NCBI RefSeq assembly: GCF_022201045.2
Contig: NC_068560.1
Location: forward strand, 38,713,001 to 38,777,000
Source: Citrus sinensis
Taxonomy: Eukaryota; Streptophyta; Magnoliopsida; Sapindales; Rutaceae
Direction of reading: 5' to 3'
DNA length: 64,000 bases
The notes below the pieces were generated by a model. It was not told where the DNA came from and did not search any database. It saw nothing but the letters and a program-made list of their open reading frames with translations. Below, piece by piece: positions 1-64,000 of the stretch. How positions within the stretch are numbered: position 1 is the first letter of the stretch; every line of letters starts with the position of its first letter. A program made the position numbers and the translations under genes.

Positions 1-32
1 ACTGCTGCGTTATGGGCAAAACATGGGATCTA

Positions 33-256
33 GCGTGTTACGCCACGGTTCAGGGGAAAGCGTGGCTGCCATGGCTCTGGGAGACCTTGCGTGTTACGCC
101 ACGGTTCTGGGGAAGGTGTGGCTGTCATGGCTCTGTGAGATCTTGCGTGTTACGCCACGGTTCTGGGGAAGGTGTGGCTGTCATGGCTCTGTGAGATCTT
201 GCGTGTTACGTCGCGGTTCTGGGGAAAGCGTGGCTGTTGTGCCTAGATTCTCGTGC
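33..256. repeat. 56-bp tandem repeat, four copies
   Basis: Four head-to-tail copies of a 56-bp unit begin at 33, 89, 145 and 201, each opening with gcgtgttacg. Copies 2 and 3 are nearly identical; copies 1 and 4 differ at several sites, and copy 4 degenerates near its end. The unit is much richer in G and C than the flanking DNA. A GC-rich stretch continues to about 500. The repeat is cut by the window edge, so it may belong to a larger array or to an element lying further left. The open frames through it only reflect the 56-bp period (not a multiple of three) and have no family resemblance. Confidence 0.85.
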
Positions 257-340
257 TGGAGAGCACGTCTTGCCAACTGCCGTCGACCGGGTCCCCTTGC
301 CTCTCGATCTCTAGCCGGAATGGCCTTATGCCTTTTATAG

Positions 341-1007
341 GAATTGGCCTCGCGGACGACAACATCGTGGACGAGCAGGATGTTTCTGCTCCTGTTCTTC
401 CACGCGCCAGGCTTTAACGGAACACACCGGTTCGCAGAACTCCGCCATCAGATATCTGCTCGTCATTCCTGGTCCCTTCGACGCATTTGTCCCAAACAGT
501 ATCCCTCCCAAACAATACGTATATTTAAAATTATGAATTTTATTTTTATCTACAATTGAGTGTAACTAAGTATTTTAGATATGTATTTCTAAATAGCAGT
601 AAGTATTTATCGAACTTAATTAAGCTAGTTCAATTTAGGGCAAAGTCAACTCAATTTAGTTCATGAGTCAAATTTTTACTTAAAAAATTCCAAAGACTGA
701 TGATAGAGTTATAATTTTTTGTTCAAACTCATTTTGTTAAAACTAATGTGGAATAAATTCACTAGTTAGAAGAAAACATAAAATAATGAAAATAAATCAA
801 GATAAAAAGTACTTAATTCAAACAAAGTAAATAAATTATGCACGAAGGTTCGCAGACGGTCATTGCTATTTTCAAATCTAAGCTGAAGTGAAGCAATTAT
901 TTCAAGCATATGTATGTTAAACAAACCTCGGTTAATTTTCATTAAATCAATGTAATGACAAAACTTTTCAGCACCATATTGTAATTAAAGCAATATTAGG
1001 GAGTCCT
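341..1007. other. Intergenic, no gene seen
   Basis: GC-rich up to about 500, then AT-rich. I see no coding homology, no RNA gene and no clear transposon ends. Confidence 0.5.
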
Positions 1008-1117
1008 TAAGTTACAATTTATGTAACTTATACTCAGACACATGAACAGTATGTGGTGTGGTGTGGGGCCCACACACTGTTTATGTGTGTGAGTGTAAGT
1101 TACATGAATGTAACTTA
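1008..1117. mobile_element. Short foldback MITE-like palindrome
   Basis: The left arm (about 1008-1056) reads taagttacaatttatgtaac and continues through cttatactcagacacat. The right arm (about 1069-1117) is its near-perfect reverse complement, leaving a loop of only about 12 bp around tgtggtgtggggcc. The element would fold into one long hairpin. It has no coding capacity. It ends exactly where the Harbinger-like element starts, sharing the TTA. This architecture fits a foldback MITE; the superfamily is undetermined. Confidence 0.65.
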
Positions 1118-1734
1118 GGTGGCGTTTGTTTTTTTAATTTAATGACTTAAAGTGACTTAACTTAATTAATTAAGTTAATTAGAGGTGTTTTTTTATAATT
1201 TAATGAGACTTTTTAGATAATTTTGACTTAATAAAATAAGCCATTTTTTTTCTTTTTATTTAATGGAGAAATCTGAATTAAGTCAATTACTTGCTAATGT
1301 CAAAAATATCCTTGTTTTATAATTTATTTTTCATGTCTATCCCAAAACTCACCCATAGACATTTACCCCACATAAAAATATCCCTATTTTTTCTTTCTTA
1401 TATTATATACGATAAAATTTAAAATTTATGGTATTTTATCTATTAAAATTCTAAAATAATTATGTATTCACTTGAATATAATTTTACTTATAAATGTTAA
1501 AATATTATGGTATTTAATTTATTATTTATTTGACATTCAAATTTAATAAGGATACAAATGTAAAAGTATATATTTTCAACTTTTTAAGTTGAAAAAAACA
1601 AACAACTTAATATTTATTTTCTGAGATTCAGACAAAAAAATAAATATATTATTCAGATTCAAACATTCAAATATATTCAGAATTTAAATTAATTTAAGTC
1701 TATTCAGATTTTAGACAAAAAAATAAACGCCACC
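1118..1734. mobile_element. PIF/Harbinger-like MITE
   Basis: A 617-bp AT-rich element. Its left end reads ggtggcgtttgttttttt and its right end is the reverse complement with one change (aaaaaaataaacgccacc). It is flanked on both sides by TTA (1115-1117 and 1735-1737), the 3-bp target duplication typical of PIF/Harbinger (Tourist-type) elements. There is no transposase reading frame inside, so it is a non-autonomous copy. Confidence 0.75.
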
Positions 1735-1737
1735 TTA

Positions 1738-2697
1738 GTGTTTACCGTAATATTAAAGTAGTTTCAACCAATTCTTATCATTATATCAATCCAGCGACGT
1801 GCCATGACAGCTGTTATTTGATGGAGAAATGCTGGTTAGTGAATCGCGTTGATGACTGGTGAAGGAAATATAAAACGGTCCCCTGTTTGAATGGAGGAGC
1901 GAAGACGGAGTTTCCGCCAAATTTACAAGCTGCCTTGTCTTTCCATCTACAAAATTTCAAGATTATTAGATAAGGTTGACCGAGTACCGATGTCCCGACA
2001 GCTTCCACGTGGTCTGCTCTCTGACACCTCAACCCCCCCCTCCTCCGTCTTTTGACCGCACGTAACCCTCTGCTTTGCCACGTGTGATTGAATCAAACCC
2101 TAGCCACACGAGCCAAGCCATTTCTCGAGCACCTCAGTGTGTGGGTCCGGGTTATAATTACAGCTTCACGGTTTCACACGTGCGTCATCAAATTTTGCTC
2201 ACATGCAAGCACGTTCCCAGTACTTGTTCTTATACACACAAACACACACGCACATATACGTCGGATATCTCAATTTTAATTATAGAGATAAATTTTTTTA
2301 GTGAATTACTTAAGAAAAATAAATTAAAAAAAAAAAAAGAAGAGTTTTGAAAGAGTGCACAATGACTCACTGATCGAGGTCTCTAGCGCGGAAGATGAAC
2401 GTAACAAAACGATCTGTAAAGATGCTAAATCACTAAACAAATACTAGCCAACGGACCGAACCCACCACCATTAACTAAAGATTGCTCGGGGTTGGATCCA
2501 TTCGATGGGGCCCAGGGACAAGTTAATTAAATGGAACATATGCCTTGTCCTAATTCATGCATATTTGGATCTTTCTATACTGCTTTACCAGATTACGAAA
2601 AAGGGCCAAAAAAAGGCCATCATCATACAGTTTGCTTCTTGTTAATTGTTACTATTACCTCATGTGAATCTAGATGATTCTGAAGATAATGATGTGT
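1738..2697. other. Intergenic, no gene seen
   Basis: Moderately AT-rich DNA with a CACGTG core near 2080, a CT/C-rich patch near 2030-2045 and an A-run near 2325-2340. Short open frames here have no family similarity. Nothing supports a gene. Confidence 0.5.
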
Positions 2698-2705
2698 GTG
2701 TGTGT

Positions 2706-3395
2706 TAGGAATGACAAAATCTTCCACGAATTTGGGGTCTTATGGAGCCTCACCCCAAATGGGTAAAATTTTTAATAATTTTTGAGGAATGAGATGAGGA
2801 GTGGGGGAAAAGTAATCTCCAAATTGTTAACGGGATGGGGTTTGGTGTTGCACTCTCCACCCCACCCCCACCTCAATCCTCATTATATATAAATATGTTT
2901 TAAATTTTTATTTAATAATTTTTATTTTATCAACTATAATGTCAATTAATAATTTTTTTATTTTTTATGTAATATAAACATGATATGAGTAAAAGAAAAC
3001 CATATAATATTTTTTTATTTTAAAATATTATTATATTTTCTTTTTTCTTTTAAGGTTCTGCTCTCTTTAAATATTTTTCACTTTTAATATCAGTTTAAGA
3101 TATTGTTTCAAATTTTTAGAGATTTTTTTAAAAGTAAATACTTTATAATATGGTGATGATTTTATTTTAAGTCTCTAATTTTTAATTTACTGAAATCATA
3201 TTTTTATATTTATTATAAAATAAGTAAATAAAGAATGGGGTGTGGATGGGGGAATCATTCTCCACGTGGGGAGTCTCCATCCCCAACCCACTAAATTTAT
3301 TGGGGAATGAGGTGGGGAATGGAGATAAAAATTTTTAATGGGGTGGGGAATGGGGTAGGCATCCCCACCCCCACCCCGCCCCATTGCCATCCCTA
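2706..3395 (+). mobile_element. Non-autonomous hAT element in a GT microsatellite
   Basis: A 690-bp element. Its left end is taggaatgacaaaa and its right end ttgccatcccta, the reverse complement of the hAT-type end TAGGGATGGCAA. Subterminal regions are full of GGGGT/ACCCC clusters and the centre is AT-rich without coding potential. The flanks are gtgtgtgt on both sides (2698-2705 and 3396-3403), consistent with the 8-bp hAT target duplication, although the surrounding (GT)n tract makes the exact duplication ambiguous. It is homologous over its length to the inverted copy at 31894-32587. The left end has drifted at two positions, so it is probably immobile. Confidence 0.8.
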
Positions 3396-3421
3396 GTGTG
3401 TGTGTGTGTGTGTGTGTGTGT
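3396..3421. repeat. (GT)n microsatellite
   Basis: About 13 GT units. The same tract resumes left of the hAT element (2694-2705), so one original microsatellite was split by the insertion. Confidence 0.9.
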
Positions 3422-4160
3422 AGTCAGGGACGTAGCCAGGATTTTGATCGAACCGGGACATATTTAAAATCAAACATGACTCAAATGCGCGATTGCTCGT
3501 GTGATATGTCCTCATTTGGGAAACTGTATTGTGAGCCCCATAAATTCTAAATGGGAGCTTGCTACATGTACAATTGTGCTCCTTATAGAATGCGTCTGTA
3601 TGCATCTAATTGAAACCCTATTTAAAATATAATACATTTAAAAAATTTAGATAGCAATATATAACATTACAACTATAAAATTCATTAATAATAAATTTAC
3701 TTATTATAATGGTTCTCCGTAAAAACTTCTCAATGAAATTTTATGAGTTAAAAATAATACATTATCAATATAAGCAAACATATATTTTTCAATAGACAAG
3801 ACTAGATTATTACTTAATTTGCTCTTAAAATCTTTTAATAATAACAAAAATATCCATATATTGATTTCCTCAATTTTCTTATAATTTTATCATGCATTTC
3901 ATTTTAATAAGAAAATAATAAGTAATTGATTTCCTCAATTTTCTTTGAATGAATTTTACTAATTTGGATATAAAAAATAGAAGAGTCTCTGATTTCTGAT
4001 TCATCGTTTTATTTCCAAATAAGGCAACTAGACAGATGACAAGTGGCTGAGATAGTGACGGATAGTGTTTATTGGGCGATAAATATTGACAGTAGAAAGT
4101 ATCAAAAACCTCTTTAAAACAAGCAGTTGTTAAATTACGACTTTTGCTTGCACAGTGACT
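3422..4160. other. Intergenic upstream of AHL gene
   Basis: Begins with cagggacgtagccaggattt, which resembles the end of a degraded repeat, followed by AT-rich DNA. No partner end and no coding sequence were found. Confidence 0.4.
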
Positions 4161-4163
4161 ATT

Positions 4164-4343
4164 ATGTATGAAATTGGTGCTACAAATTCTGGCCTAGCTA
4201 GCACACAGCAGCCGATCAGAACACTGTACATATACAAATTAACGAATCCGAAACCGATCAGTTGCTCTCAGCCGTACAAATCATCAAGAATCATCGAAAT
4301 CGAAGTCGAAAGGCGCTTAGATATCGATCGATCGAGAAGATAA
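4164..4343 (+). other. Possible upstream ORF of AHL
   Basis: An ATG-initiated frame of 59 codons ends at 4343, 22 bp before the AHL start. It would be an upstream ORF only if transcription starts before 4164, which the sequence does not show. The peptide has no recognisable domain. Confidence 0.25.
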
Positions 4344-4365
4344 GAGAAGAGAGGTGGCGGCGGGG

Positions 4366-5352
4366 ATGATGGGTGGATACGAACAAAGGCAAGGCGGAGG
4401 TCGTTACTTTTATCAACTCCTGATGAGACCTGAACTGCATCTTCAAAGACCAATTGCAAGTACAACTGATTCACCTCAAAATATAATACAAACGCAACCG
4501 CAACCCTGCTCTAATAATTCGGATTCCGAAGATGATGACAACAGCAGCAGCAGCAGCAAACTGGGTAAAGCTCGTGATGATTTAGATGCAGCGGCAGCAG
4601 CTTCTTCTTCAAATCGGAGGCCGCGCGGCCGCCCTCCGGGTTCAAAGAACAAACCAAAACCACCCATTGTAGTGACGCGTGACAGCCCAAACGCTCTGCG
4701 ATCGCATGTGCTAGAAGTGTCAGGGGGAGCTGATATTGTGGAGAGCATGAGAAATTATGCTAGTAGAAGAGGGAGAGGTGTTTGTGTACTCAGTGGAAGT
4801 GGTACTGCTTCTAATGTTACGTTGAGGCAACCTGCTGGGAGTGTGCTCACCTTGCACGGTAGGTTTGAGATTCTTTCCCTCTCTGGGACTGTGCTTCCGC
4901 CGCCCGCACCACCCGGTGCCGGTGGATTGTCTATTTTTCTGTCAGGAGGGCAAGGCCAGGTGGTTGGAGGGACTGTGGTGGGGCCTTTAGTGGCATCTGG
5001 CCCTGTTATTTTGATAGCTGCTTCATTTGCTAACGCTGTTTTTGAGAGGTTGCCCTTGCCCTTAGATGATAATCATCCTCAGCAGCAGCAGCGGCAGCAG
5101 GAGGAGGAGGAGGAGGGTGGTGGTGGTGGTGTTCATCAAGTTCAGCCCTCCGCTAATTCACAATCGTCCGGTGTGACCGGAGGAGGCCATCAGCATCAGC
5201 TCACTGAAGGCCGTGGTGCCAGTGGCGCCTCTTTCTTTAATATGGGTACTACTGGTACTGCTGGAAATGTGGGAAATTATCCATTTTCAGGTGATTTGTT
5301 CGGATGGCCAGCTACTACTGCAAGTGCTGCCACTGCCAGGCCACCATTTTGA
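4366..5352 (+). CDS. AHL: AT-hook motif nuclear-localized (AHL) protein
   Basis: A single uninterrupted exon of 328 aa. I chose the ATG at 4366; the frame stays open slightly upstream but has only a GTG there. An acidic/Ser-rich stretch (about 50-65) precedes a type-I AT-hook, [10 protein letters not shown] at 87-96, which binds the minor groove of AT-rich DNA. A PPC/DUF296 domain (about 106-230) follows, containing the conserved GRFEIL hexapeptide at 165-170, used for AHL trimer formation and partner contacts. The C-terminus is low complexity (Gln, Glu and Gly runs). One AT-hook plus an intronless coding region is the pattern of clade-A AHLs, nuclear regulators of growth and development that act by modulating chromatin and transcription. 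Which paralogue (AHL15-29 group) cannot be decided here. Confidence 0.95.
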
Positions 5353-7306
5353 TTATATAATAATAATTAGTAATTTTATTATTAGGAGATCATACTAATT
5401 TTTAAATCATAGTTGTTACATTATGGCAGTTTGATCTCATGCATGGAATTTTCAATATACACATGTTCTATTTTATTGATCTTTAATTTGAATAATTAAT
5501 TGGGGATGTATCCATCGAGATCACACGAATTAAGCTGCAAGCTAGCTAGCCTGTTGTGTTTTGTAAATCCTTTGTTGAACTTGAAGTTGCAAATTCATGG
5601 AGACTCGTCAGGTGGAGATATAGCAACAGAAATGAAATGGCAGCACTTGTCACTTTGTGACATTTTATAGATTTGGAATTACAAGGCTTCTTCAATTTCG
5701 GTAAGTTTTCGTTAACTTCATGCATAAAAACATTTTGGTTCTTTCCCTCTATATAACCTATAGCTAATTTAATCAATAATTCCTAGATATTGCTGCACAT
5801 TGCCTTGTGTGTTTAAGCCAGTAAGTTTCTTATTCATTAACTTGAAATATACACCAATCCAACTTTATGCTCTATAGTTTTAATTAACACACATACATAC
5901 ATATATAAGGTTGTGTTGCATACTATAAGGGGTCCCTAAATCACACTAAACTGCTTTTTGCGTAAAAAAATTGTGTTTGTCGTTGCATTCGTAGTCATGT
6001 TTATTTTCATCTTTTTGGTCCTAATTTTATTATATCTGCCGCTCAATCAATAGATTATATTAAAAAGAAAATGTTAGAAAATACTGAAAGCATGTTTCTC
6101 CAAGGGAAAGAAAGTAAAAAAAAAAAAAAACCTAGATTTGAACTTGAAGAATGAACATTTATAGTCAATGGATTTCATTTTTTTTTTCACTCTTGACTCT
6201 AACCAAGCGTTAAGCAATAAAACTTTGGAAACGAAGCTGTCAGTCACGCAGCAGATAAATAATTACAAAATATTAGAGATTTTTATATAATTTTGCATTT
6301 AAAACATGCCTATAGCTACATGCAAGATATGAGCATTTGTTTCGATTTTTTGGACTTCGAGGATGGAACATGAGCTCCCAAATATTTGTGTCAACATGAA
6401 AAAGGGAAAATAAAAAGAAACTACCCACTTCCCAAAGAAAGCAGTTGATGAGTTGAAGATTTTCTTTGGAACTTTGCGGTTTTTTGAAACTTGGAAAAGA
6501 CAGAATAAAAATTGTTCTTGAACTTAGAACTCTTTCTTTTCTTTTATGTTGCTTCATTTTATCTTTATGTCCTAAACTTATTTGAATTGCAAAAGATGAT
6601 TTTGTTTATCTTCTAAATCCCATAACCGAAGAGGCGTCTCTGCTTTATATAGTATCAAGGGCTTCTTTTGAGAATTAAGATTATATATATTGCAATGATC
6701 AGCTGGCTAGGTTTATATTCGTGCAAAACGAATCCCTTTAGCAACAAATCTGTGTTGCATATGAAGTGCCTTTTATCAAGAACCAGGTTTCTCTGACATC
6801 TTTCCTTCTATAACTCAACAGCTAGCAGCAGAGAGAATTAGAGAGAATAACTTTGAGCAACAATATATAGCTAAATATATTGTGTATACTTATACTTCCT
6901 CAGGTGCTAACGTTTTATAGCGTTATAAAAATCTTTACCACGTTTAACATGTTGAATCCCTATTTTAAAAATGCATACATTCTTACTGGAAAATTATTAT
7001 ATATATGTATATTTATATATGGGTCAAGTTTTCAAAGTTAAATTTTTGACTTAATTATGTGAGAAAGCTTTTTTTTTTTCTTTTTCTGATTCATTTATTG
7101 TTATACAGAGAAAGTAAATTAAAAAATGTAAATAGCTAGCTAGATTCATATATGGTGTTTACCAATTTAAGGATAATAGTTTGGTGATTGGTGGTCACAT
7201 ATATATATATATAATCTCCACCTTCCATAGGTATATAATTATCTTGTTTTAATTATATTTAATCATTTTCCATTTTTTCCCACTTCATATGATGGTTCTG
7301 TCATGC

Positions 7307-7352
<46 letters not shown>

Positions 7353-9100
7353 CTTATAGACTTCAGTGAAAATTCTTGAGTATAATATAGCATGCATGTG
7401 CACCTCAGTCCTCACAATCATATTACAACATTCATCTTAATTTAATTATTAATTTGTACTGAAAGTGGAGCCTCGTATTCTTCAAAATTTGTTCGACTTC
7501 CATTTTAAGCTCCTTAGCATTACTTTTAAGGTGTTAGAATAATAGAACTCCAATTCGACTATGGCAAGCTTCTTATTATTATTAGTTTCACTTTTAGCTT
7601 CATCTAATTATTCAAAGCAGTCTCCTCCTGTACATATCCTTGATTAAGTACATATGCAGAATAGTCGAGATAGCTGTTGGTTTATATAAGAAACCTAGTC
7701 AATCGAATTGAGTAAATAGGATATAAGAGATTTTGATATTATTATTATTATTATTTAATTTATCAAGTACCAATTGCAGACATGTATATGAACTACTTGA
7801 GTAAAAGCTTAGATGAAGAGAAGAGAGGAGAGGAGGGAATGCTGCTGGTTTGTCGTCCTAATCGGTGTTAAGAAGTCTCAAGAGCTATCTTGGCTTATTA
7901 TGCCTAATAATTGAATAGATTTTGCTTCTAAGAATAGGAAATTAGATAGGAATTAGTTGTAGAATGAGATGAGAAGAGAAGCCTGAAAGTGAGATTTGAG
8001 ACCCGAACGGTCATCATCAACTTCCCAGCTCCTTCCAGAAAATTTTGGCCCAATATAGTGAGCAGTCAGAGAGGCATGTTCCAATTTTGCTACCTCGACC
8101 TGACCCTTTCATTTTTCCTTTTATTGGTGTGATCGTGTATATCTACACAACCCGTAAGCCTAAGCTCTCAGCTTTTAATTAATTAATTAGTAGCAGTAAT
8201 ATGAGGATCGCCCGCCCGAGAAGAGGTCAACGGACGAACAAAGACACTGGCATCTTGTCTTTTCATCATATATATGCCGCATAATAATCAGCAGAAGAAT
8301 AATTTATTACATGTCAAGATTAAACGTCAATTATTTAACCGCTCAAACCCAATTATAACTGATAGTCATAGGTACGAGACAAATTTTATTAACAAAGACA
8401 TGGATGTTAATTTAAACAGTATTCAAGGTACACAACACAACCCAACACAGCAATGCAATAGGAATATTTAATTTAATCACATGTTGTTGTATTGTATAAA
8501 TACATGTTCTTAATAAGTACTTGTCATTTGTTTGAGAAATATGGGAGCGGGACATTTTGATGTCAGAAATGGGATCTGATGAATAGAAAGAATACTGCAG
8601 TTACATGATAACGATAAGATTATATTCTTGGGCTGCGGCCTCCATGATGATGACCGAGCTTCTGCTTAATTAATTAATTAATTCTGCAGCTTCTTTAAAG
8701 ATTGTATGTCCTACTTGCTCATTCTTTTCAGCAATATTCACAGCTTGCCCATGTCCATATGAAAACTTCCTCCTGACAAGTCAAAAGAACCTCGTGACGT
8801 AATCTAGGCAGCAGCCTCGAAATTATTTGAAAACCGCCTTATTCTTAATTAACCAGAATCCTACCTCCCAATGATTACGGCCGTATTTAGTGTTAGTGGT
8901 TGAAGTTTGACAGTTATAATTTAAAATTATAATATTAAAATATTTTATAAATACTAACCACTTACTTCAAGTTGGAAGTTCAGTTGGTTTAATCTATCAT
9001 TTAGATGATGAAAAATTTGTAATATATTTATTTATTTTTTGTTATTTAAAAGTCATTCTTATTTCATATTATAAATTTTTATTTTATAATTATATATATT
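5353..9100. other. Large intergenic region
   Basis: About 3.7 kb of AT-rich DNA without credible coding sequence. It holds small simple repeats, a compound AT/GT microsatellite (listed separately) and TAAT/GAAG-rich patches. The short open frames are not homologous to anything I recognise. A weak AT-rich inverted arrangement near 8890-8970 was not convincing as a MITE. Confidence 0.5.
7307..7350. repeat. Compound (AT)8(GT)14 microsatellite
   Basis: An AT run (7307-7321) passes directly into an uninterrupted GT run that ends at 7350. Confidence 0.9.
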
Positions 9101-9708
9101 CATATATTAAATGACATCTGTTGGGTTCCACTTCCAAGCATAAGCATCGAACCCAGTTCCCTTCGTACTTTGATTTTACAATGTATGGAACTTCCAATCA
9201 GTTCCTAATTAGTTGTCCGCCAACTCAATTCCTCCCTTCTAATGAACATTTTAAATTAGATTCGAGTGTTACATGTACGCAACTTTTGTTGATGCCATCA
9301 GCATCAATCGAGCACCGTCCATCGTCATGTGATCTCCAATATCTGCCTAGTAGGAGGAAACTAACTGCCTTTCATATTCTTTTCGGCATAAGTTACAAAC
9401 ATGTGCCTTAACTTGTGATGGGTGGTACAAAAATTCAACAGCTATTATTAAAAAAAAAAAAAAAAAAGAAGTGATTGGTGACAGAAAATTTGTATTGAAC
9501 GTAACATAATTGCTACAAGCTAAGACGGACCTCAATAAATCATTCATGGGTCCCAAGACAATCTGTGAAGTTAGCACAGAAAAGAAGAAGTTATTGAATC
9601 AACAGGGCTACATAATTCCAATCCCGACCTTCATATATTTGTCTCTCCCCAAGCTTAAGTCCCTACACAAAAATTTGATAGAGCTGCTCAAGAAACTAGG
9701 AGAAAAGT

Positions 9709-12700
9709 TCAAGCTGATCCTTCAAAAGGGACACGTACATAGAGTCGACCATGTAGACTAACAACCGCAGATGTCTGAAGAGGATCAATTCTTGAGGGTA
9801 AGATCACAACCTAAAAAACCACTCCTTCGTCAGATTTTTCCAGGACTGATAATCAAGATAGGATATCAAAGATTTAAAAGGCTATTATATCCTAACAACA
9901 TTGTAACATCAAGACCATTTATACTCATTCCTCATACCATAGACTCTCTTAATCGTTACAATCCAGCAGTTACAGGAAAATTCCTGTCAAGGATATGTGG
10001 ATCTATTTAATTCTTTAATTTTTCTCTCAATTATCACCCTATGTTCTCTTTCGTACAGCCAAGCCCTGTGCAATCCTTACTTGATGCTAAGTGCTCCTTT
10101 TCTTTTCCTTTTTTTATTTTTGGGTTTTTTTTGGGGGGGGGGGGGGGGGCTTTATCAAAGGTTTGAAAGTTATTATACCTTTTTAAATGGTGTGATACCC
10201 CACGGGTTGTCAACTTGCTCTGGTTCGCCTGTTATAACCAAACGTCCAGCAGGATCTGATTGAACTCGCACCTGAATCCACCAGAAGTCAAGTCCAGTTA
10301 AACATACAAGACCTGGCGGTACAGGAAGTCATCATTTGCAAACAAAAGATACTGTTTTAATGTGACTTCAAGAATGCCAAGCAATAAATCACATGAATGA
10401 ATATCTAAATGTGGTCATGCAGATACAGTTAAACATACAAGACCTGGCGGTACAGGAAGTCATCATTTGCAAACAAAAGATACTGTTTTATTGTGACTTC
10501 AAGAATGCCAAGCAATAAATCACATGAATGAATATCTAAATGTGGTCATGCAGATACAGAAAGTCAAAAAGAAATCATAAATCTCATGCATCAGAGAAGT
10601 GGCAATGAAATGAATCATTCATTGGGCCAAGGGTAAATAATATACCCAGCTGTTCCCACTAAAATTATAACTCAATAGAAGATGAAATAAAAGCAAAATG
10701 AAATAGACTATACTGTCACTGATAATATCAACACTATGGCAGTCTATGGAAGCATATAATGCAATGCAGATCAGGTAACACCATTTGGTGGCTGAATGTT
10801 TTAAAAGATTTCCCAATTTGAAACCAATGTGATCAGAAGATCACAACATCCATCTACAGTTATTCAGAATTAACAATGCAGACCATGCCCCTGTTAATGT
10901 CAACTGTTATTTGATCGGAGAAGGTTACTAAGAAGGAGCTATTTATTTTAGATCCAACTAATAATCTAAGCAGCAGGGAAGAGAATTGAAACCCAAGAAT
11001 GAGAAGAGAAGGGTTTCTACTTCCAAGAGAAGTACTTACCTCCTCACGGAGAAGCCCTGGCACCAGAGCATACACCTCATAGCAATCTTTCTGTGCATCA
11101 AAAGCTGCCTACTCAGATATATGACACAAAGACAACTGGACATTGCAGAATATATACCAGTTCAGAAATTATGAGAAAATAAGACGAGAGAAGCATACCG
11201 CTTCCCGCACATTAATCTTCACCCAATCAGCAGGAGGTCCGACATCAACAATTTCCGTAATGATTCTACACGATAAAAACCTTTTAGCCTTCTCAGATAA
11301 GAAAGTGCAAGAAAAATCTTAAAAACGAGAGACTTGTTGTGCGTGAATGTAGCTTTGTCGTTTACTTTTAGACTTCAAGGATAGTTGTACTTGTTCTTTG
11401 TTCCTTTCAAGAAGAAGTGGCATTCTGTATTTTAACGTGCACCACAGCAGAGTTGACCTTCCATGTAGGAGGGTACCAGTAAAGAAAACAACAAATGCAG
11501 TAGGTTGTGGCCTTTCTATTCGGGAGAAAAGAGTCGAGAGGATAAGCACCCATTTGGTAGGCCTTACATAGATACCCACTCTCTCTTGAGCAGAGTGAAA
11601 ATTATTCCATGAAAAAATATATATATATATTTTGGCTTAAAGATCCTTCACTCCTTTCAATCCTTCAACAATAAGAAAACAACTGAGAAAGGAAAGCAGT
11701 TTATGAGGTAGGCATTAGATTGATATCAACAACCATATAGGTTGTCTCCTGTTGAGCTCTATAACATGTCAAGTTCTACAAGCACAGGGATCCAATTAGT
11801 TAAAAAGCATTAATTCTTAAGTTATGAAAGATTGAGAGTCTTTCAACAACGGTGAAGCTGATTTCATGTGCTATATAATCATTTATGGTATGTCCACCAA
11901 CATATTTTATAACACTGTTGACATGGATGAATCAGGGGAAAAGAAAAGAACAAAACAAAAAACAAAAAGGGGGGAAAAAATCATAACTGAATTGAAAAAG
12001 TAGGAAAAAGAATAAGAAATAAATTCACGGAAAAATAATCACTAATCTTAACTGTTTATCTGCTTCAGTCAGTGCAGCTTTCTCAGCACTATCCAATGTC
12101 CTGTTTTTAGGCAGACCTGATCCGACAAAAACCAAACATAAGGTTTATGTACAGTTAGCAGGAAGTCTCTCTATTGACAGGGTAGCTTACCAATGTTCTT
12201 AAGCTGTTTCTCACGCCTAGCAGGAGAAGGTAAGCTCTTGTCCTATTCGATGAAAAATTAAACCTCTTATGAGCATCAGTGTGATGCATTAATTATCACA
12301 TAAAATGATAAATGAATCGAGATTAAGAAATTAAAATGATCAAATTTTTGAGTATTAATAGACCTTGATAATAGGCTCAGCAACTTCACCATGTCCAAGA
12401 AGACGCTGAGCATGCCAACCCTGCATAGCACGAGCTGCAGCATCCCTACGTGCTCTACTGGATCCTGGAGTTTGATAGCCACTTGCCTGCACAGGGAAAG
12501 AGAGCAAAGAACAAGTCAGCAAACTCGGGTTCCAAAAGAAAAAAAAAACAAAGAAAAAGAGATAGTGGGCAGAGGTACGGTCGTTGTGTGGGATGGTTGT
12601 AAAGAACCAACAATATAAGCATTCAACTTATATAACAGACTAAGCCTGGTGCCCAAGTTTTTCAGTTAGCATGTATAAGCATAGAGAATTTCATTCAACA

Positions 12701-15616
12701 ATAGTGTATTCCTATAGTTACCCTTGAAAATGCAGAATAAGTGAATCTTGGCCAAATTAGAATCAAAGAGGGGGACTTGAACCCCTTACCTTACCAAAAA
12801 TTTGCATGATGAAGGCATCTCAACAGAGAATATACACACACTTACAATAACGGAGGTCCACATTAGAGAATCAAATACAACGACTGATGCTCCAACAAAC
12901 ATGAAATCCAAGCCAAAAGGAAGACAGACAAGCCATCAAATTGGAAAAAATCAAAGAAATAAGAAATCCATGGTCATAACATGATAGGTTTGTATCACGC
13001 CAAATACAATGCAAAATGAGTCAACTCGAATGTGCCAAATACAATGCAAACCTATCCACAACATTTGCTCACTGAAGAGAAAGGAAAAGAGTCGACAGCA
13101 ATGTGCCTCATGGCGTTTCATATAATCAGATATTGTCCCCATCTAAAACATTTAAATGCAATCACGTACCACTGAACGAAGGGTAGCATTCATTAGCCTA
13201 GATATATACTCTCTCCCCATTCCCCTCTACAGGTTTTCTATATCCACTCCCATTCAGCATATAATTTCTATCGTGAACATTCATTACAAATGCTGTTGAG
13301 CTGACAAATCTTTCTAGGTCAGCCCATCATAAAGCATAAAGCAAATGCAATTGAAAAAAAAAAAAATGAGTTCTACCTCCTTTCCAGCATTCGTAGGCTG
13401 AGGGAAAGACGAAGCAGGGAGCTGAAGCTCGCCACTTAGCCTCTTATGCTTTTCATATTCCAACAGTGCCTGCACAAACTTGATAAGATCAAGGAGCAGC
13501 AAACACAAAAAGCACTCATGCAGACAAGTGATTGAAGGGAAAAATTAAGGACCCAGGAACAATAAGTACAATATAGAAACTTAAATTCAGTTTACTTTTC
13601 AAACAACTTATAAGGAACAATAAGTACAGAGAAAGAAGAATGTTAAGAAAATCATAAGAAAAAAGTTTCCAGCTAAATGCTACACAGGCATTTGATTCTC
13701 AATGAACACTCCCAATTTCTAGAGAAAATACAGATACATATACTACAAGAGTTTAAAAATATTGGGCAAATTCTAGAGGTGTATCAAGAGAAACAAAATG
13801 CATGGTCACATAAAACTTAATTCCAATGTACACAATTACTTGATGTCCCAACTAAAGAAGCAGTACCTTTTCATAGAAAATGCGGAAAGTCCAAGATACA
13901 GTGGTGCAGGTCCTGAAAGATCAAGAACATGAATACAATCAATTGCATAAGGCCTTTTACTAACTAGAATATTGCACTTATTCTCCATTTTTGAGAAAAA
14001 TTTTAGGAGACATAAAGCAGTAATGGGTTAGACATGATAAGATATAAAGATCAAACCAGAATAACGCATCAATTGAAAAGTAAGGGGAAAATGTGACATT
14101 AAACAGCAAATTTCATATTCCAAAGCCATTGAGACTGACATGATTGATTAAAAATAATAATCTACAATATTCTTACTTTGGGGGGTGAAATGACTCTCCT
14201 ACTTGCCGCCATAACTTTGAAGCAGTCACCTACAGTTGACCATAGAGTGAAAATAGTTGTCATGTCTTGACAGTGACAAATAGCTCAAGACTCATATTTT
14301 ACGATATTGATGCACAAACTATAGGCAGAAAGTAACTGAATTCAACCACAAGATTCAACTCTATTTTGTCAACACTCTCTAAAATATGTAAACTCAACCT
14401 AGTGGCCAACCTTCTGCACTCATGGACAGACTTTTCATAGTTTAAACTTGGAAGAAAATGTGTTGATGATTAAGCTATAATATACAATCCAGTAATGTTT
14501 TAGTTGCATCACATTGCTTCTGTCACCAAAGAACAAAACCTTTTGGGAAAACAGAACAGAACAAAACTGGGGAAAAAATTACCGTAACAAAGAAAAATTT
14601 CATTCGTATAACGAAAAGTGACAAAATCATATGGAAGTCATAAGACAAAATACAACATACAAAAAGCACTTTAATGGGATTGGTCACTTTAAACATCAAT
14701 TGAATCTGATCAAGGAAAACCCACTGCCCCATGAAATCCAATAAAGTACAAAAGGTGATAGCTAAGAACAGTGAAGTACATCCAGAGCTACAAGATCATC
14801 CAGGAAACTGAAACAAATAGCATATAAATGTTCAATCATACCACTTCATAGCCACCCAATCTAACAACAGCCCTCCATAACCTGCAACCGTGAAAAACAC
14901 AGAATTTAGCATCCCCTCGAAAAGGTGAAACAAAGGTGTCCATTTTCCCAATTTAAAACATTCATCACCAGAGACTTACTTAAGGCAGTTTAATGGTTCT
15001 CCATAAAACTTCGGTGGTTTAAATTCCAGGGCATTCTCCCTATAGAAACTTTCAATCTCCTTCATGAACTCTGCTTGCTCCTCTGGCGTCCCTTCATCAG
15101 CCTCTCCCATCTCCAAATTGAACAAGAAATAAAATTGTCAAAAATAAAAGCAATGTTGAAAATACTAGTTTTCTATATCCTACTTGTATTGACCTGAAGT
15201 ACCTCAATATCATTCAACCAATTCTTTGATTTCCTCACACTCTCATCCTCAGCTTTAGACGTCGAAGACTCCCCGTGTGGGATGGGAGTTACAGAGGTAT
15301 TAGTTTTGGGCTCATTCTCAACATGGGTGTCATCACCATTGGTCTTACTTGTACTCTCTGGCAGCTCATCAGTACCAGCACCACCACCACCAGATTTTGT
15401 ATTCACACCGGCGGTGGCTTCAGCATCAGACTTTTCAGGAAACACTTCATCAACACTAGGCAATGTCTCAGGCTTATCCTCAGCTGTCTCCCGACATGAT
15501 GACTGCCCATTTTCACTAGGTTGCTGAGAAGCTTGTTGCTGTTGAGCACTTGCTTCAACAAGATTAGCTTCTGAAATATGCAGTGAATCTTGGTCCACCA
15601 TTTCAGTGTCTCCCAT
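9709..15616 (-). CDS. ARID domain plus HSP20-like domain protein (ARID5/6 type)
   Basis: Coding exons on the minus strand: 15194-15616, 14980-15110, 14842-14881, 14177-14229, 13867-13912, 13377-13469, 12364-12486, 12191-12242, 12053-12116, 11199-11265, 11040-11090, 10179-10271, 9709-9810. All are bounded by GT/AG and in phase, giving 445 aa. Residues 1-141 are a disordered acidic leader encoded by the first exon. The ARID/BRIGHT DNA-binding domain occupies about 142-245 (LWRAVVRLGGYEVV, SKLWRQVGESFHPP, WTFRIFYEK). The C-terminus (about 342-445) is an alpha-crystallin/HSP20-like fold (DWVKIN, YEVYALVPGL, GRLVITGEPE, LYVRVPFE). This pairing matches the Arabidopsis proteins At1g20910 and At1g76510, presumed nuclear chromatin factors. 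Start choice: the first ATG after a good acceptor at 15639, which implies a 5'UTR intron. The next gene is the divergent RH42 relic. Confidence 0.92.
10133..10149. repeat. G17 homopolymer in ARID gene intron
   Basis: A T8 run passes directly into 17 consecutive G (C17 on the transcribed strand). It lies in the last intron, about 30 bp from the donor of exon 10179-10271. Length may be uncertain because homopolymers are hard to sequence. Confidence 0.8.
10295..10556. repeat. 131-bp tandem duplication in ARID gene intron
   Basis: Copy 1 (10295-10425) and copy 2 (10426-10556) are adjacent direct repeats that differ at only one base that I can see (ttttaatgtg versus ttttattgtg). Both lie in the intron between exons 11040-11090 and 10179-10271. 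The near identity means a recent duplication or an assembly artefact. Confidence 0.92.
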
Positions 15617-17016
15617 TTCCCTTATATTGATTCTAGTCTCTAAACACACACACAGAGTAAAATACACGTTGTATCGATGAATTCTACCAAAATAAGCAGA
15701 TAATTCATACAAAACGACATTAAATGTTCCTAAATTCTCATCCTACCACAGTAATTTACACATGAGCCTCAAAATTGAAAACCAAACCCTAATTTTAAGT
15801 TTGATTTAATAAAGGATGAAGAAAATAATTAAACTTTTTCTAACCAAAAAAAAAAAAAAACTCCTTTACTTCCCTCGCTTTTGTTCGGATAAAGCAAAGA
15901 GCTTAAACTTACTTTTTTTTTTTTCCTGTTTTTCTATTTTTTCTAACACTTGAACGATATATATTATAAATGAGACGCACGACAAACAAAAAAAAAAAAC
16001 CAAAAAAAGTTGTTTCAGACCTCAGTGCGTCAAAAACCAAAAACAAGAAAAATTCTTTTTCTTTCTTAAAAAAAAAAGGAAGGGGGAAAAGAAAAAATAG
16101 CTTGCCTGAGCGACGGTGAGTAGTAGAGGCGAAACAAGCGGGAGCTAGAGATTAGGGAAGAGGAGGAGGAGGCTCAACGGCGCGTGTTAGGGTTTAGTTC
16201 AGCTAGAAATTGACAATGCTGGTAATTACAAGAGTCAGAGCCAGAGGGAGCAATAAATGGAAACCAGAGGGATATTATCCAGCTAACACAGAAAGAAAGT
16301 AACGTTCATGGCAGGTACCGTATACTCTGCACTCTGCACTCGCCACCAGTGCGGTTTCGTTTCGATGTTTGAATATTGCTTGAGACGACGGTGAAGTCAA
16401 ATTATTTATTTTATGAGCAACAAAACGAAGGTTTAATTTTGAAAAGATAAATAATTAAACAACTCAGCTCAGCTCAGCTCAGCCAAAATTAGCAATAATA
16501 CCACCGCGATCACTCGTTCATTAATTTGCCTTTCCGACTTCAAAAATACTTTGCTTTCTTTTACTCCACACCGCTGAACATCTGGCCTGTTTTATCACTT
16601 TCATTCACCCTTTTAAAGGACTTTATTTGTATGTATTTTTCTTTTTACTTAATAATAATAATAGTAAAATCATTATTAGAACGATCTTAAATCAAAATAA
16701 AATTATTTAATCATTTTTTTTTCCTTGTAAGCCCGTGTGCTAATTAAATTGATCCACAATTGTTTGCAAACGTAGTGCAATTATTACACTAATATTACAT
16801 TTGTACCACTGTCATGTCCAATTAATGTGAACAACATGTTAACACAAGCCACTTAATTTTTTACAATAATATTTTACCTGAGAAACAAAAATCTTTACTT
16901 TTAACGGTTCGAGAAATGGCTCTAATTCTATTATCAACCGAATATACGGGTTGCCCTTCTCAAATTTGTAATTTTCCCAACACTCGTGCAAAGCACATCG
17001 ATCATTGGACCAGGGT
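15617..17016. other. 5' region of ARID gene and ARID-RH42 intergenic DNA
   Basis: A 5'UTR exon ends at 15639 after the acceptor tgtgtttag. The distal 5'UTR exon is probably in the purine-rich stretch around 16106-16200. The rest is AT-rich with A/T runs and a short (CAGCT)n repeat near 16464-16485. In Arabidopsis the RH42 N-terminal coding region would be expected on the right side; I find no trace of it here. Confidence 0.45.
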
Positions 17017-18420
17017 TACAAATGTTTGACATGGGTGTCGGACGTCAGATCACTCGAATTGTTCAAAATCGAAATTTGTGCACATAAGGTATTGAACAAA
17101 CCTGTCGAGATACAGGTTGGTGGGGGAAGTGTTGTTAACAGAGAAATAAGTCCGTTGGTTGAGGTGAGGCCAGAAAGTGATAGGTTCTTTTAGGGCTTTT
17201 AGAACTGCTAGTTGAATGGTATAAGAAGGGGAAAATTTTGGTATCTGTCCAGAGTCAGGAAATATGCAATGCTCTGTTCAGGGATTTGCTTAGGAATGGG
17301 TATCCTTGCCTTTCGCTTCATGGGGCAAAACAATCAGACAGATCGTGAGTTAAACCATTTCTGATTTTGAGAGCAATGTCTGCAGTTTGTTGATTGCCAC
17401 TGGAGTTGCTGCTAGAGGTTTAGGTGTGAAGAAGCTTGAACTAGGGATCAACTTTATATATATATATATATATCCTCCAAATCACTATGAGGATTATGCT
17501 CACCGTGTTGTTAGAACTGGCAGAGCTGGTTGAAAAGGCTGTGCCATTACATTTATCTCTGAGGAGGATGCAAAATACGCACCAGATCTTGGAAAGGCTT
17601 TGCAGCTATCTGAGCAAGTTGTTCCTGATGACCTGTAAGCCCTCGCTGATAGTTTCATGGCTAAAGTGAATCAGGGACTTGAGCAAGCCCATGTCACTGG
17701 TTGTGGCGGAAGTGGTTTCAAATTTAACGAAGAGGAAGATGAGAAGAGGAAAGCAGTGAAGAAAGCTCAGGCAAAAGACTATGGCTTTGAGGAAGACAAG
17801 TCAGATTCTGAAGATGAAGATGAAGGAATCCGGAAGGCTGGTGGCGACATCTCATGGCAAGATGCCCTTGCTGAGATTGCATCTATTGCTGCTGCCTCCA
17901 AGGCCTCAGCTTCAATGCCAACTCCTATTGGTGCTGCTCATTCTTGGCCTATCGGTACCTGGAGCAGCACCAGTTGTCTCTGCTACCAGGCTGCCTGTGG
18001 TACCAAATGACCGGGCAGCTTAGGCGGCAGCATTAGCAGCTGCCATTAGCTTGCAACATAATTTGGCAAAGATTCAATCTGATGCAATGCCAGAACATTA
18101 TGAAGCAGAGTTGGAGATTACTGATTTTCTACAGAATGCTCGATGGAAGGTTACACACAAGGAAACACAGGGTCCAATTTTGGAATGGACTGGAGCTGCC
18201 ATTACCACAAGGGGCCAATATATCCCCACGTAGCCGGATCCCAGGTCTAGGGGAACGCAAGCTCTACTTGTTTATTGCGAGCCCTACTGAACAGTCTGTC
18301 AATAGAGCTACAGCCTAGTTAAGACATGGTTTGGAAGACTTCACAAATCTGGCACTACTGCTGCCGGGTGGAGCACAACCGGGCAGGTACTTGGTCGTAC
18401 GAAATTGTAAGGACTGAGCT
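17017..18420 (+). pseudogene. RH42: Decayed DEAD-box RNA helicase RH42/RCF1 (C-terminal two thirds)
   Basis: Frame-hopping translation recovers the helicase C-lobe and tail of the Prp5-like helicase RH42: MFDMG near 17023, then VLNKPVEIQVGG, SPLVEVRPESDRF, PCLSLHGAK, a motif V-like [11 protein letters not shown], and motif VI as [10 protein letters not shown] (usual HRVGRTGRAG). The tail continues through DDLKALADSFMAKVNQGLEQ, KFNEEEDEKRKA, EDEDEGIRKAGGDIS, LQHNLAKIQSDAMPEHYEAE and ITTRGQYI. There are several frameshifts, in-frame stops (an Arg codon is TGA just after GRAG) and an (AT)n expansion within the INFD region. The RS-like N-terminus and RecA-like domain 1 are absent. No introns interrupt the matched part. 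RH42/RCF1 acts in pre-mRNA splicing; this copy cannot be functional. Its place between ARID and PILS matches At1g20920. Confidence 0.88.
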
Positions 18421-20722
18421 TTTAATTCACACTAGAAGCATGGCCTTATTTGTCTATATTGGACTTGAAAGTTGACTATCCATCTGATTCTGTTAAACTT
18501 TTAATGTTTTTCCTCGGGATGGTTGTTTGGTTTGGAAATTTCTTTGTTAATTCCTTGGTGGACTTAAATTTGTGATTTTGTGGATGATGCCATGCTATGT
18601 TTAGCACTCTTTAGTTATAAAATAGAATCCAAAGGAATCTATTTCTTCATATATATGGAAGCCTAATTTGTATATAGGGTGATAGGGTTAAGAAGAATTA
18701 GTGAGTTTGCTAGCGTGCCATGGAAACAGAACAGAAATGCCTCTGTTCCATTTGCCGCCTAGAAGTTGCAGATATAGCCATAGTCAAAACTCTTTTATCA
18801 TGATATTAAACTTACAAGCCAGAAGCAGATTCTCAAATGTTCTTTTTTTGGTTTAAATTCCCTTCACCGTTATCTCTTGTGGCTCTCTTAGAATTAAATG
18901 TGTTTGTTAAGTTTGTTTTCGATTTCCACGACTCTTCGCCTTGGTTTTTTAATTTTTCCTTCTCTCTCTCTTGTTTCTGTTCTTTCTCCATTGCATGAGG
19001 GATTTAAGCCCATGCTCACATGTTCAATATATAGTCTCTGCCACTATCTTAGCTATCGGGCTGTCAAAGAGATGGTGGTACCATCTGTTGCAATGCTTTT
19101 GCTTAATGTTGGTTCCGATTATTGTAATGTATGGTTTATATAATTCTTTTTTTTTTTACCATACCATACCATCTGTGACTGTGTTATTATTTTTATGGTA
19201 TCTTGTACTCTTTTGTTTTGTGCTTTTGTACGAGTGTAGTCATAAAGCTCCAGAAGCTATCTTTATGTAAGGGGTAGAGCTTATTATGGCTCATGCCTCC
19301 ATTATGTACAAAACCTGACCAGAATGCATACTGTTACTGATGAGGGAATGTGAGAGAGTTTCCCATCCATGAGTTTGGCATCTTTAATGATGCCTTCATT
19401 TCATTTTTCAGACTTAAATCTGTTCTGATGGTATACTAAAATCTCATGATTGAATTCTTTTTCGCTTTTGAAACTGATCATGATCGTGAACGTGAATGCC
19501 TTGGAGGATGCAGACAGTAAGACTTGCGTATAGGAGGGTATCCATAGATATAATGGATTAGTAGCGCAAAACAATTAAGTTTTACTTGTTTACACCAGTC
19601 ACCGGAAACAGGAATAGATTTTGTTTTTGTTTTCATATCTGCTGCAATTGCACGGAAACTATGATTGAGCTTGAGCCAGAGCCAGAGCCAGCACTTGCTG
19701 TCTGTCACTTAGAAGATGACAAACAGTCCGGAAGCAGAACAGAAGTTGGTCGGCCCAAAACAAGAAGAATTACTTATCTGTCGCCGTGCTGCACCGGAGG
19801 AATTGAAACTTTTGAACCGAGAGATGACATGGCCCGATAATTCTAATTTAGAAATCTAATCTCCCATCCCATAGAACAAAGGCAAATCTGGCAACTTGAA
19901 CATTTTATCAGTTCCCTTTTTCATTTTTTGAGCCATAATAATTCAGTCGTTAATTAATTATGCATGGAATGTGTTGTTGGCCTACGCACCTAGTCTGAAT
20001 GAACGTAGGAAAAAAATATTAAAAGAAATGTTGGAGAAGAGGATATTGACAATTGTGAAATGTCAACCCACGAGACGTATAGGTGCGGTGCGGCTGCTCG
20101 AGTGGGCTCCGCATTGACGATTGTGAAAGGCCTCGACCTCGGACTTCGCCGCCAGTGCTTTTGGCAAGTCTCAACTGATTTATTGGTTTTGGATGAGGAC
20201 CCTGACTGAGGTAAAAGCCCAGTAGGCTCGAGCGGGCGGTACATCTGTTTTGACTTTTGAGTTGTGAGTTGACTTTTTAGACTCGCTGTGCATGTGCGTA
20301 ACGTTTTGTTGTTTCCTGGAAGAGGATGCGCGTACGAACGCGTGTTATGCATGCGCGGCTCATCATTGAATCACGCGTCTTCTGTCGACGACATCATAAC
20401 TTTAAAAACTTTGACTGTTTCAACGAATTCAACCGAAAATATTACTGCACGTTCTGTTTTTGGTTCATTGCATGTTCTTATCTCTAGCTTTGTAAGACAC
20501 AAATTTATTTACGTCTCTGGTACACGTGCGATGAGATATGAAATTTGCACTCTACTAGATCGGGATTATTTATACATACACAATTACAAATGTGCTTCTA
20601 AAATAATATTCATTCATTCATTTTGCGGTTGCGTCGTGTCGTTGCTGCATTTCCTCGTACTACTGCGATTTAATTAATTAAGGCAATAGATTACTTGGTT
20701 TTTGCATTTCGTAATTAGAACA
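18421..20722. other. Intergenic; RH42 3' flank and PILS promoter side
   Basis: About 2.3 kb without credible coding sequence. The left part may be the former RH42 3'UTR. A short GAGCCA repeat lies at about 19670-19690. Region 20000-20360 is GC-richer with CG dinucleotides. No transposon ends were recognised. Confidence 0.45.
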
Positions 20723-23356
20723 ATGGGAGCTTTGGATCTTTTCATTGCTTCATCGATTCCAGTCTTGAAAGTGCTCCTGATAACCGCTCTTGGCTCGTAT
20801 CTGGCTCTGGATCATGTCAATATTTTAGGTGAAGATGCCCGGAAGCATATTAATAATGTGAGTTCTTGATTCTTGATTACAACTGCAAATTCTTCTTCTT
20901 CCTTAATTCGAACGTAACCTCTCCATTCACCTGTTAATCAATCAATCAATCAATCACTAACACTTCCTATTTAATTTTTGTGTTGCGAAACTGAAACAGC
21001 TAGTGTTCTACGTATTCAACCCGGCCCTTGTGGCCTCCAACCTTGCCAATACAATTACATATGAGAGCATGCTCAAGTTGTGAGTCAAATTCTAATTTTT
21101 CTGTCCACTATATTGAATCTCTGCTCTCGCAACACAGTAAAACTTTTGAGAATATCTATGCATTGTTGAATTCTTGAATAATGTCACAGATGGTTCATGC
21201 CGTTCAATGTCCTCATCACATTTCTCGTTGGTTCAATACTGGGATGGATAGTTGTCCAATTTACAAGACCTCCCTCACATCTCCGAGGGCTTATTGTGGG
21301 TTGCTGTGCTGCAGGTCTGCTCAAATTTTACAATACTATTTATATATATGGTTTCTGTTACTTACAACATCCACTGTTTCACTCACGAAATGTTTTCTTA
21401 ATGATTTTCAATCTCTGTGTGCAGGAAACTTGGGGAACATGCCTCTTATTATTATCCCGGCAGTTTGTAAAGAAAAAGGAAGCCCCTTTGGATCTCCTGA
21501 TACCTGCCAAACATATGGATTGGCTTATGCTTCTCTTTCCATGGCGGTAATACAATACTTCATATCGACATAACAGAATACTTCATGCCTATATATATTC
21601 AGTTTCTTTCCAATAGCATAATTGGCATGCATGATCTTCTCCAGCAGTTTCGAAACTTGCTTAACAAATTGCATGATTCTTTAGCCCATTCTAATCATTT
21701 TACCTCGGAGGGATTTCTTTCAAGTTCTGTTACTTCCTAGCTTTTACATTTCAGGTTGGAGCAATCTATTTGTGGTCTTATGTTTACAATATTGTGAGAG
21801 CATCTTCAACTGGAATCAGTAGAGAATCTAGAACAATTGACGAACCTTTCAGTAAGTCTGTGGCAGATGGCTCCATCTCAGGGACGGGGAGTTGCAGCGA
21901 ACCGTTACTTTCTTCCAAAGAGTTCTTGACACCTGCAGATCAACTTGCATTGCCTTGCACTATATCTGAGGTGAGAACACAAGTAGATTCATTTACGAAC
22001 TCTAGCCACCCCTCCCTTCACTGATTCTTTTTGAGGCTTAAGACAAGTGTGTGTTGGAAAATTTTTCTTTCAAGACTAGGGATTTGATCTTTGGCACTCT
22101 ATGACAGGTGAAAGGTTCATATAGTATGAAGCAGCAAGTGAAGTTGTTTTTCGCGAAGATTAATCTGAAGTCTATGTTTGCCCCTTCGACTATTGGAGCG
22201 GTATGGCCTCAATGCTTTTTATCTTACTGCATTAAGCACTTTTTTCTCTAAAATGGAAGCATTTACTCTTGTCGAGAAAGGGAAAATGAAAATGGAAGGA
22301 AGCGCCCAGCAGGTCTCTCATTTGATGCATTTATGCACATTAACAAAGGTTCATCTTACTTTTTGGATCAATCGATCCAGAGGATTTTGTAAAGACAAAT
22401 CTCATGAAGATTGGCCTGTTGTCATGATTTTGGTACAAGCTCCTGATTGTACATTTATCACATTAACTGAACTGCCGATTCTTTGTTCTGTGTAGCTTGC
22501 TGGATTTATAATTGGACTTGTCCCTCTGTTCCGAAAGTCAATGATTGGTGATAGTGCTCCTCTTCGTGTGATTCAAGATTCTGCTTCTTTAATAGGGTAT
22601 GGAAATCATCCACAAACCCAGTTACAGCTCTAAGCTACATTATGTTAATCTCACAAAAACACTGTCAACTGATATAATTTGTTCCCTGATAACAAACATC
22701 AAAAGACAAAGACTCTACTTCCTCCAGCTATGCTTCTAAAGTTTGAATTTTGACTGCAGAGATGGAGCCATTCCAACCGTCACATTGGTTGTTGGAGGAA
22801 ACCTCCTCAGAGGTAACTGATGAAGGATTAACTTTTGCACTCTGGTTAAACTAACTTTTGAGCGAGCAATTTCAAACAAGTGGTTACTGATATTGGAATT
22901 GGGTTTCAGGTCTGCGAGGTTCAGGAATTCAGAAAAGTATTGTTTTTGGCATTGTCGTTGCCCGTTATGTTGCTCTGCCTCTGGTTGGCATTGTCATTGT
23001 GAAAGGGGCAGTCCGGTTTGGTTTCGTGTGTTCAGATGATCTTCTCTATCAATTCATTCTTCTGCTTCAATTTGCAATGCCGCCTGCCATGAACATAGGT
23101 ACAAACAAGCAACCAATTTTATCAAGTTAAATTCAGAATTTGGTTAAGTGAAATTCAGAATTTTTTCCAACTTATGTTCAAAATTCTTATTCATGAAGGG
23201 GAAATTACCTATGATTTAAATCTTTATGCAGGTACCATCACTCAATTGTTTGGAGCTGGTGAAAGTGAATGTTCCGTCATCATGCTATGGACTTACGCCT
23301 TGGCCTCAGTTTCAATTACTTTGTGGTCCACATTCTTTTTGTGGCTTGTGTCTTGA
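20723..23356 (+). CDS. PILS: PIN-LIKES (PILS) auxin transport facilitator
   Basis: Ten exons: 20723-20857, 21000-21079, 21190-21314, 21425-21546, 21755-21970, 22108-22200, 22496-22596, 22760-22812, 22910-23098, 23232-23356. All junctions are GT/AG and the sum is 1239 bp (412 aa), the usual PILS length. The N-terminal half has hydrophobic segments (SSIPVLKVLLITALGSYLAL, LVFYVFNPALVASNLA, FNVLITFLVGSILGWIVV). The conserved GNLGNMPLIIIPAVC motif sits at the start of exon 4. A hydrophilic loop (about 165-240) is encoded by exon 5. The second membrane block contains IPTVTLVVGGNLLRG and LLLQFAMPPAMNIGTITQLF. PILS proteins sit in the ER membrane and limit nuclear auxin signalling. Position next to CDKB2 matches PILS1 (At1g20925) or PILS3/4 of Arabidopsis. 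Confidence 0.95.
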
Positions 23357-23928
23357 ACTGCACACTACTGAGTATTTTTGGCGATTCATCTCATGGAAAA
23401 ATTTTGCCCATTAAATTAAGTTAAATATTTAAGTCTAGAAAAAGTTTTCGTGGATCAGATTCTCAATTAGAAGCATAGTCCCCGAATTGATTTTTGCGAA
23501 AAGAGGAAAAATACACCATGAAGTGTTATCGAACCTTGAAACTGTAAAACTGTAATTTTAGATATTCTTTGCAATCCAATTTCGTAAACAATACCATGAG
23601 GTTCCTGAAGTGATTTGTGCAAAAAAGAAAAAATGTAAATGCTCCATGCAATTCCAAAAAATTGAATTAATGTAGCGTAGTAGAAATTTTGAAAATGTAC
23701 TCGGTAATTGTGAAACTAGCAAGGAGCAAATCATTAGTCATAGAATTAGTCACTGAATATTAAATCCAACTTGAGAGCCACCACAATATCCTAAAAACAA
23801 ATATTACAAGACTGAGATATGCTTGAGAGAAGCAAATAGACTCCTCCGCTACAGAAATCCCGTTTGCTGGGTTCTCCAATCATCACAAACCAAGGATCCT
23901 AGTTTCCGTCACTAGTTGACACAGATCG
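23357..23928. other. Convergent 3' region between PILS and CDKB2
   Basis: The two genes converge here, so this 570-bp AT-rich stretch should hold both 3'UTRs. No other feature seen. Confidence 0.5.
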
Positions 23929-25865
<1,937 letters not shown>

Positions 25866-25975
25866 CACCATTCTTGCTTTCTTTTCTTTTCTTTTTACTC
25901 TTTCAAAATCTAAAATAAAATCAACAACAAAAGGATCAACCGAGACGCATTCCTTTTTAAGGAGTGGGGAATTTA

Positions 25976-25986
25976 TAACCGTTAAG
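25976..25986 (-). promoter_or_regulatory. MSA-like element upstream of CDKB2
   Basis: On the gene strand this reads CTTAACGGTTA, matching the mitosis-specific activator consensus YCYAACGGYYA at 10 of 11 positions. It lies about 111 bp upstream of the start codon. MSA elements bind three-repeat MYB factors and give G2/M expression, which fits a CDKB2 gene. Confidence 0.6.
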
Positions 25987-26008
25987 AAGAGCGTTGACAC
26001 GGGCTGTC

Positions 26009-26016
26009 TCTAACGG
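26009..26016 (+). promoter_or_regulatory. Second MSA core (TCTAACGG) upstream of CDKB2
   Basis: TCTAACGG matches the first eight positions of the MSA consensus, on the strand opposite to the gene, about 33 bp beyond the first copy. The two following bases (GA) do not match. Confidence 0.45.
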
Positions 26017-26755
26017 GAAGTTTCTTTTTTCTTTTTGAAATTCAAATGTCACTCCAGTTTTCCATATATGCCCTTGCGAGAAACGGATTTGGACAGTCCG
26101 GTCCAGTTCCATTAAGAGAAGCCTGTTTTTCTTCTAATTTGGATAAGCCTTTTCTTTATATTAAATAATTCATTTGTTTTATTTTATCTTTTTCTTTTTT
26201 TTTTTAAATTTAACAAATAAAATATCAGCGAGTGTTAATTGTTTGGGGGTGTTGCACCGGTTGGCTGTGACAGTACTGTACAGGTACAGGTACAGCTACA
26301 AAATTAGAATTTTATACTTTAATACCGGTTCTAAACGAAGCCTTACTATTATTGGATAATATGCAGAGGTATGCATACTAATGCAATAAGAGAAGAGTCA
26401 TGGGCAAATAAAATCAACATGCATTCTTGCATGAAAATTGAAACACTATGTTTCTAGAGAATTGAAGACCTCAAATCCAAACTTAAATTTCAAGATGACT
26501 GATCATTACAACTTATCCATGCAGAAAATGTTATTGAATTCTATCGGTACCAATCAAATCCAATTCAAGCAACTGCTTAATAGTTACATATTTCTCTGGG
26601 ACTCAGCTTGATTTACACAACCGTCCTAAACTCAAAGTAAAAACTAAGTTCACCTCTACCAGTAACCCATTTATATTTCACAACGGAGACAAGAGTAACA
26701 GCCCCCATGCCTACCATGTGTAGTCCACAATATATGATGGAATGTCACCACCAAT
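26017..26755. other. CDKB2 promoter side and FRS 3' flank
   Basis: AT-rich DNA. The left part is the distal promoter of CDKB2, the right part the probable 3'UTR of the FRS gene. There is a T-rich run near 26175-26210 and a short GTACAGGTACAG repeat near 26277-26293. No gene seen. Confidence 0.45.
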
Positions 26756-29441
26756 TCAACCTTTTAGATCGAGCCTCACATTCTCAACCTTCACCAACAT
26801 CTTTGTCTTCTCTTCTTCCATATCTTTCAAAACAGCCAGCAGTTTGGTCCGATATGCTTCACATCGCTGACTTGCATTTTCCAACTCAACAGTCAATTCC
26901 TGTATTTTCTTGTCCTGGTCCTACAATGAGGCATAAGATTGAGACCAGGTATTCTATTAATCCACGTATTATTGCATTATTACAAAGAAATTCATAAATA
27001 AAATATTCTCATTTGCAGAGACAATTTAATTAAAAAATATATGATTACTTGCCCGGATCAGAGCAAATAGAAAGGAAAGATTAAGACGGGCCCTCATTTA
27101 TAAATTATAGAAAGCCAATAAACTTGAAAGTAGGGAACCCAAAAAAATTAATAATGCAACCAAATAATTGAAGTATCCTTGGCACAATTTGTCCAGCAGT
27201 ATATAGAACCATAACTCTTGCCTTGAAGTAATGAAGGATACAAGGTTAAAAAATTTGAGATTTGCAGCATCTACTTCGACAAATACAAGATCACTGATAC
27301 ACAAGCCACAAATAAAGAGAATGATATGTGGGTAGAAAACTGACCACAGAGCAAGAGTGATGCTGTTGGCATCCACTAAACAGTGAATTCTGTGTGACCC
27401 CAGGACCATACTTCTTTGCAGCAGCAACCTTTTTTGCAGCCTCACGAAGCACGTCCATTGCCATGTTATAAATATGTGCTGATTCTGCCCCTTCTTCTAC
27501 ATATTTGATGACTTCCCGGCATAGATTGTCATAGCGAGCAGCGGACGACTCCTGACGACTACTTGCCAACCCAAGAACGTGACCATTCAATAGAACCCCA
27601 CTTTTGGCATTTCTTGTCCATCGTTTCAGGATATAATGAGATGGCAGAGTAAGAATATTTGTTACTCTAAAAACTGCCAAAATGTGCCTACAAATTATTC
27701 CTGAAAATTCAAACAGTTGGCAGCTGCAGCTAGCTTTCTTTTCAAAAATATTATACCTAACAAAATGTGCTTTTTGTTCTTCCCCAAATTTTGCCACCCG
27801 GTAGATAATCTCTGAGCCTGTATCATTAACTATAGTTGCAGGATAGGCAAGAGTTTCCACTAATTCCTCCTGAAACTTCATAAATATCTTCCTAGTATAA
27901 AGGTTTGCCACTTGTTTTTCCATAGGAGAAGGTGTCTTCAAAACAGGCTCCGTATTTACTGTATCATAATCAGCTTTTACTTCCTTTTCATGCCGAGAGG
28001 CTATTGCTTTCTCATACTGCTTAATGAGGGCCTGAATATTTGTTGATGCATTTATATACCCATCAAAGTATGAGTTTATATTATCACTTGCTTGAGTCAT
28101 GGACATCTCCCCAAAGAATGTATCCCGTAGATAGACTGGCACCCACTGTTGACGAACATTATACATTGATTGGAGCCATTCATTACCCACAAGGTTATAT
28201 CTTCGGATAAGAGATTCCCAGCATGATTCAAATTCATCAACTGTTTCTGTCATGTTGATGCACCTTTGGAACTCTGCTTCAAAATGCGGGTGAGACTGAT
28301 AAACATCAGACAATCTCTCTTGGGCTTCCCTAAACACATTCCACTTACAAAAACGATGTCGGGTTCCTGGAAAAACTTGTGCAACAGCAGCCCGTATAAT
28401 TCTATCCTGGTCAGTTGTAATTGAATTAGGGGAGCGTCCTGACATTGCAGCAAGCCAAGCCTCAAAAAGCCAAATAAATGAGGCCTCAGACTCATTAAGG
28501 AGCAATGCACATCCAAACAATACAGGCTGTCCGTGGTGGTTCAATCCAGTAAAAGGGGCAAATGGAATCCGATAACGATTCATCCTATATGTTGTATCGA
28601 AGGTAACAGTGTCCCCAAAGTAACTATAATTCATTCGTGAATTTGCATCAGCCCAAAAGATATTTCCTGTCGTGTTCTCAAAATCACCTTGGAAGGCACA
28701 AAAGAAACTGGGATCTTCAGCCTGCATTTGTTTTAAGTTGTCAATAACAACCTGACCTCCACTTCCTAGGGTCCTCTGCCTACTACTGCTCATATAATTT
28801 TGACAATCAACTTTTGTAAAACCAACATTATTAACTCCACCTGACTCCTTAATCAACACAGACATAACCCCACTCGGTCCCATCCCAGCTGCTTGAAGTG
28901 TATCAATCAAACTCCGAGCAGGACCAGATACATGTCTATGTGATCTAAGACAATGCACTTTATCAGGTGGCACAAGCTCATGATTATGCTCTTTAATAAG
29001 TTTCGACACTGCCCATTTCCCAGAACCCTGTTTCTTTACCGTCATCTGAGCCTTACACCCAACTCTAGTAATGGTGCGTTGTCTCTTAGACCTATTTTCA
29101 CTGCTCCCACGACGAAACCCTTCCCGTGAACAAACAATTTGGCGGCAAATAATAGATCCATCACGCCTAGACCGCTGGTAAACACTAACACGGGTACTAA
29201 AACCAATACGGCGAGCATAGGAATTATAGAAAATACGGGCAGCTTGTTCAGAATCAAATTCCATACCCTCAAAGGGTTCAAGATTAGGGTCACCATTTAA
29301 AGTTTCAAAATTTCTAGAATTATCTGGGAGTACATGATCATAGTAATCAGAAGGGCGTTCTGAATCATCTTCACCATTCGAATTACGCATTTCATCAAAT
29401 TCAATTACCCCATTTTCAATATCAAGTGGTTCAAATTCCAT
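26756..29441 (-). CDS. FRS: FAR1-related sequence (FRS) protein, domesticated MULE transposase
   Basis: Two coding exons, 27345-29441 and 26756-26920, joined in phase 0 by a 424-bp intron, give 753 aa. The FAR1 DNA-binding domain (about 68-155) shows C104, C129, H152 and H154. The MULE transposase core (about 275-375) retains TFDTTYRMN (D282) and TTDQDRII (D344). A SWIM zinc finger, CSCQLFEFSGIICRH, spans 572-586. The last exon adds a heptad-rich coiled coil (QDKKIQELTVELENASQRCE) that closes typical FRS12/FRS6-like proteins; a model stopping in exon 1 would miss it. The start is the ATG at 29441 (MEFEPLDIENG). FRS proteins are nuclear transcription factors derived from Mutator transposases, involved in light and developmental signalling. 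No terminal inverted repeats flank this gene, as expected for a domesticated copy. Confidence 0.93.
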
Positions 29442-30161
29442 GACCAATTATAACTAAAATGATTAATCCTACAACATGATTAGTATTATAAGAAAGAGGG
29501 TAACTGACCGGAGATCAGGAGCGTTGATCAAGAACAAAAAGAAGTGATTTTGAGTAGACGAGCCCCGTAAGATCAAAATTTTAAGCGCAGTCTCTTATAG
29601 GTATTATAAAATTTTAATGATGAAGGCTTGAAGCATAGAAAGAGGAGGGAATTTGATGTTGAGGGTTTTGGTTCAGTTTGGGTTTGGGAAGAGTTTAGGG
29701 TGTGAAAGAGGGACTCGAATTGGGTTCCTAGTTATTTGTCTTCCCCGCTGGATAACCTTCTGATTGAGAAATCCTTTCATCGTATTGGTGTGGCTTGTCA
29801 TTGCATCCAGTAGATTTATGACATCTGGCTCATTTTAATCTCTTATTTATGAGTGATTCACGTGTATATTTTATACAGCATGTATAATATGTAGTTATAG
29901 TGAAATGATGGAATTAAACTATCCAAATTTTCAAAGTTGGCTTAATAATTTTGCTCCAGATACAGTTGCATAGGCTCTTAATGCAAAATCACCACAACTA
30001 ATTGAATCATTCATTCACAAACTTAATGTAAACTTGGGACTGAATCAACAGTCACCACCAATTCAAAGGGGGCAAATGTTGAAGAACAAAGATCAGAAGT
30101 ACAGTTGTAGTTCTAGATAATATGTTTGCTAGAACAGCCAGGTTCAATTTGAACAAGAAAA
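29442..30161. other. FRS 5' flank and UGT relic 3' flank
   Basis: The left side carries the presumed FRS leader and promoter, the right side is the 3' flank of the dead UGT. No coding similarity seen. Confidence 0.45.
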
Positions 30162-31084
30162 CTAAACCCCGACAAGTCGAGAAACAATTTCATGAATAGA
30201 CTCATCTGAGCATCCACCTTCATCTACTGCCGTTTCTGCAAGCTCTTTCCAGTGCATGGACTTTGTAATCTCCTGCCTTCTCTCTCCAAGCATAACTTCC
30301 CTCAATTATGAAGAAAGTGGAAGTAGGAATTAAACCTAAGGTCAATGCAAACGGACTTGCTACGGCAGAAGAAATCAACAGAGGCAATGTGTTTTGAACA
30401 TCCCACTGCCTGATGAGCCAGCATTTCCAATTGCAGGCACCATGTCACCACTAACTCCTTTTCTGATGTTTCCTCCACAAAATTGACAGGTAGCCTGTTT
30501 TCGCCACCCACAAGAAGTTGTTGTTGCCATTTTGTCTCAAAGCCTGCACCATTTCAGACATCAGTTCTGCATTCAAACTTGCACTACTCCCAAATGATAC
30601 CGATACAAGTGACCTGGTTTCGTTTGCGTTCAGCCAAATCATGCAAGCATCATTATTTAGGTTGAAGATACTGAAAGCATAGTCCGTGTCTCCTTCGAGA
30701 TGAATAGATGGCACAGTTGGTCCAATTGCCCTAACAGGCCAGAATTATTGATTGTCCATGTCAGCACCTACTTTTTAGCCACATGAACTTGTTAAGAAGT
30801 CATTACATGTCAACCCAAAATAAGATTTATCAAATTAATTGTAGTCCTTTTCACAACTTTTTTTGTATCTTATAAATTGTTATGCAGTCCACTTACCACT
30901 TCTTCCAACTTATCGAACAAGTTGAAAAGGACACAATCTGCTGTCTTAATGTTGCTGAATTGTTCCAACAACTGTTCAATTACAGGATGAAACTGCCCAG
31001 TAACAGGATGAAGCGAAGGCAAATTTGGAAGAACAAGCTGCAGCAGTCCAATCAAGAATGCTGGAGGCCGATAGATTTGTTTCT

Positions 31085-31490
31085 TGGTTGCGGCCGCTGT
31101 CTGGGGTGGTGAAGTTGACTATGAATGGTTGCTTTAGGGGCAATCGTGGGTTGTCTGCTCCGGGTGGTATTCTCCATGATCACCGAGGTGCTTTTGGTTC
31201 CTTCTTGGGCCATCAGTTAATTTTTTATGCTGAGTTAATGGCAATTTTGCGAGGGTTTATAATTTCCTGTTAAACTTGGTTACTCTGTGCTTGAGATATG
31301 GTCTGACTCGATCACAGTGATCTCTTAGATTCAATCTTCGGACTCTGTGCATTGAGATTATGCCAATACTTTTAGGCGACTTATGCCACTGATTTTATGG
31401 CTAACCGAGTTTACACTCCTCGGATTCGTCAGAATTTTTTGGTTCTCGGTGTATTCCACCTATTTATCTAACCTTATTCATCTGGCTGTC
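31085..31490 (+). mobile_element. LINE-type RNase H fragment
   Basis: The plus strand encodes VKLTMNGCFRGNRG, APGGILHDHRGAFGSF and, after a frameshift near 31270, LGYSVLEIWSDSITVI. This is the RVT_3/RNase H-like domain found at the 3' end of plant non-LTR retrotransposons and in their relics. Stops and the frameshift make it non-functional. It sits inside the UGT relic in opposite orientation; no target duplication or poly(A) tail was identified. Confidence 0.75.
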
Positions 31491-31893
31491 CAGGAAAATC
31501 TCTCATGTTAGGCAGTAGTGTTGCATACCCTTTTAATCTATTATATATTTTCTTTTTTGATTGGAGGTTTTGATTCATGTCTTTCTTCTTATGTATTTTT
31601 TTATTTTTTTGATCTATACTATAAGTAGGGAACCGGCCTAACCCCACCGTAGTAACATCTAACATCTCCAAGTGCATAGCGCAGTAAATGGCAATAGCAG
31701 CACACGATTGAGTGAAAAATACGGCAACAGCCACACGGCCCACATCCAGCTGCTTAGCTATATCCAGCACCAATGTAAAACTAGCATCATACACAGGACA
31801 ACTCAGGGGATTCACAGAAACCTCCAGTTTAATAATAAGTTCAACTAAATTACTTGACCCACTAGCTTTTAACTTCTCAATATAACTCTTAAA

Positions 31894-32587
31894 TAGGGAT
31901 GGCAATGGGGTGGGGTGGGGGTGGGGTGGGGGTGGGGAGGCTTACCCCATTAAAATTTTTTGCCTCCATTTCCCACCCCATTCCTCAATAAATTTAGTGG
32001 GTTGGGGATGGTGAATCCCCACATGGGGAATGATTTCCCCATTCTCCATTTACATATTTTATAGTAAATATAAATATATGATTTTAGTAAATTAAAAATT
32101 AGAAACTTAAAATAAAATTATCACCATATTATGAAGTATTTAATTTTTTTTAAACAATCTCTAAAAGTTTGAAACAATATCTTAAAATGATATTAAAAGT
32201 GAAAAATATTTAAAGAGAGCAACACCTTAAAAGAGAAAAGAAAACATAATAATGTTTTAGAATTGAAAAATATTGTAGGGTTTTCTTTTATTCATATCTT
32301 GTTTATATTACATAAAAATTAAAAAAATTATTAATTGACATAATAGTTGATAAAATAAAAATTACTAAATAAAAATTACTAAATAAAAATTAAAAACATA
32401 TTTATATATAATGGGGATTGGAGTGGGGTGGGGTGGGGAGTGCAATACCAAACCCCACCCCGTTAACAATTTGGGGATTATTTTCCCCCCACTTTCCACC
32501 CCGTTCTCCAAAAATTATTAAAAATTTTTCCCATTTGGGGTGGAGCTCCATGGAGCCCCAAAACCGTAGAGAATTTTGCCATCCCTA
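31894..32587 (-). mobile_element. Non-autonomous hAT element inserted in UGT relic
   Basis: A 694-bp element with ends tagggatggcaatgggg and ttttgccatcccta. The flanks ctcttaaa (31886-31893) and cccttaaa (32588-32595) agree at 7 of 8 positions, the 8-bp target duplication of hAT elements. It is an inverted homologue of 2706-3395, sharing the subterminal GGGGT clusters and the AT-rich core. No coding capacity. It interrupts the N-terminal part of the UGT relic. Confidence 0.85.
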
Positions 32588-32700
32588 CCCTTAAACCCCC
32601 TAACTCCTATCCCACCGTCACTGCAAAAATCATACACGGTAGATTCTAGTGTAATCGAATCAGTTCCTTGTGATCACTGTGATTTTTAAGACCTCTCAAG

Positions 32701-33793
32701 GATAAGATACACGTTTGGAATTTGGAATAGGGGTTATGTGGCCTTGACCAAGCCCATGAAATGGGAACAGCAAAATTTGAGCTTTATAAGATCTTTCTTT
32801 CTCCTTTTCTCTAATTATAAATTACGAATGAACTCCCTGCATTGTATTCTCTCCTTGTATGGTTTAATAAAGCAGGATAAAAATGAGCGAGTGAACATCT
32901 GAATCTGATTAAAGAATACAGTACAGCAGTATGCCTTCAGTATGCGTCAAAAAGTAACAACTTCAATTTAGACAGCAGAGGACGGTTCAAAGGAAAAACG
33001 AACGAAGAAAATACTTTTTAAATTCCTTCAACTAAGTAGAATAGACAATCGCATACCTGACCCTAACCAAACCTAAACCCTGGATCATTCCTCCAACGGG
33101 AAGATTGAGAGCAGACGCAGTGACAAAGAGAAGAAGACTTGATCAGGCTGATTTTCTATTTCATCTACCCAGTTGGTATTTTCTGTGTTTCACATAAATT
33201 TGCTTTTGTGCATATAAAATTTCCGCCTCAGGAAGTCGGGCTGACACTGGTAGGTAACTTTTCTCTTTTTCGGTAAAGAACCTGAAAATTCAATGTTTGA
33301 TTGATATAAAAACACTAGAACAATCGAGCCGAAGTTTGTTCCTGAGCAAAAAGGTGCAATGATCAAAATATAAGACAAATTTCACGTTCATTACGGAAAA
33401 ATGGCACTAAAAAAACTCGCAAATTATTCTTCAGTAACAGCGATTGATTTCTTTAACGGGTATCTCAAAAAATAGAAAAGCTAGTATTGGCTTGGCTACA
33501 TCCAGTCACCGTAGCCAGTAAGAATCTATAAGAATCTTTGATTGCCATATTGATGCACTGAGGATTTAAACCGCTGGAAAAATTTTGATCTTCCAAAAAC
33601 TCGCAATGCATACCTCTCTAGTTATTATCTATATCGGACAAAAATGTAACACTGGATAGAATAACAAAAGAGAATGAACTCAATTCATTACTACCAATAC
33701 ACAGTAAATGGCTTGGCAAAAGAAGAAGAAAGCAAGCATAATCAGCTAAGTTGTCTTAAAGAAGAAAGCAAAGCATAATCAGCCAACTTCGTC
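32701..33793. other. Intergenic; PFP-alpha 3' side
   Basis: The right part probably holds the 3'UTR of the PFP-alpha gene. No further genes or transposon ends seen. A short direct repeat (aagaagaaagcaagcataatcag, then again) lies at 33722-33781. Confidence 0.45.
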
Positions 33794-36700
33794 TTAAAGT
33801 GTTGTCTGGCCTCCAGATGCAGACATTGCTGAGAGAACTTCCGTCACAGAAGCCATAACACTCAAAGCTGCTTTCAGTACCTCTTGTGAACAACCTGGTT
33901 TCACTATGGTTCGAACCTGGGAAATAAATTGGAAAAAGAAAAAAAAAAAACAAGGAAACACTAAGTGGAATCCACAATTGCACGAGCACACACATCATAA
34001 AGCTCAAATAAAAGATGAAAATTTGAAAGATATGTCGCGCGCGCACACACACATATATAAGAACATAAAGAACAAAGAAATAACAAGATTTAAGCACCTC
34101 GTCTAGATACTTCTGCAGTTCCTTAATACGGCCCATGTAATCCCGGTCTTCAACACACAGAGTTACAGCCTTAGCATCTGCACCAGGACCATCAAACTGA
34201 ACGGGTCCAGGATTTCTGTAGAGGTCGTCCAACAAGAATCTTGTTGCATTTTGTCTCAAGAGCCTGCAACCAACACCATACAGTAGATAAAATCAAAGTT
34301 GCCATTGAACTTGTATCCCCATTGTTTGTGTGTTTGTGTATTTGTGTATGACAGAAAGAGAGAGAATTACAGCAAACATGACTTCACCCCATGTAATTAT
34401 TTCATCATTAAAATTCTGTACTTGTTCTCATTTTCTTCAGTCACAAGAAGCATCTTAAACATGCAAAATTTGGACAGTGAAAAGGGACTTACTCATAAGC
34501 TTTGCCTCTCATATCCACAGTAGCGGGGTTAATAGCCGGTCGTCCAATTGAAGAAGCACCCGGATTTTGAGACCAACGTTTTACAGTCATCATTGACTGA
34601 GGTTTAGCAAAAGTAGCAAAAGTAGCAAAAGAATTCAACAAGTCGCCTTACAAAAGGATGAGGAAAACTAAAATATTTGAGCTCCATTTGAACGAGACAA
34701 ACTATACAATTGAAAAGAATGAAAACCTAACTGTAATTGGAGCAGCACCACAACGCCACTTGTTCGCAGGATTCTTAAGATTAGTCACAGTAGCCATGTA
34801 ACCATTCAAACCAGCAGCAAGAATATGGTAGCAGATGTGTCCAAGAACCTGAATGTATATTACATGATAATTTATTAACACAGTACACATAGGAGACCTA
34901 GCACCAAAAAGACAAAAAAAGACAAAGGAAAACATGGATTATTCTGAGGAGCCAGGGCAACACTAGGTGATAACTTACGTAGGCATAGTCACAGTCGAAT
35001 TTCGATGGCAATGATCCACGAGCCTGATAACCGAAAAAGTGGCAGATTGCATTGAACTTTTTACCCTTGTACGTGCCCTCTTTCTGTACAAAACAATAAA
35101 AATATCAGTAACTAAAACTTTCATCATAATTAATGTTCAACCAGTAAAGAAGAAAAGATATATAAGAATATTCAGATTGGTCATGATAAGTATCACTGAT
35201 ATTATAATTTATTTTATTGTTTCTTTGAGAGAGAGAGAGGATGGTATAATAGGAAAGCAACAAAAGATAGCCATCATACCAGGCGCTTGTTCATTTCAAC
35301 TTCCACAAGATGTGCAAGAAGTTTCTCCGTCTCAATCTGGAAATGTATAAAATGAGATATCTAGAATCCAAAGACATTTGTTTTTACATAACAAGTGTCT
35401 CAAGTGTATCACCTGGGATAATTGTGCAGAATCATCTGACTCGGGTTGAAGAAGAAGCTGTGACATCAAAAATATTAGATAAGCATCATCAGTCATTAAC
35501 GTTAATATTAACTGGCAAGAATCTTAAAAATGGGAAATGTCGACAGAAATTAGAACCTGTTTCTTGATGAAGGGTGGTAAAAATTCAAACAAAGCAGACG
35601 CCCAGGGTGAAAGTTGAGAAGAAATGTTATCAACAGGAACTCCTTGCCTCAGCAAACTGTGAATTTCCTGAGGTACAAAAAGGCAATGTTAAATCACAAT
35701 GTCACACTTACAGACTTGTATAACAAGTAACCATGAAAATTGTTGAAAACTTTACTGCAGGAAAGGACGAAACAACATCAATAAAATGGAGATTCAAACA
35801 AGAGAAACCTCTTCTTGCTGCAGAGGGACTGAGAGAGCAGGAGAGAAGAGGCACCACAAAAGAAACCACTACTTAGATAGATGCGTGAATTACCTTCAAT
35901 AGAGCATATACTTCAGGAATGCTTTCTATGAGCCCTTCTGGCAGCAGGATGACCCCATGGTTCTTGTCTGGTCCAAATACATTAGGTTAGCAACAATGGA
36001 AAGAGTCAGAAGCAACATAAAACTAAAGCAATAAAGTTCAAAACCTTGTTCTGCTCTGGCTTGAACAGCATCACAAATTTGTTTCGTTAGATCAAACAGA
36101 GTAAGCTTTGAAGCAGCCACTTCCTCACCTAGAATTACCTGCAAAAGTTCATATAGATGATTTACAAAGTGCTCATAAATGTAGAAGGCATATAATAGCT
36201 ACACCACAGAAATATAGCAACAAGCAAGAAATGCAAACCATATTCGGATGAGACTGAAGGGTGCATTCCAAAGCAACATGTGATGCCCTCCTACCCATCA
36301 GACGAATAAAATAATAATACTGAAAAGGGAAAGAAGTTAGAGCTTCTGGAAAGACAACAGCAGGGGGTGGGAAACATATATTAAAAACGTTTCTAATCTA
36401 CCAACGTCAAAAGCTTCATTATGCAAGTTTAACAATGCCACACTATTGTCCCTGCATGCTTATGCCACATTATTGTTCTCAGATCCAAGTAGAGACTGAA
36501 TGACAAGTTCTAAGAGGAGATATCGAATTATGTCAGAAGAACCCATTACCTTCTCTGCAGAGAGAGCATCAGTGCACACATTACTGATCAGTTGTGAATT
36601 GACCTGAACATAGGGAAGGACTGTTAGTTCGCATATGGCCTCTATAAAAATAATAATGACAAAATCAACTGTTACATTACTACTAAAAGCTTATAGGTCA

Positions 36701-38999
36701 CTGCAACACTAAAAGTTTGCACATATTAGAATAGACTCATAGTCTAGTTCAGAGCAGTTCATCTGCAAGATGCCTTTTTCCTAGTGGCCTAGATCATTTT
36801 CTTCACACATACTCTTCTGTGAATAAATGACAGTGGCATAAATCTTTAAATTTTCCCTGAATTCTACTTTCGTTCTACATAGAAAGGATAACAGATGAAA
36901 AAACACAAGAAGGAACCATGTACAAAACAATTTTGGCTTCTGTGAAAATTGAAAGATTCCATAATATTTGACTCATACCTTGCATATTGTATCAAAACCA
37001 ACATTGGTTTCCACAAATTGATTCTTGAGATCTCCATTCAAAGTAACAGGAACACCAACCACCTGCAAATTCCATTTAGTTCATTAACATATCAATATAA
37101 CTCAAAAAATCATACTTTGCAAAAGATATACAGATCGGGAGGTGCATACTTTGCAAAAGATATACAGATCGGGAGGTGCATAACTGCAATAGAGGCATTG
37201 AAGAAGCCAACTAATTCTAACAATACGGAGGAGCCTATTATTTCAAAGGGGAAAAAAAAACAAACAAGACCAAGAACTACCTTTGTTGGGCATTTTGCTT
37301 CAGCAAATGTTTCAGCAAGGTATGCAGCATCTGTGTTTGATGTGACCCCTTGAAAAGCACCAATTTCATGTTCAATAACATAAAAGAGAAGATATATAGT
37401 AAGCACATGTGCAAGTCCTAAAGCATATTCACCTCCAATAATGACAAGGCCATCCAAGTTCAAATTTTTGCATGCAGTTAGTGCAGCATTGACTTGCTCT
37501 GTTGTTCTGATTTGATCTTTTGTGCGTCCCAGCATGTCATAACCACCTTGTCAAGCACAATTATTTTAAAGTTTGTCAGACTTTAGACCACGTGAGAATT
37601 GAAATTCTTAACATAAAACTGCCTTCAGCAAAATCTACCTTGATTTTTGTAGGTTGAAAGAATTTCTTTTGTGACCTCAAGAGTTTTCTGTGCAAATAAA
37701 CCTTCAGAACCACCTGTTCATGGAAACAGAGATTGACATAACACAAAAAAGAGGATTATGTGTTTGCTTCGTTACAGGAACCATTTGTGCTGAAACTAGA
37801 AACAGAAATGCTACTTACCCAAAAATCCAAGCAAAGTACTCTTAGGGTTGTGTAGCTTGAGCGCATCGTAAAGGCCCCAAACGACATTGTGTCCACCAGG
37901 AGATTGTCTTCCACAGAAGACAATTCCCACCCTATTGTAAGAAAATAGATTATCTATGAATGAAATTTCTGTAACTACACATTCCAGAGAAATTCAAAAT
38001 TCTTTTATTTATTTATTTTTTTCCTTGGGGCACAGCCAGTTCATTTCATAATTCAAACCAGTGCAACACCATTCTTTCAAATTAAAGCAAAAATTACACA
38101 AAGAAATCATATGAGTTTTAGTGCAAGCAATATTAATCAAATGTGTACCTAATAGCAGGATGCTCAGTTATAATTTGAGCATCAGGTACTTTGGCAGTTG
38201 CTCTAAGAAAGTGAGCCAAAGGCTGACCGTAAGTGTGAGGAAAGGATCGGCTAATGGAATGGGTATCAGCTGGGTCAGCAGTTGTAGTTGAATCACCAAA
38301 TTCCACCCTGACAGTAGTTCCCTGCATGTTCGCGTTGAATGAAAACATTTGCAACAAATAAATAGCCAACAAGGCGATGTCCCAAAAATGAAATGATTGC
38401 GGGTCAGAAGGATTAAAAAGGAAAAAGAATAACATTTTAAAAAATGTTTTATATGAAATCAGAATTAGTAGTACCGTTATGAAGAAAGGATGAATGTAGT
38501 CAACAAGTTTTTTATTTTCATTTTTTGCATAAGAAACTCAAAAATGTATCGATGATGAAGATTTTAAGCCAGACAGTGAATTTGAATTCAGTTTGCACAA
38601 AATTACAAACTTAATTTGATTAAAAAAAAAAAGAAGAATCAGTTAAGTCTCCAGCAAAATTAACAAGAAGAGAGCGTGCAATCCCGTTCTGCATTGGATG
38701 GAAATAGACAAACATATAAGATCTACTCAAACAAATCAGCCAAAATCGACAGCAGATCTAGCCTACAACCGAAAAACAACAAGCAACACACTGAGAATTA
38801 AAAAAATAATTCTGCAGAGGTCATCGATCTAAAACTTGAAATAGAAAGAAAACAAAGCTAAACCAAAAATATGACGGAGATGTTAAGTACGCGTGGATTC
38901 ATTCAGTACCTGAAGGCAAGGAGGGAGCTCGGGCTGGTAAAGAGATCGGAGTTGTTGAAGGCCGGAGAGTTCTCTCGGAATACCGAAATCCGAGTCCAT
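33794..38999 (-). CDS. PFPA: Pyrophosphate-fructose-6-phosphate 1-phosphotransferase alpha subunit (PFP-alpha)
   Basis: Nineteen exons: 38910-38999, 38149-38321, 37819-37931, 37639-37713, 37433-37546, 37281-37348, 36979-37062, 36550-36603, 36239-36319, 36045-36138, 35894-35967, 35557-35667, 35413-35457, 35280-35336, 34979-35083, 34732-34848, 34493-34596, 34098-34263, 33794-33916; 1848 bp, 615 aa, close to the roughly 617 aa of the Arabidopsis protein. Motifs include [51 protein letters not shown] and [20 protein letters not shown]. The catalytic PKTIDGDL of the beta subunit is replaced by PVTLNGDL (216-223), in line with the regulatory, non-catalytic role of alpha. With beta it forms the cytosolic PPi-dependent enzyme that reversibly interconverts fructose-6-phosphate and fructose-1,6-bisphosphate, activated by fructose-2,6-bisphosphate. 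Its place beyond CDKB2 fits the conserved Arabidopsis order. Confidence 0.96.
37111..37178. repeat. 34-bp perfect tandem duplication in PFP-alpha intron
   Basis: catactttgcaaaagatata and the following 14 bases occur twice in a row (37111-37144, 37145-37178), inside the intron between exons 37281-37348 and 36979-37062. Confidence 0.9.
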
Positions 39000-40875
39000 T
39001 GTGTTTTCGTTTCAGTGGATGGTTATTACTGTTTGTTGCGTTTTTTTGGTATTTGGTATTGACTGTGTTGTGTGCAGTACTACTATACTGATTGGGGTTT
39101 TTGTTTGGTTTGTTACGGCCTTAAAAGGCTCTTTTTAAGCTTTTATAGGGGTGGATAAGTGGGACCGGCGATACTACCAACCAAGCCCACGGGCTTGAGG
39201 AGAACTTGTGTTCTTGATTACCCGTGGTTTCTACTGTTATTTGCGATCATGCCACTGACTCCGTCGTTTTCTTTTTTTTTTGTATGTTAATTCATTATTT
39301 ATTTCTGTGCATTGCGTTTTGCGCTGATTTTCAATTATTTTATTTGTTCGAGATCTTCCGATCTTTCCCTCGTTAGTATCAACTAAATCGGCCCTATAAT
39401 CTCATAAATATTACGTTGCTGCCATCCATACGCACACCGCACATCGTTAGTTGAAATCTCGCTTCTCATTTATAGTCATTTCTACGATTACAAGGGAAGG
39501 AGTCTTGAAAGTTTAGGCCATAAAATTATTAACTAATAATATACGCAGTATGGTCCCCAAAATTTACCACTTCGTTGGCTAGTATATTTTATAAAAATTA
39601 CAATGATAAAAGAAATTTTGAAATAATATTGGGGGAGCAAATTTTGTGAAAATGATGTGTAGAACAAATTATATTGGAGAGAAATTCAAATGAGATTGAG
39701 ATGGTATGTATATCCATTAAAGATTAGATTCTCTATTAAGGGTACGTTTGAAATTGAAATATTGTAATTTTTAAACTACAGTTATTGTGAAAAAAATTAT
39801 AATTATGAAATAAAAATTAGTAATATATAATAAATATAAATTTTAAATAATAAATTTAATAAAATTATTAAAAATATAATAATTTTTTATTATACAAATA
39901 AAAAATCATATCAACATAACTTACAAATTATAATAACTAACATTTATTAAATATTTTAATATTATATCTTTTAAATTATAATTATCCAACCTCAAATCCC
40001 ACTCAACGATCCACGTATTAAGATTTTATAAATTATAAGTGAGTTTTCAAATTGACAGTTGAGATAGATACGCTTGCCGGTACATGATAATCATCAGGGC
40101 CACTGAACAGCTGACTGGGACAGGAGAGATGATGATGAATGGTGGGTCGAAAATTCCGCACATTCGCTTGGAATATGCTGACAAAGGAGGATATTTTGGT
40201 AAATTTGCGCAAGCCCACTGACTTACCAGTTAACCAACCAACCAACCAAACAAACAAGCAACTCGACGCAGGTTTTATGTCGTTGTAGTGTAACCCTCAC
40301 TTAACTCTCCGCAATGGGAAAAGCCTTTTTCAAGCCTATGTTTTTTTTTGAAAAATTTTCAAGTCTATTTTCTTTTTTTTCAAGTATATTTTAGTTTGGA
40401 TGTTTGCGGAGCTTTTAGTATTACTCCTTAAGGTTTCAAATTTTTCAAGTTTCAACGCAAATTTCATAAAACTGGGTACCAGCCATGGTTTTTAACCAAA
40501 CCCCGACTGGAAAAGTTAACGATTTTAAGTTTTTATGCAAATTCTCTTGTCTTGAGCAAATTCTCTAGTCTTCCTTTCTTGAGCAAATTCTCTAGTCTTC
40601 CTTTCTCGGACATAGATAAGCTTTTATGCAATTGAATTAATAAATGTGACGCTTTCTTCTTAAACTTCTAGAATGAAATTAGTAAATACGATCTAAATAT
40701 TATGAAGAAAGTTCCATCACATCACATGCCATAGTTCTCAAAGATAGAGCTACTTTGACTTATCCTATAACATAAACCATTCAGTAGCATTTTCGCTTCT
40801 AATTATATAGACCCTTTCACCATCCTCTCATATCCTGAAATGAAAAACCAAAACTTGGAGGTGGTGAAGGCATTC
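39000..40875. other. Intergenic; PFP-alpha promoter and bZIP60 3' side
   Basis: AT-rich, no coding similarity. Region 39739-40000 is an extremely AT-rich block starting gggtacgtttgaaattg that may be a degraded MITE, but I could not match its ends. A small direct repeat (cttgagcaaattctctagtcttcctttct) occurs at 40552-40605. Confidence 0.45.
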
Positions 40876-42924
40876 TCAAGCCAAAACACTAAGCGCATGA
40901 GAAGTCATTTTCATCTTTCTCCTTGAAGCTTTGCATCTCCGAGACTTCACCACTGCTAATAGATAATTCTTACTTCCTGCTTCTCTTTGAACTAGATTTC
41001 CTGGAGCCTTTTCTTCCACTTGAACCAGTGGTACTGACTCCAGATGTGACCAGATGGGTTTGGGCAGAGTGAATAGGCACATGATGCCCAGGAACCAAAG
41101 CAGGGAACCCAACAGCAGGGATTCTGCAAAGCAACAAAGACCTGTACTAATCAGCATACCTAAAAGATCAAGCCACTAAATGAAAGGCCCACACGACCAC
41201 GTAATGAAAACCATCAAATGATAACCGTTAACAATGAAATCCATAGTTCATTCCTAGGAAATGGAAAACATAACCAAACTCATAACCAGGTAAGGGGTTC
41301 TGTTTTACCACAGTACACCATCTGACCAAAAAGTTACCCGAATATCAGTAAGGAAACTTAACAATCTCAACATATGCAGCATGCCTTTAAAGTTAATCAA
41401 ACATGATAAATGCCAAAACTGCTGTCATAAAACATTACAGTCTTGAAAGCCTATCTGCTGTCAAAACCCCAAGTATAACTTCTACATGTATCCTGAAGAT
41501 CCAATGTGAAAATAATCCAACAATAGGCTCTAGACAACTTAAGAATTAGATTCACTCCCCTGTTTTCCTACCACTACAGAAGCATAAAATTTGCCACAGG
41601 TTAAAACCCTCATCCCAAGAAAAATTCGGCCAACAGATTTTATAAACATGTACAGCAACAGTTACAAAGTTCTTCAACCAAACTTCAGAACAAAGAAAGA
41701 TTGATGTGCGACCAAGAACAACAAGTTGATTTTGTCAGTTGAGAAAATCGTGAGGATGCTAAATCTTTGATTACATGAAGAACAGCATATCTGTACACGC
41801 GTGGACATGATTGCATTTGAATAACAAGATAAAGCTTCAGCCATATACAAGCCAGTTAAATTTTGAAACTACCAAAATTAAGAGCATTGAAGACAATGCC
41901 ACACTGATACTGTATTAATGGTGAATTCAACTCCACAATAATAAATAACTCCACATTCCAAGAGCCAAGAATATGAGGGAAAGATAATTCATGAATCATA
42001 CCCAACAAGAGCACAGCAGACTCCTGCTTGGTCAAGGATGCACCATATGCATTGCCCTTTTGCAAACTAAATCTAAGGGATTGATTTTCTGCAAGAACAC
42101 AGTGAAGCAACCGCCCGAGTTTCCTGCATTCACTTTCCAAGTACCTGCTCTTTATCTCCAGATCCTTCACATACATCTTCTTCCTCTCCCTTGATCTGAC
42201 TGCCGCATCCCTATTTCTCAACTGCCTGGAAAATTCAGATCAACCATCACATACAGCCCTTCAATTTCCATTCTCCACAAATCAAATAGCAGTAATAATT
42301 AATAAATTTATTTGGAAATATAATAACCCAGAACACGCTTAAAACATCATTCAATATTCAATAATCAGAAACAGAGCATCTAGCCATCTACGAATAGTCG
42401 GAGGAGGTAAAAGAATAAAAAAAAAAAAGGAGCAAACATAGAAATCTCATACATATATTAAAAAGAAAGGCAAAATGTATGCCATGAATTTACAGATACC
42501 TTCTCCGTTTCTTGGAGATGGGATCATCAGCATTATCGTTGTCAGTGTCGTTATAGTTTTTGTCGCTGTTGTTGACCTCTGGTTCATCGAGCACCTTCTC
42601 CTCAGCCGGGCTAGCATTACCAGATTCATCGGCACCGTTTTGGTCCTTGTCAGTTGGCAGCTCAATCACCTCAGCACCAGAAGCAGGCGAAGGCTGATCA
42701 ACGAATACATCTGCAAAGAAATCGTCCAACGATTGCTGATTCGGCTCTAGCTCCGAATTATCATCATTATCGTTCATTAGCATGCTCTCAATATCCCCGA
42801 TCCACGGAGACACCGAACCATCCGGTGAGGGATTTGAGAAAATTTCTGCCGTTGATGGATCCGTTAACTCCGTCAAAAGATTGTTCCAATCAAATTCATC
42901 TTCTAAAAATTCATCATCTGCCAT
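40876..42924 (-). CDS. bZIP60: bZIP60-type ER-stress transcription factor with IRE1 splice site
   Basis: Exons: 42500-42924, 42002-42225, 40876-41123; 897 bp, 298 aa unspliced (Arabidopsis bZIP60 has 295). An acidic N-terminal activation region (1-135) is followed by a basic region with N146-x7-R154 in QLRNRDAAVRSRERKK and a leucine zipper (about 160-200). A single membrane segment, SLLLGSLLWFLGIMCLFTLP, starts at 218, so the full form is ER-anchored. CTG|CTG sits in exon 2 (cut between 42017 and 42016) and again in exon 3 (cut between 41116 and 41115). Removing 42002-42016 and 41116-41123 (23 nt of mRNA) shifts frame: the membrane segment is replaced by a Ser/Lys/Arg-rich tail (SSGRKGSRKSSSKRSRK) ending at 40970, 259 aa. 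This matches the known IRE1-dependent bZIP60 switch. Confidence 0.95.
41116..42016 (-). promoter_or_regulatory. Bipartite IRE1 (CxG|CxG) splice site of bZIP60
   Basis: In the mature mRNA the two CTG|CTG motifs lie exactly 23 nt apart: 15 nt come from the end of exon 2 (42002-42016) and 8 nt from the start of exon 3 (41116-41123). The spliceosomal intron 41124-42001 lies between them, so the RNA structure cut by IRE1 exists only after normal splicing. Flanking sequence (agtctgctgtgc and tccctgctgttggg) can form the paired stem-loops known from the plant family; I inferred the folding, I did not compute it. Confidence 0.85.
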
Positions 42925-44480
42925 AACTACTTAACCCTAAGATATCAGAAACGAAACCAAAAAAAAAAAAAAAAAGGAAAAATGAAAAAATCACCGGACG
43001 TTGAAGATGGGGATATAATATTGACAGAATTATTAGGTTGTGGGAGCAAGCGGAGGCCGATTTTATACCGTGGTGTTTGGGAATTTTGAAACCGCGTACT
43101 CTCAATACCTTCGTAAGCAAGTAAAAATTCTAATCAGGAAGGTCCCACGAGAGCCACAGAGGTCGTGGCTGCTGATCGCTTACGTGTACCAATTGAAATT
43201 TTGGTTGATTGCGAACGCCTCGACCAATACTGCAGGTGTTGCCGTCACTCAACCAATAGGAACACAGATCGTGGCAAGTAAAGAGACAATCTAGACTTTA
43301 CACGTGGAGCAATTCAGTTCCTCTAATTAAAAAGGTCAGCTCTCCTTCAGTTTTCATTCAACCGTCTCCTTCTCTTCCAGGTCCCGTTTCAAAATTACGA
43401 ACGCCTCGTTTGGTTGTGGGATGATTCTTTGGGATTTATGTGATCTCACGTTCGGTAAGTTCACGAAGTGCAGAGCTATGAACCCCAAAAAAATTAGTGA
43501 GAAGCTATCCCACAACTCCATGGGATTACTTCGGATGAGTTTTCTAATTCTAGTTACTTAAATAATTTAGTAGTAAATTACATTATTCATTATCATATTA
43601 TAAAATAAATTACTTAATAATCACAAAAAAAAATGAAAACAATAATTTACTCACTGTAGAGGGAGGAGTTTAATTGAAAATAAATAGAACGCGTAACACC
43701 TAGAAGCTATGGGGGACGGACGACATTGGTGAGCCTGTTTAACTCCCAAAATCCGTGAACTAGAAAAAAGATATAAGAGGCAAAGAAATCGGCCAAAAGG
43801 ATAACTAGGAAATTCAATCTCATCCTTGGAAACCAACCTCACCTCAGACCTCAGTGTTACCAAGTGAAATGCAAACCCAAGTTTGCCAACTTGTTTTTGG
43901 AAATTGGAACTATTATTAAAGAAAAGAGGCAGCAGCACCAGCAGGCAGCTTTGGAAACGAGCATGAATAGTCAATACAAAAACAAGATTGATAACAAATT
44001 TCTCCACCATACCATAATAATAAAAATAATAATAATTCACCTTGGTTTAAATAAGTAATTTTTTTTTACTTCACAATAAAAAAAAATGTTTGTAATAGTA
44101 TATGTATTATTGAAAATAAATATTTGGCTATTTCATAATTAAAATAGATTTCTAAATTTAATGAGTTTTATTTGTACTAAATTTATGATTAAATACCAAT
44201 CAAAAAAAACTTATGATTAAATAAATATTTAACTGATTAAATATTTTTAAATGATTTAAAAAAAAAATAAAGTATTGCAAGTCAACACCTACAATTTGGC
44301 AGGTCTAACTGATCCCGTCAATGAAACCCACGAATTAAACGATACAGGCTCTATGGATTATAAGCAAAACTCACTAATTGATAGCTAATAAATTTAAAAA
44401 AAAAAAAAAAAGAATTAAATTTTAGTCATACACTAGTGCTAAAAAAAACTCAAGGGACACAAGATCTTTCTAGAATTAAG
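42925..44480. other. bZIP60 promoter side and intergenic DNA
   Basis: Contains the bZIP60 upstream region. cgtgtaccaat (43183-43193) reads ATTGGTACACG on the gene strand, one base off the ER-stress element ERSE-II (ATTGG-N-CCACG), about 260 bp from the ATG. A G-box CACGTG lies at 43301-43306. The remainder is AT-rich with poly(A) runs (about 44397-44412) and no gene. Confidence 0.4.
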
Positions 44481-45467
44481 TAGGGATGGCAATGGGGAGG
44501 GGAGGGGAGGGGACCAATCTCCCCATACCCATCCCCGATGTTTTGCATATGTCCCCGTCCCCTCCCCGTCCCCGTCAAAATTGCTTGAGAGAATCCCCAT
44601 CCCCTCCCCGAATAATAACAGGGGATCCCCGAGGGTCCCCGGTCCCCGAATAATTAATAGTCTAATATATTTTTTTATTTTCGATTTTAAATTAATCATA
44701 TTAAAATAAACTCATACTGCTATTGTAAGCTCGTAACCAACTTTGACAGCACATTAAGGCCTCCAATGTGCTTGGATGAAGTTTGTTATGGTATGAGCTC
44801 ATAACTCTACCACTAGTGTTAAAAGCTGATTCAGAAGCAACTGTTGTAATTGGAATTGCCAAAATATCTCTAGCAATTCGAGCTAATGTAGGATACCTAT
44901 TAGCATTTGTCTTCCACCAACTCAAAATATTAAAATCTTCCATCCGAGATATAACTTTCTCATCCAAATATGAATCTAATTCATCTGCAACAACTGCACA
45001 ATCTCCATTGTTTACATAATCATCAAAACTTGTCATCCATTTGGTTGCTTTCTTATAAGAATCCCCTGTAGATCTAGTAGAAGAACTACTACCAGTATAA
45101 TCAAAGCAATAAACAGTTGGTGAAAACTTCAATTAATACTCTTCAACTAATTTCCGGCAAAGGGTGACCACTTTCCCAACATACAACTATTTTGATATTT
45201 ATTATTTTTAACAATATTTATAATTTTGTTATTTATTTATTAGTAATTTTAAAAATAAAAATAAAATTAAAAATTAAAATGGGGAAATGGGTAGGGGATG
45301 GGGATTCCACCTCATCCCCGTCCCCTCCCCGAATAAAAAGTTGGGTAAAAAATTTTCCCCGTCCCCTCCCCGAAAAAAAAATTGGGTATAAAATTATCCC
45401 CATACCCTCCCCGAATGGGGAAAATCCCCGAGGGTACCCATCCCCGTGGGGATTTTTGCCATCCCTA
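44481..45467 (-). mobile_element. hAT element relic keeping the transposase C-terminus
   Basis: A 987-bp element with ends tagggatggcaatgggga and tttttgccatcccta, flanked by a perfect 8-bp target duplication gaattaag (44473-44480 and 45468-45475). Subterminal regions are dense in GGGGA/TCCCC. It shares the terminal repeat with the hAT copies at 2706 and 31894, but its interior differs because it retains transposase sequence (next entry). It is an internal-deletion derivative and not autonomous. Confidence 0.92.
44701..45132 (-). pseudogene. hAT transposase, C-terminal dimerisation domain only
   Basis: An uninterrupted minus-strand frame encodes the hAT dimerisation region: ELDSYLDEKVI, then NILSWWKTNANRYPTLARIA, DILAIPITTVASESAFNTSG and HPSTLEALMCCQSWLRA. 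These are hallmark blocks of plant hAT (Ac/Tam3-like) transposases. The BED zinc finger and RNase H-like catalytic core are absent, so this is a remnant of a roughly 600-700-aa protein. It lies inside the 44481-45467 element. The unbroken frame suggests a recent deletion. Confidence 0.9.
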
Positions 45468-45475
45468 GAATTAAG

Positions 45476-48400
45476 AAAGGTCATAAAAGATATAACCTAC
45501 CCAATGACGGTCATTGCCTTAATTGCAGAGACGCACCACCTTTCTTCTTTTCTTTTTTTCAATCCAATTCAATATAACCCTGCTTGCACGCCAAACACAT
45601 TCGTAGTATAGTTGTAATGAAATAGTGATTAGACAAAAAGGTAACAGCCTACACTCACATTGGCAAAAATCAAATGTCTTGCAGGTCCCGCCAGCCATAT
45701 CCTATTTTCTTAGCACAAACCATCACCGAAAAACACTCAGAGTTTTACTCATCATACAAGATGTGTATCCGAAATCAGTGATTAAACGGAAGGCATTCTA
45801 TCGCGGATCTTATTAATAACATGTGAAGTCTTAATTGTTACCGACGAAAAAAATAAATAACATTATGTCTCTCTATACGCGTCACAATCTTCATCTTGTG
45901 ATGAAATTCTTGCTCTCATTGCCTCCAGAAAACTACATCAAGCAAACAATTATAGGCAAAATATTAAAAAATAACAGAAAAATTAGCTATTTATTCTGAA
46001 TGAAATAGGCTATCAATACCAAAATTCATCTATGATTGTTCATCGTAACTAATCTGTGGGGTGAGCCACCCATCTACACCTCCATTTCTTGAACAAAAAC
46101 CATTCTGAAACTTCTCATTGGTTCCACTGGGCATACAAAACACAATAAGTACCACATGTCAATATACATTTACAAGAAATAATAGCTCTGTCTTGCTCCA
46201 CATGCTACACCTCACTGCACATTAATGAACCAACACTTCAAAGGAGTGAAAAGAAAAAAAAAAAAAAAAATGAACGCCTGTCTCAGCCTCCATTCATCCC
46301 GTAGGGACTGACAACAATTACACCAAAGCCACAAGACCACCAAGACAAAATGCACCTCATCCTAGTTTCACCGATTTGGAGACGCTACATATTCATGCTC
46401 TACCAACATTAAGAGTTGACAAGGGAAATGGGAACAGAATCTATCCCTGCAATCTACAGCCAGAAAAGAAAAACATCCACCATCCATAGTGAAACAAAAA
46501 TTAGTTTAATCTCCCAGGCAATTTGCATTTTCCTCTTGGCAGAAGAGCAAAAGATAAGTAAGACTAGATTTACTAAACAAACAACTCACTGAGCATACTG
46601 ACAAACTCTGTATTCACCTTGCCCAATTCAGGAACAAAATTGACCCTAAAGCATGGCCAAAATAAAATAAAATAAAAGAGGGAAAAGAACATGTATGTGA
46701 TTTTAAATTGAGAAAAGAGGCCAGGACCCAATAGCACCATACTTAAATAGTCTTCATTTGAACTGCAAGATGACATCTACAAATCTGTGTATCCCATGTT
46801 GCAGACTTGCAGGAACAATCAAGCTATAACCCACCCATTACAGTGGGGTGTCATGGGTTTCACAAACTCATTATTGGTGAGGCCTTTAAGACGGAGGATG
46901 AAATGTCAAGATCACAATCAAATTAAGTGAACTCTATGAAATTACCAATACTAGCATGCCTAAAAACCAGAAAGTATATCAACATTCTCCATTAAAACCA
47001 AAAGGTAATATCGCCCTGATTAAAATAAGCACTTAACAGAAGATTCTCCTAGCTGGGTAATACTTCTCCTGCATTAATAATTTATTAATGCTATATTATG
47101 AATTTATGAAATTATTTATTAAAAAATTATTTTTATATATTAATTTTTATGGTATCAAAATAATTTATTAATATAAATAATTTTAAATTTAATTATGAAT
47201 TAATTTTTATTTATTAGTGTCGAATATAATTGTTTAATTTAAATTTAAGCTTAAATTTAGTATTTTAAAAATAATGATTAAATAATTAAAATAATTTTTA
47301 CATATTTAAAGTAAAATAATTAAAATGATTTATGTAATAAAAACAAAATAATGTATTATCATCTATTTACTAAATATTTAGGTTTATTAAGATTCCTGCA
47401 TTACAAACATATGAGATATGGTTAAATTTACTAGAGCTATTCTAAGCAACCCCTTTTTTTATGAAGAATATCGCATTCAAAGGGGTTCACCTCAGTGTGA
47501 TTTTGCACATAATAAATTAGCCTAAAAAATAAAAAGGAAGGAAAACAAAACCACTTACAAGCTTATAACAAGTCAAGTATAACCCATTAACAAAATTGGC
47601 TCAAGATTATTGCATGCCCATCAAACATTATTAGGGGACAATTGTAGTAAATAACCAGTATATTATCAACTAAGCTACAAAAACTTCCAAGATTTACAAG
47701 ATCACACAGTATGTGCTTCAAAAGCCACACACTCATGGCATCGGGTAATCATTCCCAGAAAAACAAATTCCAGGGAAAACTCAAGAACAGAAAACTTAGA
47801 TCTAAATTAATTAAGATCCTAGGTTGATCAACCAGGCAGGCCATGCTGAATCGAAATTAGCACCTCTAAAGATATTTATCTGAATCTAAAAGTTTCCAAA
47901 AGTTTCTATCAGCAATACTAACATCAAATTCATACTTAGCTAAAGGCATATAAGGCTTAATCCATATTTCCCCTTATGATAAACAAAAAGCTAAAGACGT
48001 GTATAATAACTGTCTCCAGGCAGGTATATGATTGACCCAAAAAAAAAATTATGGATTTTCATTTTTCTTTTGTGATTAAAATGGCCATCTTTCTTTTAGG
48101 AAAGCCATAACCAGCTAGCAGCTGCTAATCAACTTTTTAAAATATCCAAAAAAGAAACTAATGAGCATCAGAGAACGAGTAAATAATCACTCAATAGCAG
48201 CATCTCAATACCAATAGGACATCCGAGTTCAACCATGAAGAAGGCTAAAAATGTTTTACGTCAGTTAAAAGAGAAGATACAGGTTTTTCATCCCAAAAGC
48301 ATCCATAAGGTAAGATAATTTACATAACAGAAAAGTTGCCTCACCAAAATAGTTGAAGTTACAAGAAAAAGCTCATAAATCCAGTGTATAACAAGCGTAG

Positions 48401-48610
48401 CAAGAATGAACTGACCAAAGTATCCATCATCATCATCATCTCAGAAACTAGCGGACAGAATCAAAATACTGACTCATCATCAACCTACACTGGTAAGTTA
48501 GTAACAACAGTACACCACCGAGTCAGCTAAAAGGAAAGTTTGAGATAAGAATTAAGTCTACTACATTTTAGAGTAGGATTACCAAAGGGGGAGACGTAAT
48601 TTTCATCAAG
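45476..48610. other. Intergenic; U2AF35 3' side
   Basis: Three kilobases without recognisable coding sequence. A strongly AT-rich block at 47080-47385 starts and ends with similar sequence (cctgcatta near 47070 and 47393), which may mark a small insertion. The part next to 48610 should hold the U2AF35 3'UTR. A (ATC)n run lies at about 48425-48440. Confidence 0.45.
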
Positions 48611-49411
48611 TCACTGATTCTCCTCCCTTTCTCGATTCCACTGCTCAATCTTGGCTCTGCGCTCCTCGCTCCCTTCTCTAACAGGGGTCCTACTCCTAGA
48701 GCTAGTGCTGCTCCTCGAGTGTGTCCTCCTGCTCCTCTCGTAATCTCGATCTCTGTAGCTTCTCCTATAATCTCTGTCTCCATCTCTCCTGTGTCGAGAA
48801 CGAAGATGAGGAATGGGACTGAAACTCCTGCTTCGGCTTCTACGACGGTACCTTCCAAAAAGTTTGTTTCTCAGATCCCTGCCAATCAATTTGACGTGCA
48901 TAAAGTTACAATAACCGCCACGGTTACAGTTATTCTCCTCAAACTGCCGACAAGTGGCCTCACGGAAATCAGTAACGGGTGAAAATTCAACAATGATGGG
49001 ACGGCCGGAGTAGAATCGTCCTTGCAGAGCATGCAATGCTGCTGCAGCTTGCTCTTCCTCTCTGAACTGGACATAGACATTGCCAATCATGTGGTCGGCG
49101 AGATTATCGCAGACGTTTAAGCATTCGATTTCGCCGAACTTGCTGAGCTCTTCGAAAATGTCCTCGTAAAAGTCCTCGAAGTGTTCCTGAATCTTGCGAG
49201 GGTCGATGGGCTGGCCCTGGGCGTCGACGCCGGGAGTGATCATGTCGGGGCGCTGATACATGTTGGAAAGGAGGAGGGTTGGGGAAATTGTGGGGCGGTT
49301 GTGGAGGCGGGAGCAGCGGTCGCCGTGTCGGCACGCGCCGATCTTGAAATAGAAAGGACAGTTCACGCGGTCCTTTTCCGTTCCGAAGATTGATGCCAAG
49401 TGCTCCGCCAT
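48611..49411 (-). CDS. U2AF35: U2 snRNP auxiliary factor small subunit (U2AF35)
   Basis: A single-exon coding region of 266 aa. Start [20 protein letters not shown] at 49411 is the conserved family start. CCCH zinc finger 1 is C18, C27, C33, H37; a U2AF-homology RRM spans about 45-145 ([20 protein letters not shown]); CCCH finger 2 is C154, C162, C168, H172. An RS domain (about 189-250, [25 protein letters not shown]) closes the protein. U2AF35 recognises the AG at the 3' splice site with U2AF65 during early spliceosome assembly in the nucleus. The frame stays open for 58 codons upstream to an ATG at 49585. That extension is Lys/Arg-rich, lacks family similarity and is most likely 5'UTR. Lack of coding introns is usual for plant U2AF35. 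Confidence 0.96.
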
Positions 49412-50236
49412 GGCTAGTCCGCGTCCCGCAAACTTCACCGCAGAATCCTTGTCTTGTGAAGGAAATGGAATTTCCGAAAGCTTGTCTATCCAGACACAAA
49501 CTTCTTCTCGCTTCCCTTCCCTCAAAAACCTTTTCTTTTTCTTTTTTCTTTCTTTCGTGCGTACGTTTGTTTGCGTGTGTGCCATCGCGGCCGTACATCA
49601 TCGTCGAGTCAAAATTTATTTAAATGTCCCACATCGAGAGGCTTCGAGGCCCAATCTGCTAGTCATTTTGAAAGCCCAGTTCTTTCCTCGTTGGTGCCAG
49701 TTGGGGCCCATTTCCCATTACATTTGACTTTGACTCGTCATCTTTCCACAGCATTTTATGGACGGCAAAAGGCCAAAAATATTACAGTATTTTAAAATCT
49801 ATTATTTTTATACCCACTTTCTAAAAACACCTTTTTTTGACTCTCGGTTAAATATATGATACAGTACACAATTAAATAGAGTAAATGACGTTGGATTTGG
49901 GTATATCAAAATAGTTCGCAACGGAAACAAGAAATATTATGTTATACCATTTTCAAGCTTCTTCACAATGGAAACAAGAAATATTAAAAATAGTTTGCCA
50001 AATTTTGACATTTAGGTCAAAAACATGTTTGAATTTCAAACAACTTTTTGAGACATCGTACAATAAAATTTGGCCAAACATTAATATGAGAGCTTCGAAA
50101 CATTATATTATATGCCTAATTTTGACAACATTTATCTGCCTATTATGGTTGAAAAATATTCTACATCATAATGTTAAATTATATTATAAAGATAAATTTA
50201 TCTTTTATGAAGATTCACTAATAGATCCAACTCCAC
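49412..50236. other. U2AF35 leader/promoter and intergenic DNA
   Basis: The U2AF35 leader is pyrimidine/purine biased (CTTTTTCTTTTTTC on the plus strand near 49525). The rest is AT-rich with a duplicated aaacaagaaatatta (about 49925-49940 and 49972-49986). No gene. Confidence 0.4.
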
Positions 50237-50239
50237 TAA

Positions 50240-50930
50240 GGATGCGTTTATTTGTAGGATTAAAAAATCAAAATTCGTAATGAAAATAATTGATTGTGTT
50301 TATTTGTTGAAATAGAAAAGGGAATGAGAATAAAATATGTAAGGCTAACATGTTTTTTGGATTAAGGAAAGGGAATATAATTCTCATGAGGGGTTTGGGA
50401 ATCAAGTTGCTATTCATTAAACTTTACATTTACTTCATTAAATTTTCATAATCCCAATTGTTCTCAATTAAGTTTTGTAGTTTTTGCATTTTGAACCCTG
50501 CAAAAATTTTGTTATATTTGCAAATAAGTCCTTCATTATTTATAATAATAATAATAACTATAAGTTACTAAAATGACCTTATTTTTTATTATTACTACTA
50601 CTATAAAATGACCTTATTTATTATTATTACTACTACTACTACTACTACTACTACTATTATTATTATTAATTGTAATTATTTTTTAATAATAATGATCATA
50701 ATCACATTTATTATAATAAATAATGACAATAATCAATTAAGGTCATTTTAGTAACTTGTAATAATTCATTCCAAGTTCAAGATAAATTAAACACATCGAT
50801 AATAATAGAGCCCAATATGATTTTGATTCTTATGGGAAAGTAAACAATTTATTTTAATTATGATTCTCCATTCCAATTCTAGTTTATTTTAATTTCAATG
50901 TATTTCAATTACCGATTAATAAATGCACCA
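50240..50930. mobile_element. Probable PIF/Harbinger-like MITE
   Basis: A 691-bp AT-rich stretch starting ggatgcgtttatt and ending aataaatgcacca. The inverted ends agree at about 10 of 13 positions. It is flanked by TAA on both sides (50237-50239 and 50931-50933), the 3-bp duplication of the superfamily. The interior has (TAA)n and (TAC)n microsatellites and no coding potential. Weaker than the element at 1118. Confidence 0.5.
50619..50670. repeat. (TTA)n(TAC)n(TTA)n compound microsatellite
   Basis: An uninterrupted series of trinucleotides changing from ATT to ACT and back, located in the putative MITE. Confidence 0.85.
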
Positions 50931-51170
50931 TAACATTACTATCATCACAGGGGTTAAATTGTCATCGACCACGACCAACATTTCAATCTATTAAAAATAA
51001 TAATTATTCATCAACCACCTATTTTTTAGTGTTTTTTTAAAAATACACAATTCTTTCTTCTTCTTTTTTATTTGATTGAAATACACCTAAAGTAACATTT
51101 TCTTACATTCATCCACTTCTATTTGTGTGCTTTTATAACATTACTGACATCACAGGGGTTAAATTGTCAT
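50931..51170. repeat. 35-bp direct repeat 205 bp apart
   Basis: taacattactatcatcacag plus 15 more bases (50931-50965) recurs at 51136-51170 with two mismatches. It sits directly at the right end of the putative Harbinger-like element. Origin unclear. Confidence 0.8.
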
Positions 51171-52871
51171 TTTATTGAAACAAATAAAAATGACATCGTT
51201 TACGCACAGCAGCCTGGCTTCGAATAGGATTCGGATCCAATCAGAAATCCCGATCAAATTGCACAATTAAAAAATAAAAATATGAATATAAACAAAATCC
51301 ACTCTTTCATCGTCCCCTAGCCTCTCAACTCCCAAAGATCACTCAATTCTCAAGCAGTAACCTCTTCTCTCTCAACTCTTAAGCCGATCAACTCACGACC
51401 AACATTGATCAGCCATTGCGCCAGGCCTTCAGCCTCCCCAGTAGCCATCGCATTGCCAAGACTCCACCACACCAATAGCCACGCAATTGTTGAGTGCATG
51501 CTCCATTGCGCCACACAACTAGCGTCTTGTCGCCATCACCAGCCATCGATGCTCTCTAGCTACAATAAGCCGGCAATCTTTCATGATTTTGTTATGTGTA
51601 CTTGAGCTAGATGAATCTGTAATCTCTTAAATCCCTTGACCCAAAGATGGGTTGATTGCTATTGTGGTGGCATAGCTTTTGAGGTGCGTGAGGGGAAGCG
51701 ATAGGCATAGCTTGCAATGACCTAACAGCCTTTGATTTTGAGATTTTGAGTTCTGATAGCATTGAAATTTGTTATTCTGAAAGAAGTCCGTAGATCTGAA
51801 TTTGATATTTGGCTTCATATTCAAATTAATTTGTGGGAGAACTGAAGAGTTTTGGTTATTGGGAAATTTTTCTTCCATGAAAGTCAGGGAAATATCACGA
51901 TTCCTGTCATCTATATATGCTACCAGAAACAAAGATTTAGCTGCCCAAAGAATCCCCTTTATTTTTATGATTTCAATTTAGTATATTTTCTAATTTAAGT
52001 TATATATATTTTATTTTATAGTGTTTTATTTATGAAAATAAATTAATTTGTTTTGCAATCTTTCATCTTTAATAGTGACTCTATGCTGAGGGATAAAATT
52101 ATCATTTTATTAATATTTTATTAATTTTTTTATCAGAGTTAAGACTATAGTGGACAACTGTAACATTTTATAATTTTTAGTGAAATTCAACAAAATAAAA
52201 AAAAAATTATATATTTTTAAAATTTTAAAAAAATTAGTGATCGATGAATAATAATTTTTTTTTAAAAATATAGGAATAAAAAAAATAGATTTCAAAATAT
52301 TGTTATGATTTTTTTTTTCCTTTTGGCCATCAACAAAGTGGGAAAATGATAATTTGCGTCTCCTTAATTTTCACATTAACTCCACTTTTACCTGCAATAT
52401 AATTCCACTATTATCTCATTGATTTGAGTACATCTGTCACCTCATGTCTCATCATGTCCACACAAAAAGAACCAGCTAGAAAATGAGCTACACAATACAA
52501 TAAAGAGAGGAAAAATAGGAAGAAGGGAAAGCAAAACAAACATGAAGATAAAACAAAAAATAACAAATAAACAATTGCCTGTTTGCCTGGGGGTTCACTA
52601 GTAATTTGCTGAAAATCAACATACAAGATTGAAAAATCTAGAAAGAATTCAAATTTGCATAATTTCAATTCAAGGCTTACAAGCTCGAACATATTTTGCA
52701 TATCGCACAAGCGCCGTGAATTGAAGGGTTATAAATTCTTAACGACCGAGACAACTTGAAGATAAAGGAATTCAAATGAATCACGCTTTAGAGATAAAAG
52801 CTGACCCACGTATGTTAATGGCATCTTAAAGCACTGCTAATTCCCAAGAAGCGTGTATGTTGATGATTTAA
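51171..52871. other. Intergenic; BUBR1 3' side
   Basis: AT-rich with no convincing gene. A slightly GC-richer patch at 51300-51600 has an open frame without family resemblance. The right end likely holds the BUBR1 3'UTR. Confidence 0.4.
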
Positions 52872-55866
52872 TCATCTGGGAAGGCTATTTGGTGGGAAAT
52901 TGCGTAATGGGTTCTTCCTCAACAACTTTGTTTCCCTGCACAAGGTCAGATAGATAGTAGAGGTTAGATATTTTGCTCTTCCCAATAACACTTAATCAGT
53001 CGGTTTTCAATAAATTTATAGCCTGAATATTGCATATTGAAAATACTTGAATCAGTTGTATACCTATTAATATCTTGGCCATCACCCTGCTTGACCTGGA
53101 ACAAATTTGAAGACTTGCCAATCTCGTTTCTTGTTGTATCCGTTCTGGTAGATTTTTTTTTTTTTTTAGAACAAAATTAGCTACAGATTGACGAAAATCG
53201 TCTAATCCAATCAATTTCATTATAACTTTGTGAGGAACTACTCTCAACTGAACTATTTAAGTGATCATCTGAGTCTGAATGCATGTGTCCATGTGATATA
53301 AAGTGTGTAATTATTGTAAATAGTCTGACACTTAAAATAAGTCTAATTACTCACTCGGCACATTCTTCGTCAATAAACACTTCAATATGGTCACTTGTGG
53401 TTGCCCCTCCAACTCCAGGCCCTGGCCTTTGCGGAATCTGAAAGAAGTGGGAACTTAAATGGGTTAGATGTCGTTTCCAGATCCTTGCGAGGGCCAAAAA
53501 AAAAAAAAAAGTGTGTTTTGGGGATATGTAAAACCTTGCACGATGTCCACTTAGCAGGCTTTGCATTATTTTCTTTATTTCTCTCAGCTTGAGCTCCAAG
53601 AGTGAGCCAGGAATTACATTCTGTCTTAGAGTTATCAGGTTGATGACACGACGTGATATCAACATTTGTATCTTTGTAAACACTAAATGGAGCCCTGTGA
53701 TTCCTGAAAAAAACAAAGAGCAAGTTAAATGAAAATATATATTTAACATATCTTAAATGAAAAACAACAGCAACTCGTAAAAAGAGAAAAGAAAGCATGG
53801 AAAAGATGCTCAAACAAGAGTTACCAAGGTTGAGACAATAAAAACTACAGAAATTCACATCAACCATGAGAATATGGAAGATATTTACTTCAATTCAGGG
53901 ACACCGAACACCAAAAGAATCAATAAAGCAGTTTGACGTGAAAATATGGGAGAAACTTAACATTAAATAAACTTTAGTTTACATAGACAACAATTTGGTC
54001 TGTCAGAAAAATAAATATATCATAATATAAGGAAAAATGAAACCGTCTTGTTTTCTAAACCAACATTATTACAGACATTAGTTAATGTGATGAAACGAGC
54101 AATATAATCTTTACCCATCTGGCTTCAACTTTTTCCTCTGCATATCAGAACTCTGCATGGCCTGCCTTCCTGCAAAATAGAAATACTTCATATATCCTGC
54201 AAAATCTTTAGAGGCATAGACAACAATATGACTTACGATTTTCCTCCCTGGCCAGGACAGTTCCAAAGCTTCTGACAGGTAAGTGATTTTCCTTTGAGTC
54301 CTCCTATATTTGAAAAAATTAGAAACAAAAATTTAGTAGTAAGTTGTAGTGGAAAGTTAAATCACATCAACTTAGTCAAGAAATCACGTACGTCGATGAC
54401 TTGTGTTTTTCTCATTGAGCGTACAAGAAATTTCTTGTAGGCATCCTTCAACTTTTCTGTTGGTTGAGCATTCCTGTCATAGTGCAAATTTCTCAAATGA
54501 CTGCAATATTAATGGTTTGACTATGCTGGAGCATAATTAATTTTCAGATGGGGATAATATGTTGTCACAACTCACTCATGTGTCAGGTTAATGTCAATCT
54601 AACACAGCTGACTGCAATACTCAAAAGAAAATTCTAGTAATCGACCATGTATATTTGCTTGAAGTGAATGAAATATCAGAAAGAGAGCTTACCTAGATAT
54701 CCCAAGACTGAATAAGTCATTTGCGGCTTTCATCTTGGACTTGGATTCCATGTGCAAAGCATATGCTATGTAGTACACAGAATGTGTCTTCCCAATATCA
54801 TTTGCATCAAGGAAACTGAAGATGACTTGTGCATCAATACAATTTTCAGCCTACAATGCCAATTTATTCATAACAAGATCAACTAATTAATTTCAGTAGT
54901 TAAAAACCACAACAGGAAGATGGGAATAAAGCAAAAAAGGGAACCCACATATTCCAACCAGACATTGAGGTAGCGCAGATCATCCTTATAGCACTGTGAA
55001 TGCCAAAATCTGCGGACACATTGTTCGTATATCACAACCAATCCCGAGCTGTCTCCACCAGCTGGAAATGCCTCTTGAACCCATTTGATACACCTTCAAC
55101 ATGTAATTCAAAGAATATCAAGTCTGAAATGAAACAAATCCTAGAACATTAAGAGTATGCTCGGGATAGAGGGGATTGGGGACAGGTGTTGTGGCTTTTA
55201 TTTAAGTCAATGTTAATGTGGAACGGAAGCACTAGTTGTTAAACTGGGTGGATGGCTAGTCAACATAAGCTTTGCAGTAATAAAGAGGATGCCTGCCATT
55301 TGCCAAACACTTGTAACTGCTGTAATTTCAAAATTAAGTAGAAGATCGACAGTTTCAAACATACCCTAAAATATTTACTAATTTTAATTTATTTTTGCTG
55401 CAGAATTAGTGGCAAATCAAATTATTATGTTGAACAAAAATATCGAAGTGGTTACCCAGTTCCGAAAAATAGGATACTCACTCTAGCCATGGCTGGAGGG
55501 GATCATCTCCTTCATACTTGTCGATCGCTTCGATCAGCCTCCTATAAACAAATTATGAAAATGACGAGTCTAGAAGAAATGTATAAACAGAGCATATTTA
55601 AACAACTCTTTCTATCTTTTTTTTTTCTTTTAATTAATTAATTAATAATAAATAAAAAGAAAGAAAGGGAAAAAAATAAAAGAAAAAGAAAACCTTCGAT
55701 TATCAAGAAGAGATTTCTTGAGGTTAAAGCTGTTGTGGGATGCAAGGGCGTCGTTTAAGAGACGAATGTTGCGGCCTCTCTTCAAGGGCCTAACGTTTTC
55801 CTTGAAGAGTTCCCACTCGTTCCCCGTCTCCTTTTTGGATGCAAGAAACTCTGTCTCTGGGTCCAT
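52872..55866 (-). CDS. BUBR1: BUBR1/MAD3-like spindle checkpoint protein
   Basis: Eleven exons: 55694-55866, 55482-55541, 54949-55093, 54693-54850, 54392-54473, 54237-54303, 54115-54169, 53535-53703, 53355-53437, 53064-53144, 52872-52935; 1137 bp, 378 aa (Arabidopsis BUBR1 is about 395). The N-terminal Mad3/BUB1 homology region 1 (about 40-190, a TPR-like fold) includes VVIYEQCVRRFWHSQCYKDD, YLNVWLEYAENC and YYIAYALHMESKSKMKAAND. Three KEN boxes occur at 22-24 (LFKENVRPL), 210-212 (SKENHLP) and 290-292 (NKENN); such motifs dock onto CDC20/APC. There is no kinase domain, as in plant BUBR1/MAD3. The C-terminus ends ETKLLRKNPLRNFPPNSLPR. It should act in the mitotic checkpoint complex that delays anaphase. 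A MULE lies 182 bp upstream of the start. Confidence 0.92.
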
Positions 55867-56001
55867 TTTCTTAATTTCAGGATCCTCAATTTTTCCCTTT
55901 ACTTGTTTCTACTTCTTCTTCTTCTTCTGCTTCACCGCGACACAGAGAGAGAAAGAGACAAGATTCAAATTTTGAAATTGCACGACGGTCTTGGAAAGTA
56001 G

Positions 56002-56006
56002 CCGTT
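56002..56006 (-). promoter_or_regulatory. AACGG (MSA core) upstream of BUBR1
   Basis: On the gene strand attAACGGCTA, 136 bp before the ATG; the core and the trailing YYA match the MSA consensus, the leading YCY does not. Fits mitotic expression but a five-base core is weak evidence. Confidence 0.35.
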
Positions 56007-56047
56007 AATACCACTGCTATTTAATAGTTGATACAAATTAAAATATT

Positions 56048-58020
56048 GGGTTCCTCTACGATGTTGTAATTTTTTTACAACATCAATAATGTTTTTAATT
56101 GTGCACCATTGGATTTAATCAATGGTATACAATATTTGTAGATAAAAATAAAAATAAAAAATGATGGTAAACGGTTAACAAATATGTAAGGGGTGGAGAA
56201 GTTTGTAAAATAACTATGACCACCCATAGAGTTTGAAACAATTTCACTTAAATATCATATTTTATTTAAAATTATTTTTCAATTCCCCTTTGAATTTGAA
56301 ATGTGATAATTTTTTTAAAATAAATCTTCCAAAATCTATTACCATTAAATATAAAATGTAATGGTAGGTTATTTAACACAAATCAAATAAATAAGTTGCA
56401 ATTGCAAAATTTATATATGATATAACACTAATAAATAACACAACTAAGTTCATATAGTTAAGTAAATGTCATAGTTACATCAATAAACTCATTGTTGAGA
56501 TTGCTTGTAACATAAAAATTACTTGATCACACATGTTTTAATAAAATTTAATATTGTATATTAAAATACTCATTATTTTATATAATATTAAGGGCCGTTG
56601 TATAATTGATCATGAAGTATGTATCATTTTTAACACTCATTTAACATACTTATTTTCTGTACTTTATATTTATCTTACAGTTAATATCCTTATATGGTGG
56701 GAGTTTTAAGTTTTATAAGCTTATATATTTTTATTTTATTTTCAAATATCACTTTGTTAATTTCATAAAAGTTAAATCGAATATATATTCCTAATGAGTT
56801 TTAGTTTATGAATCGTGAAAGATTATTTTATTGATATCCTTGGCTTGTAATTATAAAATTTTATATTATGAAGAGTCATTACTTTTGTTATGATAGTTAA
56901 TAGTGATAATAAATAAAATATTACCTCCGATAATATTTACGTGGGAAAAAAAGTGAACGAAAATCATTTATATTTTTATATTTTTATTGACATGGTAGAA
57001 AATTATATGAGCCTTATAAAATTTAATTTTCACAAGTTTGTTTTCATTTTATTTTCAAATGTCACTTTATTAATTTCATAAAAGTTAAATCTACCACATA
57101 TTCCTAATTAATTTTAGTTTATGAATCATGAAAGATTATTTTACTGTTATTCTTTGATAGTAATTATAAATTTTTATGTTACGAAGAGTCATTACTTTTA
57201 TTATGATAATTAATAGTGACAATAAATAAAATATCACATCAAATAATATTTAATCGACAAAATGAAGAAAAAAAATCATTGCATGTTTTTATATTTCCAT
57301 TATAAAGATATGGTTTTGGATACTTTAACTTAAAATTTTGACACAATATTTAAGCCACTAATATATCATAATCTAATAGTTGATATTGAAAGTCAAAGCA
57401 ACATTTCATAATGTTATATCCTCCACCATTGAATTGCATGAAATAAATAGTTTAATTTTTTGCTAAAAATTTAAATCAAAATATTTCTCACTCTATAGTT
57501 ATATAGACATATATTTTCAATAATAATTGGTGAATAAAATATCTCTCATTTGTTGTGACTCATATAGTATTATTAATAAAACACATATAAAATAGTTTAT
57601 TGAAATGCCTTCTATTATCATTATTATTTAGGTATTAATGGTTTGTAATTAAATTCATACAATACAAATTATTATAAGACTTTGTGTTAAATAACCTACT
57701 TGATATTATATTTTATACTTAATGGTAATTGATTTTGGAAGATTTATTTAAAAAATATTATCATATTACAAATTTAAAGGAGGGCTGAAAAGTTATTTAA
57801 AATAAAATATGTTATTTAAGTGAAATTGTTTCAAACACTAAGGGTGGTCACAATTATTTTACAAAAATTCTCCACCCACTTGAACGGTTAACAAACTGTT
57901 TACTATTATTTTTAAATTATTTTTTTAGTACAAATATTGTACACCATTGATTAAATCTAATTGTTCAAAATTAATACATTATTGATGTTGTAAATTTTTT
58001 ACAGCATCATAGAGGAACCC
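56048..58020. mobile_element. Non-autonomous MULE with long terminal inverted repeats
   Basis: A 1973-bp element flanked by a perfect 9-bp target duplication, taaaatatt (56039-56047 and 58021-58029), the hallmark of Mutator-like elements. It begins gggttcctctacgatg and ends catcatagaggaaccc. The inverted repeats extend about 350-370 bp inward on each side (compare 56048-56400 with 57690-58020 inverted), including the stretch around gtttgaaacaatttcactta. Neither strand holds a transposase frame, so it is a non-autonomous MULE-TIR element. It was inserted immediately upstream of BUBR1. Confidence 0.9.
56741..57300. repeat. Internal direct duplication of the MULE, 313-bp period
   Basis: Sequence from about 56741 (tcaaatatcactttgttaat) to about 56985 recurs at about 57054-57300 with scattered substitutions and small indels. 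Shared landmarks include aattttcataaaagttaaat-like and gaagagtcattactttt segments. The divergence shows the duplication predates the insertion or is old. Confidence 0.8.
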
Positions 58021-58029
58021 TAAAATATT

Positions 58030-58553
58030 TTATAAAAGAGAGAGAGAATTTGTGTTAAAAGGAGCTAGCGGCTGGGGCAGGCCGTATTTGCGTAAAGCTA
58101 GAAAACTTCTAAATGCACCCTAACTAATTCAACATTCACCCACCAGAACATGATCCTACTAGAGAGCAAGAATCAATTGTTGTAACGGGTAATTATCATA
58201 AACCTCCCCTGAGGTTTGGCATATTCTCAGTTTGATAGATTATATTTGTGTATTCTCAATCACCTCCCCTAACGTTAATATACCATTTAGTTAACCGTTT
58301 GTTACTTGAAAAAATGACCAAAATACCCTTGTGTTGAAAAATACTTCGTTCACACAAATCAAAGAATTGTTGGCCAGTCATATCCATTTTAGCGCCAAGA
58401 GCTATGATTACATTGTAAATACCAAATAAAACATTGTAACCAAACTACCATCTTGAAATATCCCATCTCACATATTGGAGATATAATAATAAACTTTATC
58501 TCACCAACCAAATATTTCAAAATACAATGTCGTGAACATAATTTGAAACCAAA
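58030..58553. other. Intergenic
   Basis: Contains taacgggtaattatcataaacctcccctgaggtttgg (58180 onwards), resembling a repeat end common in dicot genomes, but no partner end was found. No gene seen. Confidence 0.35.
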
Positions 58554-58860
58554 CTAAATAATCATCAGCCCATTATCAAAATCTTCAGGGAAAGTAACAA
58601 GAGCAGCAAGAGCTATGTGCCTTGACTTGGAGAGCCTTTCACTCTCGATGGTAGTTAGAACCTCTTGGCTACGAAACAGAAAGACAAACTAAAATCAAAA
58701 GGAGACTATGTTCCTTTATCATTTGACGCTGGACAAATAAAGACATGAATGTAGTGAAGTAGAGCCCTAGTCAAAGAGAAGAAAAGAATTAAAACCACTA
58801 AACTCACTGCTCCAGTGTGAGAGAATGCATCAAATCATGACATTTTTTCAACCAAGACAT
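58554..58860 (-). CDS. Possible small two-exon ORF, unrecognised
   Basis: Exons 58808-58860 and 58554-58668 join in phase across a GTGAGT donor and a TTTCGTAG acceptor to give 55 aa: MSWLKKCHDLMHSL near the start, IESERLSKSRHIALAALVTF later, ending FDNGLMII. The composition looks protein-like (alternating charged and hydrophobic residues), but I do not recognise a family. A separate short ATG frame with a GTATGA donor (MLTHRQPQFVRAANE, 59256-59300) lies upstream and might be an earlier exon, although I could not find the acceptor that would join them. It may be a gene remnant. Confidence 0.25.
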
Positions 58861-61800
58861 GTACATATCGTGATAAAAAGAAAAAAAAATCAAGTATCCT
58901 CAAAATATTAATATTGCGGCACAAGGAATCTCCAACACTTAATTACATATGTAATTTAATAAAAACTAGCATGAATCCAAACAATCAGTGGCAATAGCTT
59001 AAACAATTAAAAAAATTTCATACCCATCTTCAATCATTCACAAGGCAGCATAATGTAGCTGAAGCCATCTTTAATCAAAATCAGCTGAACATGCATTTAC
59101 AACAATCATTAACCTACAACTAACCCAATCGATGGAAAACAATGGAAGCAACAGAGATACTCTCAAAAAATTGTCGAGACCCATTACTCATTTTTACCAA
59201 ATTGATTAATTCCATCTAATAAAACTGACATGCACAGTAATAAGCATTTTCATACCTCATTCGCGGCTCGAACAAACTGAGGTTGTCTGTGGGTCAACAT
59301 GGAAACTCACTGGTCGGCATTTTTCCACTTGGCGGTCGTGATTCCTTTTAACGGAAATTATCTAAATAAATTTATTTATTTATTTATTTATTATCTCAAA
59401 TAAAAAATTTTGATATAATATTCTTATATAAAATATTTTTTGATAATTTTTTAGACTTACACCATTTTATAGTTTATACTTTAAAAAAAAATTATAAGAG
59501 CTTTAAGTTATAGAGTCCTAAATTAAATAATAAAAAATAATTAAAAGATTTTATGATTAACATGTATGTTGTGATATAAATTTATTATTTTTATAAAGAA
59601 TAGTTAATTTTAATATATAAATTTATATTTTATAAATTAAATTAGAGATATTTTTTAAAATAAAATTTGTGATATTTTAGAGATCTCTGCTTGTTTTGGG
59701 CCGGTAATGACTTTGATTTGACATGGAATCGGCTCCATCTAGCCCATTATTTTCATTAAAAATGCTGGACTTTACCAAGAATATCTTTAAGCATTACCCT
59801 ATTACAACCTTAAAAAATTGTTATATAATTAATTTTATGGAAACTTAATCCTCACAAAACTCATACTTTAATCGGCTTTATAAATTTATCTTGCTTTATA
59901 TCAAGCAATTTGGGACGATATTGGAGGTATTAATTTTTAAGATGCTGAAAAAGCCAATTTGGTGCAAGATATTAACGTTAATTTGCCATTTTAACAATTT
60001 GAAGATATTAATTTTAATTTTTATACTGGAGATATTAACGTTTAAGATGGTGAAAAGTCAAATTCACTCGAGATTTGTGTGTGGAGAAAGCATTTATCCT
60101 TACCATACTCATCATTTATTACATGAGCATGGATAAATAAAGCTTTTAATTTTTAGTCACTTGAATTTGCCATTTTTTCAAACCAACTGGTACCCTTAAG
60201 AATTTATTTTCTCATTCACTGGAAAACCAATTTGAGTATTCTATAATTCGTTGCAAAGAACCCATAATGGAAATTATGAATCGTCTATGTAATTATATCT
60301 TCTCAATAGTCATCGTACTCAAAATTGTTCCTAAAACAGCCGTGCTAGTTTTTCCAACGCATTCTCACTTCTCAAAATGAATCCCAGATCATTGATCCAA
60401 CAATTTTAGTAACTGAGAATCACTACCAGCGGTAACTTTTTAGGACTGACCCCAATTGCCGGAGTATTTGACGAACACTTTTTTTTCAGGATAAGAGATC
60501 CCAGCTGAAATATATTATATAAAATAAACAAATCAAATATCTAATTTGTCATAATTCCCGGCACAAAGCTCGCCCAAGAACACTCTTTATTTGTTTAATC
60601 CTCTGTGCATGTGTTCTTGAAATGAATGCAAACCACTTAACAATATAAACACCACACGATTTATAGTTCATTCTGTCATCGTCATTGAGTTTCTTTACCA
60701 TTTTTCGTTCTTTAATAGATCAACCATCATAAGCCGCAGAGTCAATTTATGAATAGTGTTTCTCTATGTCTATGCTTCTGCAGTTCACCGACATTTTCTT
60801 TCTTTTTCTTTTCTTTTTTTTTTTTAAATTTTTTTTTGGGGGGTGGGGTGGGGTTTGATTTGAACGCTTATGAGTTATGAATTACTGTTTAATTATTGTT
60901 TACAGATGGAGAGTCAATTTATAAATGAAGTGATTGATTCCGTTGAGTACAAGATTTGGATTATTCCTATGAATAAAACAATCCTATTCATGCTGAAGAT
61001 GTGATGGGGGGCGGCTGAATGAAGTGACGATGCCCAACTTCAATTTCATGTGGGATTGCTGAATTGCTTCAACTCTATTCCAAATTCCTATTTAGAGTTG
61101 GTAAGTCTTTAGAGACTTAAAAAGAGTGAAACTTCCATGTGCCTGCGCCTGTGACTGATATTTTTTTTTAACGACTTTGATGAAAAGTGATGGGTTAGTG
61201 GGCATCAACAATCCAACAAATTGTGATAATTTTTTTCGCCCCTGTTTTCTGTCGGTGGCGGATCCACAAAATTCATTTGTCATGGGAAATTTATATAATA
61301 ATAAACTATATAAATTAAAATTTTAAATATACAAAATATTTGTTAATTCGCGTCTTTTCATATTTTGAAACTACTATACATTAAATTTATTATTAATATT
61401 ATTAAATATATATTTTTTTTAAATAAATAACTGAACTATCATTAATCGCATCCGATTATAAAGATGATTCTTTACGAGTTTCGTTGTTGAAAACATTCTC
61501 TCTACTATTACTGTGAAAACTAGAAGAATTAATCATATTTTTAGAACTAGAAAAATGTTTTGAATGACGGGTTATTGCAATAGAACCTCCAAATAGGAAT
61601 ATTTTATATAAGAATAATATCTTTATAGTGGCAAAAAAATTGCAATCCCAACTTGGGACCAGTTATAATTAGGAATAAATTCCACTTGTAATAAATTATA
61701 TTTTTTGTAGGTCTTATCTTAAATAAACTTACCTCCACATAGTAATAATGTTTCAAAAATATATGTAATGTTATATTAAATAATTAAGATAGAACAAAAT

Positions 61801-64000
61801 ATCTTTCTAAAGTTGCTTGTGATAATGATTTGTTCTTTAAAGTTATAACCACATCTTTTAACTTACAGGTATATGTATTAATTGATCAATATAGACATCT
61901 TCTTATTAAAGCCAAAATATTTATAACTTTTCAAGTATGTTTGTACCTTCTTAGTATGAAACTTTTATATTTTTGTATTGTCATTCTTAGGATTATCCTC
62001 TTTCTTCACTTGTCTAATTGCATCGATAATTTCTTCTTTAGTTAAAGCATACCCGACTTGTCGTTCACTTGGATGATTGATGAAGACATTAATATCCATT
62101 TGATTATTAATATATGACATAATTTACCTTTATATCACTTGTATTAAGGATAATCAAACAAATACAATAATATTTATATTATACATCTGTTAAGTTATAA
62201 CCTTTTTATAAGAATAAATTTCTCCAGTTCTAATAATATGACCATATAGAGATTTTACTGTATTATTTTTAATTAAAGTGTAGGATTTTATAATTCTTTA
62301 AATTTAAAATTTTATGTATTTATAAATTTATGCCAGTTATTTTAATAGATATAATAGGAACTAATTAGAATCTCAAAATAATTTTTTCTTTTATTCCTAG
62401 TTTTTTTTTTCTTTTTTGGCCAGCGGGATTTGAGCTGCTGCTGGTCACATCCTACATCGGTCACTGTATTCTTTGAAATAAAAATGGAAGAATTAGATCA
62501 ATTGCGTGATGCATAATTATTACTAATTGGTAACTTTTTCGCATATTTCATGAATTAAAGTTCAATTGATTGAGATTAGCATCTCAGCGGTCCACAATGG
62601 GTTGACAATAGTCAACAAGTCGGTTAAGATAACGTAATTTTAAAAAGTTAAAAAATAATTTTTATATTTAATAATTTTTTACAATAATTTTTAAAGAATC
62701 ACTTTATTTTGCGGTAAATTGTGAAAAATAGGAAATTAGTAACTTTTTAAAATCTTATTTTAAAAGTTAGTTTTATACTTAATATAATTTCATATATATC
62801 CTATTATGTATTAAAAATATCCAAAATTATTCTTAATCAATTAAGAAATAAGATCATCAAATTTAAAGATATTATTATTATTATTATTACCAATTATATT
62901 GAGATAATAAAAATAATTATAAAATGATTGGTTTATTTTTTATATTGAGACAATTAAGAATTTTATTATAAAAACAATTTTTGATAAAATTACTTTAGTA
63001 ACCCTTTATTTTCTTTTAACTGCAAGTAATTTTGTTTATAAGCAATCATAAATTAAGAGGAGCCAAACCCATCATTCAAAAATGAACATGAACAAATTTT
63101 TATCAGTTATGAAAATGAATGAATATCAATAAATTAATATTTATCAATTACAAAAGCTAGGAAATATCAAGAAAACAATTCTTATATATAGAATGCCTGG
63201 ATTAGATATTTTAATTTACTAAGAAAGGCATAACAAAAAAAAAATTAAATCCAAAAGAGAGTAAAATTAAGAATTTAGTTTGTAGAATATGAGAATAGAG
63301 AGAAACTATGCACGTGAGTCGTGAGAGTAGAGAGAAACTATGCACTCATTAATAGAAAAAGAAAGGGATTATTGATATGTAATTTTTAAATTTTTATTAA
63401 TAAATTTATTTATTTTTTAAATGAGTATAGAGACGAATTTAGTGAGTTCAAATAATTATTATTTTTTAAATACAAAATTACTAAACTAACCCTAACATAG
63501 GTTTACAAGAAGCCAGTTTTTTTATGTAATTAATACATTTTAAATTTGTAAGATTGATATTTTAATTGAGTCAAAATTATTCGTTAAATGCGTGCTTGCA
63601 TGTTAATTGCCATATGTATTTCTCAAAAATGTATTTTTAGTTAGAAGTCAGTCCTGATTACTCATCTAATCCAGGCCTTTTGTACTACGCAATTTGTTTG
63701 GTTTGGTATGATTATGAATGGATGGATGATGTGAGCGCAAATTATGAAACGGCACGGCGTGTCGTCCAATTGCAGTGGTGAAATCAAATGGTCCCAATCC
63801 AAATGGGAATCATTACACAGGTCTAAATCATCCAAACCAACAAAAGCTCATTTCGTGTGCCTATGTTCACATTTTCTTCATCGCGCGTTTGTCGTCCACC
63901 ATGCATCAATCATGTGTGTGTCAAAATATCCTAATTTTATTGATATAGAACTATAAATAAACAAAACAGCTTTAAAAAGGAAAAAAAAAAAAGGAAAATG
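58861..64000. other. AT-rich, gene-poor right end
   Basis: More than 5 kb of AT-rich DNA without recognisable genes. Noted: a T/A run with GGGGTGGGGTGGGG at about 60815-60855; tcggtggcggatccacaaaa at 61251, possibly a degraded transposon end; a repeated gagaatagagagaaactatgcac (about 63290-63312, again 63325-63345). No credible transposase, tRNA or rRNA. Confidence 0.45.

What the first reader, a model, noticed from the sequence alone, without database searches (positions are those of the whole stretch)
41116..42016. Complete IRE1-type unconventional splicing switch in a bZIP60 gene
The sequence shows two CTG|CTG motifs that become exactly 23 nt apart once the 878-bp spliceosomal intron is removed. 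Excision converts an ER-anchored 298-aa protein into a 259-aa protein in which the membrane segment is replaced by a Ser/Lys/Arg-rich tail. Family knowledge: Arabidopsis bZIP60 loses 23 nt through IRE1 under ER stress. The inference is that this locus is under the same control, and that the RNA substrate forms only after nuclear splicing because its halves lie in different exons.
Basis: partly seen in the sequence, partly recalled or inferred. Interest (0 to 1): 0.7.

Follow-up and report, generated by a model that had tools for sequence, protein, structure and literature searches.

The report
Plant bZIP60 IRE1 splicing switch, intron-split
This is an ordinary plant gene for the stress regulator bZIP60, with the known RNA switch that the enzyme IRE1 is expected to cut under protein-folding stress; the one unusual detail is that a normal intron sits inside the 23 bases that IRE1 would remove, a layout that may well be shared with other plants.

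Summary
A three-exon bZIP gene lies on the minus strand (CDS 42924-40876). Removing an 878-nt GT-AG intron (42001-41124) leaves two CTG|CTG motifs 23 nt apart. The unspliced mRNA encodes 298 aa with a membrane segment. Removing 23 nt gives 259 aa with a Ser/Lys/Arg-rich tail. The Arabidopsis 23-nt string printed in PMC9302528 occurs exactly in the joined mRNA, across the junction, and nowhere contiguous in the window. With 20-100 nt flanks the mRNA folds into twin hairpins with both cut sites in loops; none of 500 synonymous recodings matched this. Folds of longer stretches are much less favourable.

This is a new member of the known IRE1-bZIP60 system, not a new mechanism. In Arabidopsis the 23 bp lies within exon 2 (PMC4398384). 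Potato bZIP60 is reported with phases (2,1), as here (PMC7796262), so the nested intron is probably older. "Forms only after splicing" is overstated: each hairpin can form locally in pre-mRNA, but their spacing and enclosing stem cannot. IRE1 and RNA ligase were not tested because the genome search did not complete.

The parts
42500..42924 (-). exon 1 coding part (425 nt, ends in phase 2)
   Evidence: ATG at 42924; GT-AG intron follows
42226..42499 (-). spliceosomal intron 1 (274 nt, GT-AG) inside the basic region codons
42002..42225 (-). exon 2 (224 nt): basic region, zipper, first IRE1 loop; ends in phase 1
41124..42001 (-). spliceosomal intron 2 (878 nt, GT-AG), lies inside the predicted IRE1 intron
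   Evidence: the joined junction reproduces the printed Arabidopsis 23-nt string exactly
40876..41123 (-). exon 3 coding part to the stop of the unspliced (298 aa) form
42002..42016 (-). 5' part (15 nt) of the 23-nt predicted IRE1 intron
41116..41123 (-). 3' part (8 nt) of the 23-nt predicted IRE1 intron
42009..42023 (-). hairpin 1, loop CUG|CUGU, entirely in exon 2
41104..41123 (-). hairpin 2, 8-nt loop CUG|CUGUU; its first two bases are 42003-42002 in exon 2
   Evidence: PMC4398384 states that the second plant loop has 8 nt
42024..42033 (-). 5' arm of the predicted stem enclosing both hairpins (exon 2)
   Evidence: local pair probability 0.33-0.51
41093..41103 (-). 3' arm of the predicted stem enclosing both hairpins (exon 3)
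   Evidence: local pair probability 0.33-0.51
41065..41121 (-). membrane segment of the unspliced protein (best hydropathy window, residues 218-236)
   Evidence: Kyte-Doolittle 2.15
40970..40972 (-). stop codon of the 259-aa spliced form
43183..43193 (-). ATTGGTACACG, one mismatch from the ERSE-II form ATTGG-N-CCACG (motif form recalled)
   Evidence: no exact ERSE, ERSE-II or UPRE match in 1000 nt upstream

Best explanation
The locus is the plant's bZIP60 gene (bZIP group K). The spliceosome joins exons 1-3 in the nucleus. The exported mRNA encodes a 298-aa transcription factor held in the ER membrane by a segment encoded around and just past the exon 2-3 junction. Under ER stress, IRE1 cuts both CUG|CUG loops, 23 nt are lost and an RNA ligase joins the ends. 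The frame shifts after residue 213, the membrane segment is lost and a 46-residue basic tail replaces it, giving a 259-aa nuclear factor. Shown here: the gene structure as read from sequence, the motifs and spacing, the two reading frames, the local fold, and identity to printed Arabidopsis strings. Inferred: transcription, IRE1 cleavage, ligation, location of the two proteins, and the order of the two splicing events.
For: Exact spacing and frame switch. Pfam bZIP_1 E 2.4e-8 and bZIP_2 E 4.9e-6, both above cut-off. The printed Arabidopsis 23-nt string (PMC9302528) is in the joined unspliced mRNA and on neither strand of the window as a contiguous string; the 24-nt spliced-form primer is in the predicted spliced form and not in the unspliced mRNA or the window's minus strand. 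Both cut sites are in loops of at most 9 nt in 0.94-0.98 of sampled structures with 20-100 nt flanks. 0 of 500 synonymous recodings reach the native loop fraction or the native folding energy. The second loop has 8 nt, as stated for plant bZIP60 in PMC4398384. Maize, an experimentally shown relative, goes from 300 to 258 aa in the same way with 20 nt removed (PMC3369818).
Against: No RNA evidence. The dinucleotide-shuffle energy test of the 73-nt core is weak (z -1.32; 18 of 200 shuffles as stable). P(both sites in loops) is 0.66 with 150-nt flanks and 0.006-0.37 with 200-300 nt flanks or the whole CDS. In the whole-CDS fold the enclosing stem has pair probabilities of 0.00-0.01 and hairpin 2 of 0.28-0.44; in an exon 2 + exon 3 fold hairpin 2 has 0.05-0.14. 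Even in local folding the enclosing stem reaches only 0.33-0.51. No exact ERSE, ERSE-II or UPRE in the 1000 nt upstream. IRE1 and RNA ligase in this genome are untested (search did not complete).
Confidence: 0.95

Rival explanations
1. A bZIP60 gene whose switch has decayed: the motifs remain by descent, but IRE1 no longer cuts, and the factor is released another way (for example proteolysis) or stays in the membrane.
For: No RNA data; the genome search for IRE1 did not answer; long-range folds are unfavourable.
Against: Both frames are open and the spliced tail is basic. The switch region is identical to the printed Arabidopsis strings at all 23 and all 24 letters. None of 500 synonymous recodings put both sites in loops in 0.9 or more of structures (mean 0.017), so third positions look constrained.
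Confidence: 0.04
2. Retention of intron 2 is a second, spliceosome-only route to a form without the full membrane segment: reading into intron 2 gives a 264-aa protein with the whole bZIP domain and another tail (stop 41858-41856).
For: Open frame of 264 aa; its best 19-residue hydropathy window is 1.32 against 2.15 in the membrane form. Intron 2 is the last intron seen in the coding region, so the stop would not precede a later coding junction (inference).
Against: Any retained intron gives some tail. The tail here is moderately hydrophobic, not basic, and no transcript data are available.
Confidence: 0.05
3. The CTG|CTG pair and the fold are a chance result of a Leu-rich coding stretch.
For: CTG is a Leu codon, the stretch is Leu-rich, and the dinucleotide-shuffle energy z is only -1.32.
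Against: 2 of 3000 simulations give the 23-nt pair; 0 of 500 synonymous recodings with the motifs kept give the fold; exact identity to Arabidopsis strings.
Confidence: 0.01

Closest known systems
Arabidopsis bZIP60 (AT1G42990), IRE1A/IRE1B substrate
   Same: bZIP factor with membrane segment; 23-nt removal; frame shift to a tail without the membrane segment; the printed 23-nt string and spliced-form primer match exactly.
   Different: In Arabidopsis the 23 bp lies within the second exon (PMC4398384 Fig 4 legend); here an 878-nt spliceosomal intron splits it 15 + 8.
Potato bZIP60 (group K)
   Same: Single bZIP60 orthologue in group K; group K is reported with a (2,1) exon pattern (PMC7796262), which I read as intron phases 2 then 1, the same as here, so intron 2 is probably at the same place.
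   Different: Exact intron position and IRE1 site were not seen; the potato sequence is not held.
Maize bZIP60 and wheat bZIP74 (with rice bZIP50/74)
   Same: Twin loops, frame shift, loss of the membrane segment; maize 300 to 258 aa (PMC3369818).
   Different: 20 nt removed in maize and wheat, with a shorter bridge between the loops in monocots, rice included.
Metazoan XBP1 and yeast HAC1
   Same: IRE1 cuts twin stem-loops in a bZIP mRNA.
   Different: 26-nt and 252-nt introns; the unspliced forms are not ER-membrane factors of this kind.
Cryptococcus HXL1
   Same: One gene with both a conventional (55-nt) and an IRE1 (56-nt) intron (PMC3154848).
   Different: There the two introns are separate, upstream and downstream of the bZIP domain, not nested.

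Membership tests
Plant IRE1-bZIP60 switch (dicot type) | bZIP DNA-binding and zipper domain | tested here: met
   Pfam bZIP_1 2.4e-8, bZIP_2 4.9e-6
Plant IRE1-bZIP60 switch (dicot type) | Two CNG|CNG loops with cut sites 23 nt apart in the mature mRNA | tested here: met
Plant IRE1-bZIP60 switch (dicot type) | Membrane segment only in the unspliced form; frame-shifted basic tail in the spliced form | tested here: met
   by hydropathy and composition
Plant IRE1-bZIP60 switch (dicot type) | Twin hairpins with cut sites in loops | tested here: met
   Met with flanks up to 100 nt; 0.66 with 150 nt and 0.006-0.37 with longer stretches
Plant IRE1-bZIP60 switch (dicot type) | Near-identical nucleotide sequence of the switch region across plants | tested here: met
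   Tested against one species only: 23 of 23 and 24 of 24 letters match the Arabidopsis strings printed in PMC9302528; a further 34-letter primer matches 23 of 34
Plant IRE1-bZIP60 switch (dicot type) | IRE1-dependent loss of 23 nt under ER stress | not testable with these tools
   needs RNA from stressed tissue
Plant IRE1-bZIP60 switch (dicot type) | IRE1 and an RNA ligase in the same genome | not tested
   The genome search did not answer for PF06479; no ligase query was sent
Plant IRE1-bZIP60 switch (dicot type) | Intron phases of group K as reported for potato (2,1) | tested here: met
   phases 2 and 1 against PMC7796262

The most novel reading that the evidence does not exclude
The spliceosomal intron inside the IRE1 intron is kept for a reason. 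It makes the IRE1 substrate assemble only on correctly spliced, exported mRNA. It also places the exon junction complex (about 20-24 nt upstream of the junction, recalled) on the 5' arm of the twin-hairpin structure (offsets -24 to -20; the first cut lies at -15), so that the first round of translation would have to clear the site before IRE1 can cut. Arabidopsis, with the site in one exon, would be the natural comparison.
Probability: 0.06. Interest if true: 0.55.

Novelty: new member of a known kind. Interest (0 to 1): 0.22.

Why it matters
As a gene it adds one more plant to a well-studied stress switch and gives exact coordinates for an RT-PCR assay. The split layout matters mildly. Searches of genomic DNA for a contiguous twin hairpin would miss this gene, because the full site exists only in the joined mRNA. 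If the predicted gene structure and switch are confirmed, it is also a case of an IRE1 intron with a spliceosomal intron nested inside it, which Arabidopsis has probably lost (inference).

Tried and rejected
Homologue searches with the 298-aa protein in viral contigs and genome contigs gave 4 and 11 pattern matches, none confirmed, as expected for a plant gene; I had no other plant genome to compare. Rfam gave 0 matches at E up to 1 over 40700-43100. Exact ERSE, ERSE-II and UPRE motifs: none in 1000 nt upstream. The idea that the hairpins cannot form before splicing was rejected in its strong form. Literature on the nested intron: ten searches of the paper library and passages of 15 papers showed me no statement of an IRE1 intron split by a spliceosomal intron. 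I read no paper whole. So I make no claim that the layout is unreported.

Full report
What is there. The gene runs on the minus strand. Coding exon 1 is 42924-42500 (425 nt), intron 1 is 42499-42226 (274 nt), exon 2 is 42225-42002 (224 nt), intron 2 is 42001-41124 (878 nt), and coding exon 3 is 41123-40876. Both introns are GT-AG, with phases 2 and 1. The product is 298 aa, with Pfam bZIP_1 at 2.4e-8 (residues 138-180) and bZIP_2 at 4.9e-6 and a strong hydrophobic stretch, best from residue 218. The window is 64 kb of a 299.7-Mb genome in 11 contigs; a DNA search of that genome with exon 2 lists this one place at E up to 0.001. Three neighbouring frames (PCC, FAR1 and CCCH-RRM proteins) fit a plant. 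The species is not identified.

The switch. In the joined mRNA the CTG|CTG cut points lie 15 nt before and 8 nt after the exon 2-3 junction, 23 nt apart. Removing 42016-42002 and 41123-41116 changes the frame after residue 213 and gives 259 aa ending in a Ser/Lys/Arg-rich tail. First-order Markov simulations of the CDS give such a pair in 2 of 3000 cases.

Comparison with the known system. I read passages (no whole paper) of 15 papers. [quoted passage not shown] PMC9302528 prints an Arabidopsis 23-nt string and primers. The string occurs exactly in the joined mRNA here, across the junction, and contiguously on neither strand of the window. The spliced-form primer (24 letters) occurs exactly in the predicted spliced form and not in the unspliced mRNA or the minus strand of the window. 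A third primer, further 3', matches 23 of 34 letters. The exact match across the junction also supports the exon boundary. By hand, the 23-nt string as printed starts five bases later than the CTG|CTG cut used here; on the sequence here, removing it as printed would not give that paper's own spliced-form primer, so I take the cut from the primer.

The fold. With 20-100 nt flanks both cut sites are in hairpin loops of at most 9 nt in 0.94-0.98 of sampled structures. The minimum-energy core is a three-way arrangement: hairpin 1 in exon 2, hairpin 2 mostly in exon 3, and an enclosing stem pairing exon 2 with exon 3; 25 of 35 predicted pairs cross the junction. Keeping the protein and the two motifs fixed and recoding the rest of about 100 nt synonymously, 0 of 500 versions reached the native loop fraction (0.951; mean of recodings 0.017) and 0 of 500 the native energy (-38.7 kcal/mol; mean -25.6, sd 4.0). 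Against this, the 73-nt core is not exceptional in energy by dinucleotide shuffling (z -1.32, 18 of 200). P(both sites in loops) falls to 0.66 with 150-nt flanks, 0.006 with 200, 0.07 with 250, 0.28 with 300 and 0.37 in the whole CDS. In the whole-CDS fold the enclosing stem has pair probabilities of 0.00-0.01, hairpin 1 0.35-0.79 and hairpin 2 0.28-0.44; in an exon 2 + exon 3 fold hairpin 2 has only 0.05-0.14. In local folding the enclosing stem has a median of 0.33-0.51. Global folds of long mRNAs are unreliable, but these results count against a simple picture.

Before and after nuclear splicing. In pre-mRNA fragments site 1 is in a small hairpin loop in 0.96-0.99 of structures and site 2 in 0.98, 0.91, 0.48 and 0.45 with 25, 60, 100 and 150 nt flanks. 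In locally folded pre-mRNA the native pairs of hairpin 2 have a median of 0.14-0.16 and the enclosing stem 0; in a fold of exon 2, intron 2 and exon 3 together hairpin 2 has 0.00-0.02. So the single loops can exist before splicing, while the paired substrate with 23-nt spacing cannot.

Is the nested intron special? Potato has one bZIP60 orthologue in group K, and group K is reported with a (2,1) exon pattern (PMC7796262), the same phases as here. [quoted passage not shown] The simplest reading is that both introns are old and Arabidopsis lost the second. This is inference from phases; no other plant gene sequence was available. Cryptococcus HXL1 has both kinds of intron, but apart from each other (PMC3154848). 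I found no statement of a nested IRE1 intron in what I read, but PMC4891664 could not be opened, so I make no claim of priority.

Verdict. The finding is correct and describes a known switch in one more plant. The nested layout is a small addition. Function is inferred by family, with high confidence. Interest is low to modest.

Noticed in passing
window 48611-49597 (-): Uninterrupted frame of 328 aa with CCCH zinc finger (6.2e-13) and RRM (3.6e-6), looking like the small subunit of U2AF (name recalled), a splicing factor.
   Followed up: partly
window 27291-29447 (-): Uninterrupted 718-aa frame with FAR1, MULE transposase and SWIM domains: a FAR1/FRS-type domesticated transposase gene (name recalled).
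   Followed up: partly
window 4321-5352 (+): 343-aa frame with a PCC domain (1.4e-21) and an AT-hook-like [12 protein letters not shown] motif: an AHL-type gene (name recalled).
   Followed up: partly
window 43069-43307 (-), upstream of the ATG: Three ATTGG and four CCACG cores lie within about 390 nt upstream of the start codon, one ATTGG one mismatch from an ERSE-II form; this may reflect ER-stress control of the gene itself. Not tested against chance.
   Followed up: no
window 42001-41856 (-): Reading through the retained intron 2 gives an open frame to a 264-aa bZIP protein without the basic tail or the full membrane segment.
   Followed up: partly
PMC9302528, Materials and methods: The 23-bp string printed as the Arabidopsis intron appears shifted by five bases against the paper's own spliced-form primer (worked out by hand on the sequence here).
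   Followed up: partly
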